Below are positions 1 to 64,000 of a stretch of 64,000 bases of DNA, in pieces; positions within the stretch are counted from its first letter, which is position 1; every line of letters begins with the position of its first letter. This DNA is from Eubacterium sp. (GTDB lineage: Bacteria > Bacillota > Clostridia > Oscillospirales > Acutalibacteraceae), in assembly GCA_017450645.1 (NCBI GenBank), contig JAFSTE010000018.1, positions 62,001-126,000 on the forward strand, written 5' to 3'. A model generated the notes under the pieces. That model was not told the DNA's origin and did not search any database. It saw only the letters and a program-made list of their open reading frames with translations. The position numbers and the translations under genes were made by a program.

Positions 1-1
1 A

Positions 2-964
2 AGGTCCGTAACCGCTACCTCGTCTGCGGGTATGGCGCTTATGTGGGAGGAGCTTTATCTCGCTGCTTCTAACAGACTGCCTATCGTTTTAACGCTTGTA
101 AACAGAGCGCTTTCCGGTCCTATTAACATTAACTGCGACCACTCTGACTCTATGGGCGCAAGGGATGCAGGCTGGATTCAGCTTTATGCAGAGAATAACC
201 AGGAGGTTTACGATAATCTTTGTATGGCTTACCGTATCGGCGAGCACAAGGACGTTATGCTTCCCGTTATGATTTGCCAGGATGGCTTTATCACCTCGCA
301 CGCTGTAGAAAATATTACACTTAACGAGGACGAAGAGGTTAAGAACTTTGTCGGCGAGTATCAGCCCGAAAACTACCTTCTTAACCCCGAATGTCCTATG
401 GCTGTAGGTCCTTACAGCGTTACTAATTATTACTTCGAGGCTAAAAGGGCGCAGGCTGAAGCGCTTAAAAAGTCTAAGCAGGTTGTCCTTGATGTAGCTA
501 AGGAGTATGAACAGCTTACCGGAAGAAGCTACGGCTTCTTTGAGGAATACAGAATGGACGACGCGGAGTACGCCGTTGTTATTATCGGCTCCGCTGCCGG
601 CACCACTAAGGATGCGGTTGATAAAATGCGCGACGAGTGGGGCAAGAAGGTCGGTCTTATTAAAATCCGCCTTTTCCGTCCGTTCCCGAGCGAAGAAATC
701 GCTAAGGCGCTTGAGGGCGTTAAGGCTGTCGCTATTATGGACAGAACCGAGTCTTATAACGATGCTTGCGGTCCGCTCGGCGCAGAGGTTACAACCGCGC
801 TTTACCGCGCTAAGTCGGATTGCCTTACTGTAAACTATGTCTACGGTCTCGGCGGTCGTGACCTCAGAGTTAAGCATATGATTGATGTTTATGAAGAACT
901 TGAAAAAATCGCAGAGGACGGCAAGGTGGACGAGCCTTACCGCTATCTCGGCGTTAGAGAGTAA
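2..964 (+). CDS. porA: 2-oxoacid (pyruvate):ferredoxin oxidoreductase, alpha subunit, 5'-truncated by window edge
   Basis: The reading frame is open from base 2 and the first visible residues (TATSSAGMALMWEE) are internal family motif, so the start lies outside the window. About 320 residues are visible; family members have near 390, so some 70 are missing. The SSxGxALMWE and RALSGPINI segments and the acidic C-terminal half match the PorA type, which with PorB oxidatively decarboxylates pyruvate (or a related 2-oxoacid) to acyl-CoA while reducing ferredoxin in the cytoplasm. porB follows after 12 nt behind a strong AAGGAGG site, so the two are co-transcribed. Gamma and delta subunits probably lie upstream. 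The exact 2-oxoacid cannot be told from sequence alone, though pyruvate is usual in fermentative clostridia. Confidence 0.9.
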   Translation, partial: RSVTATSSAGMALMWEELYLAASNRLPIVLTLVNRALSGPININCDHSDSMGARDAGWIQLYAENNQEVYDNLCMAYRIGEHKDVMLPVMICQDGFITSHAVENITLNEDEEVKNFVGEYQPENYLLNPECPMAVGPYSVTNYYFEAKRAQAEALKKSKQVVLDVAKEYEQLTGRSYGFFEEYRMDDAEYAVVIIGSAAGTTKDAVDKMRDEWGKKVGLIKIRLFRPFPSEEIAKALEGVKAVAIMDRTESYNDACGPLGAEVTTALYRAKSDCLTVNYVYGLGGRDLRVKHMIDVYEELEKIAEDGKVDEPYRYLGVRE

Positions 965-976
965 GGAGGGGAGAGT

Positions 977-1921
977 ATGTATAATTTTAAGGAATTTGTA
1001 TCCCGCGAGGACAGACTCGCCCCCGGTCACAGAATGTGTGCAGGCTGCGGCGGTACAATCGCTGTAAGAAATGTGCTTAAAGCCTTACACGAAGGCGACC
1101 ACGCTGTTGTTGGTAACGCTACGGGCTGTTTAGAGGTTTCCAGCTTTATGTACCCTTATACAGCATATAAGGACTCTTATATTCACAACGCGTTCGAGAA
1201 TGCGGGTGCAACGCTTTCGGGCGTTGAGGGCGCGTACAATGTTTTAAAGCGTAAGGGTAAGCTTGACGACACATTTAAGTTCATTACCTTCGGCGGTGAC
1301 GGCGGTACTTACGATATCGGCTTCCAGTCGCTTTCTGGCGCTATGGAGCGTAATCACGATATGGTCTATGTCTGCTACGACAACGGCGCTTATATGAATA
1401 CGGGTATTCAGCGCTCGTCGGCTACGCCGATGTTCGCAGATACTACGACAACTCCTGTCGGAAAGCAGTCCGACGGTAAGATTCAGTACCGTAAGGATTT
1501 AGCCGCTATTATCGCAGAGCATCAGGTGCCCTATGTTGCACAGACGACTTTCGTTAAGAACTTCCGCGACCTTCACTGCAAGAGCGAGAAGGCTATCTAC
1601 ACTAAGGGCGCTGCGTTCTTAAACATTATGGCTCCGTGTCCGAGAGGCTGGAGATACCCGACCTACGATATTATGGATATCTGTAAGCTCGCTGTAGAAA
1701 CGCGCTACTGGCCGCTGTTTGAGGTTATTGACGGTAAGTGGATACTAAACTACGAGCCTGCAAAGTATGTTCCGATTGAGGAGTGGCTCGTTAAGCAGGG
1801 CAGATTTAAGCATATGTTTAAGCCCGGTAACGAGTGGATGATTGAAACCTTCCAGAAAGAGGTTGACCGCCGCTGGGACGAGCTTCTCAAGCGCTGCGAC
1901 GGACACAAATTTTCATACTAA
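977..1921 (+). CDS. porB: 2-oxoacid (pyruvate):ferredoxin oxidoreductase, beta subunit
   Basis: This 314-residue protein is the thiamine-diphosphate-binding beta subunit that pairs with PorA. GDGG (107-110) followed by an NxAYMNTG-like motif (136-143) forms the TPP/Mg site. Cys21 and Cys24 (CAGCGG), Cys51 (ATGC) and Cys201 match the four ligands of the [4Fe-4S] cluster beside TPP in multi-subunit PFORs. Length is normal. The start at 977 has an AAGGAGGGG ribosome binding site beginning right at the porA stop. It is the last gene of the operon: a rho-independent terminator follows 9 nt after the stop. The long antisense ORF opposite porA is a codon-bias shadow. Confidence 0.93.
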   Translation: MYNFKEFVSREDRLAPGHRMCAGCGGTIAVRNVLKALHEGDHAVVGNATGCLEVSSFMYPYTAYKDSYIHNAFENAGATLSGVEGAYNVLKRKGKLDDTFKFITFGGDGGTYDIGFQSLSGAMERNHDMVYVCYDNGAYMNTGIQRSSATPMFADTTTTPVGKQSDGKIQYRKDLAAIIAEHQVPYVAQTTFVKNFRDLHCKSEKAIYTKGAAFLNIMAPCPRGWRYPTYDIMDICKLAVETRYWPLFEVIDGKWILNYEPAKYVPIEEWLVKQGRFKHMFKPGNEWMIETFQKEVDRRWDELLKRCDGHKFSY

Positions 1922-1930
1922 GTAATTAAG

Positions 1931-1963
1931 AGGATAACTTGCAATACGAGTTATCCTTTTTTT
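1931..1963 (+). terminator. Rho-independent terminator of the porAB operon
   Basis: A 9-bp perfect stem (AGGATAACT / AGTTATCCT) with a 9-nt loop is followed by seven Ts, directly after porB. Confidence 0.85.
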
Positions 1964-2048
1964 GTGTACTGTTTTTTACGATATTTTGAACTCAAAATGA
2001 AAATGATTAACAAACTGTTTTCGAGTTGTAAACAAATATGTTAATCTG
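1964..2048. other. AT-rich intergenic stretch with inverted repeats upstream of the LRR promoter
   Basis: No ORF with a ribosome binding site is visible. It contains a 6-2-6 palindrome TTTTGA-AC-TCAAAA (1984-1997) and an 8-bp inverted repeat GATTAACA (2005-2012) / TGTTAATC (2039-2046), whose right arm ends 2 nt before the -35 box of the next promoter. The 34-bp centre-to-centre arm spacing (about three helical turns) would suit binding by a dimeric or looping regulator. That function is inference. Confidence 0.4.
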
Positions 2049-2077
2049 TTGACACAGAATATGCAAGGGTTTATAAT
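2049..2077 (+). promoter_or_regulatory. Consensus sigma-A promoter for the LRR protein gene
   Basis: A perfect TTGACA (2049-2054) and perfect TATAAT (2072-2077) are separated by exactly 17 nt. Transcription is expected to start near 2084, giving a leader of about 180 nt. Confidence 0.85.
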
Positions 2078-2083
2078 CAAGTT

Positions 2084-2264
2084 GCTAGACAAAACTCATT
2101 AACATATCTATTATTGGAAATGTGTTTTGAGTTTTGTTGCGGCATGAGCTAGTTTTAGCGCATAGCTGCATTTTGCTTTTATACTTGTTTTTTTTGAAGG
2201 GAGTGAAGTATAAAACCTTGTAAAAGTTTAAATCAATAATAATTAATATGAAAGGATGATATTT
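2084..2264 (+). promoter_or_regulatory. Long structured 5' leader of the LRR gene
   Basis: Three hairpins can form in series: a perfect 10-bp stem ACAAAACTCA (2089-2098) / TGAGTTTTGT (2128-2137); a bulged stem 2144-2151 / 2163-2171; and a perfect 10-bp stem TTTTATACTT (2177-2186) / AAGTATAAAA (2206-2215). The gene's own ribosome binding site (AAAGGA, 2251-2256) lies downstream of all three. It matches no riboswitch class I recognise and could be a regulatory leader or a small RNA. Confidence 0.45.
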
Positions 2265-3611
2265 ATGAAAAAATCTATTTCAATTATTTTGTCGGTATTA
2301 ATGCTTTTGAGCGTTATTACCCCTTTTACAGCCTTTGCAGATGCAGAAATTAAAACAAAGGTAGTTGATAATGTAAGGTACAAATACACCGTCACCGACA
2401 AGGAAGCAACCCTAACTCATATGGAGGCTTTGGGCGACCAGACCAAAATCACAATTCCGTCAAAGCTCGGCGGTTATCCCGTCAGAGTGCTTGCTCACGA
2501 TTGTTTTGCTACCTTTCCGGAGTCCGAGCCCGAGCAGGTGAGCCCGAAGGTTAAAACTGTTGTGATTCCCGACAGTGTTAAAACTATCAATAGCGGCGCG
2601 TTTGAAATGTGCAGAAGTATTCAAACCTTTATAATCGGTAAAGGCGTTACAAAGATTAGTAGGGATGCATTCTATTGGTGCACAGGGTTAAAGAAATTCG
2701 TTGTAAGTAAAGAGAACAAAAAGTATTCAAGCCCGCACGGCAATCTGTGTAATAAAAGCAACACCGTTTTGATTAAGTATCCCGGTGCAAAAACAAAAGA
2801 AGATATTACCCTTGATCGCACTATCAAAAAAATAAAGGAAAACGCTTTTCGCCCTAACACTCATTTAAAGAGTATTAACTTTAATAATGTTGAAGTAGTA
2901 GAGAGTGACGCCGTGGATATGTGCAACGCACTTGAGACTATGAAGTTCGGCAAGAGGATGAAGGATTTTCATCCCGGCAATTACTTTTATAATACTAAGC
3001 TCAAGAGCATAGAGGTACCAAAGAAAAATAAGTACTATTCATCGCGCGGCGGAGTGCTTTATAACAAAAACAAGACGAAACTTATCTATTATCCCAATGC
3101 CAAAAAGGGTACTAAATTCACAATTCCGGAAACTGTTACAACTATCGGCAAATTTGCTTTATACTGCAATTCAAAGCTTAAAACCATCGTTTTTCCAAAG
3201 GGTCTTAAGACAATCGGCAGGCTGTCTTGTTTTCAAATGACGAATGTTGAAACCATTGACCTTAAGAACACAAAGGTAACAAAAATTTGTGATCATGCAT
3301 TTGCCTATTGCTATAAACTGACAGAGCTTAAACTACCTAAAACACTTGAAACTATCGGTGAAAATGCATTTGCCAATCATAAAATAAAGAATGTTGTTAT
3401 CCCGAAAAATGTTGAAAGTATTAAAAAATATGCTTTTAGTTCATATAGTATGGAAACGATTAAAATATACGGTGATAATACCAAGATTACAAAATCATCG
3501 TTTTTAAAGCACGACTCTACGGGATACATTGCAACAATAATTGCACACAAGGGCTCGAAGGCTCACGAGCTCGCAGAAAAATATAATATCCCGTTTGAAG
3601 AGTTAAAGTAA
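2265..3611 (+). CDS. Secreted BspA-type leucine-rich repeat protein
   Basis: A 448-residue protein with an N-terminal signal peptide (KK, hydrophobic core, probable cleavage after the AFA near residue 26) followed by many copies of the LRR_5/BspA-type repeat, recognisable as L..I.IP..V..I...AF..C..L segments and YSS..G.L(Y/C)NK..T.L..YP insertions. The C-terminal IIAHKGSKAHELA is the usual terminal cap of this family. There is no sortase motif, membrane anchor or cell-wall-binding repeat, so it is probably released or held non-covalently. BspA-like proteins in gut bacteria are linked to adhesion or surface binding, but the ligand is unknown. Start chosen at 2265 because AAAGGA sits 8 nt upstream; an in-frame ATG at 2256 overlaps that site. 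It is AT-richer than its neighbours and transcribed alone. Confidence 0.85.
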   Translation: MKKSISIILSVLMLLSVITPFTAFADAEIKTKVVDNVRYKYTVTDKEATLTHMEALGDQTKITIPSKLGGYPVRVLAHDCFATFPESEPEQVSPKVKTVVIPDSVKTINSGAFEMCRSIQTFIIGKGVTKISRDAFYWCTGLKKFVVSKENKKYSSPHGNLCNKSNTVLIKYPGAKTKEDITLDRTIKKIKENAFRPNTHLKSINFNNVEVVESDAVDMCNALETMKFGKRMKDFHPGNYFYNTKLKSIEVPKKNKYYSSRGGVLYNKNKTKLIYYPNAKKGTKFTIPETVTTIGKFALYCNSKLKTIVFPKGLKTIGRLSCFQMTNVETIDLKNTKVTKICDHAFAYCYKLTELKLPKTLETIGENAFANHKIKNVVIPKNVESIKKYAFSSYSMETIKIYGDNTKITKSSFLKHDSTGYIATIIAHKGSKAHELAEKYNIPFEELK

Positions 3612-3624
3612 TCATATAAATAAA

Positions 3625-3654
3625 AATACAGCCATCCGTACGGGTGGCTGTATT
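3625..3654. terminator. Bidirectional terminator between LRR gene and yhgE-like gene
   Basis: A near-perfect stem AATACAGCCATCC / GGGTGGCTGTATT has T-rich tails on both strands. It serves the converging LRR gene (plus) and the YhgE-like gene (minus). Confidence 0.85.
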
Positions 3655-3657
3655 CTT

Positions 3658-6318
3658 TTAAATCGCGTGGTTATAATAGTCTACCTCTTCTTCCATTGCG
3701 CGCTCAGCTTCGGTTTGCGCCTTGCGCTTTAGCTTGATTTGACGCAGGTGATATGTTACCTGTGTCAGACCGAAGCTCATCAGTGAAATCAGTACAAATA
3801 CAGTAATATCCTTGATAAGCGAGTTGCCCGTCGATATCGTACTCCTGAACGCGTCTACGCCGTAGGTGAACGGCATAAACGGATGTATGATTTGATAGAA
3901 TTTCGGCGATAGCTCAATCGGGTAGGTACCCGCGGCGCCCGATAGCTGCAAACATAGAAGTACAAGCAGCATAAACGAACCTATTGAGTCAAACATCGTA
4001 TTAACCATATAGACTATCGCCATAAAGGCGCAAGAGGTAAGTATAGCCATAACGTAAGTGTCAATCACATGCGCCGGTCGCATACCGTCAATGCCCATAA
4101 TAAGCGTTACCATTAATATCGGCGCTATAACCGCAACAAAGGCGGCAATTATGCCATGACGGCGGAAGGTCTTTCTGTCTTTAAGCGAGGTGTTAAACGG
4201 CGAGAACATAAGGCAGAACGCAAGGCACGCAACCCAAAGACCTGCACACATCATATATGCGCTCATAGCTTCGCCGTTAGTGTTAATCGTACGCTGGAAG
4301 GTTTCGTTAGCGTCAACGGGCTGCGAGAACATCTCCGCCGAGTCAGCGCCGGTGTTCGTGCTTTCTATCTGAAGCGCGCCGTCACGCAACGAGCTTTCGA
4401 GCAGGTGAGCGCCGTCAAGCAGCTTGTCGCAGCCGTCGCCGATTTGGTTAGAGCCGTCAAGCAGCTTAAGCGAGCCGTCGTAAAGCTGACCTGCGCCGTC
4501 GTCGAGCTGACCTGCGCCTCCGTTAAGTTTGTCGTTGTTAGAAACGAGCGTCTGCGTGCCGTCGTAAAGCTTGTCGATACCTTTGCCCGCTGTAGTGAGT
4601 CCGTCGCCGAGCTTGCCAACACCTTCGTCAACCCTGCCGATACCGCTGTCGAGAGCGGATATACCGCTGTCGAGCTTGCCGACGCCGTCGTTAAGCTGTA
4701 TAGCGCCGTCCGATACCTGAGATACACCCTTGGTGTAAGCGCCTATGCCGTCTTTAAGAGTACCCATACCCTCTATTAGTCCGGTTTCGCCGTCTTTCTC
4801 GACAGTTCTGTCAAGTCCGTTTTTAACGCTCTGTAAGCCTGAAGTCATTTTTTTAAGCGTGTCGGATGCAACGGGCAGAGCGAGATTACCGCCGTCCGAA
4901 AGCTGCTGTACGCCGCTTGTAAGCTGTTCATACGCGCCGAGTACCTTCTTAGCAGTGTCTACAAGCTTTTGTGCGTTTTCGGGAGTAACAAGCTTTCTTA
5001 AATCCTGTACATCCTCGAGCATTACTATAACCGTTTTAAGCGTGTTAAGAACTTGTTTTTCCTCGTCGGACGCAATTTGCATAAGCGAGTCGATACGAGC
5101 TGTCAGCTCCTCATAATCAAGGTCGGAGTAAGAAACTAATATGCAAAGCATTCTGAAGCTGTCAGTCTTTACAATTTTATCTGCTTCGTCAATATCTTTC
5201 TTAATTTTAGCCAGCTTTTCGTCGCTGATACGGTAGTCCTCGTTAATCGCTTTTTGCAGCGTCTGGATACCGTCGTTGAGCTGTAGCAGTCCGTCCTCAA
5301 GCGTCGCGAGGTCGTTTAGATTTTCCTCTGTCAGCGACTCGCCGAGCTGGTCGCTCATAAGATTAAGTCCGTCGTAAAGCTGCTGCGCGCCGTCGTTTAG
5401 CTTGTCGTTATTACTTACAAGCCGGTCGGTGCCGTCCTTGAGCTGAGCCGCACCGTCAACGAGCTGACCTGAGCCGTCCACAAGCTGACCCGAGCCGTCA
5501 ACGAGCTGTCCCGTACCGTCCTTTAACTGACCGACGCCGTCGGTAAGCTGCGGCACACCGTCGTGGAGCTGAGATACGCCGTCGGCAATCTGCTGCGCGC
5601 CGTCAGTGTATTGAGCGAGTCCGTCCTTTAGCGTTCCCGTACCTTCCTTTAAGGTAAGGCAACCCGCCGAGAGCGTTTCAAGTCCGTCGGTAATCTGTGA
5701 GTTACCGTCCTTTAGCTGACCTACGCCGTCGCCGATTTGAGCCGAGCCGTCGGCAGCCTGAACAAATCCGTCGTGGATTGTTCCGAGTTTAGAGTAAACG
5801 GTGGTGGCGTATGTGTTAATAACGGTTTTGTTAATCTGCTCCTTGATACTCTTAACCGCCGACTCGCCGAACTTACTTGCTATGTAGTTAGTACCGGGAT
5901 TTACATAGTATTCGAGCTGCATTTTTTGCGGATTGTCGCTCGTAAGAGTTACCGAGTTTGCCGAAAAGTCGTCGGGGATAACCATTACCATATAATAGGT
6001 CGAGTTTTCAAGTCCGTCGAGCGCAACCTGCTCGTCAACGAAGTTGAACTGCAGCGAATCGTTTTTCTTTAGCTTATCGCATAGCTGCTCGCCGATGTTA
6101 ACCGTCTTGCCGTCGTAGTAGATAGGTTTATCCTCGTTCACTATAGCAACGGGGAGGCTTCCCGTATTTCCGTACGGGTCCCACATCGAGCCTAAAAACA
6201 GTACCGTATAAATCGACGGTATAAGCATAATCGCAAATACAACGATAATCATAAAGTACTTCTTAATAAAAGCGTGTGCCTTAGTTTCGTACTTAAGCTG
6301 TTTTAATTTCTTAGCCAT
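3658..6318 (-). CDS. YhgE/Pip-family membrane protein with Asp-Gly heptad blocks
   Basis: An 886-residue protein of the YhgE/Pip (phage infection protein) family, related to ABC-2-type membrane components. One N-terminal membrane segment (about 20-42) carries the family's PxxYTxxFLGSMWDPYG motif. A large extracytoplasmic region contains two blocks of Leu-x-x-Gly heptads (about 183-319 and 526-643, pattern xQLxDGx), then about five C-terminal membrane segments (685-870). In Lactococcus Pip is a phage receptor; in other Gram-positives YhgE-like proteins link to type VII secretion or small-molecule export. Function here is open. It is transcribed alone from a promoter with two operator-like palindromes. 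LVSNNDKLN occurs in both heptad blocks, indicating internal duplication. Confidence 0.88.
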   Translation of the reverse strand: MAKKLKQLKYETKAHAFIKKYFMIIVVFAIMLIPSIYTVLFLGSMWDPYGNTGSLPVAIVNEDKPIYYDGKTVNIGEQLCDKLKKNDSLQFNFVDEQVALDGLENSTYYMVMVIPDDFSANSVTLTSDNPQKMQLEYYVNPGTNYIASKFGESAVKSIKEQINKTVINTYATTVYSKLGTIHDGFVQAADGSAQIGDGVGQLKDGNSQITDGLETLSAGCLTLKEGTGTLKDGLAQYTDGAQQIADGVSQLHDGVPQLTDGVGQLKDGTGQLVDGSGQLVDGSGQLVDGAAQLKDGTDRLVSNNDKLNDGAQQLYDGLNLMSDQLGESLTEENLNDLATLEDGLLQLNDGIQTLQKAINEDYRISDEKLAKIKKDIDEADKIVKTDSFRMLCILVSYSDLDYEELTARIDSLMQIASDEEKQVLNTLKTVIVMLEDVQDLRKLVTPENAQKLVDTAKKVLGAYEQLTSGVQQLSDGGNLALPVASDTLKKMTSGLQSVKNGLDRTVEKDGETGLIEGMGTLKDGIGAYTKGVSQVSDGAIQLNDGVGKLDSGISALDSGIGRVDEGVGKLGDGLTTAGKGIDKLYDGTQTLVSNNDKLNGGAGQLDDGAGQLYDGSLKLLDGSNQIGDGCDKLLDGAHLLESSLRDGALQIESTNTGADSAEMFSQPVDANETFQRTINTNGEAMSAYMMCAGLWVACLAFCLMFSPFNTSLKDRKTFRRHGIIAAFVAVIAPILMVTLIMGIDGMRPAHVIDTYVMAILTSCAFMAIVYMVNTMFDSIGSFMLLVLLCLQLSGAAGTYPIELSPKFYQIIHPFMPFTYGVDAFRSTISTGNSLIKDITVFVLISLMSFGLTQVTYHLRQIKLKRKAQTEAERAMEEEVDYYNHAI
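4390..4740 (-). repeat. 21-bp-period coding repeat, distal heptad block
   Basis: Degenerate tandem 21-bp units encode seven-residue repeats ending in Asp-Gly or Ser-Gly in the YhgE-like protein. On the plus strand they appear as GCCGTC every 21 nt. Confidence 0.75.
5360..5770 (-). repeat. 21-bp-period coding repeat, proximal heptad block
   Basis: A second block of 21-bp units. It includes three consecutive, almost identical GQLVDG heptads around 5450-5520, the most homogeneous part and the place most prone to slippage or recombination. Confidence 0.78.
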
Positions 6319-6329
6319 ATAATCACCTG

Positions 6330-6366
6330 TTTACAAATAGTAAAAAGTAAATTTACAAATAGTAAT
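6330..6366 (-). promoter_or_regulatory. Duplicated palindromic operator-like site in the yhgE-like leader
   Basis: TTTACAAATAGTAAA (6330-6344) has the form TTTAC-N5-GTAAA. A second copy (6352-6366) differs only in the last base. They are 22 bp apart start to start, two helical turns. GTAAATTTAC (6347-6356) between and overlapping them is also a perfect palindrome. Both sites fall just downstream of the predicted minus-strand start (about 6373), where a repressor would block transcription. TetR-type control is a guess; no regulator gene is adjacent. Confidence 0.6.
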
Positions 6367-6379
6367 CTAAATCGTTAGT

Positions 6380-6408
6380 ATTATATTCCTTACTACCTTA
6401 AAAGTCAA
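6380..6408 (-). promoter_or_regulatory. Minus-strand promoter of the yhgE-like gene
   Basis: On the minus strand, TTGACT (6408-6403), a 17-nt spacer and TATAAT (6385-6380) form a near-consensus sigma-A promoter with a start expected near 6373. Confidence 0.75.
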
Positions 6409-6417
6409 CACTTTTAG

Positions 6418-6446
6418 TTGATTTTTTAAATAAAAGATATTATAAT
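6418..6446 (+). promoter_or_regulatory. Plus-strand promoter of the tautomerase-sirtuin-lipoprotein operon
   Basis: TTGATT (6418-6423), a 17-nt spacer and TATAAT (6441-6446); start expected near 6453. Its -35 box and the divergent promoter's -35 box form an imperfect inverted repeat 9 nt apart, so the two polymerase sites are back to back. Confidence 0.75.
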
Positions 6447-6483
6447 TATTTATATTATAACATTAGTAAAAGGAGCTTTCAAT

Positions 6484-6825
6484 ATGCCGTTTATTGATTT
6501 AAAAACCAACAAATCACTTACCGACAAGGATATTCAAGCTGTTAAAGCTGACCTCGGCTCAGCCATTACCGCAATCCGCGGCAAGAGCGAAGCGTGGCTT
6601 ATGGTAAAGGCAGAGGGGGAGTGCAATATGTTCTTTAAGGGCGAGTCCGACCCCTGCGCTATGTTTGAGGTATCTATTTTCGGTAACGCGTCTGACGCTG
6701 AGTTTGAAGACTTGACCGGCAGAATTTGTAAAATTTCCGAGGAAAGGCTTGGCGTTCCCGCTTCGAGAACCTATGTTAAGTACGCAGAGGTTAAAACCTG
6801 GGGCTGGAACAATATGAATTTTTAG
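6484..6825 (+). CDS. MIF-like tautomerase-superfamily protein
   Basis: A 113-residue protein of the macrophage-migration-inhibitory-factor/phenylpyruvate tautomerase family. Pro2, which becomes the N-terminal catalytic base after Met removal, is present (MPFIDLKTN). Family features include the central beta-strand segment around FFKGESDPCAMFEV and a C-terminal YVKYAEVKTWGWNN. Members are trimeric tautomerases whose bacterial substrates are mostly unknown. A good AAAGGAG site lies 8 nt before the ATG. It is the first gene of a three-gene operon; the sirtuin gene starts 1 nt after its stop. Family assignment is firm, the reaction in this organism is not. Confidence 0.83.
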   Translation: MPFIDLKTNKSLTDKDIQAVKADLGSAITAIRGKSEAWLMVKAEGECNMFFKGESDPCAMFEVSIFGNASDAEFEDLTGRICKISEERLGVPASRTYVKYAEVKTWGWNNMNF

Positions 6826-6826
6826 T

Positions 6827-7540
6827 ATGACTTTACAGGAAATTATTGACGAATCTAAAAATATCGTCTTTTTCGGCGGTGCGGGCGTTTCGACCGAGAG
6901 CGGAATACCCGACTTCCGCTCGGCTGACGGGCTTTATAACCAGCAGCATACCTATTCTCCCGAGGAGATTTTGAGCCACTCGTTTTATGTATCGCATACT
7001 AAGGAGTTTTACGATTTCTATAGGGATAATATGCTCTTTCTTGACGCTGAGCCTAACAGCGCCCACCTTAAGCTCGCCGAGCTTGAAAAGGCGGGTAAGC
7101 TGAGCGCCGTTGTTACCCAGAATATTGATGGACTCCACCAGAAAGCCGGAAGTAAAAATGTCTACGAGCTTCACGGCAGCGTTCACAGAAACTACTGTAC
7201 TAAATGCCGTAAGTTCTTTGGCGTAGAATATGTTGTAAATAATACGCCCGTTCCCGAGTGCGATGTCTGCGGCGGTGTTGTTAAGCCCGATGTTGTACTT
7301 TATGAGGAGGGGCTTGACTCTGCTACTATCGAGGGCGCGGTTAACGCTATTGCAAACGCTGATTGCCTTATAGTTGCGGGTACATCGCTTAATGTCTATC
7401 CCGCGGCAGGGTTTATTAAGTATTTTAGCGGTAAGCATTTTGTGCTTATAAATAAGGATAAAACTCCTGCCGATAAGCTTGCCGACCTTGTTATACACGG
7501 CAAAGTCGGCGAAATTCTCTCTGAAATTGAGGTGAGGTAA
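6827..7540 (+). CDS. cobB: Sir2-family NAD-dependent protein deacylase
   Basis: A 237-residue sirtuin that removes acyl groups from lysines using NAD, yielding nicotinamide and O-acyl-ADP-ribose. All landmarks are visible: GAGVSTESGIPDFRS (18-32) for NAD binding, TQNIDGLH (97-104), catalytic His116 in ELHGS, zinc ligands Cys124, Cys127, Cys145 and Cys148, and GTSLNVYPA (185-193). Length is typical of bacterial sirtuins. It sits tightly between the tautomerase and a lipoprotein gene (1-nt spacing and 1-nt overlap), so the three are translationally linked. The acyl preference (acetyl, succinyl or other) cannot be settled from these motifs. Confidence 0.95.
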   Translation: MTLQEIIDESKNIVFFGGAGVSTESGIPDFRSADGLYNQQHTYSPEEILSHSFYVSHTKEFYDFYRDNMLFLDAEPNSAHLKLAELEKAGKLSAVVTQNIDGLHQKAGSKNVYELHGSVHRNYCTKCRKFFGVEYVVNNTPVPECDVCGGVVKPDVVLYEEGLDSATIEGAVNAIANADCLIVAGTSLNVYPAAGFIKYFSGKHFVLINKDKTPADKLADLVIHGKVGEILSEIEVR

Positions 7541-8445
7541 TGAAAAGGCTTACATTGATTCTGTTAGCGCTTGCCGTAGTGTGCAGCTGCTTTGCCGCCT
7601 GCTCTAAAAAGACGGCGGGCGAAAACGACGACCCTGAGTTTATAGTCGATACTATCGACGGTGCTTATGCCGATATTGACAGCGCAACTATGGAGTGTTA
7701 CAGCGATATTTGTAACGCGGTGTATAATTGCGAAAGCAAGGTGCGCGTTAATAAGGATATGGTGAATACAGCCGTTGACGCTTTCTATGCGTCTAATCCG
7801 CTGTCGGTTATCGTTAAGGAAATTAAGCTAACTAAGGATAAATCCTTTGTCAGCATTAAGTATAACTTTAACACTAACGAGTGCAAAGCTAAGGTGCAGA
7901 CCTTTAAGAACAAGGTGTGCGAAGTTCTTAAGGACTGTAAGCTCGGCGAGGTTAATGATTCCGCATTTGCCGTTAACGCGTATCACTATGTCGCTAACGG
8001 TATGCAACCCGAAAACAGTATTACTAACGCGTATGACGCAATCCTCGCGGGCGCAGGCGACTCGACTGCAGTGTCATCGCTGCTTAGCTTCGTTTTAAGG
8101 CAGGGCGGTATTAAAACCTATATCGTTAAAGCTAAGGATAAGGCTAAAAATAACTGGCAGGTTGTTCAGGTCGAGCTTGATAGCGAGCTTTACTATATGG
8201 ACCCGATTAGCGAGGCGTATTCAAATAAGGGAACACTTCTTACATTTTTCGGTATGACTACCGACGAGCTTAAGGCGGAATTTCTTACTGATTTTAAGTA
8301 TCTCAGCGGTAAGAAAGCGCTGCTTGCAGACAATCCGTATTTCGACGCCTGCAGGGAGTGTTACAGCTTTAATATAGACTATGAAAACGAAAAGCTCCTT
8401 ATAACGCGAATTGACGGCGAAATTGTGGAAATTGCACTAAAATGA
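7540..8445 (+). CDS. Lipoprotein with a degenerate transglutaminase-like domain
   Basis: A 301-residue secreted protein. Its signal peptide ends in a lipobox-like CFAAC, making Cys21 the expected lipidated residue. Residues about 145-225 resemble the transglutaminase-like (papain-fold) core of clostridial surface proteins: NAYDAIL, then the LLSFVLRQGGIKTYIV helix-strand, then NNWQVVQV and LYYMDP. The catalytic Cys is replaced (Ser/Thr at 175-176) and the usual His of HAWN is Asn204, while the Asp (Asp221) remains. It should therefore be non-catalytic, perhaps a binding domain. It overlaps the sirtuin stop by 1 nt and ends its operon. The fold call is by motif resemblance only. Confidence 0.7.
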   Translation: MKRLTLILLALAVVCSCFAACSKKTAGENDDPEFIVDTIDGAYADIDSATMECYSDICNAVYNCESKVRVNKDMVNTAVDAFYASNPLSVIVKEIKLTKDKSFVSIKYNFNTNECKAKVQTFKNKVCEVLKDCKLGEVNDSAFAVNAYHYVANGMQPENSITNAYDAILAGAGDSTAVSSLLSFVLRQGGIKTYIVKAKDKAKNNWQVVQVELDSELYYMDPISEAYSNKGTLLTFFGMTTDELKAEFLTDFKYLSGKKALLADNPYFDACRECYSFNIDYENEKLLITRIDGEIVEIALK

Positions 8446-8533
8446 TAAGTTAATTAACAGAGTGAATTATCGCTCACTGTTTAATATGCACAAAATTAAT
8501 TGTAAATTAATTATTAACAAATTATAAAATCCG
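8446..8533. other. AT-rich intergenic stretch with a weak hairpin
   Basis: A bulged hairpin (8456-8465 / 8474-8481, core AGTGA/TCACT) follows the lipoprotein gene but lacks a convincing T-tract, so it is at best a weak terminator. The rest is low-complexity TTAATTA-type sequence with no ORF. Confidence 0.35.
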
Positions 8534-8561
8534 TTGACTTTTTTAAACGCAGGAATATAAT
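8534..8561 (+). promoter_or_regulatory. Promoter of the small-peptide unit
   Basis: TTGACT (8534-8539), a 16-nt spacer and TATAAT (8556-8561), start expected near 8568. The first transcribed bases can fold into a 7-bp hairpin, AACGAGG (8570-8576) / CCTCGTT (8583-8589), of the kind that protects mRNA 5' ends. Confidence 0.7.
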
Positions 8562-8616
8562 GTGGGTGAAACGAGGGGTTAACCTCGTTATCAAGCTACA
8601 AGGAGGCGGGTTTTAT

Positions 8617-8685
8617 ATGTTCAGATACCTTTTAAAGTGTGCTGAAATCCTTGCCAGTGGTGACAAGGCTTATGCAACAAAATAA
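8617..8685 (+). CDS. Small 22-residue peptide of unknown family
   Basis: A 23-codon ORF beginning MFRYLLKCAEILASG and ending DKAYATK. It is preceded by a perfect AAGGAGG (8600-8606) 10 nt before the ATG, one of the best ribosome binding sites in the window. It lies in its own compact transcription unit: near-consensus promoter, 5' hairpin, ORF, strong terminator, about 180 nt in all. The peptide has a hydrophobic N-terminal half with one cysteine (Cys8) and a charged, polar C-terminal half; it shows no classic signal peptide, double-glycine leader or AgrD pattern. It could be a small regulatory or membrane-associated protein, a type I toxin-like peptide, or a peptide-coding regulatory RNA. 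I recognise no homologue. Confidence 0.6.
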   Translation: MFRYLLKCAEILASGDKAYATK

Positions 8686-8705
8686 ACTTAATACACACAA
8701 CTATT

Positions 8706-8750
8706 AGCACTGTTTTGGTAAGTATAAATCAAAACGGTGCTTTTATTTTA
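8706..8750 (+). terminator. Strong terminator of the small-peptide unit
   Basis: A 12-bp stem (AGCACTGTTTTG / CAAAACGGTGCT, one G-T pair) is followed by a T-rich tail, 20 nt after the small ORF. Confidence 0.85.
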
Positions 8751-8758
8751 ATAAATGC

Positions 8759-8788
8759 TTGAATATGTATAAAGACATATGATATAAT
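8759..8788 (+). promoter_or_regulatory. Promoter of the phosphohexomutase operon with an internal palindrome
   Basis: TTGAAT (8759-8764), an 18-nt spacer and TATAAT (8783-8788). The spacer holds an inverted repeat ATATGT (8763-8768) / ACATAT (8775-8780), placed where a repressor would occlude polymerase. Confidence 0.6.
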
Positions 8789-8819
8789 ATTTAAAACAAT
8801 TTTATGTAAGGGTGGTTTT

Positions 8820-10466
8820 ATGAGCTATAAAGACAAATACAACCTCTGGCTTACCTTCGACGAAAAAACTAAGGCGGAGCTTGAAGCAATCAGCGACGAA
8901 AAGGAAATTGAGGATAGGTTTTATAAGGACTTAGCCTTCGGCACCGGCGGACTTCGCGGTATTATGGGCGCGGGCTCTAACCGTATGAATGAATACACTG
9001 TCGGTAAGGCTACCTCGGGTCTTGCGGATTATGTTAAATCCGGCAACGACGGCGACATTTCTGTAGCTATTGCGTGCGACTCAAGGCTTAATTCGCGCGA
9101 GTTTTTATGGTGCGCCGCAAGAGTTTTTGCTTCTAAAGGCATTAAGGTTTACGCTTATCACACTATCGTACCCGTACCCGTTTTGTCTTTTACTACGCGT
9201 TACCTCGGCTGTACGGCGGGCGTTATGATTACCGCTTCGCATAATCCTAAGGAGTATAACGGCTACAAGGTTTACGACACCAAGGGCTGTCAGCTTTGCA
9301 CCGAGGACGCCGAAAACGCAATATCTTTTATAAATAAAATCGACGACTATAAATCTATTTACTCCGATTGCAAAACCGCTGACGAGTACATAGCTGACGG
9401 TATGATTATACCGATTTATGAAAACGAGCTTGAAGCGTTTGTAAATGCTGTAAGAGAGCAGTCGGTCTATACCGAAAAGAGCGACCTTAAAATCGTTTAT
9501 ACTCCGCTTCACGGAACAGGACTTGTACCCGTTTGTAAGGTGCTTGAGGGTATGGATGTAACCGTCCTTGAGTCACAAAGAGAGCCCGACGGCAACTTCC
9601 CGACGGTTAAGTCACCTAATCCCGAGGACAGAGCGGCGCTCACCCTCGCTATCGAAAAAGCTAAGGAAATCGGTGCGGATTTAGTTCTCGGTACCGATCC
9701 CGACTGCGACAGAGTAGGTATTGCGGTTAGAAACGGCGACGACTTCGTCCTCTTTACGGGTAATCAGACCGGAGCTCTTCTCGTTAAGTTTATCTGCGAA
9801 ATGCATAAGGCTCAGCTTAATGATAAATCAACCCTAGTTAAAACCATTGTTACGAGCGAGCTTGGCGCTAATATCGGACGAAGCTATGGCGTGCGTGTAG
9901 AGGACACTCTGACCGGCTTTAAGTATATAGGCGACAAGATTAACAAGTATGAAGCTTCGGGCGAGCAGGAGTTCGTTATCGGCTACGAGGAGAGCTACGG
10001 CTACCTTGTAGGTACTCACGCTCGCGACAAGGACGCAGTTGTGTCCTCGATGCTTATCTGCCAGATGGCTGCTTGGTACAAAAATCAGGGCAAAACCCTG
10101 CTTGACGGACTTAACGAAATTTATGCAGAGTTTGGCTACTATCTTGATTTTCTTGACTCCTTTGTACTTAAGGGCAAGGACGGCGCAGAAAAAATCCAGA
10201 GCCTTATGGTAGACTTCAGGGCTAAGGGAACTGCACTTTTACCGAACATCAGCGAGATAATTGACTATAAGGACGGCGTTGGTGATTTACCTAAGGAAAA
10301 TGTGCTTAAATACATATTTAACGACGGCTCCTGGATGGCGGTTAGACCGAGCGGCACCGAGCCTAAGATTAAGGTTTATTACTCAATAGTTGACTCTGAC
10401 AAGGATAATGCAAAATTAAGACTTGAAGAGATAAGAAAAACTATCGGTGAAATTATCGGAGCATAA
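8820..10466 (+). CDS. Alpha-D-phosphohexomutase (phosphoglucomutase/phosphomannomutase)
   Basis: A 548-residue member of the phosphohexomutase superfamily, in the size class of Gram-positive PgcA-type enzymes that interconvert glucose-1-P and glucose-6-P (often also mannose phosphates). The phosphoserine loop is TASHNP with Ser140; the metal site is DPDCDR with Asp293, Asp295 and Asp297; the sugar-binding loop is GYEESYGY; the C-terminal phosphate-binding loop is RPSGTEPK near residue 505. It is first in a tight operon with a NifU-domain gene (2-nt gap) and an alpha-mannosidase, which suggests a role in mannose or glucose phosphate metabolism. Substrate preference cannot be read directly. Confidence 0.92.
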   Translation: MSYKDKYNLWLTFDEKTKAELEAISDEKEIEDRFYKDLAFGTGGLRGIMGAGSNRMNEYTVGKATSGLADYVKSGNDGDISVAIACDSRLNSREFLWCAARVFASKGIKVYAYHTIVPVPVLSFTTRYLGCTAGVMITASHNPKEYNGYKVYDTKGCQLCTEDAENAISFINKIDDYKSIYSDCKTADEYIADGMIIPIYENELEAFVNAVREQSVYTEKSDLKIVYTPLHGTGLVPVCKVLEGMDVTVLESQREPDGNFPTVKSPNPEDRAALTLAIEKAKEIGADLVLGTDPDCDRVGIAVRNGDDFVLFTGNQTGALLVKFICEMHKAQLNDKSTLVKTIVTSELGANIGRSYGVRVEDTLTGFKYIGDKINKYEASGEQEFVIGYEESYGYLVGTHARDKDAVVSSMLICQMAAWYKNQGKTLLDGLNEIYAEFGYYLDFLDSFVLKGKDGAEKIQSLMVDFRAKGTALLPNISEIIDYKDGVGDLPKENVLKYIFNDGSWMAVRPSGTEPKIKVYYSIVDSDKDNAKLRLEEIRKTIGEIIGA

Positions 10467-10468
10467 TT

Positions 10469-10708
10469 ATGACTGTAGAAAACTATGTAAATACCGTTTT
10501 GCAGCCTAAGCTGCAGGGCGACGGCGGATGGGTTGAATTCGTTAGCCTTGAGGGTAAAGATTTAACGCTACTCTTTAGAGGTGAGTGTTCAAAATGCCTT
10601 ATTCTTAACCGCTGCTGCGACTGGATAGAACAGCAGGTAAAAGCCGACCTTAGGCGCGATGTTAAGGTCGTACCCGTTCGCAAAAGACCGTATTTTCAGG
10701 ATATTTAA
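10469..10708 (+). CDS. Small stand-alone NifU C-terminal-like (Fe-S scaffold) domain protein
   Basis: A 79-residue protein consisting of little more than one NifU/Nfu C-terminal-like domain. Family features are the N-terminal LQPKLQGDGGWVEFV (compare the family's LxxDGGDVEL) and a CxxC pair in GECSKC; two further cysteines (NRCC) follow. Nfu domains bind and transfer [4Fe-4S] clusters through the CxxC. The gene lies 2 nt after the mutase and 12 nt before the alpha-mannosidase, an unexpected setting because neither enzyme uses Fe-S clusters. The domain call is reasonable, but the family is short and divergent and cluster binding is inferred. Confidence 0.72.
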   Translation: MTVENYVNTVLQPKLQGDGGWVEFVSLEGKDLTLLFRGECSKCLILNRCCDWIEQQVKADLRRDVKVVPVRKRPYFQDI

Positions 10709-10720
10709 GGGGGCGAGGTT

Positions 10721-13654
10721 ATGGCACATATTAAGGTCGAGCGGCGTTCAATGCGCCCCGAGGAGTGGACTAAGCTTCGCTTCGGCTGGCTGAAAAGATA
10801 TATCTATAAAGATAAGTGGGAAATAAATAACCTTCTTATCCGCGACGCGCGTCAGGTAGGCGAGATGGAGTTCGAGTATTATTCAGACGACTACAGACCG
10901 CTTAATAAGGGCGATATGTACTTTACGCCCGACGGCACCGCGTTTATAAAGGCGGATGTTGATGTCCCCGAGTATTTACAGTGCGAGGAGCTATACTTCT
11001 CGCTTAAAACTGCTGCCGAAATCTGCGTTAAGGTAAACGGCACTTACATAGGCGGCGTTGACCCTAACAGAGAGAGAATGTTGCTTTCTCCTTATGTTGA
11101 CACAACTAAAACGCTGCACTTTGATATGATGGGCTACAACCGCTCAAAGCCCGACGACGAGCGCAACCCCGAGTCACTTTCGGTGCGCGGCTGCCGCCAG
11201 ATTTTCGAGGGCGCGTATATCTGTACTCTTAACCACGCTGTTCAGGATTTGGTGTGGGATTTTGAGCTGTTTCTCGATATTGCGGACTCCGATTTGTTTA
11301 ACGAGGATTACCGCGAGTTCTTAAAGCGCGAGCTTAATAACGCTATGAATTTTATCGACTTTGATAGCGACGAGCTTAGCGGAGTCGAGGACGCGAAGCG
11401 ATATTTTGACGAGGTTATTTACGCTAACGACACCTATAAGGGCAGCGGCGATGTTGCGCTTATTGCACATTCGCACCTCGATATCGCATACTACTGGCGC
11501 CGAATTCACGCTGTCCAAAAGAATTTAAGGACGGTGCTTATTCAGCTGCGCCTTATGGACAGATACCCCGACTTTAAGTACACCCACACTCAGCCGTATG
11601 TTTACGAAACGCTCGAGAAGTATTATCCCGAGGTATTCGAGGAACTTAAGGATAAGGTTAAGCGCGGTCAGTTCGAGCCCGTCGGCGCTATGTATGTCGA
11701 GCCCGACTGTAATATCCCGTGCGCCGAGTCGCTAATCCGTCAGTGCCTTTACGGTCAGCTGACATATAAGCGTATGTTCGGAAAAACGGTTAATAACGCG
11801 TGGCTTCCCGATGTGTTCGGCAATTCCTGGATTATTCCGCAGATTCTTAAAAAATGCGGGGTAGATTACTTCGTATCTAATAAAATGTCCACCTGGAACG
11901 ACACTAACCGCTTCCCGCATAATAACTTTATCTGGCGCGGAATTGACGGTACGGATATTCTCGCGTGCGTTCCGCCGACTCATTTTATTACCTGGAACGC
12001 GCCCTCGCAGATTCAGGCGAACTGGGACGCGTATATAGATAAGGACAACGGCGGACAGACAATGAATATGTTCGGCTACGGCGATGGCGGCTCGGGCTGC
12101 ACCGAGGAAATGATAGAGCTTATGCACCGCTTTGATAAGGTGTCCGTTATGCCGAAATGCGAGCATATGGGCGGCGCTGAGTTCCTCGATAAAAACCTTA
12201 AGGATAACGATAATCTCGAGGTCTGGGACGGCGAGCTCTATCTTGAAATGCACCGCGGCACCTTTACTACCAAGTCCGATATGAAGCGCGCTAACAGACG
12301 CCTTGAGGGTAAACTCAGAAACGCTGAAATTCTGTCCGTTATGCGCGGCGACGATAACCAAAATGAGATAACCGGGCTTTATAAAAAGCTTCTTATAAAT
12401 CAGTTCCACGATATTTTGCCCGGCTCGCATATTCACCCCGTTTTTGAGGACGCTATGCGCGATTACGCCGAGATAGAAACTGCTGTAGACAGAATTATCG
12501 GCTCTGGCTCTAAGTACCTTAATACTCTTAATATCGACCGTGACGCCCTCACTTTTGTAGAGAATAAAAAGGGCAGCGCCACAAGATACGGCAAGCGCGG
12601 TAACTGGCTTGTGCCTAATATTAAGCCTATGCAGTCTAAAGCCCTGCGCGCTGTTAAGGGACGCACTGACTGGATTTCTCTTGACGGCAGGGAGGTAGTA
12701 ACTACGTTTTACTCCGTTTCGTTTAACGAGGACGGCTCCTTTGCTTCGCTATATGATATGCGCCTCGGCAGGGAGTGGGCTAAGGGCGACTTTAATAAGC
12801 TTAAGATTTACGACGACCGCCCGGGTAACTACGACGCGTGGGATATTCTACCGAATTATAAGGATAAGCAGCTCGATGTTACGGTTAAAGAGCCGCTTGC
12901 ACTTTACGAGCTTGACAGCGAGTGCGCGACCTTTAAAACCGTTCTTAAAACCGATAATTCCGAGTGGACAATGCTTATCCGTCTGTTCCGTCAGAGCAGG
13001 GGAATAGAGGTTGAAAACCGGGTTAACTGGAACGAAAGTCATAAGCTTGCCAAGGCTGAGTTTAGCTGTAACCTCCTTACCCGTAAGGCGCTTTGCGACA
13101 CCTCGGCGGGTTATATCGAGCGCGACACTCATAAGAATACTTCATGGCAGCAGGCTCGCTTTGAGGTCTGCCACCATAAGTGGTGCTCGCTTGACGAAGC
13201 AACGGGCGGCGTAGCTCTTATTAACGACGGCAAATACGGCGTAAGCTTTGATAACAGTACTATGGCGCTGTCGCTTCTTCGCGCTACCGAAAGACCTGAT
13301 GTTACGAGCGACCGAGGTTTCCATAACTTCTGCTATATGATTATGCCGCACGAAAATGACGCGGTAAATGCCGGTATCAACAATATTGCGCTGCAGTATA
13401 ACACGCCGCTTGTTAAGTCGGACGCTCAGTGGAACTACCCGACCTTTGAGCCGCTTTACCTCCAGGCTGTAAAGCACAGCGAGGACGGCAAAAGCGTTGT
13501 TATCAGACTCTCTGAGCAAAACGGCGCACGCGGTATAATTACGCTTGACAAGCCTGTTAAAATCCTCAATATGCTTGAGGAGGAGCAGGAGTTTACTGAT
13601 GTTATCGAGTACAGTCCGTTTGAGATTATAACAATAGGAGTTGATAAAGTATGA
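10721..13654 (+). CDS. Alpha-mannosidase, glycoside hydrolase family 38
   Basis: A 977-residue GH38 enzyme, expected to release terminal alpha-mannose with retention of configuration in a zinc-dependent reaction. His252-x-Asp254 within HSHLDIAYYW supplies zinc ligands, and Asp364 in WLPDVFG is the expected nucleophile. The middle QFHDILPGSHIH motif and a long C-terminal beta-rich half are typical. There is no signal peptide, so it acts in the cytoplasm on imported mannosides or N-glycan fragments. A GGGGGCGAGG ribosome binding site precedes the ATG. Its stop overlaps the next start (ATGA). Grouping with a phosphohexomutase fits mannose catabolism, though no mannose isomerase, kinase or transporter is in view. 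Confidence 0.93.
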   Translation: MAHIKVERRSMRPEEWTKLRFGWLKRYIYKDKWEINNLLIRDARQVGEMEFEYYSDDYRPLNKGDMYFTPDGTAFIKADVDVPEYLQCEELYFSLKTAAEICVKVNGTYIGGVDPNRERMLLSPYVDTTKTLHFDMMGYNRSKPDDERNPESLSVRGCRQIFEGAYICTLNHAVQDLVWDFELFLDIADSDLFNEDYREFLKRELNNAMNFIDFDSDELSGVEDAKRYFDEVIYANDTYKGSGDVALIAHSHLDIAYYWRRIHAVQKNLRTVLIQLRLMDRYPDFKYTHTQPYVYETLEKYYPEVFEELKDKVKRGQFEPVGAMYVEPDCNIPCAESLIRQCLYGQLTYKRMFGKTVNNAWLPDVFGNSWIIPQILKKCGVDYFVSNKMSTWNDTNRFPHNNFIWRGIDGTDILACVPPTHFITWNAPSQIQANWDAYIDKDNGGQTMNMFGYGDGGSGCTEEMIELMHRFDKVSVMPKCEHMGGAEFLDKNLKDNDNLEVWDGELYLEMHRGTFTTKSDMKRANRRLEGKLRNAEILSVMRGDDNQNEITGLYKKLLINQFHDILPGSHIHPVFEDAMRDYAEIETAVDRIIGSGSKYLNTLNIDRDALTFVENKKGSATRYGKRGNWLVPNIKPMQSKALRAVKGRTDWISLDGREVVTTFYSVSFNEDGSFASLYDMRLGREWAKGDFNKLKIYDDRPGNYDAWDILPNYKDKQLDVTVKEPLALYELDSECATFKTVLKTDNSEWTMLIRLFRQSRGIEVENRVNWNESHKLAKAEFSCNLLTRKALCDTSAGYIERDTHKNTSWQQARFEVCHHKWCSLDEATGGVALINDGKYGVSFDNSTMALSLLRATERPDVTSDRGFHNFCYMIMPHENDAVNAGINNIALQYNTPLVKSDAQWNYPTFEPLYLQAVKHSEDGKSVVIRLSEQNGARGIITLDKPVKILNMLEEEQEFTDVIEYSPFEIITIGVDKV

Positions 13655-14055
13655 TGTCGTCTGCTGCATTTGTCGGTATTATCGCGGCAATAGTTGTACT
13701 TATTATCCTTGGTATTATTGTAATTCCTTTGTTTAACAAGCGCCAGTTTCAGAAGATGCCTTACGACCAGAAGGTACGTATTCTTATGAAGCAGGCAAAA
13801 AAGCTTGTGTTCTTTAAAAATGTATCAAACGGCAGTACCGGCACTCTGTATTTTGTTAAAAATAAGCGCAAAATCCTTGCGCTTCCGTGGGTGCTTAAAG
13901 AGGGTAAAATGCTCTGTACTAAGGATAATCCCTTCGACTTTTGGGATTACCCCGAGGAGAAGCCCGCCTTCACCCTTGACGAAATTAAGCAGGCTGCCGA
14001 CGAGCTCGAAAAATACAACGAAAAAAGCATAGTTAAACTCTATTTTAAGGACTAA
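13651..14055 (+). CDS. Small single-span membrane protein of unknown function
   Basis: A 134-residue protein with one N-terminal membrane segment (about 5-27, AFVGIIAAIVVLIILGIIVI) and a soluble, basic then acidic cytoplasmic domain. I recognise no family. It overlaps the alpha-mannosidase stop by 4 nt and ends 1 nt before cca, so it is translationally coupled to both. AGGAG at 13636-13640 supports the first of two adjacent ATGs. The tail (residues about 100-134) is predicted helical. It may be a conserved partner of the CCA enzyme or simply an operon passenger. Confidence 0.75.
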   Translation: MMSSAAFVGIIAAIVVLIILGIIVIPLFNKRQFQKMPYDQKVRILMKQAKKLVFFKNVSNGSTGTLYFVKNKRKILALPWVLKEGKMLCTKDNPFDFWDYPEEKPAFTLDEIKQAADELEKYNEKSIVKLYFKD

Positions 14056-14056
14056 A

Positions 14057-15394
14057 ATGAAGCTATCACAAAGCACAAAACAATTAATGGAAGTCGTTAC
14101 CTCGGCAGGATATGAAATATATGCTGTCGGGGGTTGTGTTCGTGATGAAATAATGGGACGAAGCGGGGGAGATGTTGACCTTACGACCTCTGCTAAGCCC
14201 GACGAGCTTGAAGCTGTGCTGAATAAAGCCGGCATTAAGTATATAGAAACGGGGCTAAAACACGGCACTGTGACCGCTGTTATTGACCACACGCCTTACG
14301 AAATCACAACCTTTCGTTCAGACGGCGACTATCTTGATAACCGCCACCCAGAAAGTGTGAACTTTGTTACCGATTTAAGCGAGGATTTGGCGCGCCGTGA
14401 CTTTACCGTAAACGCGCTCGCTTATAATGACGAGGTCGGCATAGTCGATTTGTTCGGCGGCATTGAGGACATAAATAACGGAATTATTCGCGCTGTCGGC
14501 GACGCGGATAAACGCTTTAAGGAGGACGCGCTTCGCATTATGCGCGCGCTTCGCTTTTCGTCCGTCCTCGGCTTTAAAATTGAAGAAAAAACAAAAAAGG
14601 CGATATTTGATAACAAAGAATTGCTTTTAAATATCGCAAGCGAGCGTATCTATACGGAGCTTGTTAAGCTGCTTCTCGGCGACAACTGCGAAAGTATTCT
14701 TATTGAGTATAAAGAGGTTTTTGCCGTTGTTATTCCCGAGCTTGCGCCCTGCTTTGACTTTGAGCAGAACAGCAAGTGGCATCTTTACGATGTGTACACG
14801 CATATTGTAAAGTCCGTAGCGCTTACGCCTAAAAAGGATTATATGCGCCTTGCGATGCTCTTTCACGATATCGGCAAGCCCTACTGCAAAACCACTGACG
14901 ACAAAGGTCAGGACCACTTTAAGGGTCATCCTGCTATTAGTACCGGGCTTGCGGAGAAAATTCTGCTTCGCCTTCATGCGAGTAACGAAATTAAGCAAAA
15001 GGCGCTTACCCTTATTAAATACCACGACCTATATATAACCGAAAAGCCCTCTAACATTAAGCGCTGGCTAAGGACGCTCGGCGAGGACCTAACGCTCGAT
15101 TATATTGACTTTAAAATAGCCGATTTAATGAGCCATAACCTCGACCTTTCACAAGGCGAGATTGACACCCTGAAGCGTATTAAAACTCAGACAAGAGACA
15201 TTATTCTAAGCGCTGAGCCGTACAAAATAAGCGACCTTGAAATTAACGGTAACGACCTTAAAAATATAGGATTTGAGGGTAAAGAGATTGCCGAGGAGCT
15301 CGAAAACCTGATTGTTCAGGTATCAGGCGATCCAAAGCTTAACACTAAGGATAAGCTCCTTCAACTAGCAGAAAAAGATTATAATAAAAAATAA
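14057..15394 (+). CDS. cca: CCA-adding tRNA nucleotidyltransferase with HD domain
   Basis: A 445-residue class II CCA-adding enzyme that builds or repairs the 3' CCA of tRNAs. The N-terminal polymerase-beta-like head has GGCVRD (25-30) and the catalytic GGDVD (Asp39, Asp41); the RRDFTVNALAY motif follows; then the RNA-binding neck. A C-terminal HD domain (MLFHDIGKP, His270-Asp271) indicates an additional phosphohydrolase-type domain, as in many bacterial CCA enzymes. Length is normal. It starts 1 nt after the preceding stop and ends at a terminator, closing the operon. Whether it adds CCA alone or shares the work with a separate A- or CC-adding enzyme is not visible here. Confidence 0.92.
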   Translation: MKLSQSTKQLMEVVTSAGYEIYAVGGCVRDEIMGRSGGDVDLTTSAKPDELEAVLNKAGIKYIETGLKHGTVTAVIDHTPYEITTFRSDGDYLDNRHPESVNFVTDLSEDLARRDFTVNALAYNDEVGIVDLFGGIEDINNGIIRAVGDADKRFKEDALRIMRALRFSSVLGFKIEEKTKKAIFDNKELLLNIASERIYTELVKLLLGDNCESILIEYKEVFAVVIPELAPCFDFEQNSKWHLYDVYTHIVKSVALTPKKDYMRLAMLFHDIGKPYCKTTDDKGQDHFKGHPAISTGLAEKILLRLHASNEIKQKALTLIKYHDLYITEKPSNIKRWLRTLGEDLTLDYIDFKIADLMSHNLDLSQGEIDTLKRIKTQTRDIILSAEPYKISDLEINGNDLKNIGFEGKEIAEELENLIVQVSGDPKLNTKDKLLQLAEKDYNKK

Positions 15395-15420
15395 AAAGCC
15401 CTGCAAAGCAAGGCTTTTTT
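15393..15420. terminator. Terminator between cca and the convergent SDR gene
   Basis: AAAAAGCC...GGCTTTTTT stem with an inner TGC/GCA pairing gives T-tracts on both strands, so it can serve both converging genes. Confidence 0.75.
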
Positions 15421-15429
15421 ATTATGTAT

Positions 15430-16992
15430 TTATCTCTTGATGTCGTCCCATTTAACGCCGTCAACCTGGAAGAGGTCGTCGAACTTATAAACGTTGCACT
15501 CGTCCTCTTTGTGGCTCGGGTACCAAACCTGTGCAAAGAACGGATTTGTCTTTGCGATGTTGTCGTAATCCCATGCCTTCTGAGGAATGTAGCACTCAGG
15601 ACACCAGTGACCGCCGAGGAGGATAAGGTTAGGTGAAGCCTCAAATTCAGCTCCGCAGTAACCGCATTTCCACTTAAGCTTAGTAGAAAGGTCGCCCTTC
15701 TTCATCTTCTTGCTCAGGCACTCGCCGCCGCGGAACTTAGCAGCCTGCTGCATATCTTCGATAGTAAGCTCAGACTCGGGCTTTGACTCGTCGTAGCCGT
15801 GGTCAAGCTTAAACTCGTCAGCAGCTTCGGACCTTTTATCAAATTTAATGATTTCAAAGTCTTTCCAGTCTTTGGGAATAGCTTCCCAGTCCTCATATGA
15901 GCCGTAGTAAGCGGAAAGACGAACAGGGTTTTTAGTAGCAACCCAGTCAAGTGTACCAAAGTCCTTGGTCTGTGCAAGCTTCTTCATAAACGGCTTAGCT
16001 GCTGCTGCAACTGCGCTCTTAGGAAGATAGCGCGGAATCTTGAAGTAGAATTCAACCTGGTCAGCAAGACGGTTAAAGTAATCCTGTACAGGAAGGTTCT
16101 CACGGAAGTGAAGGAATTCCTCAAGCTTGTCGCCGTCAGCATAGAACTGACCGTGGAAGTTTTTAAGCGTAAACCAGTTTGCGTCAAAGAGCTTTTCAGG
16201 TCCTGCAAGACCGAGTGTGCCGAGAAGCAGCTGCTCGAACTCGTAGTTAGAAATTCTGTACTGCTCACCTGAGCCGATATTGAAGTAGTGGTTCCAGAAG
16301 TCAGCGCCGAGATTGCCTGCAGCGTCCTCAAGTACAAGGTTGCACATAAGTCTTCCCGAATCCTCTACGGTACACCACTCGAGAACACCGTTAATCGGTA
16401 CATGGAACATAATCGGGTCCATATTCTTAAGGATATTAGGATAAAGGATACCGCTCTGACGCATTACAACCCAGTTCTTAATACCGCTCTCAACGAAGGT
16501 GCGCTCTGCAACAACCTTAGATACAGCATAGTGGTCGTAAATAGATACCTTAATCGGGTCGCCGCAGCGTCCCCAATGGATAGGATAGTTACGTCCGCCT
16601 GTTTCAGCAACAGTACCGATGTAACAAACCTTTACAGCGTCCGGGTCGGGCTGAGCGAGAACAGCTTTACAGATGTTTTCAGCAGCGCCGATATTAGTTT
16701 TCTGAGTTCTGTAGGGCTTCCAGTCAGCAGCGGGGGAAACCATACCGCCTACATGGAGTACATAGTCAGAACCGGTAACGCCCTCGAGGATTGAATCGTA
16801 GTCTGTAAGGTCGCCCCAAACGATTTGTACATTTGGTTTAGCCATAAGACCTTTAAGAAGTTCCTCGTTTTTAGGACTTTTTCTCGCAAGCATCTTAAGG
16901 TTAATCTCGTTAGGATGCTTAATCATTTCCTGAACAGCAGCCCAGCCCATATTGCCGGTACCACCGGTCAGAAAGACGGTTTTCTTTGCCAT
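15430..16992 (-). CDS. Large NAD(P)-dependent epimerase/SDR protein with C-terminal zinc ribbon
   Basis: A 520-residue protein. The N-terminal 300 or so residues are an extended SDR fold: GGTGNMG (10-16) for NAD(P) binding and the catalytic Tyr155-x3-Lys159. The remaining 200 residues are not standard for an epimerase; they end in a Cys4 zinc-ribbon-like module (Cys443, Cys446, Cys464, Cys467). Start set at 16992, not the upstream in-frame ATG at 17031, because AAGGAGG lies just upstream of it. It is transcribed alone from a promoter with a palindrome at the start point. Substrate unknown; the WGRCGDPIK and YDHYAVSK context is epimerase/dehydratase-like. The zinc ribbon suggests binding of protein, RNA or a structural partner. 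Confidence 0.78.
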   Translation of the reverse strand: MAKKTVFLTGGTGNMGWAAVQEMIKHPNEINLKMLARKSPKNEELLKGLMAKPNVQIVWGDLTDYDSILEGVTGSDYVLHVGGMVSPAADWKPYRTQKTNIGAAENICKAVLAQPDPDAVKVCYIGTVAETGGRNYPIHWGRCGDPIKVSIYDHYAVSKVVAERTFVESGIKNWVVMRQSGILYPNILKNMDPIMFHVPINGVLEWCTVEDSGRLMCNLVLEDAAGNLGADFWNHYFNIGSGEQYRISNYEFEQLLLGTLGLAGPEKLFDANWFTLKNFHGQFYADGDKLEEFLHFRENLPVQDYFNRLADQVEFYFKIPRYLPKSAVAAAAKPFMKKLAQTKDFGTLDWVATKNPVRLSAYYGSYEDWEAIPKDWKDFEIIKFDKRSEAADEFKLDHGYDESKPESELTIEDMQQAAKFRGGECLSKKMKKGDLSTKLKWKCGYCGAEFEASPNLILLGGHWCPECYIPQKAWDYDNIAKTNPFFAQVWYPSHKEDECNVYKFDDLFQVDGVKWDDIKR

Positions 16993-17015
16993 AAATTTTT
17001 CCTCCTTAAATACAA

Positions 17016-17030
17016 TGTATAATATATACA
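17016..17030. promoter_or_regulatory. Operator-like palindrome at the SDR gene start point
   Basis: TGTATA-ATA-TATACA is a perfect 6-3-6 palindrome. It begins exactly where the minus-strand transcript is expected to start. Confidence 0.5.
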
Positions 17031-17036
17031 AGTCTA

Positions 17037-17065
17037 ATTATAAACTAATTCTAAACAAATTACAA
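17037..17065 (-). promoter_or_regulatory. Promoter of the SDR gene
   Basis: On the minus strand TTGTAA (17065-17060), a 17-nt spacer and TATAAT (17042-17037); start near 17030. Confidence 0.65.
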
Positions 17066-17136
17066 GAGTATTATAAATAAATATAATAAATTCGTTAATT
17101 TGATTTGTATTAATTGACGGATATTGTTTATTTTGG

Positions 17137-17165
17137 TTGACAAGTATATATTTTTAGTATATTAT
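17137..17165 (+). promoter_or_regulatory. Promoter of metK
   Basis: TTGACA (17137-17142), a 17-nt spacer and TATTAT (17160-17165). Start near 17172 leaves a leader of only about 30 nt, too short for a SAM riboswitch. Confidence 0.75.
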
Positions 17166-17200
17166 TATATGGCTATATTATTTTAGAAAAGAGGGTTATT

Positions 17201-18379
17201 ATGTCAAAATATCTCTTTACAAGTGAGTCCGTTACTAAAGGACATCCGGATAAAATTTGCGACCAGATTTCTGACGCAATTCTTGACGCAATGCTCGCGC
17301 AGGACCCGATGTCGCGCGTAGCTTGCGAAACCTGCTGTACTACGGGCCAGGTGCTCGTTATGGGTGAAATTACAACTAAGGCACAGGTTGACATCCCGTC
17401 TATCGTCAGAAAGACCGTTTGTGATATCGGTTATGACGAGGATAAAAAGGGCTTTAACGGCAACACTTGCGCTGTACTCGTTAACCTTGATAAGCAGTCG
17501 CCCGATATTGCAATGGGCGTTGATAAGTCCTACGAGCTTAAGAATAACGAGGATGACGAGGACAACCTTAACGGTGCCGGCGACCAGGGTATGATGTTCG
17601 GCTTTGCCTGCAACGATACCGAGGAGCTTATGCCTCTTCCGATTTCGCTCTCGCACAAGCTCGCTAAAAAGCTTACCGAGGTAAGAGAGAACGGCACTCT
17701 GCCTTATCTTTATTCTGACGGAAAGACTCAGGTTACCGTCGAGTATGTAGACGATAAGCCGGCTAAGGTTAAGACGGTTGTTGTTTCCTCTCAGCACAGC
17801 GACGATGTAACTCTTGAACAGCTTCGCGCTGATATAATCGAAAAGGTAATTAAAACCACAGTTCCCGCCGAGCTTATGGACGATGAAACTGTATTCTTTG
17901 TTAACCCGACGGGCAGGTTCGTAATCGGCGGTCCTATGGGTGACAGCGGTCTTACCGGCCGTAAGATAATTGTAGATACATACGGCGGCTATGCTCGCCA
18001 CGGTGGCGGTGCTTTCTCGGGTAAGGACCCGACTAAGGTTGACCGTTCCGCAGCTTATGCGGCAAGATGGGTTGCAAAGAACATTGTAGCTTCGGGTCTT
18101 GCGGATAAGTGCGAGGTTGAGCTTGCGTACGCTATCGGCGTTGCCAAGCCCGTATCTATCCTTGTTGACACCTTCGGCACCGGAAAGAAATCCGACGAGG
18201 AAATCAGCGAGATTGTTAATAAGGTGTTTGACCTTCGTCCTTCGGCTATTATCAGAGAGCTTGACCTCAGACGCCCGATTTACCAGGCTGTTGCAGCATA
18301 CGGCCATATGGGCAGGGAAGACCTGGGTGTTCCGTGGGAGCAGCTCAATAAGGTAGACGAAATTAAAAAGTATATGTAA
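17201..18379 (+). CDS. metK: S-adenosylmethionine synthase
   Basis: A 392-residue methionine adenosyltransferase that makes SAM from methionine and ATP. GHPDK (14-18) near the N-terminus carries the catalytic His15; [10 protein letters not shown] is the ATP-binding hexapeptide region; [16 protein letters not shown] is the P-loop-like signature. Length is typical. It is monocistronic, with its own promoter and a strong terminator. The leader is short, so regulation by a SAM-sensing RNA upstream is not visible. A 410-codon ORF on the opposite strand covers the gene but is a codon-bias artefact. Confidence 0.97.
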
Positions 18380-18390
18380 TTGATATACAA

Positions 18391-18420
18391 AAAACGCAGT
18401 CGTTATATCGACTGCGTTTT
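18391..18420. terminator. Terminator of metK and of the convergent AIM24-like gene
   Basis: AAAACGCAGTCG / CGACTGCGTTTT is a perfect 12-bp stem with T-tracts on both strands. Confidence 0.88.
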
Positions 18421-18450
18421 CTTTGTGAACTACCAAATGACAAGTAGTGT

Positions 18451-19134
18451 TTATCCGTTTGATGTGGACACGTATGGTCTGATAGAGCCTGCAAGTTTCG
18501 GGATAGGCATTGTCTGCAAAACAACTTCGCCGGGACCCGTTACAACTGTGTTGAAAAGACCTTCGCCGCCAAAGAGCACATTTTTAACGCCCTTAACGGT
18601 CTGAACATCCATCTTGCAGGTTGAGCTCATAAGCACAACATGGCCCGTATCAATAATTAACTGCTGACCTGCAGCGAGATTATACCTGATTGCTGCGCCG
18701 TCAATCTCTATAAATGCGGTGCCGTTACCGCTGAGCTTTTGCATAATAAAGCCTTCGCCGCCTACAAGACCTGCGCCGAACTTCTTCTGGAAGAAGGTAG
18801 AAAGCTCTACGCCTGCGGTAGAAGCGAGGAACGCGCTTTTTTGTGCAACATACTCCTGGCCGGGAGTTATATTAATAGCCATAATCTCACCGGGCAGGCT
18901 GCTCGCGAAAGCAATCATACCCTGACCGCCCTGAGCAGTGTATTTGTTTACGAACAGCGACTCTTTTGTCATCATTCTGCCGAGCATTTTGCCGATACCG
19001 CCGTTAGAGGTGGTTTCCATAAGCATATTCGGTGTCATCCAGCTCATTCCGCCGCCTTCGGAAATCATTGTTTCGTTTGGCTCAAGATTACAGATGAGAA
19101 CCGGAAAATTGCCGCCCTGAATGTCGTACTTCAT
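18451..19134 (-). CDS. AIM24/TIGR00266-family protein
   Basis: A 227-residue protein of the AIM24 (TIGR00266) family, a beta-rich fold with repeated Gly-rich turns. Family signatures visible are MISEGGGMSWM near residues 22-32, the GEIMAINI segment and FGGEGLFNTVVTGPGEVVLQTMP near the C-terminus. Bacterial members have no firmly established biochemical function; the yeast relative is a mitochondrial membrane-organising protein. It lies 24 nt downstream of proC with an AAAGGAG site, so it is likely co-transcribed. No signal peptide or membrane segment is apparent, consistent with a cytoplasmic, perhaps membrane-associated, protein. Confidence 0.85.
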   Translation of the reverse strand: MKYDIQGGNFPVLICNLEPNETMISEGGGMSWMTPNMLMETTSNGGIGKMLGRMMTKESLFVNKYTAQGGQGMIAFASSLPGEIMAINITPGQEYVAQKSAFLASTAGVELSTFFQKKFGAGLVGGEGFIMQKLSGNGTAFIEIDGAAIRYNLAAGQQLIIDTGHVVLMSSTCKMDVQTVKGVKNVLFGGEGLFNTVVTGPGEVVLQTMPIPKLAGSIRPYVSTSNG

Positions 19135-19158
19135 AATTTTTACTCCTTTGTTTTAAAA

Positions 19159-19956
19159 TTATAATTTTTTATCTTTTTCTAAAGATTTGTTTACCGCGTT
19201 GTGTACCGCAGTTTCAAATCCGTCAGACTGAAGAGAAGTTACGCCCTCGATAGTAGTGCCGCCGGGCGAGCATACCATATCAATAAGCTCAAACGGGTGC
19301 TTGTCGCTCTCGAGTACCATTTTTGCGCTGCCGAGTACCGACTGTGCCGCGATTTGCAGCGCCTCGTCCTTTTTCATACCGTTTTGTACGGCAGCTCTTG
19401 CGAGCGCGTCAATAAACATATACGCAAACGCAGGCGAACATCCTGCAATAACGCCGAAAAGAGGGAAGAACTTTTCGTCAAGCTCAATAACCTGACCTAC
19501 GCCGCTGAAAACTTCCTTACAAAACGCCTTGTCGTCGTCACCTGCAAAGCTGTTAGCACAAAAGCCCGACATAGCCTGTCCTACCTTGGCGTTTATGTTC
19601 GGCATAACTCTAATAATTCTGTTGTCGTGCGACAGCATAGAGCGCATAAACTCGATATCCTTGCCCGCAGCGATAGAAATTATAAGCGTGTCGCTTTCGC
19701 TGAGCGCAATATTAATCTTACTAAGTACAGCGCCGAGCACATTAGGCTTAACCGCAAGAATAACGCTTTCGCAGTTTTTTACAACATCAACTTCGCTATC
19801 GAGTACTGTTGTGCCGTAAGCGGATTTTACTTCGTTGCAAGCGTCTTCACTGATATCAAAAACGCAGATATCGCTACCGCTTACAATGCCGTTTTCAACA
19901 ATGCCGCCGATTATAGCGCCTGCCATATTTCCGCAGCCGATAAATCCTAATTTCAT
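19159..19956 (-). CDS. proC: Pyrroline-5-carboxylate reductase
   Basis: A 265-residue enzyme for the last step of proline synthesis, reducing 1-pyrroline-5-carboxylate with NAD(P)H. The N-terminal Rossmann motif is GFIGCGNMAGAIIGG; the C-terminal signature SPGGTTIEGVTSLQSDGFETAV forms the dimer and substrate-binding region. Length is standard. An AAGGAAG site lies before the ATG. It is followed closely by the AIM24-like gene and preceded, after 65 nt, by spoIIID. No proA or proB is in view. It could reduce P5C from either glutamate or ornithine. Confidence 0.95.
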   Translation of the reverse strand: MKLGFIGCGNMAGAIIGGIVENGIVSGSDICVFDISEDACNEVKSAYGTTVLDSEVDVVKNCESVILAVKPNVLGAVLSKINIALSESDTLIISIAAGKDIEFMRSMLSHDNRIIRVMPNINAKVGQAMSGFCANSFAGDDDKAFCKEVFSGVGQVIELDEKFFPLFGVIAGCSPAFAYMFIDALARAAVQNGMKKDEALQIAAQSVLGSAKMVLESDKHPFELIDMVCSPGGTTIEGVTSLQSDGFETAVHNAVNKSLEKDKKL

Positions 19957-20021
19957 ACATAAACTTCCTTTTATTTTATATTAGTAGTTTAACACATTAA
20001 AGCATTTAAATCAACTATATT

Positions 20022-20276
20022 TTATGAAAATGATTTGTATTTCTTCTTAGTCGCTTCGCCGCCTCTGATATGGCGTTCCGCCTTGTTTATCTGCAGAACT
20101 TCGTAAACCTCTTTTGCAAGCGCGGGCGAGATTTGCTCGAGCCGTTTTGTAACATCTATATGTACTGTCGATTTTGATATACCGTAGGCTTTTGCAGCCT
20201 GCCTTACGGTCGCCTTGTTTTTTACAATGTATTCGCCAAGCGTAATACATCTTCTGTCCTGTTTAATAATTTTCAT
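20022..20276 (-). CDS. spoIIID: Sporulation transcriptional regulator SpoIIID
   Basis: An 84-residue DNA-binding protein closely matching SpoIIID, the mother-cell regulator that acts between sigma-E and sigma-K and both activates and represses sigma-E genes in Bacillus. The helix-turn-helix TVRQAAKAYGISKSTVHIDV (24-43) is followed by the basic C-terminal segment needed for DNA binding. Length is as in Bacillus (93) to clostridia (about 85). Its Shine-Dalgarno AAAGGGG lies in a short inverted repeat just upstream of the start, which could limit translation. Finding it near proC and a PRPP synthetase, not next to mreB/mbl, is different from Bacillus. Confidence 0.93.
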   Translation of the reverse strand: MKIIKQDRRCITLGEYIVKNKATVRQAAKAYGISKSTVHIDVTKRLEQISPALAKEVYEVLQINKAERHIRGGEATKKKYKSFS

Positions 20277-20278
20277 AC

Positions 20279-20298
20279 GATTACCCCTTTTGGTAATC
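20279..20298 (-). promoter_or_regulatory. Inverted repeat enclosing the spoIIID ribosome binding site
   Basis: GATTACC / GGTAATC is a perfect 7-bp repeat with a 6-nt loop. Read on the minus strand, the loop and first bases of the 3' arm are AAAAGGGG, the Shine-Dalgarno, 3-4 nt from the spoIIID start. It could be a translational switch or a DNA operator. Confidence 0.5.
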
Positions 20299-20307
20299 TA
20301 TATGAAA

Positions 20308-20338
20308 AGCTCCCCGTACTTATTCGGTACAGGGAGCT
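20308..20338 (-). terminator. Probable terminator after the small membrane-protein gene
   Basis: On the minus strand AGCTCCCTGTAC / GTACGGGGAGCT forms a 12-bp stem with one G-T pair, followed by TTTTCAT. The T-run is short, so read-through into spoIIID is possible. Confidence 0.65.
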
Positions 20339-20343
20339 ATTAT

Positions 20344-20847
20344 TTATTCTTTTTCTGTAGTTTCTTCTTCGTTTAACTCTTCGGCATAGTCGCTGAGAAT
20401 ATCGGTAAGCGATTTCATATTAAAGTGGTCAACCTTTTTATATACGGTTTCTTCCTTCTCGTCGACCTTTTTGCCGTTTTCCTCAAGCAGCGTGAGGGTG
20501 AGAGTATTGCCTCTAATTGTGAACTTGTACACAACCTCGCCGCCTGAGCTCTGGTTTTTAAGGGTGAGCTTGTTGCCGTTTATAGTGTAGATACCCTCTA
20601 TACTAAAGGTGCTGATATAGCTGTCGTAAGAGCCGTCATCTTTAAACTCATAAGCCGAAACGGCTTTATCGCCCTGCCATTTAGCGATAATCTGCTCGTC
20701 GTCGGGAGTAACAATATCGTTAATAAGGTCGGCGGGGGACTCGTTATTTACGCCGCAGTAAATGCCCGCGGGTATCGTGATTAAAAGAAGTACAGCGACA
20801 ATTATAACAACAATAAGCTGTCCTTTTGTTAGCTTTTTTATTTTCAT
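20344..20847 (-). CDS. Membrane-anchored protein with lipocalin-like (DUF5640-type) beta domain
   Basis: A 167-residue protein with one N-terminal membrane segment (about 11-31) and an extracytoplasmic domain. That domain has the pattern of clostridial DUF5640/lipocalin-like modules: a GxW-like IIAKWQGD start, YEFKDDGSY, then short beta-strands G.YTINGNKLTL and GNTLTLTL. The C-terminus is strongly acidic. It begins 1 nt after the PRPP synthetase stop, so the two are coupled. Function unknown. The domain assignment rests on pattern resemblance only. Confidence 0.7.
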   Translation of the reverse strand: MKIKKLTKGQLIVVIIVAVLLLITIPAGIYCGVNNESPADLINDIVTPDDEQIIAKWQGDKAVSAYEFKDDGSYDSYISTFSIEGIYTINGNKLTLKNQSSGGEVVYKFTIRGNTLTLTLLEENGKKVDEKEETVYKKVDHFNMKSLTDILSDYAEELNEEETTEKE

Positions 20848-20848
20848 A

Positions 20849-22024
20849 TTATTTCAGTCCTTTTTCTGTGAGAAGCTTATGGATTTTGCCCGATGAGTCG
20901 AGAAGCGAGGATACTGAGAGGTCGTGGTTAATAGTGTCAAGGAAGTATGCAAGATATTTCGACAGCTCTACGCTTTCGTACCAGTCGCGCGACAAAAGCT
21001 CGGGCGTCTGATAGATACCGTTAGTAGTGTAAAGCTTTTCAAATACGCCCTCCTCGTGAGCCTTGTCAAATACCTCAAGACCGTTACAGAAAAGACCGAA
21101 CGAACAGCATACAAAAATCCTCTTTGCCTTAAGCTCCTTAAGCTTTCTTGCAACCTCGAGCATACTTTCACCCGAGGAAATCATATCGTCTACGATAATA
21201 AGGTCCTTACCCTCAACGCTTTCACCGAGGTACTGGTGAGCGACTATCGGGTTTCTGCCGTCTACAACCTTAGTGTAGTCGCGCCTCTTGTAGAACATAC
21301 CTAAGTTTACGCCAAGCTGAGTAGCGAAGTAAATACATCTGTGCATCGCGCCCTCGTCGGGTGAGATAATCATAAGATGGTCTGGGTCGATGGATAAATC
21401 GTCAACCGTTCCTACAAGCGACTTAATCATCTGATATGTAGGCATTACATTCTCAAATGACTTGTGCGGAATAGAGTTCTGTACCCTCTGGTCGTGTGCG
21501 TCAAAGGTGATTATGTTTTCAACGCCAAGGTCGATAAGCTCCTGCAAAGCCATAGCGCAGTCGAGCGATTCTCTCGAAGAGCGCTTGTGCTGTCTGCCCT
21601 CATAGAGCATGGGCATAATAACATTAATTCTCTTAGCCTTACTTGAAGCGGCAGAGATAACTCTCTTTAAATCTGCGTAGTGGTCGTCGGGTGACTTAGG
21701 CACGTCCATACCGTACATCTTATACTTTACCGAGTAGTTAAAGCAGTCGGCGATAATATAAAGGTCGTAACCTCTGATAGTGTCGTTAATAACAACCTTG
21801 CCTTCACCCGAGCCGAAGCGTACCGTGCTCGTCTCAATCATATAGGTATCTCTCTGATAACCGTAAAATGAGATAAGGTGCTCGTGCTTTTCTACCTGTT
21901 CAGCTCTCCATCTTACGATAAAGCTGTTAATTTTTTCCGCAAGCTCCTCGCATCCGGGAAGTGCGATAATACCCAGCGGACCGTAAGGAATAGTCTGAAC
22001 CTCTTGTGCTGTAATTCTTGGCAT
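20849..22024 (-). CDS. prs: Ribose-phosphate pyrophosphokinase (PRPP synthetase), long form
   Basis: A 391-residue PRPP synthetase, which makes 5-phosphoribosyl 1-pyrophosphate from ribose-5-P and ATP for nucleotide, histidine and tryptophan synthesis. The PRPP-binding loop DLIIVDDMISSGES spans 274-287; the RRDY flexible-loop arginine region and SSRESLDCAMALQEL are also present. Classical Prs is near 315 residues; this one has an extended N-terminal part (start IPYGPLGIIALPGCEELAEKI) and extra internal segments, as in a clostridial subfamily. It sits behind a putative promoter at 22069-22097. A second, conventional prs may exist elsewhere in the genome. Confidence 0.88.
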   Translation of the reverse strand: MPRITAQEVQTIPYGPLGIIALPGCEELAEKINSFIVRWRAEQVEKHEHLISFYGYQRDTYMIETSTVRFGSGEGKVVINDTIRGYDLYIIADCFNYSVKYKMYGMDVPKSPDDHYADLKRVISAASSKAKRINVIMPMLYEGRQHKRSSRESLDCAMALQELIDLGVENIITFDAHDQRVQNSIPHKSFENVMPTYQMIKSLVGTVDDLSIDPDHLMIISPDEGAMHRCIYFATQLGVNLGMFYKRRDYTKVVDGRNPIVAHQYLGESVEGKDLIIVDDMISSGESMLEVARKLKELKAKRIFVCCSFGLFCNGLEVFDKAHEEGVFEKLYTTNGIYQTPELLSRDWYESVELSKYLAYFLDTINHDLSVSSLLDSSGKIHKLLTEKGLK

Positions 22025-22068
22025 TTTAAACTCCTCTCAACTTAAATCACTAATAAGCTTGTATATCT

Positions 22069-22097
22069 ATTTTACAACAAAATTCTTTGCTGTTCAA
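22069..22097 (-). promoter_or_regulatory. Putative promoter of prs
   Basis: On the minus strand TTGAAC (22097-22092), a 17-nt spacer and TAAAAT (22074-22069). Confidence 0.5.
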
Positions 22098-22099
22098 TA

Positions 22100-25000
22100 C
22101 TAAATATTTTTCTTTTTACCCTTTTTAGTAAGGACAATATATGCGCCGTAAACAAGTATGCAAAGCCAGGTCGCTCCCGTAATTACAAGACCGTAGTTAA
22201 GCCCCTTAGGACTGTACTTGTACTTAACGGTGTGCTTGCCTTTTTTAATGGTTGTTGTAAGCATACTGTCGCCGACCTCGAAGGTCTTAACTTTTTCGCC
22301 GTCAATATAAACGCTCCAGCTTTCGTCATACGGAATAGACGAGAAGAGATAACCGTTATATCCCGCCTCAACAGTTCCTTCGATAGTCGTGTCGTTGTAG
22401 CTCGTAACATTAATAGCGCCTGTTTTAAGCATATCGTAAGCCGAGGTAAATACATCCTTATTAATGTTATAGGCGTAGATTTCAAAGGTAGAGCTGTCGG
22501 TTTCCATATCGCCGAGACTAAGCTCAATCCTTATTTCGTCGCCCTTTTTGTGCTTGCCTAAATCCATTATATACGGCTCGTCAATATACTGGTCGCAGGT
22601 CTCCTCCTCGTCGTCCCAGAAGTAGTTGACATTTTTAATCTCGGGCGAGGTGATATAAACATAAAGATTACTGTTATTAACCGCCTTAATGGTAATATCT
22701 ATGCTTCCGCCCTCGCTGTCGCGTGAGAAGGAGTAGAAGCCGTTTTCGCTTACATCCTCGCAGGTAGCGGCAGTGGTGTCAAAGCCGACATACTCGCACT
22801 CCTTAAACACTCCGCCAACACCTGCAGCGTTGTCGATAAAGCTCTCCTGAACTTCAAATGGGTCGCCTTCTTCGCAGTACCAATCCTTTATGTCGTTACT
22901 TGTAACGAATGAAATCGGCAGGAAGTAGTCGTTTTTGTAAACGTCGGTCTTGCTCTTTTTAGCCGAATAGTATTCGCTGTAAAAATCGTTTGACGGCTTT
23001 AATGAGTTTTCGGTGCGCGTAATGTACTTAATCGCGTGCATCATATTGTAAACGGGCGTCTGAGTGTTGTAAGTGTAGGAGTTAATTCTGTTGCCGAACA
23101 TACCCATCGAGTACTGCAGTCCCGAATACTTTTCGTAAGCCATAGACGAGAATGTTGAAATACCGTTATAACCGTAAAGGCAGGGGTCCATCCTTGTATC
23201 TAGGTGGCATAGCTCCTGACGGTAAAAGTCCTTGTCGTTATCCTCGACATATTCTATGGTTTCTCTGTAATTTTCGTAGTTTGCCATATAGGTTTCTCTG
23301 TCCCAGTTAATGATATAGGACGCGGTATCAGCCACGATTACCTCACAAAATGCAACCGCAAGCACCGTTATACCGATAAGCGTTTTTTGCATCCTGCCGG
23401 TTTTAATAAGCATGAGAACTGCGCTCCATACCATAACGCTGCCGAGAGTGATAAGTATGGTAAAGTCGTTAATCTTTTCGGTCGGGAACTTTTGGAAAAA
23501 CAGCGCAATGAATACCCACGCAAAGCCCACGATACCGATATCCCTGTACGCAATACCGCTAAAGTTTTTAAGCGTTCTGTAACCGATTACGAGAATGATA
23601 AACGAGTACATAAACGAAAATCTGTACGGTAAATCATTCGGGAAATGGAACGCGTGCCATATAAAGTTAGCAACATTATTGTTAAAGCTCAGCACAAAGA
23701 AAAGCAGTACAAGAACATTTACAACCTTTTCTTTAAGTGAAATCTTTTTATTTAAAATATAGAGCGGCAGCAGAATAGCCGGCAGCATTCCGCTGAAAAT
23801 GTTCGGCAGAACATCGTCTCCCGACGAGCGTATAGTAGTTGTAAGCCCCGCAAGGTGCGAGGATATAAGATTAATCAAATCGAAATACGGCTCGCCCGCA
23901 CCCGGGAAAGAGTCCTGAGTCGCCGACGAACCCTGTAAAATAAAGTATACGGGGATAAGCGATACGGCACAAATCATACCCGAAAGCAGCGATGCAAATG
24001 TAAATCTTACGCCTCTGTTAATAAATGCGTTGCCCCTGAGGGTATCAATAAGCGAGCGCTTCGGTTTACCGTCTATAATAACGGTTTCGGGCGCAGGCAC
24101 ATTGATTTTATTAAACGCTATAAAGAAGTAAGCGAGGAAATATACTACTGCAAAAAGGCAGGTCATATATCCCATATAGTAGCTCGAAAACAGCAGCAGC
24201 GAAAGGGAAGCGATGTACATTAACGGCTTGCCCTTAAGTATGATTTTTTCTATTCCGAGCATAATTATCGGGAATAAAATCATACCGTCTATCCACATAA
24301 TGTTCCAGTAATACGCTAAGAAGTAGCTGCAAAAAGCGTAGAACACACCAAACGCTGCAGAAATTAAGCAGTGGCTCTTTTGCGACACTTTAATATAGTA
24401 GGTGAACGCCATAGATGCGCATACAGCCTTAACTAAAACCATAGTGGTAATAGCGTAAGGCATATCGCCTCTGTCAAAGAGAAGTATTATTAGCGAAAAC
24501 GGGGATGACAGATAGTTAAAGAAATTGCCTAAAAAGCTCGAGCCGCCGCCCGATACCCAGGAGTAAACAAAGCTTTTGTGAAGCGTTAATCTGTCGTAAA
24601 GCTCGCAGTAAAGCGGACCGTACTGGTGATAAAGGTCCATACGCATTACGGTAATATCGCCAAACGGAAATGCCTCAAATACAATATAAACAAAGCTGAT
24701 ACCGAGCAGCGCCACTACTCCCGCCAAAAGCACAAACCTGTTATTAAAGAATGTTTTATAAGCGTGTCCGTGCTTGTTACTTGCAGCATTAGCGCGGCAG
24801 TCGAATATAATAAGCCTGTCAAAATAGTAGTTGAAAACGAAGAAAATTATTGCGCATATGATATAAGTAAGCGCAATCTTTGTGCCGATAATCTGAGTAA
24901 ATACTATGTCGCAAAGCTTGTAGTAACCTATGTCAATACCGACCCTTACGGCGCTTAATAGTATTCGTAAAGGAGTTTTCGTCTTGCACTTAACGGTAAA

Positions 25001-25216
25001 TACGAACTTATTCTCCAAAAAATAGAAAAAAACAGCCGAAATAGCAAACGCAATGAACACGCTGATTTGTGCGTTCAGCCCGAATGATACCTTAAATAGC
25101 TGTTTAAAAATAATAAATAGTAATGTACAAATTCCGTAACAGATACCGTAATTTACGGTTTCGCCGTTAAGAATTTTATTTGCGGATAATTCCTTTTTAG
25201 ATGATGTAATATCCAT
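22100..25216 (-). CDS. GtrA-YfhO fusion polytopic membrane protein
   Basis: A 1038-residue membrane protein. Residues about 15-155 look like a GtrA domain (four membrane segments, with FFYFLENKFVF-type motif), the small flippase-like unit that moves lipid-linked sugars. The rest is a YfhO-type protein: about a dozen membrane segments with the family's MDLYHQYGPLYCELYDRL and WVSGGGSSFLGN motifs, then a large extracytoplasmic beta domain (about 600-1000) and a final C-terminal membrane segment. In Bacillus and Listeria YfhO-type proteins are GT-C-like and help glycosylate teichoic or lipoteichoic acid. Start placed at 25216 behind AGAGG. It is probably involved in surface polymer glycosylation. 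Confidence 0.83.
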   Translation of the reverse strand: MDITSSKKELSANKILNGETVNYGICYGICTLLFIIFKQLFKVSFGLNAQISVFIAFAISAVFFYFLENKFVFTVKCKTKTPLRILLSAVRVGIDIGYYKLCDIVFTQIIGTKIALTYIICAIIFFVFNYYFDRLIIFDCRANAASNKHGHAYKTFFNNRFVLLAGVVALLGISFVYIVFEAFPFGDITVMRMDLYHQYGPLYCELYDRLTLHKSFVYSWVSGGGSSFLGNFFNYLSSPFSLIILLFDRGDMPYAITTMVLVKAVCASMAFTYYIKVSQKSHCLISAAFGVFYAFCSYFLAYYWNIMWIDGMILFPIIMLGIEKIILKGKPLMYIASLSLLLFSSYYMGYMTCLFAVVYFLAYFFIAFNKINVPAPETVIIDGKPKRSLIDTLRGNAFINRGVRFTFASLLSGMICAVSLIPVYFILQGSSATQDSFPGAGEPYFDLINLISSHLAGLTTTIRSSGDDVLPNIFSGMLPAILLPLYILNKKISLKEKVVNVLVLLFFVLSFNNNVANFIWHAFHFPNDLPYRFSFMYSFIILVIGYRTLKNFSGIAYRDIGIVGFAWVFIALFFQKFPTEKINDFTILITLGSVMVWSAVLMLIKTGRMQKTLIGITVLAVAFCEVIVADTASYIINWDRETYMANYENYRETIEYVEDNDKDFYRQELCHLDTRMDPCLYGYNGISTFSSMAYEKYSGLQYSMGMFGNRINSYTYNTQTPVYNMMHAIKYITRTENSLKPSNDFYSEYYSAKKSKTDVYKNDYFLPISFVTSNDIKDWYCEEGDPFEVQESFIDNAAGVGGVFKECEYVGFDTTAATCEDVSENGFYSFSRDSEGGSIDITIKAVNNSNLYVYITSPEIKNVNYFWDDEEETCDQYIDEPYIMDLGKHKKGDEIRIELSLGDMETDSSTFEIYAYNINKDVFTSAYDMLKTGAINVTSYNDTTIEGTVEAGYNGYLFSSIPYDESWSVYIDGEKVKTFEVGDSMLTTTIKKGKHTVKYKYSPKGLNYGLVITGATWLCILVYGAYIVLTKKGKKKNI

Positions 25217-25248
25217 ATTAAAACCTCTAAATATTTTAAGTCTTAGAT

Positions 25249-25277
25249 ATACTAACATATATAAAACTATTGTTCAA
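25249..25277 (-). promoter_or_regulatory. Putative promoter of the GtrA-YfhO gene
   Basis: On the minus strand TTGAAC (25277-25272), a 17-nt spacer and TAGTAT (25254-25249) with a TG one base upstream (extended -10). Confidence 0.5.
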
Positions 25278-25307
25278 TTCATTTTAGCTAAATTTAACCT
25301 CTTTGTA

Positions 25308-25334
25308 ATATTTACTCCTTGTCCGTCATAGAGT
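25308..25334 (+). promoter_or_regulatory. Putative sigma-E promoter of the spoIIIA operon
   Basis: ATATT (25308-25312), a 14-nt spacer and CATAGAGT (25327-25334) fit the Bacillus sigma-E pattern (ATATT, 13-15 nt, CATACAnT) with one mismatch outside the free position. Start would fall near 25341, only about 11 nt before the spoIIIAA start codon. Confidence 0.6.
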
Positions 25335-25351
25335 TTTACAGAGGTGATTGC

Positions 25352-26326
25352 TTGGACGCGCTCGAAATTATACAAAACGCACTTGGCGAAGAAATAAATA
25401 ACGCCCTATTAAGCGCGGACAAGAACATTCTGTCCGGAGTATCCGAAATACGAATAAGAAAAGATAATTATCTGATTCTTACCGTTAAGAATACCGCGTA
25501 TTTCTTAGAGCAAAGCGGACGGATAACAGATAAGCCGAACAGTAACTGTATTATCTGCAGCGGGGATTATGTTGACAAGCTGTTCTTTAAATTCTGCGAT
25601 TATTCGCTCTATTCAAAAGAGGATAATATAAGGCAGGGGTTTATAACTCTTAGCTGCGGTGCAAGGGTCGGTATTGCAGGAAGCGCAGTCCTTAAAAACG
25701 GCAGTATCAGTACGGTTAAGGATGTTTCGTCACTGATTATCCGTATACCGCGCGAGATTAAAAATTGCAGTAAAGCGGTGCTGAATTCTTTGTATAAAGA
25801 TAAGCTACCATCGATAATTGTAGCGGGTGCGCCAGGCAGCGGTAAAACCACCTTGCTTCGCGACTTGGCGTATAATCTCTCGAACGGTTTTAACGCTAAG
25901 TACCGCAGGGTTGTTATCCTTGACGAAAGGGAGGAGCTATCGTGCTTTAATGAAGTTCCCGTAAATTGCGATATCCTTACCCGGTTCCCTAAGTTACAGG
26001 GCATAGAAATTGCAACGCGAACGCTCAGCCCCGATATCATAGTCTGTGACGAGGTGTCGGATTATAACGAGGTCAGCGCGATAAGCTATGCCTTCTCGTC
26101 GGGTGTTAGCTTTATTTTATCCATCCATATCGGCAGAAAAGAGGATATTTATAACAAAAAGCTTATGCGTGCGCTTTTAGGTACCGGCGAGTTTTCATAT
26201 ATTGTGATGCTTGACAAGGCGGGTTTTAACTACGAAATTATTGAAGTATCGGAGGTTAAAGGTGAAGTATTCGGGGCTCGTGATACTGCTGATTTCTACG
26301 ACTCTTTCGGGCGTATATCTGTATGA
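25352..26326 (+). CDS. spoIIIAA: Stage III sporulation protein AA (secretion-type ATPase)
   Basis: A 324-residue ATPase related to type II/IV secretion ATPases, which powers the mother-cell side of the SpoIIIA-SpoIIQ channel. Walker A GAPGSGKTTLL starts at residue 159; the VVILDEREE and PDIIVCDEV motifs follow. I place the start at a TTG (25352) behind GAGGTG; the longer reading from TTG 25319 would begin upstream of the predicted sigma-E start point and has no ribosome binding site. Its 3' end overlaps spoIIIAB by 65 nt. All eight spoIIIA genes are present in the canonical order. Confidence 0.93.
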   Translation: MDALEIIQNALGEEINNALLSADKNILSGVSEIRIRKDNYLILTVKNTAYFLEQSGRITDKPNSNCIICSGDYVDKLFFKFCDYSLYSKEDNIRQGFITLSCGARVGIAGSAVLKNGSISTVKDVSSLIIRIPREIKNCSKAVLNSLYKDKLPSIIVAGAPGSGKTTLLRDLAYNLSNGFNAKYRRVVILDEREELSCFNEVPVNCDILTRFPKLQGIEIATRTLSPDIIVCDEVSDYNEVSAISYAFSSGVSFILSIHIGRKEDIYNKKLMRALLGTGEFSYIVMLDKAGFNYEIIEVSEVKGEVFGARDTADFYDSFGRISV

Positions 26327-26714
26327 CAAATCGTTTAAAAGGGTAAAAATCTGCAGGGAATTAATAATTTTCTGCGACTGTCTGAAACGCGATTTGATGT
26401 TTAAATCAACGCCTATAAATCAGCTTGCAGACGAGATAATTTCGCAGGGTAAGCTAAGCAGCTTAAGCTTTATAAATAGCGACGGCAGCGCATTTGACAC
26501 ACCGCTTGAAAGCGCTGCAAATAAAGAGCTTTCGCTGTTTTTGTCAGGTCTTGGAAAGTCGGATACCGATACACAGCTTGATTTAATTTTATCATTTAAA
26601 GAGTATGTGCAGTCATTACTCGAAAAATACACTCAAAGCCACACAAAAAACTCAAAGCTATACCTTTCGTTCGGCTTCTTTTTCGGTGTTGTTTTAGTGA
26701 TAATGTTTATCTGA
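26262..26714 (+). CDS. spoIIIAB: Stage III sporulation protein AB
   Basis: A 150-residue membrane protein with an N-terminal segment (about 4-20), a helical cytosolic or intermembrane region and a C-terminal segment (about 133-150), resembling the GspF-like shape of SpoIIIAB. The start is GTG 26262 behind GGAGG (26251-26255); the open frame extends upstream to 26211 but without a ribosome site. It overlaps the end of spoIIIAA by 65 nt. It is expected in the mother-cell membrane of the channel complex and is needed for sigma-G activity in the forespore. Confidence 0.88.
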   Translation: MKYSGLVILLISTTLSGVYLYDKSFKRVKICRELIIFCDCLKRDLMFKSTPINQLADEIISQGKLSSLSFINSDGSAFDTPLESAANKELSLFLSGLGKSDTDTQLDLILSFKEYVQSLLEKYTQSHTKNSKLYLSFGFFFGVVLVIMFI

Positions 26715-26728
26715 TGGAGGGTTAAAGC

Positions 26729-26923
26729 TTGGATGTTAATATCATATTTAAAATTGCAGCTATCGGAATAATTGTAGCCGTTTTGAACACGCTCTTGTCG
26801 CGCGCGGGACGCGAGGACCAGGCTATGCTGACTACGCTTGCGGGGGTTATAGTTGTGCTAATGATGCTGCTGCCGCAGATAAAGAGCCTGTTTTCGGAAG
26901 TTAAAAGCCTTTTTAATCTGTAA
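26729..26923 (+). CDS. spoIIIAC: Stage III sporulation protein AC
   Basis: A 64-residue protein with two membrane segments (about 4-24 and 33-50) around the conserved RAGREDQAMLTTLAG loop. The size and loop match SpoIIIAC. It begins at a TTG (26729) with GGAGG 8 nt upstream, and an out-of-frame ATG nearby is not used. It is followed 1 nt later by spoIIIAD. Part of the SpoIIIA export apparatus in the outer forespore membrane. Confidence 0.92.
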   Translation: MDVNIIFKIAAIGIIVAVLNTLLSRAGREDQAMLTTLAGVIVVLMMLLPQIKSLFSEVKSLFNL

Positions 26924-26924
26924 A

Positions 26925-27305
26925 ATGCTTAAATTTGTTGGAATTTCGCTCTCCGTTTTGTTTTGCTCGCTGCTGCTTAAGGATAAAAATAGAAGCCTTG
27001 CGCTTTTGCTCTCCCTTTGCGGTGGAGTAATACTGCTTTTAAGCGCAGTGTCCGAGCTTCGCGAAATCGTAAACAGAGTAGGCGAGCTTACGGGCGACGC
27101 GCCAGTTTCGGCAGCGTATATAAGGCTTATGCTAAAAGCGCTCGGTATTACGCTGATAACTCAGTTTGTCAGCGACAACTGCCGCGATAACGGAGAAAAT
27201 GCGCTCGCCTCAGTAACCGAAACAGTATCTAAAATAGCTGTAATTACGATGCTTTTGCCGCTGTTTGAAACCGTTGTAGAAATTGTGAGAGAACTGCTAA
27301 AATGA
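26925..27305 (+). CDS. spoIIIAD: Stage III sporulation protein AD
   Basis: A 126-residue membrane protein with about four hydrophobic segments and the family motif LKALGITLITQF...DNCRDNGENALAS-type region near residues 70-95. Length matches SpoIIIAD. It starts 1 nt after spoIIIAC and overlaps spoIIIAE by 4 nt (ATGA), indicating translational coupling. It is a membrane component of the SpoIIIA-SpoIIQ feeding-tube or secretion-like complex. Confidence 0.9.
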   Translation: MLKFVGISLSVLFCSLLLKDKNRSLALLLSLCGGVILLLSAVSELREIVNRVGELTGDAPVSAAYIRLMLKALGITLITQFVSDNCRDNGENALASVTETVSKIAVITMLLPLFETVVEIVRELLK

Positions 27306-28426
27306 AAAGATTTATAATAGCTTTACTTATTGTTGTCGTGCTTTCAGCGCCTTTAACGGCTAATGCAGAGGACGATAAAGAGAAGTATAACGAGTACCTG
27401 AACAGCTACGATTTTTCGTTCTTTGAAAAGACTCTTGACAAGGATACATATGCCTATCTTAAGTCGCTCGGGCTAAGCGATTTTGACTTTGAAAACATAG
27501 CCGCTCTCTCGTTTTCAGACGCGCTTGAAACAGTCGTTAACATTATCAATCACGCGAGTTTAAACCCGCTTAAGGGTATGTGCTCAATACTGCTGTTTAT
27601 CGTCGTTTCTGCGCTTATTAAGGGTGTTAAAGGCAACAGCGACGAAGCGCTATGCTCGGCGTTTTCTACAGCTACGGCGCTGATTATCGCGTTGCTTCTC
27701 GTGTCGGGCGTCGGTGCGACAATCTCGCTGTCGTCCCTCTCACTCAGCGTTGCAGGCAACTTCGTCTTTGCGTTTGTGCCCGTGTTTTGCGCACTCGTCC
27801 TCGCAAGCGGTGCGGGAATAACCGCCTTTTCCACAAACTCAATGCTCTTGATTTTAGCGCAGGCGATATCCTTTGCGGCGGCAAATGTGTTTTTGCCGGT
27901 GATTAACTGCTTTCTTGCTATCGGCATATGCTCGGGACTGCGCGACGAGCTGCATCTTGACAGACTGATTTCGACTCTTAAATCCGTCTTTACCTGGTGC
28001 GTTTCGTTCATATCGGGCGCATTTGTAACGGTGCTGTCGGTTAAAACGACTGTTGCTTCAAGAGCTGATATACTTGGCATACGCTCGGCAAGGTTCGTTA
28101 TAAACTCGGTCGTGCCCGTTATCGGCGCGTCAATAAGCGAGGGACTGCTGTCTATACAGAGCTATTCGTCGCTGATAAAAAGCAGCGTAGGCATTGTCGG
28201 TATCTGCGCGGTGTGTCTTGTATTCTTGCCTGCGGTTATCGAGGTCGTGCTATGGCGTATGGCGCTGTCTATGTGCCTTATCGTGTCCGATGTGTTTTGC
28301 GACAGGAGCGTAACCCTTGTTCTTACAGCATTTCGCGACACTATGCTTATGATTAATGTCGTACTTGTTTTGTCGGCGGTAACAACCGTTATTTCTATAG
28401 GAATTCTAATCGTTGCGGGTGGGTAA
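27302..28426 (+). CDS. spoIIIAE: Stage III sporulation protein AE
   Basis: A 374-residue polytopic membrane protein. A signal sequence (residues 1-22, ending TANAED) precedes a short extracytoplasmic part and then seven or so membrane segments, matching SpoIIIAE, the largest membrane subunit and likely export-gate-like part of the channel. It overlaps spoIIIAD by 4 nt and abuts spoIIIAF with no gap. Length is in the family range (about 370-400). Confidence 0.93.
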   Translation: MKRFIIALLIVVVLSAPLTANAEDDKEKYNEYLNSYDFSFFEKTLDKDTYAYLKSLGLSDFDFENIAALSFSDALETVVNIINHASLNPLKGMCSILLFIVVSALIKGVKGNSDEALCSAFSTATALIIALLLVSGVGATISLSSLSLSVAGNFVFAFVPVFCALVLASGAGITAFSTNSMLLILAQAISFAAANVFLPVINCFLAIGICSGLRDELHLDRLISTLKSVFTWCVSFISGAFVTVLSVKTTVASRADILGIRSARFVINSVVPVIGASISEGLLSIQSYSSLIKSSVGIVGICAVCLVFLPAVIEVVLWRMALSMCLIVSDVFCDRSVTLVLTAFRDTMLMINVVLVLSAVTTVISIGILIVAGG

Positions 28427-28876
28427 ATGGAGTTTATAAAAGAGTGGTCGTTTCGTATTTGTATATCGCTGATTATATCGGTTATATTTTCGCTTTTAGC
28501 GCCGAAAGGTACGCTTAACAGGTTTTATAAAATCCTTTTGTCCGTGTTCATTTTAATCTCCTTCATCTATCCGCTGAAGGACTTTAAAGGCTTTGATTTT
28601 GACTTTTCAAAAATCGGCATAACGAGCGAGCTTCAGACTACTCAGAACGATACCGTCGAAACTATGTTAAATAACCGTATATCAACGCTTTTAAGCGATA
28701 ACGGCATCGAGGGCTACAGCATTTCGAGCGACCTTAATTACGACCTTAACAGTGGTGAAATAGAGATTAAAGATATTCAGATTGCAGTACCCGCCGACTA
28801 CGACTGTAAAACGGTAAAACAGCTTGTGTTTGACGAGCTCGGATTTGTCACAAGGGTGATTAATATTGGAGACTAA
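28427..28876 (+). CDS. spoIIIAF: Stage III sporulation protein AF
   Basis: A 149-residue protein with two N-terminal membrane segments (about 9-25 and 34-50) and a C-terminal alpha/beta domain facing the intermembrane space, as in SpoIIIAF, which has a ring-building-motif-like domain. The ATG follows the spoIIIAE stop directly. Its end overlaps spoIIIAG by 11 nt. Confidence 0.9.
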   Translation: MEFIKEWSFRICISLIISVIFSLLAPKGTLNRFYKILLSVFILISFIYPLKDFKGFDFDFSKIGITSELQTTQNDTVETMLNNRISTLLSDNGIEGYSISSDLNYDLNSGEIEIKDIQIAVPADYDCKTVKQLVFDELGFVTRVINIGD

Positions 28877-29381
28877 AATAACCGAAATTATAAATCGCAT
28901 AAAAAACTCTGACAAAAGGTTAAAAATCATAGTTGCAATAGGGCTTTTGGGCATTTTGCTTATAGGCTTATCGGGAGCCTTTGACAGCGGTAAAAAGGAA
29001 GTAACCACCGACGACTTTTCGTATAACGAATACTGCGCCGAGCTTGAAGAAAAGACCGAGTCGATTATAGGCTCGATTGACGGGGTGGGCGAGTGCAGAG
29101 TTATGCTGACCCTAAAGAATTCTAGCGAAAGCATTTTTGCCAAAAACAGCGAAGAAAACACAAATGACGGAAATTATTCAAAAAACAGCGAATATGTATT
29201 ATATGACAGCGATAACGGCGAAAAGCCCGTTTTGATTAAGGAGTATTTTCCCGAGGTCAAGGGCGTTGTAGTTGTGTGCAGCGGCGCTGATAATACCGCA
29301 GTACGAGAGGGCGTAATAAGCTGTATAAGCTCGCTTTACGGTCTGCCGTCAACTAAAATCAGCGTTATTAAACTAAAATGA
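28866..29381 (+). CDS. spoIIIAG: Stage III sporulation protein AG
   Basis: A 171-residue protein with a short cytosolic N-terminus, one membrane segment (about 20-37) and a ring-building-motif domain (LEEKTESIIGSIDGVGECRVMLTL in two pieces around 56-80, then the EVKGVVVVCSGADN strand-helix). SpoIIIAG forms a large ring in the intermembrane space. The start is TTG 28866, supported by AAGGGTGA upstream; it overlaps spoIIIAF by 11 nt. Confidence 0.91.
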   Translation: METKITEIINRIKNSDKRLKIIVAIGLLGILLIGLSGAFDSGKKEVTTDDFSYNEYCAELEEKTESIIGSIDGVGECRVMLTLKNSSESIFAKNSEENTNDGNYSKNSEYVLYDSDNGEKPVLIKEYFPEVKGVVVVCSGADNTAVREGVISCISSLYGLPSTKISVIKLK

Positions 29382-29394
29382 TAGGGTGACATTT

Positions 29395-30024
29395 ATGAAA
29401 AAAGAAAATACCGAAAAAGACAGTAATAAAAAAGTTAAGCCGATACTCACCGAAGAAGAGCTTAAAAAGCGTAAGGTAAAAAAGACCCGTGTAGCCGCAG
29501 CTTCGTTTGTGCTTATATTAGGTCTTGGAATTCTCGGTAACTGGTACTTCGAAAACGCAAATGTATCCGATGTTATTCAGCCGCTTATTTCAACCGGCGA
29601 AAAGACTAAAAACCTCGGCGAAGCGGAGTATGTTGACGCAACGACTCAGCAAAACGATAACTCAAAGGAGAGCGAGTATTTTTCTACCGCGCGCCTTGAG
29701 CGCCAGAACGCCCGCGACGAAGCGCTTGACAAGCTGCAAAGCGTACTCGAAAAGACGGACGAGAGCGAAAAAGCACGCAAAAAAGCCGCCGACGAGATTG
29801 CAAGACTTTCCTCAAACATCAGCGCGGAGAATAAAATCGAAACTCTAATCAGCGCTAAGGGCGTTGACAACTGCCTTGCCGTTATCAGCGAAAACGGCGA
29901 CAGAGTGGATATAATTGTTGACTCTAATGACCTTGAGGATGCGCTCGTTATGCAGATTAAAGACATAGCTATGCAGCAAATAGGCTGTTCCTATAAGGAT
30001 GTAACAATCATACAATCAAGCTGA
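29395..30024 (+). CDS. spoIIIAH: Stage III sporulation protein AH
   Basis: A 209-residue protein: charged N-terminus, one membrane segment (about 32-48) and a C-terminal YscJ/FliF-like ring domain that in Bacillus binds forespore SpoIIQ across the septal space. The middle region is a highly charged helix (about 95-140). The ATG at 29395 is preferred to an upstream GTG at 29386 because AGGGTG sits 6 nt before it. It ends the operon; no clear terminator follows before the next promoter. Confidence 0.92.
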   Translation: MKKENTEKDSNKKVKPILTEEELKKRKVKKTRVAAASFVLILGLGILGNWYFENANVSDVIQPLISTGEKTKNLGEAEYVDATTQQNDNSKESEYFSTARLERQNARDEALDKLQSVLEKTDESEKARKKAADEIARLSSNISAENKIETLISAKGVDNCLAVISENGDRVDIIVDSNDLEDALVMQIKDIAMQQIGCSYKDVTIIQSS

Positions 30025-30047
30025 TTTATTAAAAATTTAAATAATTG

Positions 30048-30076
30048 TTGTATATTTATACTCTTTATGCTATAAT
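30048..30076 (+). promoter_or_regulatory. Extended -10 promoter upstream of asp23-like gene
   Basis: TTGTAT (30048-30053), a 17-nt spacer and TATAAT (30071-30076) preceded by TGC, an extended -10 element. It allows vegetative expression of the housekeeping run independent of the sporulation operon. Confidence 0.7.
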
Positions 30077-30103
30077 ACTTAGCATATAAGGAGGTATAGT
30101 GAT

Positions 30104-30496
30104 ATGGAGATTACAACTTCTAACGAAAAAGGCAGCGTTATTATATCCGAGGATGTACTCGCATCTATTGCTACGAACGCTGCGAAGGATGTTGACGGTG
30201 TCAGCTCGTTTTCTAACAGACCTGTTGATGTTGTCAGCACAATTAAAAGCGGAAGTTTAAGGGTTATGAGTCCCGTAAGAGTTATTCAAAACGGCGACGA
30301 TATTAACATCAGCATATATTTAAATCTTGAGCCTAACCAGAAAATCAGAAATGTCGCTCAAAGCGTTCAGTCGAATGTTAAAGAAGCGGTGCAGAATATG
30401 ACGGGCAGACTTGTGTCTAAGGTCAACGTCATTGTTGCAGGTATTGATTTTGAAGAGAGCGGCGGCTCAAGTGAACCTTTGGAAACTGAAGAGTAA
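30104..30496 (+). CDS. Asp23/Gls24-family envelope stress protein
   Basis: A 130-residue Asp23/Gls24-family protein (YqhY-like). The family pattern GSVIISEDVLASIATNAAKDVDGV and the strand LRVMSPVRVIQNGDDINISIYLNL (each quoted in part) are clear, and the acidic C-terminal tail is typical. In Bacillus yqhY lies between accBC and nusB and affects acetyl-CoA carboxylase activity; here accBC are absent but nusB still follows. AAGGAGGT lies 8 nt before the start. Cytoplasmic, probably membrane-peripheral. Confidence 0.9.
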   Translation: MEITTSNEKGSVIISEDVLASIATNAAKDVDGVSSFSNRPVDVVSTIKSGSLRVMSPVRVIQNGDDINISIYLNLEPNQKIRNVAQSVQSNVKEAVQNMTGRLVSKVNVIVAGIDFEESGGSSEPLETEE

Positions 30497-30503
30497 TTAC
30501 TTA

Positions 30504-30540
30504 GCGCCGATAGACTTCTTTCTTTCGGCGCATTATTTTT
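30504..30540 (+). terminator. Hairpin between asp23-like gene and nusB
   Basis: GCGCCGA (30504-30510) / TCGGCGC (30525-30531) with a 14-nt loop and an ATTATTTTT tail. It probably causes partial termination, since nusB has no other visible promoter. Confidence 0.55.
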
Positions 30541-30550
30541 GGAGCGTTAA

Positions 30551-30943
30551 ATGAACAGATATAAACAAAGAGAACAGGCGTTTTTACTCGTTTTTGAAAA
30601 ATCCTTTTCCGCTAATGAAAGTGAGGATTTGTGCGAGATTTTTGAGGAGAATATCGAACCCCTCGGCGACTATGCAAAGGAGCTTTTTGACGGAGTTTGC
30701 GAAAAGTGTGACGAGCTCGACAGTAATATCGAAAAGTATTCTAACTCGTGGAAAATTCACAGAATTCCTAAGGTTAATGTCGCTATACTGAGGCTCGCTA
30801 TCTATGAGATAATTTTTGTCGGGGACACGCCGTCCTCGGTCGCAGCTAACGAGGCTGTTGAGCTTGCAAAAAAATATTCGGGCAAAGAGGACGCCTCGTT
30901 TATTAACGGTATCCTCGGCTCGTTAATTCGCAGTATGGAGTAG
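30551..30943 (+). CDS. nusB: Transcription antitermination factor NusB
   Basis: A 130-residue all-helical protein with the NusB signatures: REQAFLLVF at the N-terminus, WKIHRIPKVNVAILRLAIYEI in the centre, then PSSVAANEAVELAKKYSGKEDASFINGIL at the end (quoted in pieces). NusB with NusE (S10) promotes antitermination on rRNA operons. GGAG lies 7 nt before the ATG. It is 2 nt from xseA. Confidence 0.95.
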   Translation: MNRYKQREQAFLLVFEKSFSANESEDLCEIFEENIEPLGDYAKELFDGVCEKCDELDSNIEKYSNSWKIHRIPKVNVAILRLAIYEIIFVGDTPSSVAANEAVELAKKYSGKEDASFINGILGSLIRSME

Positions 30944-30945
30944 TT

Positions 30946-32148
30946 ATGGCTGTATTAACCGTTACCCAGGTTAACACCTATATTAAGGCGCTTATTGAGG
31001 AAGTACCGCATATACGAAATGTCTATATAAGCGGCGAAATATCTAACTTTAAGCATTATAACAGCGGGCATATGTACTTTACCCTTAAAGACAGTAAAAG
31101 CCAGCTTAAATGCGTATTCTTTGCGGGCGATAACTATAAGATTAAGTTTACGCCCGAAAGCGGAATGAAGGTTATATGCTTCGGTCAAATCGGAGTTTAC
31201 GAGCGCGACGGTGTTTACCAGCTTTATGTACGCGATATGCAGGTTGAGGGCGTTGGCTCGCTGCAGGTTGCGTTCGAGCAGCTTAAGGACAAGCTTGAAA
31301 AAGAAGGTCTGTTTGACACTTCTTATAAAAAACCGATACCAAAGTATCCTTTAAAAATCGGCGTTGCTACCTCTAATATGGGCGCAGCGGTTGAGGATAT
31401 TAAAAATGTTCTCGGCAGGCGCTTCCCGCTTTGCGAGGTTGTAATCGCGCCCACCGTTGTTCAGGGTGACAGCGCGCCTGCGGATATTGTTAAGTCGCTA
31501 AGGCTTCTTGACAGTATTGAAGGTATCGACACAATTATCGTCGGCAGGGGCGGCGGCTCTATCGAGGATTTGTGGGCGTTTAATACCGAGGAGGTTGCAA
31601 GGGCTGTATTTAACTGCAAAACGCCCGTTATCTCCGCAGTCGGCCACGAAACTGATTTTACTATCTGTGACTTTGTTGCGGACCTTAGAGCGCCTACTCC
31701 GAGCGCTGCCGCGGAGCTTGCGGTACCCGATATAAAAAACGAGATTAACTATATTAACAATCTTTCTACTTCTCTCGAGTCGGCGGTAACCGCCTTTGTA
31801 GAGAACGAGGAAAAGCGTATTGACGATATTAAGAATAATTCACCGCTTTATAATACCGACTCGTTTTTCGCGTCGCTAATCGAAAAGCTCGACGGCTTTG
31901 AAAACAAGCTTTTCAGCGAGTTTGATAACCGTATTAAGTTTGAGGAGCAGCGGCTCTCGGGCGTTGCAAGGGCGCTTAATGCGCTAAGCCCGCTTGCTGT
32001 ACTTGCGCGCGGATATTCTATTACTAAGAACGATAACGGCGTAGTCGGCAGAGTAAAAAGCACTAAGGTCGGTGAAAAGATAGAAACAACCCTTTCGGAC
32101 GGAAAGATTATTTCCGAGGTTTTGGAGGTTTATGATAATGAAGGCTAA
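30946..32148 (+). CDS. xseA: Exodeoxyribonuclease VII large subunit
   Basis: A 400-residue XseA. The N-terminal OB-fold (VSGEISNFK-like YISGEISNFKHYNSGHMYFTL) binds DNA; the catalytic core has GVATSNMGAAVEDI and GRGGGSIEDLWAFN, then AVGHETDFTICDFVADLRAPTPSAAAE in pieces. A charged coiled-coil C-terminus binds XseB. The enzyme degrades single-stranded DNA to oligonucleotides in the cytoplasm. It overlaps xseB by 11 nt, matching the stoichiometric partnership. Confidence 0.96.
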   Translation: MAVLTVTQVNTYIKALIEEVPHIRNVYISGEISNFKHYNSGHMYFTLKDSKSQLKCVFFAGDNYKIKFTPESGMKVICFGQIGVYERDGVYQLYVRDMQVEGVGSLQVAFEQLKDKLEKEGLFDTSYKKPIPKYPLKIGVATSNMGAAVEDIKNVLGRRFPLCEVVIAPTVVQGDSAPADIVKSLRLLDSIEGIDTIIVGRGGGSIEDLWAFNTEEVARAVFNCKTPVISAVGHETDFTICDFVADLRAPTPSAAAELAVPDIKNEINYINNLSTSLESAVTAFVENEEKRIDDIKNNSPLYNTDSFFASLIEKLDGFENKLFSEFDNRIKFEEQRLSGVARALNALSPLAVLARGYSITKNDNGVVGRVKSTKVGEKIETTLSDGKIISEVLEVYDNEG

Positions 32149-32323
32149 AACTTACGAAGAAGCTGTAGTAAGGCTTGAAGAAATAGTTTCGCTTCTCGAA
32201 AAGAACGAAGCTACGCTTGACGATTCTTTAAAGCTGTTTGAAGAAGGCTGCGAGCTTATTGCGTTTTGTAATAAAAAGCTCGGCGACGCTAAACAGAAAA
32301 TTACCCAACTTGAGAAGGATTAA
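32138..32323 (+). CDS. xseB: Exodeoxyribonuclease VII small subunit
   Basis: A 61-residue helical protein with the XseB pattern YEEAVVRLEEIVSLLEKNEA followed by SLKLFEEGCELI. Start at 32138 (second ATG) is preferred because GGAGG (32124-32128) is then 9 nt away; the ATG at 32132 would leave only 3 nt. It starts within the last codons of xseA. Confidence 0.92.
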   Translation: MKAKTYEEAVVRLEEIVSLLEKNEATLDDSLKLFEEGCELIAFCNKKLGDAKQKITQLEKD

Positions 32324-32326
32324 GCT

Positions 32327-33211
32327 ATGTTAACACCTGTAATGACCGAAAAAATGAATGAATATATAAGGACTATTAACGACGCGCTTCTTGACAGCCT
32401 GCCTAAAGCAGAGGAGGGTCAGGAGGAGGTTGTAAGGGCTATGCGCTACTCAATCTCAAACGGCGGCAAAAGACTCAGACCTATACTTGTGCTTGAATTT
32501 TGCAAAATGTGCGGCGGCGATGTAAACAAAGCTATTCCGCTTGCCTGCGCCGTTGAATATGTCCACACCTATTCGCTTATTCATGACGATTTACCTTGTA
32601 TGGACGACGACGATATGAGAAGGGGTAACCCCTCCTGCCACAAAATGTACGGCGAAGCTACCGCGCTTCTTGCCGGCGACGCGCTTTTAACCCACGCGTT
32701 TGATTTGATTGCGTCGTCGGACCTTGACGGCGAGAGCGTTGCTAATGCAGTCGGCTTGCTTGCACAGAATTCGGGCGTCGGCGGAATGATAGGCGGTCAG
32801 GTTATCGACCTCAGATACGAAAAAGAAAACCCGACTCTGTCGCAGATTTTGTCCGTTCATAAGCTAAAGACGGGCGCGCTTATTTCCGCAGCCTGCATTA
32901 TGGGCTGTATCGCCGCAAACGCGAGCGCCGAAAGAATTGCCGCAGCTTCCAGATTTGCGTACCATCTCGGCGTTGCGTTTCAGATTAAAGACGATTTGCT
33001 TGACATTTACGGCGACGAGTCAAAGCTCGGAAAGCCTGTCGGCTCCGATAAAGAAAACGACAAGACCACCTATGTAACCCTTGTCGGCAAGGAGAAGGCG
33101 GAAAACGATGTACAGACTTTAACCGCCTCCGCCATTAAAGAGCTCGAAGCTTTTGATAACACTGAATTTGTAGACTCTCTCGCGCGCTATCTTGTTTTCA
33201 GAGAGAAGTAA
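32327..33211 (+). CDS. ispA: Polyprenyl (farnesyl/geranyl) diphosphate synthase
   Basis: A 294-residue trans-isoprenyl diphosphate synthase. The first Asp-rich motif DDLPCMDDDD spans 87-96 with the RRG that follows; the second is KDDLLD near 218-223. The six-residue DDxx(xx)D spacing of the first motif and size suit a bacterial short-chain FPP/GPP synthase that feeds undecaprenyl and quinone-type lipids. It lies 3 nt from xseB and just before dxs, which makes the pathway's entry substrate. Confidence 0.93.
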   Translation: MLTPVMTEKMNEYIRTINDALLDSLPKAEEGQEEVVRAMRYSISNGGKRLRPILVLEFCKMCGGDVNKAIPLACAVEYVHTYSLIHDDLPCMDDDDMRRGNPSCHKMYGEATALLAGDALLTHAFDLIASSDLDGESVANAVGLLAQNSGVGGMIGGQVIDLRYEKENPTLSQILSVHKLKTGALISAACIMGCIAANASAERIAAASRFAYHLGVAFQIKDDLLDIYGDESKLGKPVGSDKENDKTTYVTLVGKEKAENDVQTLTASAIKELEAFDNTEFVDSLARYLVFREK

Positions 33212-33222
33212 TTAGGACTACT

Positions 33223-35055
33223 ATGGCATATTTAGAACGGGTTAATTCACCCAAGGATGTTAAAAAACTGAATCTTAACGAGCTAAACGAGCTGTGCGAA
33301 GAAATAAGGGAGCTTATGATTAATGTCGTGTCACAAAACGGCGGACATCTCGCTTCTAATCTTGGTGCGGTTGAGCTTACTGTTGCTTTGCATAAGGTCT
33401 TTAATTCACCTAATGACCAGATTGTGTTCGATGTAGGGCATCAGTCGTACACACATAAAATCCTGACCGGTCGCAAGGAGGATTTTGCCACCCTGCGCAC
33501 CGAGGGCGGTATAAGCGGCTTTACAAGGCGTGACGAAAGCGCCCACGACATCTTTTCGTCGGGTCACTCGTCCACCTCGGTTTCGTCTGCGCTCGGTCTT
33601 GCAAAGGCTAAGTCTATCAAGGGCGAAAAGGGTAAGGTTATAGCTATTATCGGCGACGGAGCGCTTACGGGCGGTCTTGCATACGAAGCGCTTAATAATA
33701 ACGAGAGTAATAATCTTATCGTTATTTTAAACGACAACAATATGTCAATAAGTCAGAATGTCGGAACTATGGCGAAAAATCTGACTAATATCCGCACCTC
33801 GCCTAAGTACTTTACATTTAAGTCAAGAGTTACGCGACATATCGCTAAGATACCTAAGCTCGGCTCACAGATTAACCGCTTTATCACGATGGTTAATACT
33901 AAAATCCGTAAGCGTGTTTATAAAAACACTTTCTTTGAGGACTTAGGTTTCAGGTACTACGGTCCTATCGACGGCCACGACCTCGACGCGCTTATAGACG
34001 CGTTTAAGGTCGCTAAGGCGCATAACCACTCGGTACTTATCCATATTAACACCGTTAAGGGTAAGGGCTATGAGTTTGCGGAAAAGAACCCGTCGCTCTT
34101 CCACGGTATAGGTAAGTTTAATATCGAAACGGGCGAGCCTATAAGCTCGGGCGACACCTTCTCGTCGATTTTCGGAAGTACGCTCCTGAACTTTGCACAA
34201 AAGGATTCGCGTATCTGCGCCGTAACTGCCGCTATGTCTACGGGTACGGGACTCGTTGAGTTTTCTAATACATATCCTCAGCGCTTCTTTGATGTAGGTA
34301 TCGCCGAGCAGCACGCCGTAACCTTCTCGGGTGGACTTGCGCGCGGCGGAATGCTGCCGTTTTTCGCGGTTTATTCCACCTTCCTTCAAAGAGCGTATGA
34401 CCAGATTATCCACGATGTATCTATGCAGGGCTTAAAGGTCGTATTTTGTATAGACAGAGCGGGCTTTGTAGGCGAGGACGGCGAGAGCCATCAGGGCTTG
34501 TTTGACACTGCATTTCTTATGAGTGTGCCGGACCTTGCGGTTTATTCTCCCGCATATTTTGACGAGCTGTCCTCTATGATGTATCAGGCGGCTTATAAAG
34601 AGAAAAATGCTGTTGCAATAAGGTATTCAAGGGGTAAAGAGGGCTACCGTCCCGAAGGCTATGAGTATCAGAAAGAGGACTTCAGCATTATCGGCAATCC
34701 CGAAGCAGAAAAATGTATTGTAACCTACGGCAGAGAGTTTTCAGAGTGCGCTAAGGCGCTTGAGGAGCTTGAGAATACATACCTGATTAAGATTAATAAA
34801 ATCAAGCCGCTTGATAAGGCTGTTATAGATGCTGCGGCAAATGCAAAGGCTGTATTCTTCTTTGAAGAGGGAATAAGAAGCGGCGGAGTTGGTGAGATTT
34901 TCGGCTCTATGCTTAAAGAGAAAAACGCCGAGTGTGACTATTGTCATATAGCTGTTGACGACGAATTCGTTAAGCAGGCGCCCGTTACTTCGCAGCTTAA
35001 AAAGTACGGTCTTGACAGCGAGTCAGTTATCCGAAAGGTTAAGGATTATGAGTGA
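33223..35055 (+). CDS. dxs: 1-deoxy-D-xylulose-5-phosphate synthase
   Basis: A 610-residue thiamine-diphosphate enzyme that condenses pyruvate and glyceraldehyde-3-P, the first step of the MEP isoprenoid pathway. Visible motifs: GHQSYTHKILTGR with the catalytic-region histidine, GDGALTGGLAYEALNN near residue 145 for TPP/Mg, and the transketolase-like central domain DVGIAEQHAVTFSGGLA. Slightly short for the family (about 620-640). Overlaps tlyA by 8 nt. Confidence 0.96.
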   Translation: MAYLERVNSPKDVKKLNLNELNELCEEIRELMINVVSQNGGHLASNLGAVELTVALHKVFNSPNDQIVFDVGHQSYTHKILTGRKEDFATLRTEGGISGFTRRDESAHDIFSSGHSSTSVSSALGLAKAKSIKGEKGKVIAIIGDGALTGGLAYEALNNNESNNLIVILNDNNMSISQNVGTMAKNLTNIRTSPKYFTFKSRVTRHIAKIPKLGSQINRFITMVNTKIRKRVYKNTFFEDLGFRYYGPIDGHDLDALIDAFKVAKAHNHSVLIHINTVKGKGYEFAEKNPSLFHGIGKFNIETGEPISSGDTFSSIFGSTLLNFAQKDSRICAVTAAMSTGTGLVEFSNTYPQRFFDVGIAEQHAVTFSGGLARGGMLPFFAVYSTFLQRAYDQIIHDVSMQGLKVVFCIDRAGFVGEDGESHQGLFDTAFLMSVPDLAVYSPAYFDELSSMMYQAAYKEKNAVAIRYSRGKEGYRPEGYEYQKEDFSIIGNPEAEKCIVTYGREFSECAKALEELENTYLIKINKIKPLDKAVIDAAANAKAVFFFEEGIRSGGVGEIFGSMLKEKNAECDYCHIAVDDEFVKQAPVTSQLKKYGLDSESVIRKVKDYE

Positions 35056-35860
35056 TAAAATAAGACTTGATGTTGCCGTTTTTGAAGCGGGCTACGCCCC
35101 TTCGCGCGAAAAGGCAAAAGCCGTTATTATGGCGGGTCAGGTTTATGTTAATAACCAAAAGGTCGATAAAGCGGGCACCGAGATTAAAAAATCGGACAAG
35201 CTTGAGGTCAGGGGAGCTGCGCTAAAATATGTTTCGCGCGGCGGACTTAAGCTCGAAAAGGCTATGAAGGAGTTTCCGATAACCCTTGACAGTAAAATCT
35301 GTATGGATGTCGGCGCGTCCACCGGCGGCTTTACCGACTGTATGCTCCAAAACGGAGCTAAGAAGGTATATTCTATTGATGTAGGATACGGTCAGCTTGC
35401 CTGGAAGCTCAGGTGCGATGAGCGCGTTGTAAACCTTGAACGCACTAACTTCAGGTACTGCACGAGAGAGCAGGTACCCGACGAGGTAGATTTTGCAAGC
35501 GTAGATGTCTCCTTTATATCCTTAAAGCATATTTTGCCTACGCTTAATGCACTTCTGAGCGACAGCGGACAAGGCGTGTGCCTTATTAAACCGCAGTTTG
35601 AAGCGGGTAAGGACAAGGTTGGCAAAAAGGGCGTTGTACGCGACCTTTCCGTACATCTTGAAGTGGTTAATAATGTTATTTCTCTTGCGCTCGAAAACGG
35701 CTTTGATGTGCGCGGACTTCAGTTTTCGCCGATTAAAGGTCCCGAGGGCAATATCGAGTATCTTTTGTATATAGTTAAGTCGGACAACCCCGCTGTATCT
35801 GACAGCGTAAATCCGACTGAATTAGTAAATCAGTCACATATGGAGCTTGACAAAAAATGA
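35048..35860 (+). CDS. tlyA: TlyA-family rRNA 2'-O-methyltransferase
   Basis: A 270-residue protein with an N-terminal S4 RNA-binding domain (about 3-60) and a FtsJ-like SAM-dependent methyltransferase domain; the SAM motif [11 protein letters not shown] is at 87-97. TlyA enzymes 2'-O-methylate 16S and/or 23S rRNA. The open frame extends upstream inside dxs, but the ATG at 35048 gives the family-like N-terminus ([12 protein letters not shown]). The ATG overlaps the dxs stop by 8 nt and its own stop overlaps nadK by 4 nt. Confidence 0.93.
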
Positions 35861-36663
35861 AAATTGCAGTTTTTCCAAACTACAGTAACGACGGCGTTCG
35901 CGAGCTTACCGAGGATATTATGCAGGTTTTATCCTCGCTCGGCTCAGACGCAGTAATTAACGCAGATAATATAAGCGACTTCGACCTTGCTATCGCTGTC
36001 GGCGGCGACGGCACAACGCTTAGTATCGCTAAGCGCGCTTCGCTTAATAATGTGCCTACCCTCGGCATAAACGCGGGCAGGCTCGGCTTTATGAGCGGAC
36101 TTGAAAAAAACGAGCTTGAGCTGCTTAAAAATGTTGTCAGCGGCGACTATATCGTCGAGGAGCGTATGATGCTTAAGGCGAGCGTTATTGAGGACGGCAG
36201 CGTTATCAAGACCTTCCACTGTCTTAACGACGCGGTCATTTCGCGTGGCGATATCGCAAGGCTTATTGATATTAACCTGTTTTGTGACGGCAGAGTTGTT
36301 ACTCAGACAAGGGCGGACGGTATGATTGTTTCGACTCCAACGGGCTCTACGGCTTATTCAATGGCTGCGGGCGGTCCCGTTCTCAGTCCCGAAAATTCCT
36401 GTTTTGTAGTAACGCCTATTTGTCCGCATTCGCTCGTTAACAGAAGCATTGTATTTTCGTCCGATAAGGAGCTCGAGCTTACCGTTTCGTGCGATAAAAA
36501 CCAGAATGTTTATTTATCCGTAGACGGCGAAAGTACGCTGCCTATCAGCCGGAAATCGAAAATTATTATTTCTAAATCGGAGCATACGGCTAAACTGATT
36601 AAGGTTAAGCCCGACAACTTTTATGAAATATTAAATAAAAAAATTATCGAAAGGAGAAATTAG
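35857..36663 (+). CDS. nadK: NAD kinase
   Basis: A 268-residue ATP-NAD kinase that makes NADP. GGDGT (49-53, Asp51 catalytic) and [10 protein letters not shown] are followed by the [20 protein letters not shown] region that binds NAD. Length is standard. The ATGA overlap couples it to tlyA. This tlyA-nadK-argR-recN order is common in clostridia. Confidence 0.96.
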
Positions 36664-36665
36664 TT

Positions 36666-37118
36666 ATGAAAAAGCGCAGACAAGCAAAGATTTTAGAACT
36701 TATTTCTTCAAAAGAAATCGAAACCCAAGAGGAGCTTCAGGCTTATCTTATTGATTACGGCTTCGAGGTTACTCAGGCTACTATTTCAAGGGATATTAAG
36801 GAGCTCAGGCTCGTTAAGGACCTGTCCTCTAAGGGCAGATATGTCTACTCAACGGGCAAAAAGAATAATCAGAATATCACTAAGCGCGCGGGCGGTATTT
36901 TTAACGAGTCGATTATCAGTATCGACTATGCTCTTAATACCGTTGTAATCAAGTGCTTTGCGGGTATGGCTAACGCTGCGTGCGCGGCTATTGACTCTAT
37001 GGAGCTCGACGAGGTGCTTGGTACTATCGCAGGTGACGATACTATTTTTATCCTTTGCCGAAGCGAAGAAAACGCAGAAAACTTTACACAAAAACTGAGG
37101 AAAATGTTAAATGCTTAG
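36666..37118 (+). CDS. argR: Arginine repressor
   Basis: A 150-residue ArgR. The N-terminal winged-helix (about 1-65) contains TQATISRDIKELRLVK; the C-terminal oligomerisation and arginine-binding domain carries GTIAGDDT (119-126), with the Asp pair that contacts arginine. It would repress arginine biosynthesis or activate catabolism genes elsewhere; no arg gene lies in the window. AGGAGA precedes the ATG and recN overlaps its end by 8 nt. Confidence 0.95.
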   Translation: MKKRRQAKILELISSKEIETQEELQAYLIDYGFEVTQATISRDIKELRLVKDLSSKGRYVYSTGKKNNQNITKRAGGIFNESIISIDYALNTVVIKCFAGMANAACAAIDSMELDEVLGTIAGDDTIFILCRSEENAENFTQKLRKMLNA

Positions 37119-38778
37119 CAGTTTAGACATAGAAAATATTGCTGTTATCGAAAAGGCTGAGATTTCGTTTTCCGACGGTCTTAATGTCCTTACGGGTGAA
37201 ACAGGTGCGGGTAAGTCCATACTTGTTGACGCTATTAACGCCGTGCTCGGTGAGCGTACCTCTAAGGAGCTTGTCCGTCACGGCGCGGATAACGCCTATG
37301 TAACAGCGGTTTTTGAAAATGTTAATACTATTGTATATAATAAGCTTGACGAGCTTGGCATAGATGTTGAGGACGGCGAGGAGCTTATAATCTCGCGCAA
37401 AATCTCGGCGCAGGGTAAATCCGCCTGCCGCATTAACGGTAAACCGTCCACTGTTTCTATGCTTAAAGAGCTTGGCGAAACGCTTGTTAATATCCACGGT
37501 CAGCACGACTCGCAAAAGCTGTTAAACCCCGATTATCACTACGCTTTTCTTGATATGACGGGGGACGAGGACGATTACCTTGAGCGCTATAAAAATGAGT
37601 TCAACCGCCTTGTCACAATAAGGCGGCAGCTAAAAAAGCTTACTGCCGACGCGGATACCGTTGACAGAAGGCTTGAACTCCTTGAATACGAGATTAAGGA
37701 GCTTGAGGAAGCTGATATAAAGACGGGCGAAAGGGAAGCGCTTCAAAAACGCAGAAGCCTTCTCCAAAACGCACAGACCGTAATAGGCGTTATGAAAAAT
37801 GTAACGGGCGCAATAAGCGGCGACGACGATAATATGGGCGTCAGCTCCGTTTTGCTATCACTTCAAAAGGATGTTAGCGCCATAACCGCTGTTGATTCGG
37901 AGAGCAAAAAGCTATATGATACGCTTGATGCGCTTGTTGATAAGTGCGAAGTGCTAAAGGATTTGGCGGCGGAAAGGCTCGAGGCTGTTGACTACTCCGA
38001 GGGCGAGCTTGAAAAGCTCGAGGAGCGCCTTGATTTGCTATACCGACTTTCTACGAAGTACGGCGAGAGCGAGGAGGAAATGCTCGCATACCTCGAAAAT
38101 GCTAAGCTTGAAAAGAATTCAATCGAGAATTCGGACGAGGAGATTGAGCGCCTCAACGCCGAGTATGACGAAGCGTATAACCTTACTCTTAAGTACGCCG
38201 ACGAGCTCAGCGAGTACCGTAAAACGCTTGCAAAGCAGCTCGAAAGCGATGTTAAAGAGCAGCTTATCTACCTCGATATGCCTAAGATTAACTTTATAGT
38301 TGATTTTCAAAAGGGTAAGCTCTCATCTATAGGTTATGACAAGATTGAGTTTTTAATCAGCACTAACCCCGGAGAGCCGCCTAAACCGCTTGCAAAGATT
38401 GCTTCGGGCGGCGAGCTTTCAAGGATTATGCTTGCTATAAAGAACATTATCGCACAAAACGATAATATCGACACCTTGATTTTTGACGAGATTGATACGG
38501 GTGTCAGCGGCAGAGCGAGCCGTAAAATCGGCTTAAAGCTTAAGGCGGTAAGCGAGCACACGCAGGTTATCTGTGTTACTCACTCGGCTCAGATTGCGTC
38601 CGTCGCAGACACGCATCTGCTAATCTCTAAGGAATATAAAAACGAGCGCACATATACCGGCGTTCAACCTCTCGACTTCGATGGAAGAAAGGCTGAGCTT
38701 GCACGCATTATGGGCGGTCTTGAAATTACCGATACTCTGCTTAAATCCGCAGAGGAACTGCTTAACGGTGAACAATAG
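37111..38778 (+). CDS. recN: DNA repair protein RecN
   Basis: A 555-residue SMC-like ATPase acting early at double-strand breaks. Walker A GETGAGKS (29-36), a long central coiled-coil with arms about 150-360, then the signature ASGGELSRIMLAIKNI and Walker B TLIFDEIDTGVSGRA (in pieces) near 425-470. Size is typical. Overlap with argR is the usual arrangement. In Bacillus spoIVB and spo0A follow; here tyrS does. Confidence 0.96.
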   Translation: MLSSLDIENIAVIEKAEISFSDGLNVLTGETGAGKSILVDAINAVLGERTSKELVRHGADNAYVTAVFENVNTIVYNKLDELGIDVEDGEELIISRKISAQGKSACRINGKPSTVSMLKELGETLVNIHGQHDSQKLLNPDYHYAFLDMTGDEDDYLERYKNEFNRLVTIRRQLKKLTADADTVDRRLELLEYEIKELEEADIKTGEREALQKRRSLLQNAQTVIGVMKNVTGAISGDDDNMGVSSVLLSLQKDVSAITAVDSESKKLYDTLDALVDKCEVLKDLAAERLEAVDYSEGELEKLEERLDLLYRLSTKYGESEEEMLAYLENAKLEKNSIENSDEEIERLNAEYDEAYNLTLKYADELSEYRKTLAKQLESDVKEQLIYLDMPKINFIVDFQKGKLSSIGYDKIEFLISTNPGEPPKPLAKIASGGELSRIMLAIKNIIAQNDNIDTLIFDEIDTGVSGRASRKIGLKLKAVSEHTQVICVTHSAQIASVADTHLLISKEYKNERTYTGVQPLDFDGRKAELARIMGGLEITDTLLKSAEELLNGEQ

Positions 38779-38790
38779 GAGGATTAATAT

Positions 38791-40011
38791 ATGGGAATTT
38801 ATGAAGAATTAATTGAGCGCGGACTGATTGCTCAGGTAACTAACGAGGACGAAATCCGCAATATGGTTAATACGGGCAAGGCTCGCTTTTATATCGGCTT
38901 TGACTGTACAGCCGACAGCCTTACCGCAGGTCATTTTATGGCGCTTACACTTATGAAAAGGCTGCAGGACGCAGGCAATCAGCCTATCGCTCTTATCGGC
39001 GGCGGTACTACTATGATAGGCGACCCGTCGGGCAGAACCGATATGCGTAAAATGCTAACCCGCGAGGATATTGACCACAACGCCGAGTGCTTTAAAAAGC
39101 AGATGGAGCGCTTTATCGAGTTCGGCGAGGGTAAGGCGACTATGGTTAATAACGCCGACTGGCTTCTCGACCTTAACTATGTTGAGGTGCTTCGCGAGGT
39201 CGGAGCGTGCTTCTCGGTTAATAATATGCTTCGCGCCGAGTGCTATAAGCAGAGGATGGAAAAAGGTCTTTCGTTCTTTGAGTTTAACTATATGATTATG
39301 CAAAGCTATGACTTTTACTATCTGTTTAAGAATTACGACTGTAATATGCAGTTCGGCGGCGACGACCAGTGGAGCAATATGCTCGGTGGCACCGAGCTTA
39401 TCAGAAAGAAGCTCGGCAAGGACGCGCACGCTATGACAATTACGCTTCTTACCGACTCTCAGGGCAAAAAGATGGGCAAAACCGCGGGCAACGCAGTATG
39501 GCTCGACCCCGAAAAGACAAGTCCCTACGACTTTTATCAGTACTGGCGTAATGTTGACGACGCTGATGTTCTTAAGTGTATAAGAATGCTTACCTTCCTG
39601 CCTATGGAGGAGATTCGCAAGATGGATTCCTGGGAGGGAAGTCAGCTTAATAAGGCTAAGGAAATCCTCGCCTTTGAGCTTACACAGCTCGTTCACGGTA
39701 CCGAGGAAGCCGAAAAGGCTCAGGCTGCTGCAAGAGCGCTCTTTTCAGGCGGTTCGGACAGCTCGAATATGCCGAGCACAGTGCTTGAGGCAAGCGACCT
39801 CGAGGACGGCAAAATCACAGTCCTTGCTATGATGATTAAGGGCGAAATGATTAAGTCTAACGGCGAGGGCAGACGCCTTATACAGCAGGGCGGCGTGAGC
39901 CTTGACGGCGAAAAGGTAACCGACGGCTTTATGACAGTTGACGAGGCGGAGCTCAAAGACGGCGTTGTAATCAAAAAAGGTAAAAAGGTGTTTATGAAAT
40001 TCACCGTTTAA
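38791..40011 (+). CDS. tyrS: Tyrosine--tRNA ligase
   Basis: A 406-residue class I synthetase. The HIGH-equivalent is TAGHF (45-49) and the KMSKS-equivalent is KKMGKTAGNAVW, both typical of the TyrZ-like subgroup. A C-terminal S4 domain (RLIQQGGVSLDGEKV) binds tRNA. AGGAGG lies before the ATG and the gene is only 12 nt after recN with no T-box leader, so its transcription depends on the upstream operon or an unseen internal promoter. That is unusual because clostridial tyrS genes often carry T-boxes. Confidence 0.95.
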   Translation: MGIYEELIERGLIAQVTNEDEIRNMVNTGKARFYIGFDCTADSLTAGHFMALTLMKRLQDAGNQPIALIGGGTTMIGDPSGRTDMRKMLTREDIDHNAECFKKQMERFIEFGEGKATMVNNADWLLDLNYVEVLREVGACFSVNNMLRAECYKQRMEKGLSFFEFNYMIMQSYDFYYLFKNYDCNMQFGGDDQWSNMLGGTELIRKKLGKDAHAMTITLLTDSQGKKMGKTAGNAVWLDPEKTSPYDFYQYWRNVDDADVLKCIRMLTFLPMEEIRKMDSWEGSQLNKAKEILAFELTQLVHGTEEAEKAQAAARALFSGGSDSSNMPSTVLEASDLEDGKITVLAMMIKGEMIKSNGEGRRLIQQGGVSLDGEKVTDGFMTVDEAELKDGVVIKKGKKVFMKFTV

Positions 40012-41551
<1,540 letters not shown>

Positions 41552-41557
41552 TCACTT

Positions 41558-41816
41558 AAACCGATGAGGGAGAGTGAGTAATCTTTCTCCAACTTAACTT
41601 TAGAGAGCCGCTGGTGGTGGAAATGCGGTGTTAAGCGAAAGACGAATGGACTCCTGAGGGCGAGCAGAAAGGTAACGAGTATGCGAGACGAATTGACCTA
41701 TCGTAATTCTGGTCAGCATATGATAGTATGCACTGAGTGGGCGAGTAATCGTCAAGCCGGGTGGCACCACAGGATATTTCAGTCCTGTCCCAGCATGTTG
41801 GGACAGGACTTTTTTG
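41558..41816 (+). ncRNA. Tryptophan-specific T-box riboswitch
   Basis: A class I T-box leader. Stem I has the AGAGAG bulge motif (41602 region) and the GGTGGTGGAAA apical segment; the specifier is TGG (41647-41649) in GAATGGACTC, the tryptophan codon. The T-box core is GGGTGGCACCACAGG (41759-41773 or so); its TGGC complements a tRNA end GCCA, fitting the G73 discriminator of bacterial tRNA-Trp. The competing terminator is a perfect 12-bp stem (41781-41792 / 41799-41810) with a T-tail. Uncharged tRNA-Trp should favour read-through into trpB. Confidence 0.93.
41781..41816 (+). terminator. T-box intrinsic terminator
   Basis: AGTCCTGTCCCA / TGGGACAGGACT stem with a 6-nt loop and TTTTTT tail. Its 5' arm competes with the antiterminator that contains the T-box sequence. 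Confidence 0.9.
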
Positions 41817-41870
41817 TTTTGTTCCGACCAACGCCATTACGAAAAAATAATTTTTAAGGAGGACAAAACA

Positions 41871-43247
41871 ATGGCACAAGAAAAGAAAATTCCCTACAAA
41901 ATTTATCTTGAAGAGAGCGAAATGCCAAAGGCATGGTACAATGTTCGTGCGGATATGAAGAACAAACCGGCTCCGCTTCTTAACCCCGGCACACATCAAC
42001 CTATGACAGCAGAGGAACTCGGCGGCGTGTTCTGCGACGAGCTCGTACAGCAGGAGCTTGATAACGAAAACGCTTATATCGAAATCCCTCAGGAAATCAG
42101 AGATTTCTATAAGATGTACCGTCCGGCACCGCTCGTAAGAGCATATTGCCTTGAGGAAAAGCTCGGCACACCCGCTAAGATTTACTATAAGTTCGAGGGT
42201 AACAACACCAGCGGTTCGCATAAGCTTAATTCTGCAATCGCTCAGGCTTACTACGCTAAAAAGCAGGGCTTAAAGGGCGTAACTACAGAAACCGGTGCAG
42301 GCCAGTGGGGCACAGCTCTTTCGATGGCTTGTTCATATCTCGACCTTGATTGTAAGGTATATATGGTTAAGGTTTCTTACGAACAAAAGCCGTTCAGACG
42401 CGAGGTTATGAGAGTTTACGGCGCTTCCGTTACTCCTTCACCTTCTATGGAAACCGAAATCGGAAGAAAGATTAACGCAGAGCATCCCGGCACAACCGGC
42501 TCGCTCGGCTGCGCTATCTCGGAGGCTGTAGAGGTTTCAGTTAAGAACCCCGGCTACAGATATGTACTCGGCTCAGTTCTTAATCAGGTACTTCTTCATC
42601 AGTCAATTATCGGTCTTGAAACTAAGGCTGCACTTGATAAGTACGACATCAAACCCGACATCATTATCGGCTGCGCAGGCGGCGGCTCGAACCTCGGCGG
42701 ACTTATCTCTCCGTTTATGGGCGAAAAGCTCAGAGGCGAGGCTGACTACAGAATTATCGCTGTTGAGCCTGCTTCGTGCCCGAGCTTTACAAGGGGCGTA
42801 TATGCTTACGACTTTGCAGATACCGGTATGGTTTGCCCGCTTGCTAAGATGTACACCTTAGGCTCAGACTTCATTCCATCTGCTAACCACGCAGGCGGAC
42901 TTCGTTACCACGGTATGAGCCCCATTCTCTCTCAGCTTTATGATGACGGTCTTATGGAGGCTGTATCCGTTGAGCAGACTAAGGTATTCGAGGCTGCTGA
43001 GCAGTTCGCTCGCGTTGAGGGTATCCTTCCTGCTCCCGAGAGCTCACACGCTATCCGCGTTGCTATCGACGAAGCTCTTAAGTGTAAGGAAACCGGCGAG
43101 GAAAAGACTATCGTATTCGGTCTTACAGGTACAGGTTACTTCGATATGGTCGCTTACGAAAAGTTCCACGACGGCAAGATGGACGACTATATTCCAACCG
43201 ACGAAGAGCTTGCTGAGTACAGAGCTAAGCTCCCCAAGATTGACTAA
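41871..43247 (+). CDS. TrpB2-type (TrpB-like) tryptophan synthase beta chain
   Basis: A 458-residue PLP-dependent enzyme of the TrpB2 subgroup (longer than the near-400-residue TrpB1). PLP lysine is Lys118 in GSHKLNS; GCAGGGSN is the phosphate-binding loop; the ETGAGQWGTALS motif matches TrpB. TrpB2 enzymes make tryptophan from indole and serine, often without a TrpA partner, and no trpA is next to it. Start at 41871 behind AAGGAGG. The tryptophan T-box upstream directly supports a tryptophan-supply role. It stands alone between its T-box and a terminator. Confidence 0.9.
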   Translation: MAQEKKIPYKIYLEESEMPKAWYNVRADMKNKPAPLLNPGTHQPMTAEELGGVFCDELVQQELDNENAYIEIPQEIRDFYKMYRPAPLVRAYCLEEKLGTPAKIYYKFEGNNTSGSHKLNSAIAQAYYAKKQGLKGVTTETGAGQWGTALSMACSYLDLDCKVYMVKVSYEQKPFRREVMRVYGASVTPSPSMETEIGRKINAEHPGTTGSLGCAISEAVEVSVKNPGYRYVLGSVLNQVLLHQSIIGLETKAALDKYDIKPDIIIGCAGGGSNLGGLISPFMGEKLRGEADYRIIAVEPASCPSFTRGVYAYDFADTGMVCPLAKMYTLGSDFIPSANHAGGLRYHGMSPILSQLYDDGLMEAVSVEQTKVFEAAEQFARVEGILPAPESSHAIRVAIDEALKCKETGEEKTIVFGLTGTGYFDMVAYEKFHDGKMDDYIPTDEELAEYRAKLPKID

Positions 43248-43262
43248 TAATCCTAATAATCA

Positions 43263-43291
43263 GAACAGCGTCTCAGGGCGCTGTTCTTTTT
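43263..43291 (+). terminator. Terminator of the trpB unit
   Basis: GAACAGCG (43263-43270) / CGCTGTTC (43279-43286), 8-nt loop, five Ts. Confidence 0.88.
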
Positions 43292-43395
43292 GCTTCAATC
43301 ACCCGAAGTAAAATAGAGAATATAATAAAATAGGATGTTTAAAATCTGTATTTTTAGTTAAAAATATAAATGAGATTTATTTAACGGGTGATAAA

Positions 43396-43737
43396 ATGAA
43401 TGTAAAACGAGGCGATATTTTTTATGCCGATTTAAGTCCTGTTATAGGCTCGGAGCAGGGTGGAGTAAGACCTGTTCTTATAGTCCAGAACGATGTCGGC
43501 AACAGGTATTCGCCAACAGTTATTGCCGCCGCTATTACAAGCAGGCAGGATAAAAATAATCTTCCCACCCATATTGAGCTTGTTTCCTCGGACAGCGGAC
43601 TTCCAAAGGACAGCGTTGTACTTCTTGAGCAGGTGCGTACTATCGACAAACGCCGCCTGCGCGAGCGTATGGGAACGCTCGATAATAACGATATGGGTAA
43701 GGTAAACGAAGCGCTTTCAGTAAGCTTCGGACTATAA
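43396..43737 (+). CDS. MazF/PemK-family mRNA interferase toxin, no adjacent antitoxin
   Basis: A 113-residue MazF-family (NdoA-like) protein. The conserved N-terminus RGDIFYADLSPVIGSEQGG, the GVRPVLI segment with catalytic-type Arg, and the AAITSR segment with the conserved Thr are intact, so it should be an active sequence-specific ribonuclease. No MazE/NdoAI-like ORF precedes or follows it: only about 100 nt of non-coding sequence lies upstream, and a terminator follows. Either the antitoxin is encoded elsewhere or expression is held low. GGGTGAT provides a ribosome site. In Bacillus the pair follows alr; that context is absent. Confidence 0.9.
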   Translation: MNVKRGDIFYADLSPVIGSEQGGVRPVLIVQNDVGNRYSPTVIAAAITSRQDKNNLPTHIELVSSDSGLPKDSVVLLEQVRTIDKRRLRERMGTLDNNDMGKVNEALSVSFGL

Positions 43738-43743
43738 TATTAT

Positions 43744-43772
43744 GAGCGTCTCAGTGTAAGGGACGCTCTTTT
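43744..43772 (+). terminator. Terminator of the mazF-like gene
   Basis: GAGCGTC (43744-43750) / GACGCTC (43762-43768) with an 11-nt loop and TTTT tail. Confidence 0.8.
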
Positions 43773-43880
43773 ATAATGTATTTATATATAAATAATTAGT
43801 AGACCGTTTTTGAAAATTCTTTACTTTTCGTTTGATTTATATTAGTATTAATTTGATTTAATAGCCATGGAGGGGATAAT

Positions 43881-44570
43881 ATGTATACTGTTCTTGTGTG
43901 TGACGACGACAAGGCAATTTGTAATTCCATTAAGATTTACCTTGAAGCCGAGGGGTATAAGGTACTTACGGCTTATAACGGTAAAGAAGCGATTGATATC
44001 ATTGAAAACAGCGAAATTCACTGCCTAATAATTGATATTATGATGCCCGAGATGGACGGCATATCCGCAACGCTTAAAATAAGAGAAAAGTATAATATAC
44101 CTATTATAATGCTCTCTGCTAAAAGTGAGGATACCGATAAAATCGCGGGTCTGTCCTTCGGCGCGGACGACTATGTTACAAAGCCGTTTAACCCCTTAGA
44201 GCTTATCGCAAGGGTTAAGAGCCAGATAAGGCGCTATTCCTCGCTCGGCTCTATGAAAAAGACCGAAAGCCAGCTCGTTACCGGCGGTCTTGTTCTCGAT
44301 ACTAAAACAAAGCTTGTAACAGTAGACGGCGAGTCGGTTAAGCTAACCGCGAGGGAATACAAAATCCTTGAGTACCTGATGCAGAATATGAACAGTATTA
44401 AATCCTCCTCCCAGATATATGAAGCCGTTTGGCAAGAGGCGTCCTTCGGTATCGAAAAAACGGTTACCGTACATATTCGCAATATCCGCGAAAAAATCGA
44501 GATTAATCCAAAGGAGCCCAAGTATTTAAAGGTGGTGTATGGTCTTGGCTACAAAATCGAAAAAATCTAA
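43881..44570 (+). CDS. OmpR-family response regulator
   Basis: A 229-residue two-component regulator: receiver domain (1-118) with acidic pocket Asp8-Asp10, phospho-acceptor Asp52 (IIDIMMPEMDG), Lys101 (TKPFNP); then a winged-helix DNA-binding domain ending KVVYGLGYKIEKI. It resembles the VanR/RegX-like subgroup of clostridia. The kinase gene overlaps its 3' end by 32 nt, so the pair is co-translated. GGAGGGG precedes the ATG. Target genes are not identifiable. Confidence 0.94.
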   Translation: MYTVLVCDDDKAICNSIKIYLEAEGYKVLTAYNGKEAIDIIENSEIHCLIIDIMMPEMDGISATLKIREKYNIPIIMLSAKSEDTDKIAGLSFGADDYVTKPFNPLELIARVKSQIRRYSSLGSMKKTESQLVTGGLVLDTKTKLVTVDGESVKLTAREYKILEYLMQNMNSIKSSSQIYEAVWQEASFGIEKTVTVHIRNIREKIEINPKEPKYLKVVYGLGYKIEKI

Positions 44571-46866
44571 TCAACTCATTAAATTCTTTTGCATTCTGCT
44601 GTCCGTAATTTGCGTTGCAGGCTCTGCGTATTTCGTTGAGAACATTGCAGGCGCGGCGTATTCGTATCAGATATCGTTTGACGACTTTAACGGTAAGCCG
44701 ATGCAAAAGCAGGTAAAGGATTCTAACAAATTATCACAGCGCGTTTACGAGGATGTCAGAAATGTTAATTATCAGATGGCTCTTCAGGATAAAGCCGCGC
44801 TCAAAAAGCAACTTCAAAAGAGTCGTACAAAGTATGTGACCGAAGTGCTTGGCGAATTTATCACTCAGCAAAAGGACTTTAACGCTATGATTCGCGAGGA
44901 AGGCGACTATTCTAACGAAGAGTTGTACTTTGTATATGATTATATGCTCGATTACGACGACGGCGTTAACCTCATAAGCTTTACAATCCAGATTAACGAG
45001 GACGATAAATTATCCTTTGCAGATTTAGATGAAAATACGGCGGAGAAAAAAATCAGCGCTGTATTTGACAAATTCATTAATGCCGACGATTTCAAGTCCT
45101 ACGCTAATGATGACTATCAGACAGACATCAGTTTAGACGCGGCTATTTATGCCGTTAACAAAAAGAAGGGCATTTCTTACAACACCGAGGACAGCGCTAT
45201 CAGCGCAAAAGAAGCGCTTTCAAACCCGTATTCCTTTGTTGTGAAAAACGGCAAAGTCACTTGCGGCAAGGAACTCGACGGCATATTTGACGAGTCAATA
45301 GCACACGCTTCAACTCCTTTTATGAATGATTGCGAATACTGCTTCTATGTTAAAAATGATAGCGGCTCAAACACGTCTTACGCGGCTGACATCGACGAAG
45401 CCGAGAGGACTAAGGATGTAAACCTCCTTAACTGCGCTGTGTGGGGTTCGATCCTGCTTTTCCTTGCCGTTTTGCTTGCGATTATTTCATTTGTGTTATG
45501 CGGTAAAAGGGACAGAAACGGTAAGATTAAGCTTGCTTTTATCGACCGCGTTCCTGTTGATTTACACCTTGTTCTTTCCGGCGGAATTGTGACAGGACTT
45601 ACATGCCTGTTTGCATTCTTGTACGAGATAATTATCGGCTACGCTTACCCGTTTGAAAACTATCTGTATTACTGCGAATACGCGTTGTGCGCGCTTATCT
45701 GGGCTGTTTTTATCGAGTTTATGACCTCGTTTATCCGCGTATGCAAGAGTGAGAAGAAACTCTACAAAAGCACGCTGATTTACCTCGTTATTAAATACTT
45801 AATCATTAAGCCGTGGGGCTTTGTGTTTGGCAAGATTAAGGCTTCTCTCGAGTACAAGCCGATGTGTTTTAACAAGTCGCTTAAAAAGGGTTTAATCGGC
45901 TATGGCGCGCTTAATGCATTCCTTATATTCGTAATGCTTTGCTGCGCCGGTGCTGACTCCGCGGGCGGTGCTTGTTTCTTCTTTGGTGTCAGCATTATTG
46001 TGAATATCGTGATACTTGTTTATGCCGTAAGGTATATGATTAACCTCGATAAAATCATTACCGCAGCGCATTACAGACAAGTTCCGCAGGTTGATTATAA
46101 TAAGCTCCCGAACAGCCTTAAAACGCTCGTAAACTCGCTTAATTACACGCGGCAGGAGCTAAATAACGCCGTTGCTCAGGCAGTTAAGGACGAGCATATG
46201 CGTACCGAGCTTATAACTAATGTTTCACACGATTTAAAGACTCCGTTAACTTCGGTTATTACATATGTCGACCTGCTCAAAAAGTGCGATATTACCGACG
46301 AAAATGCAAAGGAGTATATCGAAGTTCTTGACGAGAAAAGCATACGCCTTAAAAGGCTTATCGACGACCTTATCGAAGCGTCAAAAATCACAAGCGGCGT
46401 TATAAACATTAACCCCGTTAACCTTAACCTGAGCGAGCTTGCGACTCAGGCGGTTGTTGAGCATCAGCAGGAGTTCGAGGAAAACGGTCTGTCGCTCGTG
46501 TTTACAGGTGATAAGAGCACAATAGGCGCTTTTGCCGACGGCTCTAAGACCTACAGAGTTATCCAAAACCTGCTCTCTAATGCAAGGAAGTATTCGCTTA
46601 AGGGTACTCGCGTTTACGCCGATGTTTACGAAACGCAGAATTACAGCATTTTCGAGGTTAAGAATACTTCATCAGAAGCGCTTAATATCACTCCCGAGGA
46701 GCTTAAGGAACGCTTTGTAAGGGGCGATAAATCAAGAGCTAACGAGGGTAACGGTCTCGGACTTTCTATTGCGGATAATCTTTGCAAGGCGCAAAACGGT
46801 CACCTTAATATCACTATTGACGGCGACCTCTTTAAAGCGCAGGTAATGCTGCCTAAATCTAAATAA
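44539..46866 (+). CDS. Multi-span sensor histidine kinase
   Basis: A 775-residue kinase, partner of the preceding regulator. Membrane segment 1 (about 14-36) is followed by a 260-residue extracytoplasmic region of no family I know, then about five segments (296-321, 340-368, 374-402, 452-472, 476-500). The HisKA domain has His564 in NVSHDLKTPLTSV; the ATPase domain has the N-box VIQNLLSNARKYS and GNGLGLSIA. The usual DxGxG G1 motif is replaced by a KNTS segment followed by RFVRGDKSR, a feature shared by a clostridial kinase subgroup. The ligand is unknown; envelope stress or cell-wall antibiotics are plausible. Confidence 0.88.
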   Translation: MVLATKSKKSNQLIKFFCILLSVICVAGSAYFVENIAGAAYSYQISFDDFNGKPMQKQVKDSNKLSQRVYEDVRNVNYQMALQDKAALKKQLQKSRTKYVTEVLGEFITQQKDFNAMIREEGDYSNEELYFVYDYMLDYDDGVNLISFTIQINEDDKLSFADLDENTAEKKISAVFDKFINADDFKSYANDDYQTDISLDAAIYAVNKKKGISYNTEDSAISAKEALSNPYSFVVKNGKVTCGKELDGIFDESIAHASTPFMNDCEYCFYVKNDSGSNTSYAADIDEAERTKDVNLLNCAVWGSILLFLAVLLAIISFVLCGKRDRNGKIKLAFIDRVPVDLHLVLSGGIVTGLTCLFAFLYEIIIGYAYPFENYLYYCEYALCALIWAVFIEFMTSFIRVCKSEKKLYKSTLIYLVIKYLIIKPWGFVFGKIKASLEYKPMCFNKSLKKGLIGYGALNAFLIFVMLCCAGADSAGGACFFFGVSIIVNIVILVYAVRYMINLDKIITAAHYRQVPQVDYNKLPNSLKTLVNSLNYTRQELNNAVAQAVKDEHMRTELITNVSHDLKTPLTSVITYVDLLKKCDITDENAKEYIEVLDEKSIRLKRLIDDLIEASKITSGVININPVNLNLSELATQAVVEHQQEFEENGLSLVFTGDKSTIGAFADGSKTYRVIQNLLSNARKYSLKGTRVYADVYETQNYSIFEVKNTSSEALNITPEELKERFVRGDKSRANEGNGLGLSIADNLCKAQNGHLNITIDGDLFKAQVMLPKSK

Positions 46867-46869
46867 ATC

Positions 46870-46898
46870 TTTACTTAAAAGCTCCTTTGTGTTACAAT
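46870..46898 (+). promoter_or_regulatory. Putative promoter of dut inside the kinase/dut hairpin region
   Basis: TTTACT (46870-46875), a 17-nt spacer and TACAAT (46893-46898); start near 46905. A transcript from here would lack the 5' arm of the hairpin that pairs with the dut ribosome site. Confidence 0.5.
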
Positions 46899-46924
46899 TA
46901 CTTTATTGACATAAAGGAGCTTTT
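46877..46924 (+). terminator. Hairpin ending the kinase operon and covering the dut ribosome binding site
   Basis: AAAAGCTCCTTT (46877-46888) and AAAGGAGCTTTT (46913-46924) are perfect 12-bp complements, with a 24-nt loop. The 3' arm contains AAAGGAG, the dut Shine-Dalgarno. The T-run after the stem is short, so it may attenuate more than terminate. Confidence 0.65.
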
Positions 46925-46927
46925 GTT

Positions 46928-47437
46928 ATGGAAAAAATTGCCGAATTTGAGAAGGTTTCGTTTGAACAGTTTAAAGAAGCGTGGCTGAATTGCTTCCCCG
47001 ATACAGAGGATGTAAAAGCCGTTTACGACAGTATAAAGATGCCAAAAAGGGCGACTTCCGGCTCTGCGGGTTACGATTTTTACGCACCGAGTGACATTAC
47101 CTTTAACAAGGGTATGTCTAACCTTATCCCTACGGGTATCAGAGCTAAGATTAATGACGGCTGGGTGCTGTGTATTTTTCCTCGCTCAGGGCTCGGCTTT
47201 AAACACAGAATTCAGCTTGACAACACCGTCGGCATAATCGACTCGGATTACTATAACTCCTCGAACGAGGGGCATATAATGATTAAGCTGTCGTGCGACG
47301 CGCATTTCGATAATTACAGCGTTGTTGTTAAAGCGGGCGACGGTTTTGCACAGGGAATATTTATGCCGTTCGGCGTTACGGTCGACGACGACTCTACCGC
47401 TGTTCGCGACGGTGGCTTCGGCTCAACAACAAAATAG
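46928..47437 (+). CDS. dut: Deoxyuridine triphosphatase (dUTPase)
   Basis: A 169-residue trimeric-type dUTPase, hydrolysing dUTP to dUMP and pyrophosphate to keep uracil out of DNA. All five motifs are visible: ATSGSAGYDFY (42-52), PRSGLGF (85-91), VGIIDSDY (101-108, Asp106 catalytic region), GDGFAQGIF (137-145) and RDGGFGSTTK (160-169). An extra N-terminal 35 residues precede motif 1, longer than the compact E. coli form. Its ribosome site lies in the hairpin that follows the kinase gene. A good terminator follows. Confidence 0.93.
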   Translation: MEKIAEFEKVSFEQFKEAWLNCFPDTEDVKAVYDSIKMPKRATSGSAGYDFYAPSDITFNKGMSNLIPTGIRAKINDGWVLCIFPRSGLGFKHRIQLDNTVGIIDSDYYNSSNEGHIMIKLSCDAHFDNYSVVVKAGDGFAQGIFMPFGVTVDDDSTAVRDGGFGSTTK

Positions 47438-47443
47438 TTTTTT

Positions 47444-47479
47444 AAGCAGATATAATTTACATTATGTCTGCTTTTTTTA
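47444..47479 (+). terminator. Terminator of dut
   Basis: AAGCAGATATA (47444-47454) / TATGTCTGCTT (47463-47473), one T-G pair, followed by a run of Ts. Confidence 0.85.
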
Positions 47480-49523
<2,044 letters not shown>

Positions 49524-49524
<1 letters not shown>

Positions 49525-50357
49525 TGAGAGAGTTTCGTAAAAAGCAAAAGTTAATTAAAAAGATAATGAATATCCTTGTGATATTCACAGCGCTCTACCT
49601 CCTTGCGCTAATCGCCATAGAGCCGAAATTACAGGAGATGCTCGGCAACACTACGGCATACGCTTTGCACTACGGCGGCGAGATACTCGTTGTGGCGGTA
49701 ATGGTATTAGTCTTGTACTACTATTCTAAGTATTCAAAGAGCGACTCGTTTTTGACTAATGTTGAATATGAGCTGTCGGACTGCGGCTACTACCTTACCG
49801 AAAGACAGAGTAAAAGTGTTGACGCATACTACGACGAGGTTAAGGGCGACTTAATAAATAACGCCTTTTCGATAAGCGAAAATGAAGTTATAAACGAGCT
49901 TGAATTCGACCTTAAGACATATAAGCGAAACGAGTTCTTCTTTATCGTAAAGCTTGACGAGGTTGATAAAAACGACATCTTAGCTTATCTTGACAGCGCG
50001 GTTTATGACCTTACCGCAGTTAATATGAAGCGAAGCGGAAACGCGGTACTTATGTTTATCTGCGACAGGGCGGACGCCGGCGCAATCGAGCTATCTAAAA
50101 CTATTTCGACTATGGGACGAAAAGAGCACTTAAAGGTAGCTATAGTTATATGCGAGGTTTCTGCTTCACGCGTGTATTTCCTCGGAAATAACGAAACTAA
50201 GTGCCAGCAGATGATTGTAAAATATGCTATGAACAGCACCCTGCCCGTTAAAGACGAGCTTAAGGGCGAGCGCCTTGAGTTTCAGGACGTGCTTGAAGAA
50301 CATATGAAAGATTTTGATTTAGATAAATTCAGACAAGGTGAATTTTTCTCACATTAA
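49524..50357 (+). CDS. Two-span membrane protein of unknown function
   Basis: A 277-residue protein with two membrane segments (about 16-34 and 46-69) separated by a short loop, then a 200-residue soluble alpha/beta domain on the same side as the N-terminus (probably cytoplasmic). No family is recognised. It overlaps the ligA stop by 1 nt and ends 12 nt before murD. Repeated Val/Ile/Phe beta-strand stretches such as EFFFIVKLDEV and HLKVAIVICEV suggest a compact fold. No catalytic motif is evident. Confidence 0.75.
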
Positions 50358-50369
50358 TGAGGTGATATT

Positions 50370-51797
50370 ATGACAGCAGCAGAAAAGTACATTAATTCAA
50401 TTAAAGGTAAAAAGGTTGCGTTTGTAGGTATGGGCGTTGCTAATACTCCGTGCGCCGAGTTTCTCGCTAAAAACGGCATAGAGGTTTACGCCTGCGACAA
50501 ACGCGATAAGGACTATATCGGCGCTGAGGTGTGCGCTCGTCTTGAAGCGCTCGGCGTTAAGTTCTCGCTCGGTGAGGAATATCTTGACATCCTGCCCGAT
50601 ATGGATATAGTATTTCGCTCGCACGGTATTTTACCGTTCCAGAATAAGTGGATAGGCGAGTGTATAAACAGGGGACAGATTGTTACAAGCGAGATGGAAG
50701 TGTTCTTTGAATACTGTCCTGCTAAGCTCTTTGCGGTTACGGGCTCTAACGGTAAAACAACCACTACCACGCTTATTTCTAAGATGCTCGAAAAGAGCGG
50801 AAAGCGCGTGTTCCTCGGCGGTAATATCGGCAAGGCGCTTATGCCCGAACTTGAAAGTATAACGGCGGACGATATTGCAGTAGTTGAGCTTTCGTCCTTC
50901 CAGCTTCTTACAATGGGTAATCTCGTTAAAAAGCCCGATGTAGCGGTTGTTACTAACATCGAGAGCACCCACCTTGACCACCATATTTCGCTCGACGAGT
51001 ATGTCGACGCTAAGCGCAATATCCTTATTTATCAGGATTCTTCGGCGCGCACCGTGCTTAATGCGGATTGCGACTATTCTATCGGCGGCAGGGTTTACCA
51101 CGATATGCGCTACGATGTACGCGGCGTGCTGTCCGAGTTTTCGATTAAGCACTCGGTTGACAGAGGCGCTTATATGGACGAGCGCGGCGATATTTACTAT
51201 GCTGACGAAAACGGTAAAACGCTCGTTATGAACAAAAGCGACATTGTTATCCCGGGCTCGCATAATATCGAAAATTACTGTACTGCAATTTCTGCAGTGT
51301 GGGGCTATTGCAGCGTTGAGGATATTAAATCCGTTGCGCGCACCTTTAACGGCGTTGAGCACAGAATAGAGTTTGTGCGCGAGTTTAAGGGCGTAAGGTA
51401 CTATAACGACTCTATTGCTACCTCGCCGTCTCGCGTAATCAGCGGACTTAAGGCGTTCGGTACTAAGATTATAGTAATTATGGGCGGCTCAGATAAGGGT
51501 AACGATATGAACGAAATGGTGCCGTATATCCTGAAGTATGTTAAGCTCCTTGTGCTTAACGGCGCTACGGCTAATAAGATTTTTGACTCTATTGTAAATA
51601 ACCCCGATTATAAGCAAAGCGGACTTAAGATTATTAAGACCGATACTATGCAAAACGCTCTGTATCTTGCTAAGGATAAGGCGATCGAGGGCGATATTGT
51701 TTCGCTTTGTCCTGCTTGTCCTGCGTTTGACCAGTTTAAGACCTTTGAGTACAGGGGCAGAGAATTTAAGAGATTAGTAAACGACTTTGAGGATTAA
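50370..51797 (+). CDS. murD: UDP-N-acetylmuramoylalanine--D-glutamate ligase
   Basis: A 475-residue Mur ligase adding D-glutamate to UDP-MurNAc-L-Ala in peptidoglycan precursor synthesis. ATP-binding GSNGKTTTT is at 125-133; ESTHLDHH and NDSIATSPSR motifs follow, then the C-terminal SDKGNDM segment. N-terminal Rossmann domain binds UDP. It is away from the usual dcw cluster and lies in a DNA repair/peptidase operon. The GTGATATT before the ATG gives a moderate ribosome site. Confidence 0.94.
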   Translation: MTAAEKYINSIKGKKVAFVGMGVANTPCAEFLAKNGIEVYACDKRDKDYIGAEVCARLEALGVKFSLGEEYLDILPDMDIVFRSHGILPFQNKWIGECINRGQIVTSEMEVFFEYCPAKLFAVTGSNGKTTTTTLISKMLEKSGKRVFLGGNIGKALMPELESITADDIAVVELSSFQLLTMGNLVKKPDVAVVTNIESTHLDHHISLDEYVDAKRNILIYQDSSARTVLNADCDYSIGGRVYHDMRYDVRGVLSEFSIKHSVDRGAYMDERGDIYYADENGKTLVMNKSDIVIPGSHNIENYCTAISAVWGYCSVEDIKSVARTFNGVEHRIEFVREFKGVRYYNDSIATSPSRVISGLKAFGTKIIVIMGGSDKGNDMNEMVPYILKYVKLLVLNGATANKIFDSIVNNPDYKQSGLKIIKTDTMQNALYLAKDKAIEGDIVSLCPACPAFDQFKTFEYRGREFKRLVNDFED

Positions 51798-51798
51798 T

Positions 51799-52809
51799 AT
51801 GAATACTGAGGAACTACTTTATAAACTTACCGGCGCGAGCGGCGTCAGCGGCGACGAGGGATGTATTACTAAAGTCCTTTGTGAGCTTCTTGAGCCTTAC
51901 GGCGAGGTTACTACTGACGCTATCGGCAATGTATTTGTAACCTTCGGTGAAGGCTATCACTATTTGCTTGACGCGCACATTGACGAAATCGGAATGATTG
52001 TTAAGGCTGTTACCGACGACGGCTTTATTAAGGTTGAGGCTTGCGGCGGCGTTGATAACAGAATGCTCCTTTCAAGCGAAGTTACTGTTTGGGGCAGGGA
52101 GAAGCTCTGCGGCGTAATCTCTAATATTCCGCCGCATCTCCAGAAGGATGACGACAGCTCCAAAGCACCTAAGCTTGAGGATGTTGCAATAGATGTGGGC
52201 TTAACCAAGGACGAAGCGGATAAGCTAATCGCCCCCGGCGACAGAGTTACCTTCAGGCGTAATTTTGAAAGGCTTTGCGGTACTCAGCTTTGCTCTAATG
52301 TGCTCGACGACAGGTCGGGTGTTGCAGCGCTTATTCTTGCTATAAATAAGCTAAAAGGCGCTGACTGTAAGGTTACCGCTATGTTCTCCGTTCAGGAGGA
52401 GCTCGGTATGCGCGGCTCAACTGTAGGCGCGTTTGGCAAAGCTGTTGACGAAGCGATTGCCGTTGATGTGTCCTTCGGCTACTCGCCTAAGTGTAAAAAG
52501 AGCGACTGCGGTATCGTAGGCAAAGGTCCTATGATAGGTGTTGCGCCTGTTCTTGACCGCGAAATGTCGGACAAACTTGTAAAAACAGCTGAGGATAATA
52601 ATATCCCTTATCAGCTCGAGGTTATGGGCGGTAACAGAACGGGTACTAACGCCGACGCTATCTCGCTTACAGAAAGCGGTATTAGGACCTCGCTTATCTC
52701 AATTCCGCTTAAATATATGCACTCTCCCGTAGAGGTAATTGATATTAAAGATGTAGAAAACACGGCTGAGCTTATTGCCGCATATGTTCTCGGAAAGGCA
52801 GGTGCTTAA
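51799..52809 (+). CDS. M42-family aminopeptidase, paralogue 1
   Basis: A 336-residue dinuclear metallo-aminopeptidase of family M42 (glutamyl aminopeptidase/tetrahedral TET type). Metal ligands include His60-x-Asp62 and the bridging Asp in VLDDRSG; QEELGMRGS holds the catalytic Glu pair. M42 enzymes form large dodecamers that trim cytoplasmic peptides. Start at 51799 is supported by GAGG; an upstream TTG extension would overlap murD further. The next gene is a paralogue starting 1 nt after the stop. Confidence 0.9.
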   Translation: MNTEELLYKLTGASGVSGDEGCITKVLCELLEPYGEVTTDAIGNVFVTFGEGYHYLLDAHIDEIGMIVKAVTDDGFIKVEACGGVDNRMLLSSEVTVWGREKLCGVISNIPPHLQKDDDSSKAPKLEDVAIDVGLTKDEADKLIAPGDRVTFRRNFERLCGTQLCSNVLDDRSGVAALILAINKLKGADCKVTAMFSVQEELGMRGSTVGAFGKAVDEAIAVDVSFGYSPKCKKSDCGIVGKGPMIGVAPVLDREMSDKLVKTAEDNNIPYQLEVMGGNRTGTNADAISLTESGIRTSLISIPLKYMHSPVEVIDIKDVENTAELIAAYVLGKAGA

Positions 52810-52810
52810 T

Positions 52811-53818
52811 ATGCTTAAGGATTTATGCTTAATTAACGGCACCTCCGGCGACGAAGGCAGAGTGCGCGACTATATTATCGCGCAAATTAAGGATTACTGC
52901 GAATATCGCGTTGACGCGCTCGGCTCGGTTATCGCGTTTAAAAAGGGTAAAAAAACTCCCGCTGAAAAGGTATGCTTTAACGCGCATATGGACGAGGTCG
53001 GATTTATTATTACAGGCATCACCGACGAGGGATACCTACGCTTTTCAGAGGTCGGCGGCATTGACCCGCGCGTTTGCCTTGATAAAGTAGTAAGTATCGG
53101 TGAAAACGGCGTCAGCGGAGTTATTGCCGACAAGGCGCTGCACCTTCTCGAAAAGGACGAGAAGGATAAATCACCCTCGCTCGACAACCTCCTTATCGAC
53201 ATCGGCGCTAACAGTAAAGACGAGGCGGAAAAGTTTGTTCACCTCGGCGACTTTGCGTACTTTAAGAGCGATTATTACGAATTCGGCAACGGTTTTGTTA
53301 AGGCTAAGGCGCTTGACGACAGAGTTGGCTGTATGCTCCTTATCGAGCTTATCAAGAGCGACCTTGAATACGATACTACCTTCTGCTTTAATACTCAGGA
53401 GGAGGTAGGACTTCGCGGCGCTAAATGCACTTCCTTTGCCGTTCAGAGCGATATTTCCGTAATTCTTGAAGCTACTACGGCGAGCGACCTCGACGGCGTG
53501 ACGGGAAGCGACAGAGTATGCGTTCTCGGCGACGGTCCCGTAATCTCGTTTATGGACAGAAGGACAGTTTATAATAAAGAGCTTTACTCCTTAGCTCTTG
53601 ACACAGCTAAGGAGAACGGAATTAAAGCGCAGGTTAAAACAGCTGTTGCTGGCGGCAACGACGCAGGTGCTATTCAGCAAAGCGGTAAGGGTTGCAAGGT
53701 GCTTGCAATTTCGCTGCCTTGCCGATATATTCACTCTGCTTCAAGCGTATTAAAGCTTGAGGATATCGACAGTACAAGAAAACTTATTAACTCATTATTA
53801 GATAAACTTTATGATTGA
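52811..53818 (+). CDS. M42-family aminopeptidase, paralogue 2
   Basis: A 335-residue paralogue of the preceding gene, with the same architecture: His59-Met-Asp61 (NAHMDEVGF), ALDDRVG for the bridging Asp, and QEEVGLRGA. The two share active-site residues but differ through most surface positions, so this is an old tandem duplication. They may form mixed or separate dodecamers with different peptide preferences. It overlaps the GNAT gene by 8 nt. The start ATG 52811 is chosen over an upstream in-frame ATG inside paralogue 1. Confidence 0.9.
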   Translation: MLKDLCLINGTSGDEGRVRDYIIAQIKDYCEYRVDALGSVIAFKKGKKTPAEKVCFNAHMDEVGFIITGITDEGYLRFSEVGGIDPRVCLDKVVSIGENGVSGVIADKALHLLEKDEKDKSPSLDNLLIDIGANSKDEAEKFVHLGDFAYFKSDYYEFGNGFVKAKALDDRVGCMLLIELIKSDLEYDTTFCFNTQEEVGLRGAKCTSFAVQSDISVILEATTASDLDGVTGSDRVCVLGDGPVISFMDRRTVYNKELYSLALDTAKENGIKAQVKTAVAGGNDAGAIQQSGKGCKVLAISLPCRYIHSASSVLKLEDIDSTRKLINSLLDKLYD

Positions 53819-54530
53819 AAAGATTAAAGAGCCTGACGAATTAAATGCCTGGACTAAGCGCGATATATTCACCGTACGGATATTGTCTCTGCTTAAATCC
53901 TACGGCTGTAAATACGATTTTGCGACCTACTATAAGCAGGTAATCGACGGCGAAATAACCGCCGTTATGTCTAAACTCGACGGCGATTTTACGCTAAGCA
54001 TTAATGATAATGCCGATATAGCCGAGCTTGTGCATTTCTTTTGCGTTACCGGCTTTACGAGTATACTTTGCTCGGATACCTTTACCTTCGGCGCAAGGTA
54101 TGACGAGGGCGTAATTATGCAGTGCGACACCAAGATGGACTATAACCTCGGCGGCGCAACGCTTGACGAATACCCTAAGCTTATGGATTTGTTTAACTTC
54201 GTTGACTATAATTCTCAGGATTTTAAGAGCTGGTATGTTGATATTAGCCACAGGGTGCGCCATAAAACCGCCAAGGCTTACACGCTTTGTATAGACGATA
54301 CCATTATCGCTTCGGGGATACTCTCGTCAATCATTGACGGCTACGCTATTCTTACCGCCGTCAGATGCGAGCCCGAGTTTCGCGGTATGGGTTACGGCTC
54401 TGCGCTCGTCAGCGCGATTTGTAACGATGTAAAGGGCAGGGTGTACATAATGCGCGACGAAGGACTTAACGAGGACTTTTACGCCCGCCTTGGTTTTAAA
54501 GATATTGCCGGATGGAGAATTTACAGATGA
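53811..54530 (+). CDS. GNAT-family N-acetyltransferase with an N-terminal extension
   Basis: A 239-residue protein. The C-terminal 100 or so residues have the GNAT pattern: AYTLCIDDTIIASGIL strands, then AVRCEPEFRGMGYGSALV, whose RGMGYGSAL is the acetyl-CoA pyrophosphate loop (Q/RxxGxG/A). The N-terminal 130 residues are an unfamiliar domain, perhaps a degenerate second GNAT-like half. Substrate unknown. It overlaps the genes on both sides (8 nt and 4 nt). Confidence 0.82.
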   Translation: MIEKIKEPDELNAWTKRDIFTVRILSLLKSYGCKYDFATYYKQVIDGEITAVMSKLDGDFTLSINDNADIAELVHFFCVTGFTSILCSDTFTFGARYDEGVIMQCDTKMDYNLGGATLDEYPKLMDLFNFVDYNSQDFKSWYVDISHRVRHKTAKAYTLCIDDTIIASGILSSIIDGYAILTAVRCEPEFRGMGYGSALVSAICNDVKGRVYIMRDEGLNEDFYARLGFKDIAGWRIYR

Positions 54531-55792
54531 CACCGTTTTTTAAGATTGATAAAAGAATAGAGGACGCGTCCGATAAAGCGCTGAGTATGTGCAAAGAGCA
54601 GTTCGATACTATCGGGGATATTGCCGAGTACAATCAGCTTAAGGTGCAAAAGGCGTTTATAGATAACGGTATCAGCGAGACGCATTTTGTACCCTCTACG
54701 GGTTACGGCTACGGCGACAGAGGACGCGACACGCTCGACAAAGTGTGGGCGCAGGTGTTTTGTGCCGAGGACGCGCTCGTAAGGCATAATTTCGTATGCG
54801 GTACTCATACGCTTGCTACTGCGCTTTTCGGTGTGCTTCGCCCCGGAGATAATATGCTTTGTGTTACGGGTACGCCGTACGATACTATCCAAGGCGTTAT
54901 CGGTATTAGCGGAAGCGGTATGGGCTCGCTTAAGGATTACGGTATTAACTACAGTGAGGTCGCACTGAAGGACGAGCGCCCTGACCTTGAAGCTATTAAA
55001 AGCGCAGTAAATTCCGATACGACTATGGTTTATATTCAGCGCAGCAGAGGGTACGAGCTTCGTCCCTCGCTCAGCGTTGAGGATATAGAAGAAATTGTTA
55101 AATGCGTTAAGAAGCAGAATCCCGATGTAATAGTTATGGTTGATAACTGCTACGGCGAGTTTGTTCAAAAGCGCGAGCCTATCGAGGTCGGCGCGGACTT
55201 AATCGCGGGCTCTATGATTAAAAACGCAGGCGGCGGTATCGCTCGAACGGGTGGCTATATCGCAGGCAGGCGCGACCTTGTGGAAAAATGCGCTTATAGG
55301 CTTACTACACCGGGGCTCGGTAAAGAGGTCGGCGCAACTCTCGGTATGAACAGAGAGCTTTATATGGGGCTTTTCTACGCGCCTCATACGGTAAGCCAGG
55401 CGCTTAAAAGCGCGGTTTACATATCCGCACTGTTTTCCGTTTTCGGCTACGATGTTAAGCCGAAATATGATGAAAAGCGCGCTGATATCGTTCAGTCGCT
55501 CGGTCTTGAAAACGAGGAAAGCCTTGTCGCTTTTTGCCAGGGTATCCAAAGCGGAAGCCCTATAGACAGCTTCCTTTTACCCGAGCCCTGGGATATGCCC
55601 GGTTACGACAGCAAGGTCGTTATGGCGGCGGGCGCGTTTACACTCGGCTCGTCTATCGAGCTTTCCGCCGACGCACCTATCAGAGAGCCGTTTTACGCCT
55701 GGATTCAGGGCGGTTTAAACTTTAATTCGGCAAAAATCTGTGCGCTTCTTGCCGCGCAGCAAATGTTAGATAAAGGATTGTTAAAGGGTTAG
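54527..55792 (+). CDS. Methionine gamma-lyase-family PLP enzyme (YnbB/aluminium-resistance type)
   Basis: A 421-residue fold-type-I PLP enzyme of the Met_gamma_lyase/'aluminium resistance protein' family (Bacillus YnbB-like). PLP Lys232 is in GSMIKNAGG; FVCGTHTLATAL contacts the cofactor phosphate; VDNCYGEF gives the Asp that pairs with the pyridine nitrogen. Despite its name the physiological reaction is not settled. Start 54527 gives an ATGA overlap with the GNAT gene; the longer ATG at 54512 lies inside it. Confidence 0.87.
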   Translation: MTPFFKIDKRIEDASDKALSMCKEQFDTIGDIAEYNQLKVQKAFIDNGISETHFVPSTGYGYGDRGRDTLDKVWAQVFCAEDALVRHNFVCGTHTLATALFGVLRPGDNMLCVTGTPYDTIQGVIGISGSGMGSLKDYGINYSEVALKDERPDLEAIKSAVNSDTTMVYIQRSRGYELRPSLSVEDIEEIVKCVKKQNPDVIVMVDNCYGEFVQKREPIEVGADLIAGSMIKNAGGGIARTGGYIAGRRDLVEKCAYRLTTPGLGKEVGATLGMNRELYMGLFYAPHTVSQALKSAVYISALFSVFGYDVKPKYDEKRADIVQSLGLENEESLVAFCQGIQSGSPIDSFLLPEPWDMPGYDSKVVMAAGAFTLGSSIELSADAPIREPFYAWIQGGLNFNSAKICALLAAQQMLDKGLLKG

Positions 55793-55793
55793 T

Positions 55794-56504
55794 ATGGAAT
55801 ATAATTATAAGGGCATTACGCCCGAAGCTATAGAGCTTTTGTGCCTAAACAGGTTTAACGACTCTAAGCCGTTTTACGAGGAGCATAAAGAGGAGTTAAA
55901 GCAGGGGATAACCGTACCTATGCGCCAGATGGTGCTCGACTTATCCGATATTCTTTACGATATAGACGATAAGATGTATCTTGACCCTGTGCGTGCCGTT
56001 TCGCGAATTCACAGGGATACGCGCGGTAACCGCTCTAAGATTAAGTACCGCGAGAATATGTGGACTTTTTTCAGAAGATATAAAAAGGATTACCCTCAGG
56101 CTCCGTTTTATTATTTTGAGTTTTATCCGGACTCCTTCGGCTACGGCTTGGTTATCTGGACCTGGCGCGCTGCAAGTATGCAGGTTATGCACCGTATGAT
56201 TTTAGAGCAGCCAAAGCGCTTTTTAAAAGCGGTAAAGGCTTGCGCCGACGCAGGCTTTTCGTTTGAGTGCAGGGATTTTTATAAAAAAGATAGATTTCCC
56301 GACGCTCCGAAGGAGCTTAAGCCGTTTCTTGCGGCTAAGAATTTTCAGTTTTGCTACACTTCACCCGATTTAACGCGTCTTAATTCAACCGCGCTTATTG
56401 ACGAGATGAAGCTCGCGTTTGACATAGCAAGACCGATGTACGACTTTATGATTGAAGCACACGAAATAATGATGAGAGAGGGCTTTATTAAACCCGAGGA
56501 TTAA
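55794..56504 (+). CDS. DUF2461-family protein
   Basis: A 236-residue protein matching the DUF2461 family: FNDSKPFYEEHKEE near the N-terminus, DPVRAVSRIHRDTR (family motif with conserved Arg and His), then YYFEFYPDSFGYGLVIWT. The family has no established function. It starts 1 nt after the preceding stop with AAAGGG upstream, and ends 2 nt before addB, so it is part of the same operon. No signal peptide or membrane segment is seen. Confidence 0.85.
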   Translation: MEYNYKGITPEAIELLCLNRFNDSKPFYEEHKEELKQGITVPMRQMVLDLSDILYDIDDKMYLDPVRAVSRIHRDTRGNRSKIKYRENMWTFFRRYKKDYPQAPFYYFEFYPDSFGYGLVIWTWRAASMQVMHRMILEQPKRFLKAVKACADAGFSFECRDFYKKDRFPDAPKELKPFLAAKNFQFCYTSPDLTRLNSTALIDEMKLAFDIARPMYDFMIEAHEIMMREGFIKPED

Positions 56505-56506
56505 TT

Positions 56507-59500
56507 ATGCTACAGCTTATTTTAGGTAGAGCAGGCTACGGCAAAACAGAATATGTGTTCACTAAAATAAAAGAGCTTGTCGACAGCGGCAATAAGGATA
56601 TAATCCTGCTTGTTCCCGAGCAGTTTTCCTATTCGTCCGAAAGACGTCTCTTGAGCGACTTAGGCGCTAACAGAGTTAATTCTGTCAGCTGCCTTTCTTT
56701 CTCGCGCCTTTCTAACGAAATCGCGTCAATCTACGGCGGAAACGAACTCCCGCTTCTCACTAAGGGCGCAAGGGCTGTAATGATGAAAAAAGCGCTGTTA
56801 ACTGCGCAGGACGCCTTAAAGCTCTTTAACACAAATATCACCTCTAATTCGTTTATAAACAGCGTGCTTAAGATTTACGACGAAATGAAGTCCTGCCGTA
56901 TTACCTCAGACGATTTGCGCGACGCCTGCGAGGATACACAAAGTGAGCTTCTTAAGCTTAAACTCGGCGATATCGCGCTTATTATGGACGCCTACGACGC
57001 GCTTATCGAGGGCGAGTACTACGACAGCGAAAACGAGCTTACGCGCCTTTATCATAAGCTCAGTAACCTTGACTTTTTTAAGGGTAAGACCGTCTTTATC
57101 GACGGCTTTTCGGGCTTTGTTGCTCAGGAGTATAAGATTATTGAGGTTATGATTAAGCAGACTAAGGACTTATTTATAACCTTCTGCACCGACTCGTATA
57201 ACAATAACGATAAATTCGATTTGTTTTCGTATGTTAACTCTAATATCCGTATTCTAAAAGGCGTTACTAACAAGGCGGGGGCGCAGATGGCGCAGCCCGT
57301 AATTCTTGACAGGAATTACAGATGTAATAATAACGAGCTGTTACATCTTGAAAAAAATGTCTTTTCTAACATCATTGATACATATTCAGAAAATGTAAAT
57401 AACATATCTCTCTACAGCGCTAAGAATATTACCGACGAGTGCGATAATGTCGCGCTTAACATCTCTAAGCTGCTGAGAAATGGCTATCTTGCCTCGGATA
57501 TTACTGTAATTTGCAGGGATTTAGAGAAGTACCTTAAGGAGCTCCAGTTCTCTTTTAAAAAGTTTAATATCCCGTATTATAACGACGAGAGGCAGGATAT
57601 TTCGTCCCAGCCGCTTATAATGCTGGTTAATTTTATATTCAGAACGATTATCTATTCCTATAAAAGCGAGGATGTTTTCTCGCTGCTTAAAACCGGTCTT
57701 TGTCCGCTTTCCACCGAACAAATCAGCGCGCTCGAGAACTACGCTTTCGTTTGGAATATTAACGGCTCGGACTGGAAGCGCGAGTTTACCGAAAGTCCTA
57801 AGGGCTTTACCGAAAAGCTCAGCGACTCCGATATTGAAAAGATTAAAGCGCTTAATGATAGCCGCAATTATGTTGTATCGGTTATCGAGAAGTTCAGAAG
57901 GCGCTGTAAGGACGCAACCTGCCTTGATATAAGTAAGGCTTTGTACTATGCGCTTATTGACTTTAAAGCTGACGAAAACCTTAAATCGTTAGCTGTTACG
58001 CTTGATAATAACGGTAAATCCGCCCTTGCTGACGAGCAGGGCAGAATCTGGGATATGCTTATGGAAATCCTTGATAAGCTCGCCGTTACCGGTAAGGACG
58101 AGCCGATTACGATTAAGGAGTACTATAAGCTATTTAACCTTATGATTTCTAACGAGGACTTGGGCTCTATTCCGTCGGGTCTTGATAATGTACAGGTAGG
58201 CTCAGCCGACAGAATCAGGTGCGATAATCCAAAGGTCGTATTCGTTGTCGGCGCTAACGAGGGCGAGTTCCCGCAGGCTGTCAGCTCCTCGGGACTTTTA
58301 TCCGAAAACGACAGAGTCAGCCTTATTAATATGAATAAGGACTTTAAGCTCTATTCCTACGGCGAAACCCTTAATGCTCAGGAAAAATACTTTGCCTATA
58401 TGGCGCTGTGCTCTGCAACCGAAAAGCTCTTTGTGTCCTACCGCGAAGGCGCTGCTCAGGGTGCGGAGTCGTCTATCGTTACTAATATTAAGAGTATATT
58501 CCCGAGCGTTCCTGCGCTGAGCTTCAATAACGAGCTTAGCGTTGACAGTATCGAAAGCAGGGAAAACGCCTTTGAGCTGCTCTCGACCTCATATACTGAG
58601 AATACTGAGTTTATCAGCTCGCTTAACGAGTATTTTAAAAACCAAAACGATTATAAATACCGTCTTGACGCGGTCGAAAGGCTCGTTAAAAACGAGGATG
58701 TTACCCTTAACGATAAGGCGCTTTCGACCGAGCTGTTTAAAAAGGATATGTACCTTTCTGCGTCGAGGATTGAGGACTATTTTAACTGCGCGTTCAGGTA
58801 TTTTTGTAAATTCGGCCTTGGTGCAAGACCGCTTTTAAGAGCGCAGATGGACCCTATGCAGACGGGTACCGTTATTCACTATGTCCTTGAGCAGATTATT
58901 AAGGAAAAGGGCAGCAGCGGACTTGCGAGTCTTAGCGAAGGTGAAATAGTTATCCTTGTGAACTCCCATCTCGAAGAGTATCTTAAGTTTAAAATGGGCG
59001 ACTCGGATAAGTTTACACCCCGCTTTAAGTATCAGTTTATGCGCCTTTCAAAGATGCTTGTGTCAGTCGTTTTGCGCCTTAAATGCGAGTTTGAGCAGTC
59101 CGATTTTGAAGCTAAAGCGTTTGAACTTAAAATCGGTGACGGCACCGACGGCGAGGAGGTTAAGTCGCATAAAATCGACCTTCCCGACGGCGGCAGCATT
59201 ATGATAAAAGGCGCTGTCGACAGGGTGGATGTTTTTGATAAAAACGGCGAGCGCTATGTAAGAGTTGTGGACTATAAGTCGGGTAAAAAAGAGTTTTTAC
59301 TCTCCGATGTTTTGTACGGTCTTAACCTGCAGATGTTTATATATCTGTTTACTCTTGCTGACAGCGACTCGGATTATAACGGTATTTCCTCGGGCGTGCT
59401 ATATATGCACTCAGCGCGTAATGTTATCAGCCTTGACAGAAATAACGACCAAAGCGCCGCTAAAGCCGAGGAAAACAAGCAGTTTAAAATGAAGGGCCTT

Positions 59501-59857
59501 GTCTTAAACGACGCCGAGCATGAAATCGCAAAGCATATGGAACACGACTTAAACGGCGAATTTATACCCGTAAAATACAGCGATAAAAACGGTGTTTTCG
59601 GCAATATCGTGTCGCTTGAGGAGCTCGGTATAATTTCTAAACAGATTGACTCGCTTATTGCACAGATGGGTGTGTCGCTGCATAGCGGTAATATATCTCA
59701 AAATCCCGTTAACGGTAAAAATCACGACAAAACCTGCGATTTTTGCGACTATAAATCCGTTTGTAAAAACAGACGCGAGATTAATAAAAAAGAGCTTGAA
59801 ACTCTCGATAATTCCCAGGCGCTTAGCATTATGAAAGGCGGTGATTTAAATGCCTGA
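56507..59857 (+). CDS. addB: AddAB helicase-nuclease subunit AddB
   Basis: A 1116-residue AddB, partner of AddA in processing double-strand breaks to Chi-like sites. The N-terminal nucleotide-binding GRAGYGKTE is at 7-15; the C-terminal nuclease domain has RVVDYKSGKKEF. Fe-S cluster ligands typical of AddB are present: Cys761 (NCAFRYFC region) with Cys1077, Cys1080 and Cys1086. Length is near the family's 1150. It overlaps addA by 8 nt. Confidence 0.95.
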   Translation: MLQLILGRAGYGKTEYVFTKIKELVDSGNKDIILLVPEQFSYSSERRLLSDLGANRVNSVSCLSFSRLSNEIASIYGGNELPLLTKGARAVMMKKALLTAQDALKLFNTNITSNSFINSVLKIYDEMKSCRITSDDLRDACEDTQSELLKLKLGDIALIMDAYDALIEGEYYDSENELTRLYHKLSNLDFFKGKTVFIDGFSGFVAQEYKIIEVMIKQTKDLFITFCTDSYNNNDKFDLFSYVNSNIRILKGVTNKAGAQMAQPVILDRNYRCNNNELLHLEKNVFSNIIDTYSENVNNISLYSAKNITDECDNVALNISKLLRNGYLASDITVICRDLEKYLKELQFSFKKFNIPYYNDERQDISSQPLIMLVNFIFRTIIYSYKSEDVFSLLKTGLCPLSTEQISALENYAFVWNINGSDWKREFTESPKGFTEKLSDSDIEKIKALNDSRNYVVSVIEKFRRRCKDATCLDISKALYYALIDFKADENLKSLAVTLDNNGKSALADEQGRIWDMLMEILDKLAVTGKDEPITIKEYYKLFNLMISNEDLGSIPSGLDNVQVGSADRIRCDNPKVVFVVGANEGEFPQAVSSSGLLSENDRVSLINMNKDFKLYSYGETLNAQEKYFAYMALCSATEKLFVSYREGAAQGAESSIVTNIKSIFPSVPALSFNNELSVDSIESRENAFELLSTSYTENTEFISSLNEYFKNQNDYKYRLDAVERLVKNEDVTLNDKALSTELFKKDMYLSASRIEDYFNCAFRYFCKFGLGARPLLRAQMDPMQTGTVIHYVLEQIIKEKGSSGLASLSEGEIVILVNSHLEEYLKFKMGDSDKFTPRFKYQFMRLSKMLVSVVLRLKCEFEQSDFEAKAFELKIGDGTDGEEVKSHKIDLPDGGSIMIKGAVDRVDVFDKNGERYVRVVDYKSGKKEFLLSDVLYGLNLQMFIYLFTLADSDSDYNGISSGVLYMHSARNVISLDRNNDQSAAKAEENKQFKMKGLVLNDAEHEIAKHMEHDLNGEFIPVKYSDKNGVFGNIVSLEELGIISKQIDSLIAQMGVSLHSGNISQNPVNGKNHDKTCDFCDYKSVCKNRREINKKELETLDNSQALSIMKGGDLNA

Positions 59858-62800
59858 ATGGACGCCTTCCCAGCAAAACGCCATTGACGCGCGAAATTCT
59901 AACATACTTGTTTCGGCTGCGGCTGGTTCGGGCAAAACCGCCGTACTTACCGAGCGCGTGGTTAATATGATTACGGATGAGGCAAATCCGGTTGATTTGG
60001 ACAGCCTTCTTATCGTAACCTTTACTAATGCCGCCGCTGCGGAAATGAGAATGCGTATTTCAAAAGCGCTTAACGCCCGCGTCATTAAAGAGCCGAATAA
60101 TACTAATATTTTGCGCCAGATTTCGCTGCTTCCTTCTGCAAAGATATGCACTATCGACTCATTTTGCATTAATCTTGTACGCGAAAACTTCTTTAAGCTC
60201 GATATTTCGCAGGACTTTAAAATCCTTGATAATGCACAGCAGCTTCTCCTTGAGGACAATGCTGCAAACGAGCTAATAGAAAAGCATTACGAAACCGAGA
60301 ACGACGAGTTTAAAAAGGTCGTTGAGCTTTTGTGCTCTATGAAAAACGACAGCGACCTTGTTGAAACGATAAAGCGTATAGCGTCATATGTATCGGTTCA
60401 GCCGTTTGTTAATAAATGGCTTGATATGTGCTGCGAGGAGTATAATCCCGCTGTACCTCTCGAAGAGAGCGGCAGCGTAAAGTATGTTGTAAGCGAGGTC
60501 GGGTCCTGCCTTGACGAAGCGTTCGGGCTTATTGATAAGGCTAAGGAGCTTCTTGACGAGGGCGACGAGCTTTACACTAAATACTTTGAAATGTTAGAGA
60601 GCGACAGGCTTGCATTTGAAAGCATAAAATCTAATCTTACTCTCGACTGGGATTCGCTTATGAACGCTGCACTTAATGTGTCGTTTATGCGTATGCCGAG
60701 TAAAAGGGGATATACAAGCCCTGCAAAAGGCGTTATTACTTCTATCCGTGACTCGTATAAGGATATTCTAAAAAGCGATATTAAGCCGCTCTTTATAGCA
60801 TATTCCGACGACATTAAAAGCGATAACGAGTACCTTTATCCTATTATTAAAACGCTCTGCTCGCTTGTGGCAGAGTTTAACGAAAACCTGCTTGAAAAAA
60901 AGCGGGAGCTTAACGCCTATTCCTTTGCGGATATCGAGCGCTTTGCTATGGAGTTGCTGTTTTATCTTGACGATAACTGTACCGTCTGCCGTACTGATTT
61001 GGCAAGCGAGCTTTCTGAGAGCTTTTATGAGATTTTAGTTGACGAGTATCAGGATACTAACGCTGCTCAGGACACACTCTTTGAGATGCTCTCAAACGGC
61101 AGAAACCGCTTTATGGTGGGCGATGTTAAGCAAAGCATTTACCGCTTCCGCCTTGCTATGCCCGACATTTTCAACGCTAAAAAAGAGCAGTTCGAGTACT
61201 ACAGTGCTGACTCCGACAGCGCCGACAAAAAGATAATACTTGATAAAAACTTCCGCTCGAGAAAGGGTATTTGTGACTTTACTAACTTTATCTTTTCTAA
61301 TCTTATGAGCAGGAAAATCGGCGAGCTTGACTACACGCCCGAGGATTACCTTAATAACGGGGCAGTGTTTGAAAACAGCGATATCCCTTCCGCTCAGATT
61401 AATATACTCGAAGCGCCCGAGGAGATGGACGCCGACGAGTACGAAGCGCGTCAGGCGGCGCAACTCATTTTACATAAAATTCGCAGCGGCGAAACAGTGC
61501 GCGACGGCGACAGCTATCGTAAGATTAAGTTTTCGGACTTCGCAGTGCTTTTCCGCTCGCCTAAAAGGGTTATGCCCGTTTTTGCTAAGGTATTCGGCGA
61601 GTACGGTATCCCGACTGTATCTAATAACAGAATTAACCTCTTTGATAATAACGAGGTTTCTATCCTTATGTCGCTGCTCAGAACGGTTGACAACCCGTCA
61701 AGAGATGTCGAGCTGCTAGCAACGCTTATGTCCGTATTTTACGGCTATTCAGCTGACGATATCGCAAGAGCCAGGGTAAACTCTAAAGGCGGTAATCTCT
61801 ATTCAGCTATTTCTAAGGACGAGAGCTTTAAGAGATTTTTGGCGGATATAGAGCTTTACAGACAGTACGCTTCTTCAATGAGCGTCGAGAGCTTTTTGCG
61901 CCAGATTATCAGCGACACCTCGTACTTGTCCGTAATTTCCGCTATGGGCGACGGCGAGCAAAGGCGACAGAATGTTATGAAGCTTCTGTCCCTTGCCTCT
62001 AATTTTGATAAGGGTGAAAATGTCGGACTTACAGCCTTTATCCGCTTTGTTGATAATATTATCGAAAGAGGAGTTGAGGTCGACAGCGCCGAGCTTTCGG
62101 GAAGCGGCGCTATGGGCGTTTCGCTTATGTCGGTGCATCAGTCAAAGGGACTTGAATTTCCCGTTTGTATCTTTGCAGGTACTGCACATAAGTATAATAC
62201 CGAGGATTTGCGTCAGCTTGTTCTGATTAACAACCACAGCGGTATCGGACTGAAGGTAAATAACGAAAACGGACTCTACAGATACAATTCGCTTCAGTAT
62301 TCGTGTATAAAGAACATAAACGCCTGCGCTTCTCAAAGCGAGAACCTTCGCGTGCTTTATGTTGCGATAACCCGTGCTAAAGAGCAGTTTATAATCTTTT
62401 CTACCTTTAAGAACAAAGAGTCGGTTATTAACCGCCTTTCCTCTAAGCTGCTTGGCGGCAAGGTATTACCGAGTACTGTTAAGCATATCCAAAACGACGC
62501 CGAAATGCTTCTTTTGTGCGCTCTTATGCATAAAGACGCTAAGGAGTTACGCACCTTTTCGGGCGAAACCCTGCCGCTTGATACGCGCTTTGATTTTAAG
62601 CTCGATATTAATTTCGGCGAGGTGCTTGAAGAGGGTAACAGTCTTAGCGAGGATGTAATCCCGCCTAATGACCAGCTTGTTGCCGAGATAGAGGATAAGC
62701 TCAGCTTTTCGTACTTCAGGCGAGAGCTTTCGGGCTTTTCGTCTAAGCGAAACGCGTCGGAGCTTGACGAGCGCGACAGCGGCTTTAAGTTCTTTGCAAA

Positions 62801-63332
62801 GACTAAGCCTGCCTTCCTCGATAAAACGGGTATGTCGAGCGCTCAGCGCGGAAGCGCTATGCACGCGTTTATGCAGTACGCTGACTTTAGCAGCGCCTGC
62901 GCCGATATTACTGCGGAAGCAAGGCGTCTCAATGACTGTAGTTTTATTACAGCAGAACAGCTTGAAGCGCTTAATACCGATAAGCTTAAGGCTTTCTTTA
63001 ACAGCGATATTGCAAGGCGGATTATGAACAGCGATAATGTCTACCGCGAGTTTAAGGTGTCCGCTTTTGTGCCGGTAAGTGAGTTTGAAAATACCGAATT
63101 TGACGACGAAATACTCGTTCAGGGTATTGCGGACTGCGTGTTCGAGGAGGACGGCGAGTTAGTCCTCGTCGACTATAAGACGGATTATGTAAAGAGCGAG
63201 GACGAGCTTTTGTCACTCTATAAAAAGCAGCTTGCGTTTTATAGATACGCTATCGAAAAAACGCTTAATAAGCCGGTAAAAGAGTCGCTTTTGTACTCGT
63301 TTAAGCTGTCAAAAGAGTGTCTTTACAAATAA
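59850..63332 (+). CDS. addA: AddAB helicase-nuclease subunit AddA
   Basis: A 1160-residue UvrD-like helicase with nuclease domain. Walker A GSGKT (26-30), LVDEYQDTNAAQD (motif II), GDVKQSIYRFR (motif III), SVHQSKGLEFPV and LYVAITRAKEQF (motifs V-VI) are all present. The C-terminal nuclease site has Asp1095 and Asp1108-Tyr-Lys1110. Forms the AddAB complex with the upstream gene. It ends the operon; no terminator is evident before the rpmE promoter. Confidence 0.96.
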   Translation: MPEWTPSQQNAIDARNSNILVSAAAGSGKTAVLTERVVNMITDEANPVDLDSLLIVTFTNAAAAEMRMRISKALNARVIKEPNNTNILRQISLLPSAKICTIDSFCINLVRENFFKLDISQDFKILDNAQQLLLEDNAANELIEKHYETENDEFKKVVELLCSMKNDSDLVETIKRIASYVSVQPFVNKWLDMCCEEYNPAVPLEESGSVKYVVSEVGSCLDEAFGLIDKAKELLDEGDELYTKYFEMLESDRLAFESIKSNLTLDWDSLMNAALNVSFMRMPSKRGYTSPAKGVITSIRDSYKDILKSDIKPLFIAYSDDIKSDNEYLYPIIKTLCSLVAEFNENLLEKKRELNAYSFADIERFAMELLFYLDDNCTVCRTDLASELSESFYEILVDEYQDTNAAQDTLFEMLSNGRNRFMVGDVKQSIYRFRLAMPDIFNAKKEQFEYYSADSDSADKKIILDKNFRSRKGICDFTNFIFSNLMSRKIGELDYTPEDYLNNGAVFENSDIPSAQINILEAPEEMDADEYEARQAAQLILHKIRSGETVRDGDSYRKIKFSDFAVLFRSPKRVMPVFAKVFGEYGIPTVSNNRINLFDNNEVSILMSLLRTVDNPSRDVELLATLMSVFYGYSADDIARARVNSKGGNLYSAISKDESFKRFLADIELYRQYASSMSVESFLRQIISDTSYLSVISAMGDGEQRRQNVMKLLSLASNFDKGENVGLTAFIRFVDNIIERGVEVDSAELSGSGAMGVSLMSVHQSKGLEFPVCIFAGTAHKYNTEDLRQLVLINNHSGIGLKVNNENGLYRYNSLQYSCIKNINACASQSENLRVLYVAITRAKEQFIIFSTFKNKESVINRLSSKLLGGKVLPSTVKHIQNDAEMLLLCALMHKDAKELRTFSGETLPLDTRFDFKLDINFGEVLEEGNSLSEDVIPPNDQLVAEIEDKLSFSYFRRELSGFSSKRNASELDERDSGFKFFAKTKPAFLDKTGMSSAQRGSAMHAFMQYADFSSACADITAEARRLNDCSFITAEQLEALNTDKLKAFFNSDIARRIMNSDNVYREFKVSAFVPVSEFENTEFDDEILVQGIADCVFEEDGELVLVDYKTDYVKSEDELLSLYKKQLAFYRYAIEKTLNKPVKESLLYSFKLSKECLYK

Positions 63333-63345
63333 TTTAAAAAAAGGC

Positions 63346-63374
63346 TTGCATTTTTAATATCCTTTTGTTATAAT
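63346..63374 (+). promoter_or_regulatory. Promoter of rpmE
   Basis: TTGCAT (63346-63351), a 17-nt spacer and TATAAT (63369-63374) preceded by TGT (extended -10); start near 63381. Confidence 0.7.
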
Positions 63375-63380
63375 GTTTAG

Positions 63381-63453
63381 GCATTAGCGATTTATTTTAT
63401 TATGCATTTATAGCTGATTTGTTATAACAAATTGTCTAAGCGAGGTGAAAGCA
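63381..63453 (+). promoter_or_regulatory. rpmE 5' leader with palindrome
   Basis: The 73-nt leader contains a perfect 16-nt palindrome ATTTGTTATAACAAAT (63417-63432) ending 9 nt before the Shine-Dalgarno GAGGTG. In RNA it folds as a short hairpin. L31 autoregulatory leaders are known in several phyla; whether this is one is inference. Confidence 0.4.
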
Positions 63454-63657
63454 ATGAAAGAGGGAATTCATCCTAACTACGAAACTTGCACAGTAAGATG
63501 TGCTTGCGGTGCTACTTACGAAACAAAGAGCACAAAAGGCGATATGAGAGTTGATATTTGTTCAAAATGCCATCCTTTCTTCACAGGTAAGCAGAAGCTT
63601 GTTGATACCGGTGGACGCGTTGACAGATTCAATAAGAGATTCGCTAAGAAGGCATAA
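63454..63657 (+). CDS. rpmE: 50S ribosomal protein L31, zinc-binding type
   Basis: A 67-residue L31. The zinc-ribbon (C+) form is shown by Cys16-Ala-Cys18 and Cys36-x2-Cys39, and [13 protein letters not shown] is the family signature. Start 63454 behind GAGGTG is preferred to a GTG at 63445 that lies within that site. Transcribed from its own promoter and followed by a strong terminator. A zinc-free paralogue may exist elsewhere. Confidence 0.96.
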
Positions 63658-63678
63658 CTTTAGTCTTATAAAAATGAT

Positions 63679-63710
63679 GGCAACAGTCTATTCTGTTGCC
63701 TTGTTTTTTT
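63679..63710 (+). terminator. Terminator of rpmE
   Basis: GGCAACAG (63679-63686) / CTGTTGCC (63693-63700), 6-nt loop, TTGTTTTTTT tail. It lies directly before the YigZ-like gene, whose transcription may depend on read-through. Confidence 0.9.
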
Positions 63711-63719
63711 GGTGATATT

Positions 63720-64000
63720 ATGCAGGAATATAAAACTGTTGAAAAAGCGGCTGACGATTATTTTATCGAAAAGAAGTCCCGTTTTATCGGCTATGTAAAG
63801 CCCGTTAAAACTCAGGACGAAGCCGTCAGCTTTATTAACGAAATTAAATCTAAGCACTGGGACGCTACACACAATGTGTATGCGTATGTGTTGCGCGACA
63901 ATAACATACAGCGCTATTCCGACGACGGCGAGCCCGGCGGTACTGCGGGTATGCCCGTACTCGATGTTATTCTTAAGGAAAATGTCGTTGATGTATGCGT
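63720..64000 (+). CDS. YigZ/IMPACT-family protein, 3'-truncated by window edge
   Basis: The first 93 codons match the N-terminal UPF0029/IMPACT domain of YigZ-type proteins: KKSRFIGYVKPVKTQDEA, then KHWDATHNVYAYVLR and the hallmark YSDDGEPGGTAGMPVL. The family is conserved in bacteria and eukaryotes and is thought to act in translation-related regulation, but the bacterial role is not defined. The start ATG at 63720 lies 10 nt after the rpmE terminator tail with GGTGAT as a ribosome site. The gene runs off the window. Confidence 0.9.
   Translation, partial: MQEYKTVEKAADDYFIEKKSRFIGYVKPVKTQDEAVSFINEIKSKHWDATHNVYAYVLRDNNIQRYSDDGEPGGTAGMPVLDVILKENVVDVC

Follow-up and report, generated by a model that had tools for sequence, protein, structure and literature searches.

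The window analysed here, which is the whole stretch of 64,000 nucleotides, carries a compact transcription unit for a 22-residue peptide. Its upstream neighbours are a MIF gene, a SIR2 gene and a gene without a Pfam match which, from a reading of its start, appears to encode a lipoprotein, and 134 bp downstream, on the same strand, lies a phosphoglucomutase/phosphomannomutase (PMM) gene. The features of the unit are collected in Table 1.

Table 1. Features of the peptide unit, with positions counted from the first letter of the window
Feature	Position	Strand	Remarks
Upstream end of conserved upstream element, TGCACAAAA	8487..8495	+	recurs in many units at sites A and C
Direct repeat TGTAAA-N5-TATTAA-N5-TATAAA	8501..8528	+	11-bp period, WalR-like; fixed place across units
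Sigma-A type promoter TTGACT-N16-TATAAT	8534..8561	+	11 of 12 consensus letters; all 46 scorable units match in a search that fixes the spacer at 16 bp
Predicted transcription start	8568	+	placed by position, 7 nt after the -10 hexamer
5'-terminal stem-loop	8570..8589	+	7-bp AACGAGG/CCTCGTT, 8570-8576 with 8583-8589
Ribosome binding site AAGGAGG	8600..8606	+	10 nt 5' of the ATG at 8617
22-aa micropeptide ORF, MFRYLLKCAEILASGDKAYATK	8617..8685	+	profile matches in the genus; dN/dS
Intrinsic terminator	8706..8751	+	stem 8706-8741, 14 pairs counting G-U

Signals of the unit in the window

A preliminary description of this DNA had claimed a near-consensus promoter, a 7-bp hairpin at the 5' end, a perfect AAGGAGG 10 nt before an ATG and a 22-residue ORF, all of which are present; its terminator was also correctly located, and the stem length of 12 bp that was given for it has been revised (Table 1). 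On direct reading of the + strand, the promoter consists of the -35 hexamer TTGACT (8534-8539), a 16-bp spacer and the -10 hexamer TATAAT (8556-8561), and it is the best scoring of 14 promoter-like sites in the 7-11 kb region, for which shuffles of the same stretch yield 6.6. Terminator-like sites show no excess in that region (4 found against 4.5 in shuffles), and that of the unit has the longest stem among them. The 184-nt RNA folds with a z-score of -3.1, a value as low being reached by 3 of 200 shuffles.

It had also been argued that such a combination of signals is unlikely for a random short ORF, and the counts bear this out. When every ATG on both strands is considered, the whole window contains 280 ORFs of 15-40 codons, and the peptide ORF alone is preceded by AGGAGG at a distance of 5-13 nt. 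Moreover, the pattern TTGACW-N16-TATAATG followed by GGAGG within about 77 nt occurs twice in the 2.08-Mb genome, at this unit and at a tRNA-Met gene, and the reversed control pattern does not occur (0 occurrences). The strength of these signals suggests that the unit is highly expressed, as had been proposed. An in-frame ATG overlapping the -10 hexamer (TATAATG) gives a longer frame on paper (8560-8619); it precedes the predicted transcription start and is unlikely to serve as a start codon. Between the terminator and the PMM gene there is a second promoter-like site (8759-8788, + strand, 10 of 12 letters, extended -10), and PMM may thus have its own start. The original observation is correct and stronger than was claimed; it can now be added that the unit is conserved, that a repeated element (8501-8528) precedes its promoter and that relatives carry copies of it elsewhere.

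Distribution and selection of the peptide

An initial search by DNA similarity matched 15 of 60 genomes, the source genome included, and a reading of those loci showed that, of the 14 relatives, only 7 encode the peptide; in the remaining 7 the match extends over 19-30 nt and carries none. Peptide profiles derived from these relatives matched 43 of 80 genus genomes (A2, E<=0.01) and 44 of 80 (A3, E<=0.003), again with the source genome included. Profile A3 gave 48 matches in total, 47 of which, in 43 genomes, had E values of 6.2e-8 or better, and the 48th was a diverged copy in genome G078 (E 0.0015). The preliminary description had named a lack of conservation in close relatives as grounds for rejecting its proposal; the ORF is matched in 44 of the 80 genomes, strongly in 43. 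When completeness of 90% or more and contamination of no more than 5% are required, 51 genomes remain, of which 30 carry an A3 match. The 36 of 80 genomes without a match include many that are more than 95% complete and, therefore, the unit is not essential to the genus; absence from a draft genome may sometimes be a gap.

No convincing member was found outside the genus in samples of the order, family and class, which overlap and are thinned and in which divergent relatives could be missed. In the order sample the 3 matching genomes of 394 all lie within the genus. In the family sample 7 of 398 matched, the 4 from outside the genus being weak partial matches (E 0.003-0.008) inside frames of 231-823 aa, and in the class sample the 2 matches among 391 were the source genome and a weak partial match (E 7.5e-4) in a 277-aa frame. 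A search of genome contigs yielded 20 loci from uncultured Oscillospiraceae, Eubacterium-like organisms and Clostridia, several of them from sheep, goat and deer. Phage and plasmid sequences, searched by tblastn with one query each, gave no match, and 3 pattern stretches in viral contigs were not confirmed.

The family has the consensus MxKLLxKCAxILAxxDxAYVxxx and a length of 20-31 residues. In the 44 distinct A3 profile sequences Met1, Cys8 and Ala13 are invariant, and A9, I11, L12, D16, A18 and Y19 are each present in at least 90%. Cys8 occurs in all 47 units and also in the divergent G078 copy (MYKFLVTCVKILVALDREHY, outside A3), which retains Met1, has Val at position 13 and is preceded by a perfect TTGACA-N16-TATAAT and AAGGAGG. 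Two groups of 15 sequences can be distinguished, KCAEILA (22-26 aa) and DPAYV (27-31 aa), and 10 of the 15 members of the latter carry a second Cys at position 22. Four genomes (G006, G035, G065 and G084) hold one copy of each type.

The preliminary description had suggested looking for synonymous-site bias in the ORF. Within the two groups, dN/dS is 0.106 (KCAEILA, n=15) and 0.116 (DPAYV, n=15), the pairs within each group not being independent, and shifted frames of the KCAEILA group give pN/pS values of 1.41 and 1.55. The remaining 16 units are more diverged, with a pN/pS of 0.31 at a pS of 0.76, where synonymous sites are saturated. Judged by these ratios, the frame is under purifying selection at the amino-acid level, and we regard it as almost certain that this is a real peptide gene. 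For five genomes in which PMM could be compared alongside, the change summed over codon positions 1 and 2 is 0.25 for the peptide ORF against 0.17 for the whole of PMM, and the value for the ORF lies within the range of 19-codon PMM windows (median 0.13, 97.5% point 0.51). In the same five genomes the third-position change of 0.34 is at the low edge of the PMM windows (0.32-0.63), and some constraint at the level of RNA or codon use is therefore possible.

If helical, residues 2-14 would be amphipathic, with a mean hydrophobic moment of 0.46 that falls, on average, at the 90th percentile of shuffles (n=46), and the net charge has a median of +2 and a range of 0 to 5 (n=46). Length, charge and amphipathicity would also suit an exported signal or antimicrobial peptide, leaderless and similar to PSMs or pheromones. 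This is an improbable reading, given that no signal peptide is seen by eye, that no exporter or receptor occurs among the 20 neighbour-cluster representatives read or the 9 proteins scanned with Pfam, and that signal and bacteriocin peptides are fast-evolving, unlike the strongly constrained family described here.

The preliminary description had also called the peptide toxin-like and, in the sense of a type I toxin silenced by an antisense RNA, this now appears very unlikely. The small size and hydrophobic residues, the presence of two copies in four genomes and the patchy retention would all be compatible with a toxin, and weak antisense promoter-like sites (9 of 12) do occur in the window. 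However, when a region starting 60 nt ahead of the ATG and ending 160 nt beyond the stop was scanned at a threshold of 10/12, an antisense promoter was present over only 1 of the 47 units and, by eye, the hydrophobic stretch of about 12 residues, with consensus Lys at positions 3 and 7, is short for a membrane span.

The peptide had been said to fit no known family, and we too found no convincing relative in any of six collections. No significant match was obtained in Pfam (28 A2 members, plus 4 and 5 peptides), NCBIfam (4 and 5 peptides), PHROGs (28 A2 members plus 7, best E 0.0053) or PADLOC (44 peptides), profile A2 matched PDB entries only at E>=1.1, and Rfam 15 gave 0 matches at gathering score in the window, the 2 matches far below that score being rejected. 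Also dismissed as chance were Pfam TarS_C2 (2 of 28 members, best E 0.075), phrog_5430 (11 of 28 members, best E 0.0069, where seen over an inner piece of 13 residues of a 52-position profile), phrog_30717 (3 of 28, E 0.0053) and phrog_7448 (2 of 28, E 0.16). A literature search revealed nothing on the peptide family, the only text match to six core motifs in 5.39 million papers being a single, unrelated 'cakila' in one paper on soybean.

Genomic sites, promoters and leaders

The 47 units occupy several genomic sites. Site A (25 units) follows SIR2 and lipoprotein-like genes and precedes PMM or a transporter, the latter assigned by eye; site B (9 units) lies after hisS and aspS, both recognised by eye, and a YfbR-like gene; site C (5 units) is near a C_GCAxxG_C_C gene, with an S1-domain gene following in 3 cases and the contig ending in 2; site D accounts for 2 units, site E, after L21 and L27, for 2, and 4 are located elsewhere. 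All 5 copies at site C (L112, L118, L120, L121 and L125, from 5 genomes) are of the DPAYV type and keep the repeat box and mid-length leader described below, and 4 of these 5 genomes also carry a copy at site A. According to mechanical ORF calls for the 47 units, the next upstream ORF of at least 100 aa is on the same strand in 41, on the opposite strand in 4 and absent in 2, and the corresponding downstream numbers are 31, 10 and 6.

A leader peptide or attenuator acting on the downstream gene would be expected to stay with that gene, and PMM does follow the unit closely on the same strand in the window, as does some ORF in 31 of the 41 units that have one. Nevertheless, the identity of the downstream gene varies from site to site, its orientation is opposite in 10 of the 41, and the second promoter-like site lies ahead of PMM, such that we give this explanation very little credence. 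The occurrence of the unit at several unrelated sites makes action in trans the most likely mode.

A PMM tree of 71 genomes (42 with the unit and 29 without) was used to follow its history. It contains 71 of 72 rows, one of less than 300 aa having been dropped, and 8 of the 80 genomes are not represented by a PMM row. It is rooted at the midpoint only, and the long branches G033 and G073 are of unsure placement. Presence and absence require 13 label changes on this tree (12-14 in bootstraps), 8 of them forced by well-supported branches, against 22.7 for shuffles. Carriers are accordingly spread over the genus, the long-branched group G033/G030/G027 among them, and the unit has repeatedly been lost, gained or moved.

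By eye, no unit was seen at empty sites in 20 A2-negative congeners at least 90% complete, where the reading took in 330 nt after the HD (YfbR-like) gene at 19 loci, two G079 fragments excepted, and 420 nt before PMM at 17 loci, of which L159, cut at the contig end, offered only gene interior; in several of these 20 genomes PMM follows another gene, so that site A itself was not covered. A script run over loci L127-L177 located the divergent G078 unit about 1 kb downstream of that genome's HD gene, and the short frames that it picked up behind 9/12 promoters at L157, L166, L168 and L170 are unrelated to the peptide. In 37 profile-negative or weakly matching genomes, the promoter-plus-GGAGG pattern gave 10 matches, one of which is the G078 unit; the other 9 were rejected, L185 having an unrelated frame of 25 aa behind the pattern and the rest frames of 126-497 aa.

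For promoter, leader and repeat counts, L115 was excluded, as it has no upstream DNA. With the spacer fixed at 16 bp by the search, TTGACN-N16-TAYAMT is present in all 46 scorable units, with TTGAC of the -35 hexamer and the G after the -10 hexamer likewise in 46 of 46; in L102 and L103 a free promoter pick chose other sites, and fixing the spacer recovered the family promoter in both. Upstream, a repeat box was defined as a match to TRTAAAC-N4-TRTAAAC or to TGTWAH-N5-TGTWAH in which no more than one letter deviates. It lies at exactly -33 from the -35 hexamer in every scorable unit of site A (24), site C (5) and site D (2), 31 in all, and in none of the 15 units at other sites. Shuffles gave the first form in 0.08 of 46 and the second in 2.2 of 46; other half-site spacings occur in 0-3 of 46 units, like their shuffles. 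The second form, taken as a set of predicted sites, is exact in 5 of 46 units and has one mismatch in 21, the window's repeat among them, and 24 of these 26 are at -33. A scan of 1.17 Mb of DNA, some of it redundant, for exact TRTAAAC-N4-TRTAAAC boxes gave 21 different contexts. Units account for 20 of these (17 recognised by script and 3 by eye), and the remaining one is on the minus strand of L184 at about 170. Further upstream, at about 47-48 bp before the -35 hexamer, many of the units at sites A and C have a stretch of the TGCACAAAA type.

The leaders, measured from the -10 hexamer to the ATG, fall into three length classes. The commonest is the mid-length class of 51-58 nt (24 leaders, confined to sites A, C and D), followed by a short one of 30-34 nt (13) and a long one of 70-89 nt (9). 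In all 24 mid-length leaders the first 28 nt fold with at least 5 pairs (mean z -3.8), and the stem begins at the predicted +1 in 16 of them. Letters at most stem pair positions vary with pairing kept, in a table that is aligned by 5' position only and scores each leader singly, and so is not a formal covariation test. RNAalifold predicted no pairs on a MAFFT alignment of these 24 leaders, we think because the loops were misaligned. Structure at the 5' end is probably kept, to judge from the individual folds. When leaders were cut differently, 27 of 34 had a z-score below -1, and L088 and L089 had no stable hairpin; L110, at site A, also lacks one, and at sites B, E and elsewhere the leader is too short for a hairpin in 12 of 15 scorable units. 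A script detected terminator-like sites in 39 of 46 units and missed L086, L105, L106, L113 and L114, as well as the contig-cut L112 and L122; by eye, 4 of the first five have a terminator and L106 does not.

Segment identities among 7 close units are 1.00 for the hexamers, 0.88 for the box, 0.84 each for the ribosome site and the ORF and 0.79 from the -10 hexamer to the start, with the rest of the upstream DNA at 0.68-0.71. The promoter spacer, hairpin, hairpin-to-SD segment, 3' spacer, terminator and the 60-110 nt past the stop all fall at 0.57-0.66; the hairpin (0.65), hairpin-to-SD segment (0.59) and 3' spacer (0.61) compare with 0.66 for the DNA past the gene. Besides the ORF, no conserved pairing region was seen in these 7 units, the leader, 3' spacer and terminator lying at 0.59-0.65. 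The peptide and its signals are thus kept, with no sign of a pairing seed and, on this comparison, selection keeps the peptide rather than the letters of the RNA.

These values bear directly on the earlier suggestion of a dual-function RNA or, more generally, of a base-pairing sRNA that acts on target mRNAs, with the ORF secondary or stabilising. The transcript is predicted to be short, strongly promoted, terminated and well folded, and the slightly low third-position change in the ORF would also fit. It remains an unlikely explanation in view of the strong selection at the amino-acid level, of letters in the leader, 3' spacer and terminator that drift about as does the DNA past the gene, with no conserved stretch outside the promoter, ribosome site and codons of the 7 close units, and of the Rfam result for the window.

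Proposed function and comparison with known systems

As read from the sequences, the unit has its own promoter and a strong ribosome site, with a terminator and 5' stem-loop in most copies. Our preferred reading, to which we assign a probability of about 0.6, is that of an autonomous, regulated micropeptide gene, the product of which would form an amphipathic helix that places an invariant Cys on the membrane or on a protein partner. RNA polymerase would start at about 8568, and a candidate OmpR-type regulator bound to the 11-bp-period repeat (about -67 to -50) would help or gate transcription. The 5' stem-loop may slow decay of the short mRNA, from which ribosomes would make a helix of about residues 2-13 followed by a D-x-A-Y tail. 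K3, K7, E10 and S14 would be located on one face of this helix, with mostly hydrophobic residues elsewhere, and it would lie on the membrane or dock on one protein partner, where the never-replaced Cys8 could do chemistry or make a tight contact and thereby tune the partner. Association with the membrane, which the preliminary description had listed among its options, is plausible, and a role at the membrane or on a partner is suggested by the amphipathicity of the helix.

A more extended and more tentative proposal, which we hold to be possible and would not put at even odds, is that of a genus-wide family of Cys-micropeptides with a dedicated OmpR-type box, acting in trans as cell-envelope effectors and expressed from two classes of promoter. 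The first class, at sites A, C and D, would combine the box with a longer leader that usually forms a hairpin; the second, at sites B, E and others, would lack the box and have, for the most part, a minimal leader. If true, the envelope-effector reading would represent a previously unseen class of post-translational regulator and not a copy of a known one.

ORFs so short are often skipped by gene finders, and selection retains this one in roughly half of the gut-genus species that were sampled, together with a conserved promoter core and regulatory element whose spacing is fixed. It illustrates that signals, combined with comparison, can separate a real micropeptide gene from chance ORFs, and it provides a testable case in which natural losses can be compared with a conserved peptide of minimal size that has a single invariant Cys and a candidate regulator box.

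The ORF may already be present, as an unnamed cluster, in the small-protein catalogues GMSC (PMC11364881) and sORFdb (PMC11796252). As regards the upstream repeat, WalR-controlled genes of Firmicutes have the consensus TGTWAH-N5-TGTWAH (PMC9210968). The box of the unit agrees with it in half-sites and in the 5-nt spacing between them, and its distance to the promoter is likewise constant. Unlike the WalR regulon, 15 of 46 units have no box, and the regulator proposed here is a candidate of the OmpR type. Other OmpR-type regulators use similar repeats and, therefore, we do not name the regulator of the unit as WalR; we know of no such peptide among WalR targets.

SR1/SR1P, SgrS/SgrT and RNAIII/delta-haemolysin are dual-function RNAs, short and terminated, with a small ORF. 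The unit resembles them in producing, as predicted, a short terminated RNA with a small ORF, and it differs in having no conserved stretch beyond its signals and codons, with selection falling on the codons. SpoVM of Bacillus is a tiny amphipathic helix at the membrane, and CIII of phage lambda acts on the protease FtsH. Both are small amphipathic proteins like the predicted product of the unit. No sequence relation of the peptide to either was found, and it has no Pfam match in the scanned members except for the weak one to TarS_C2; it differs from them in the vegetative type of its promoter and in its one invariant Cys.
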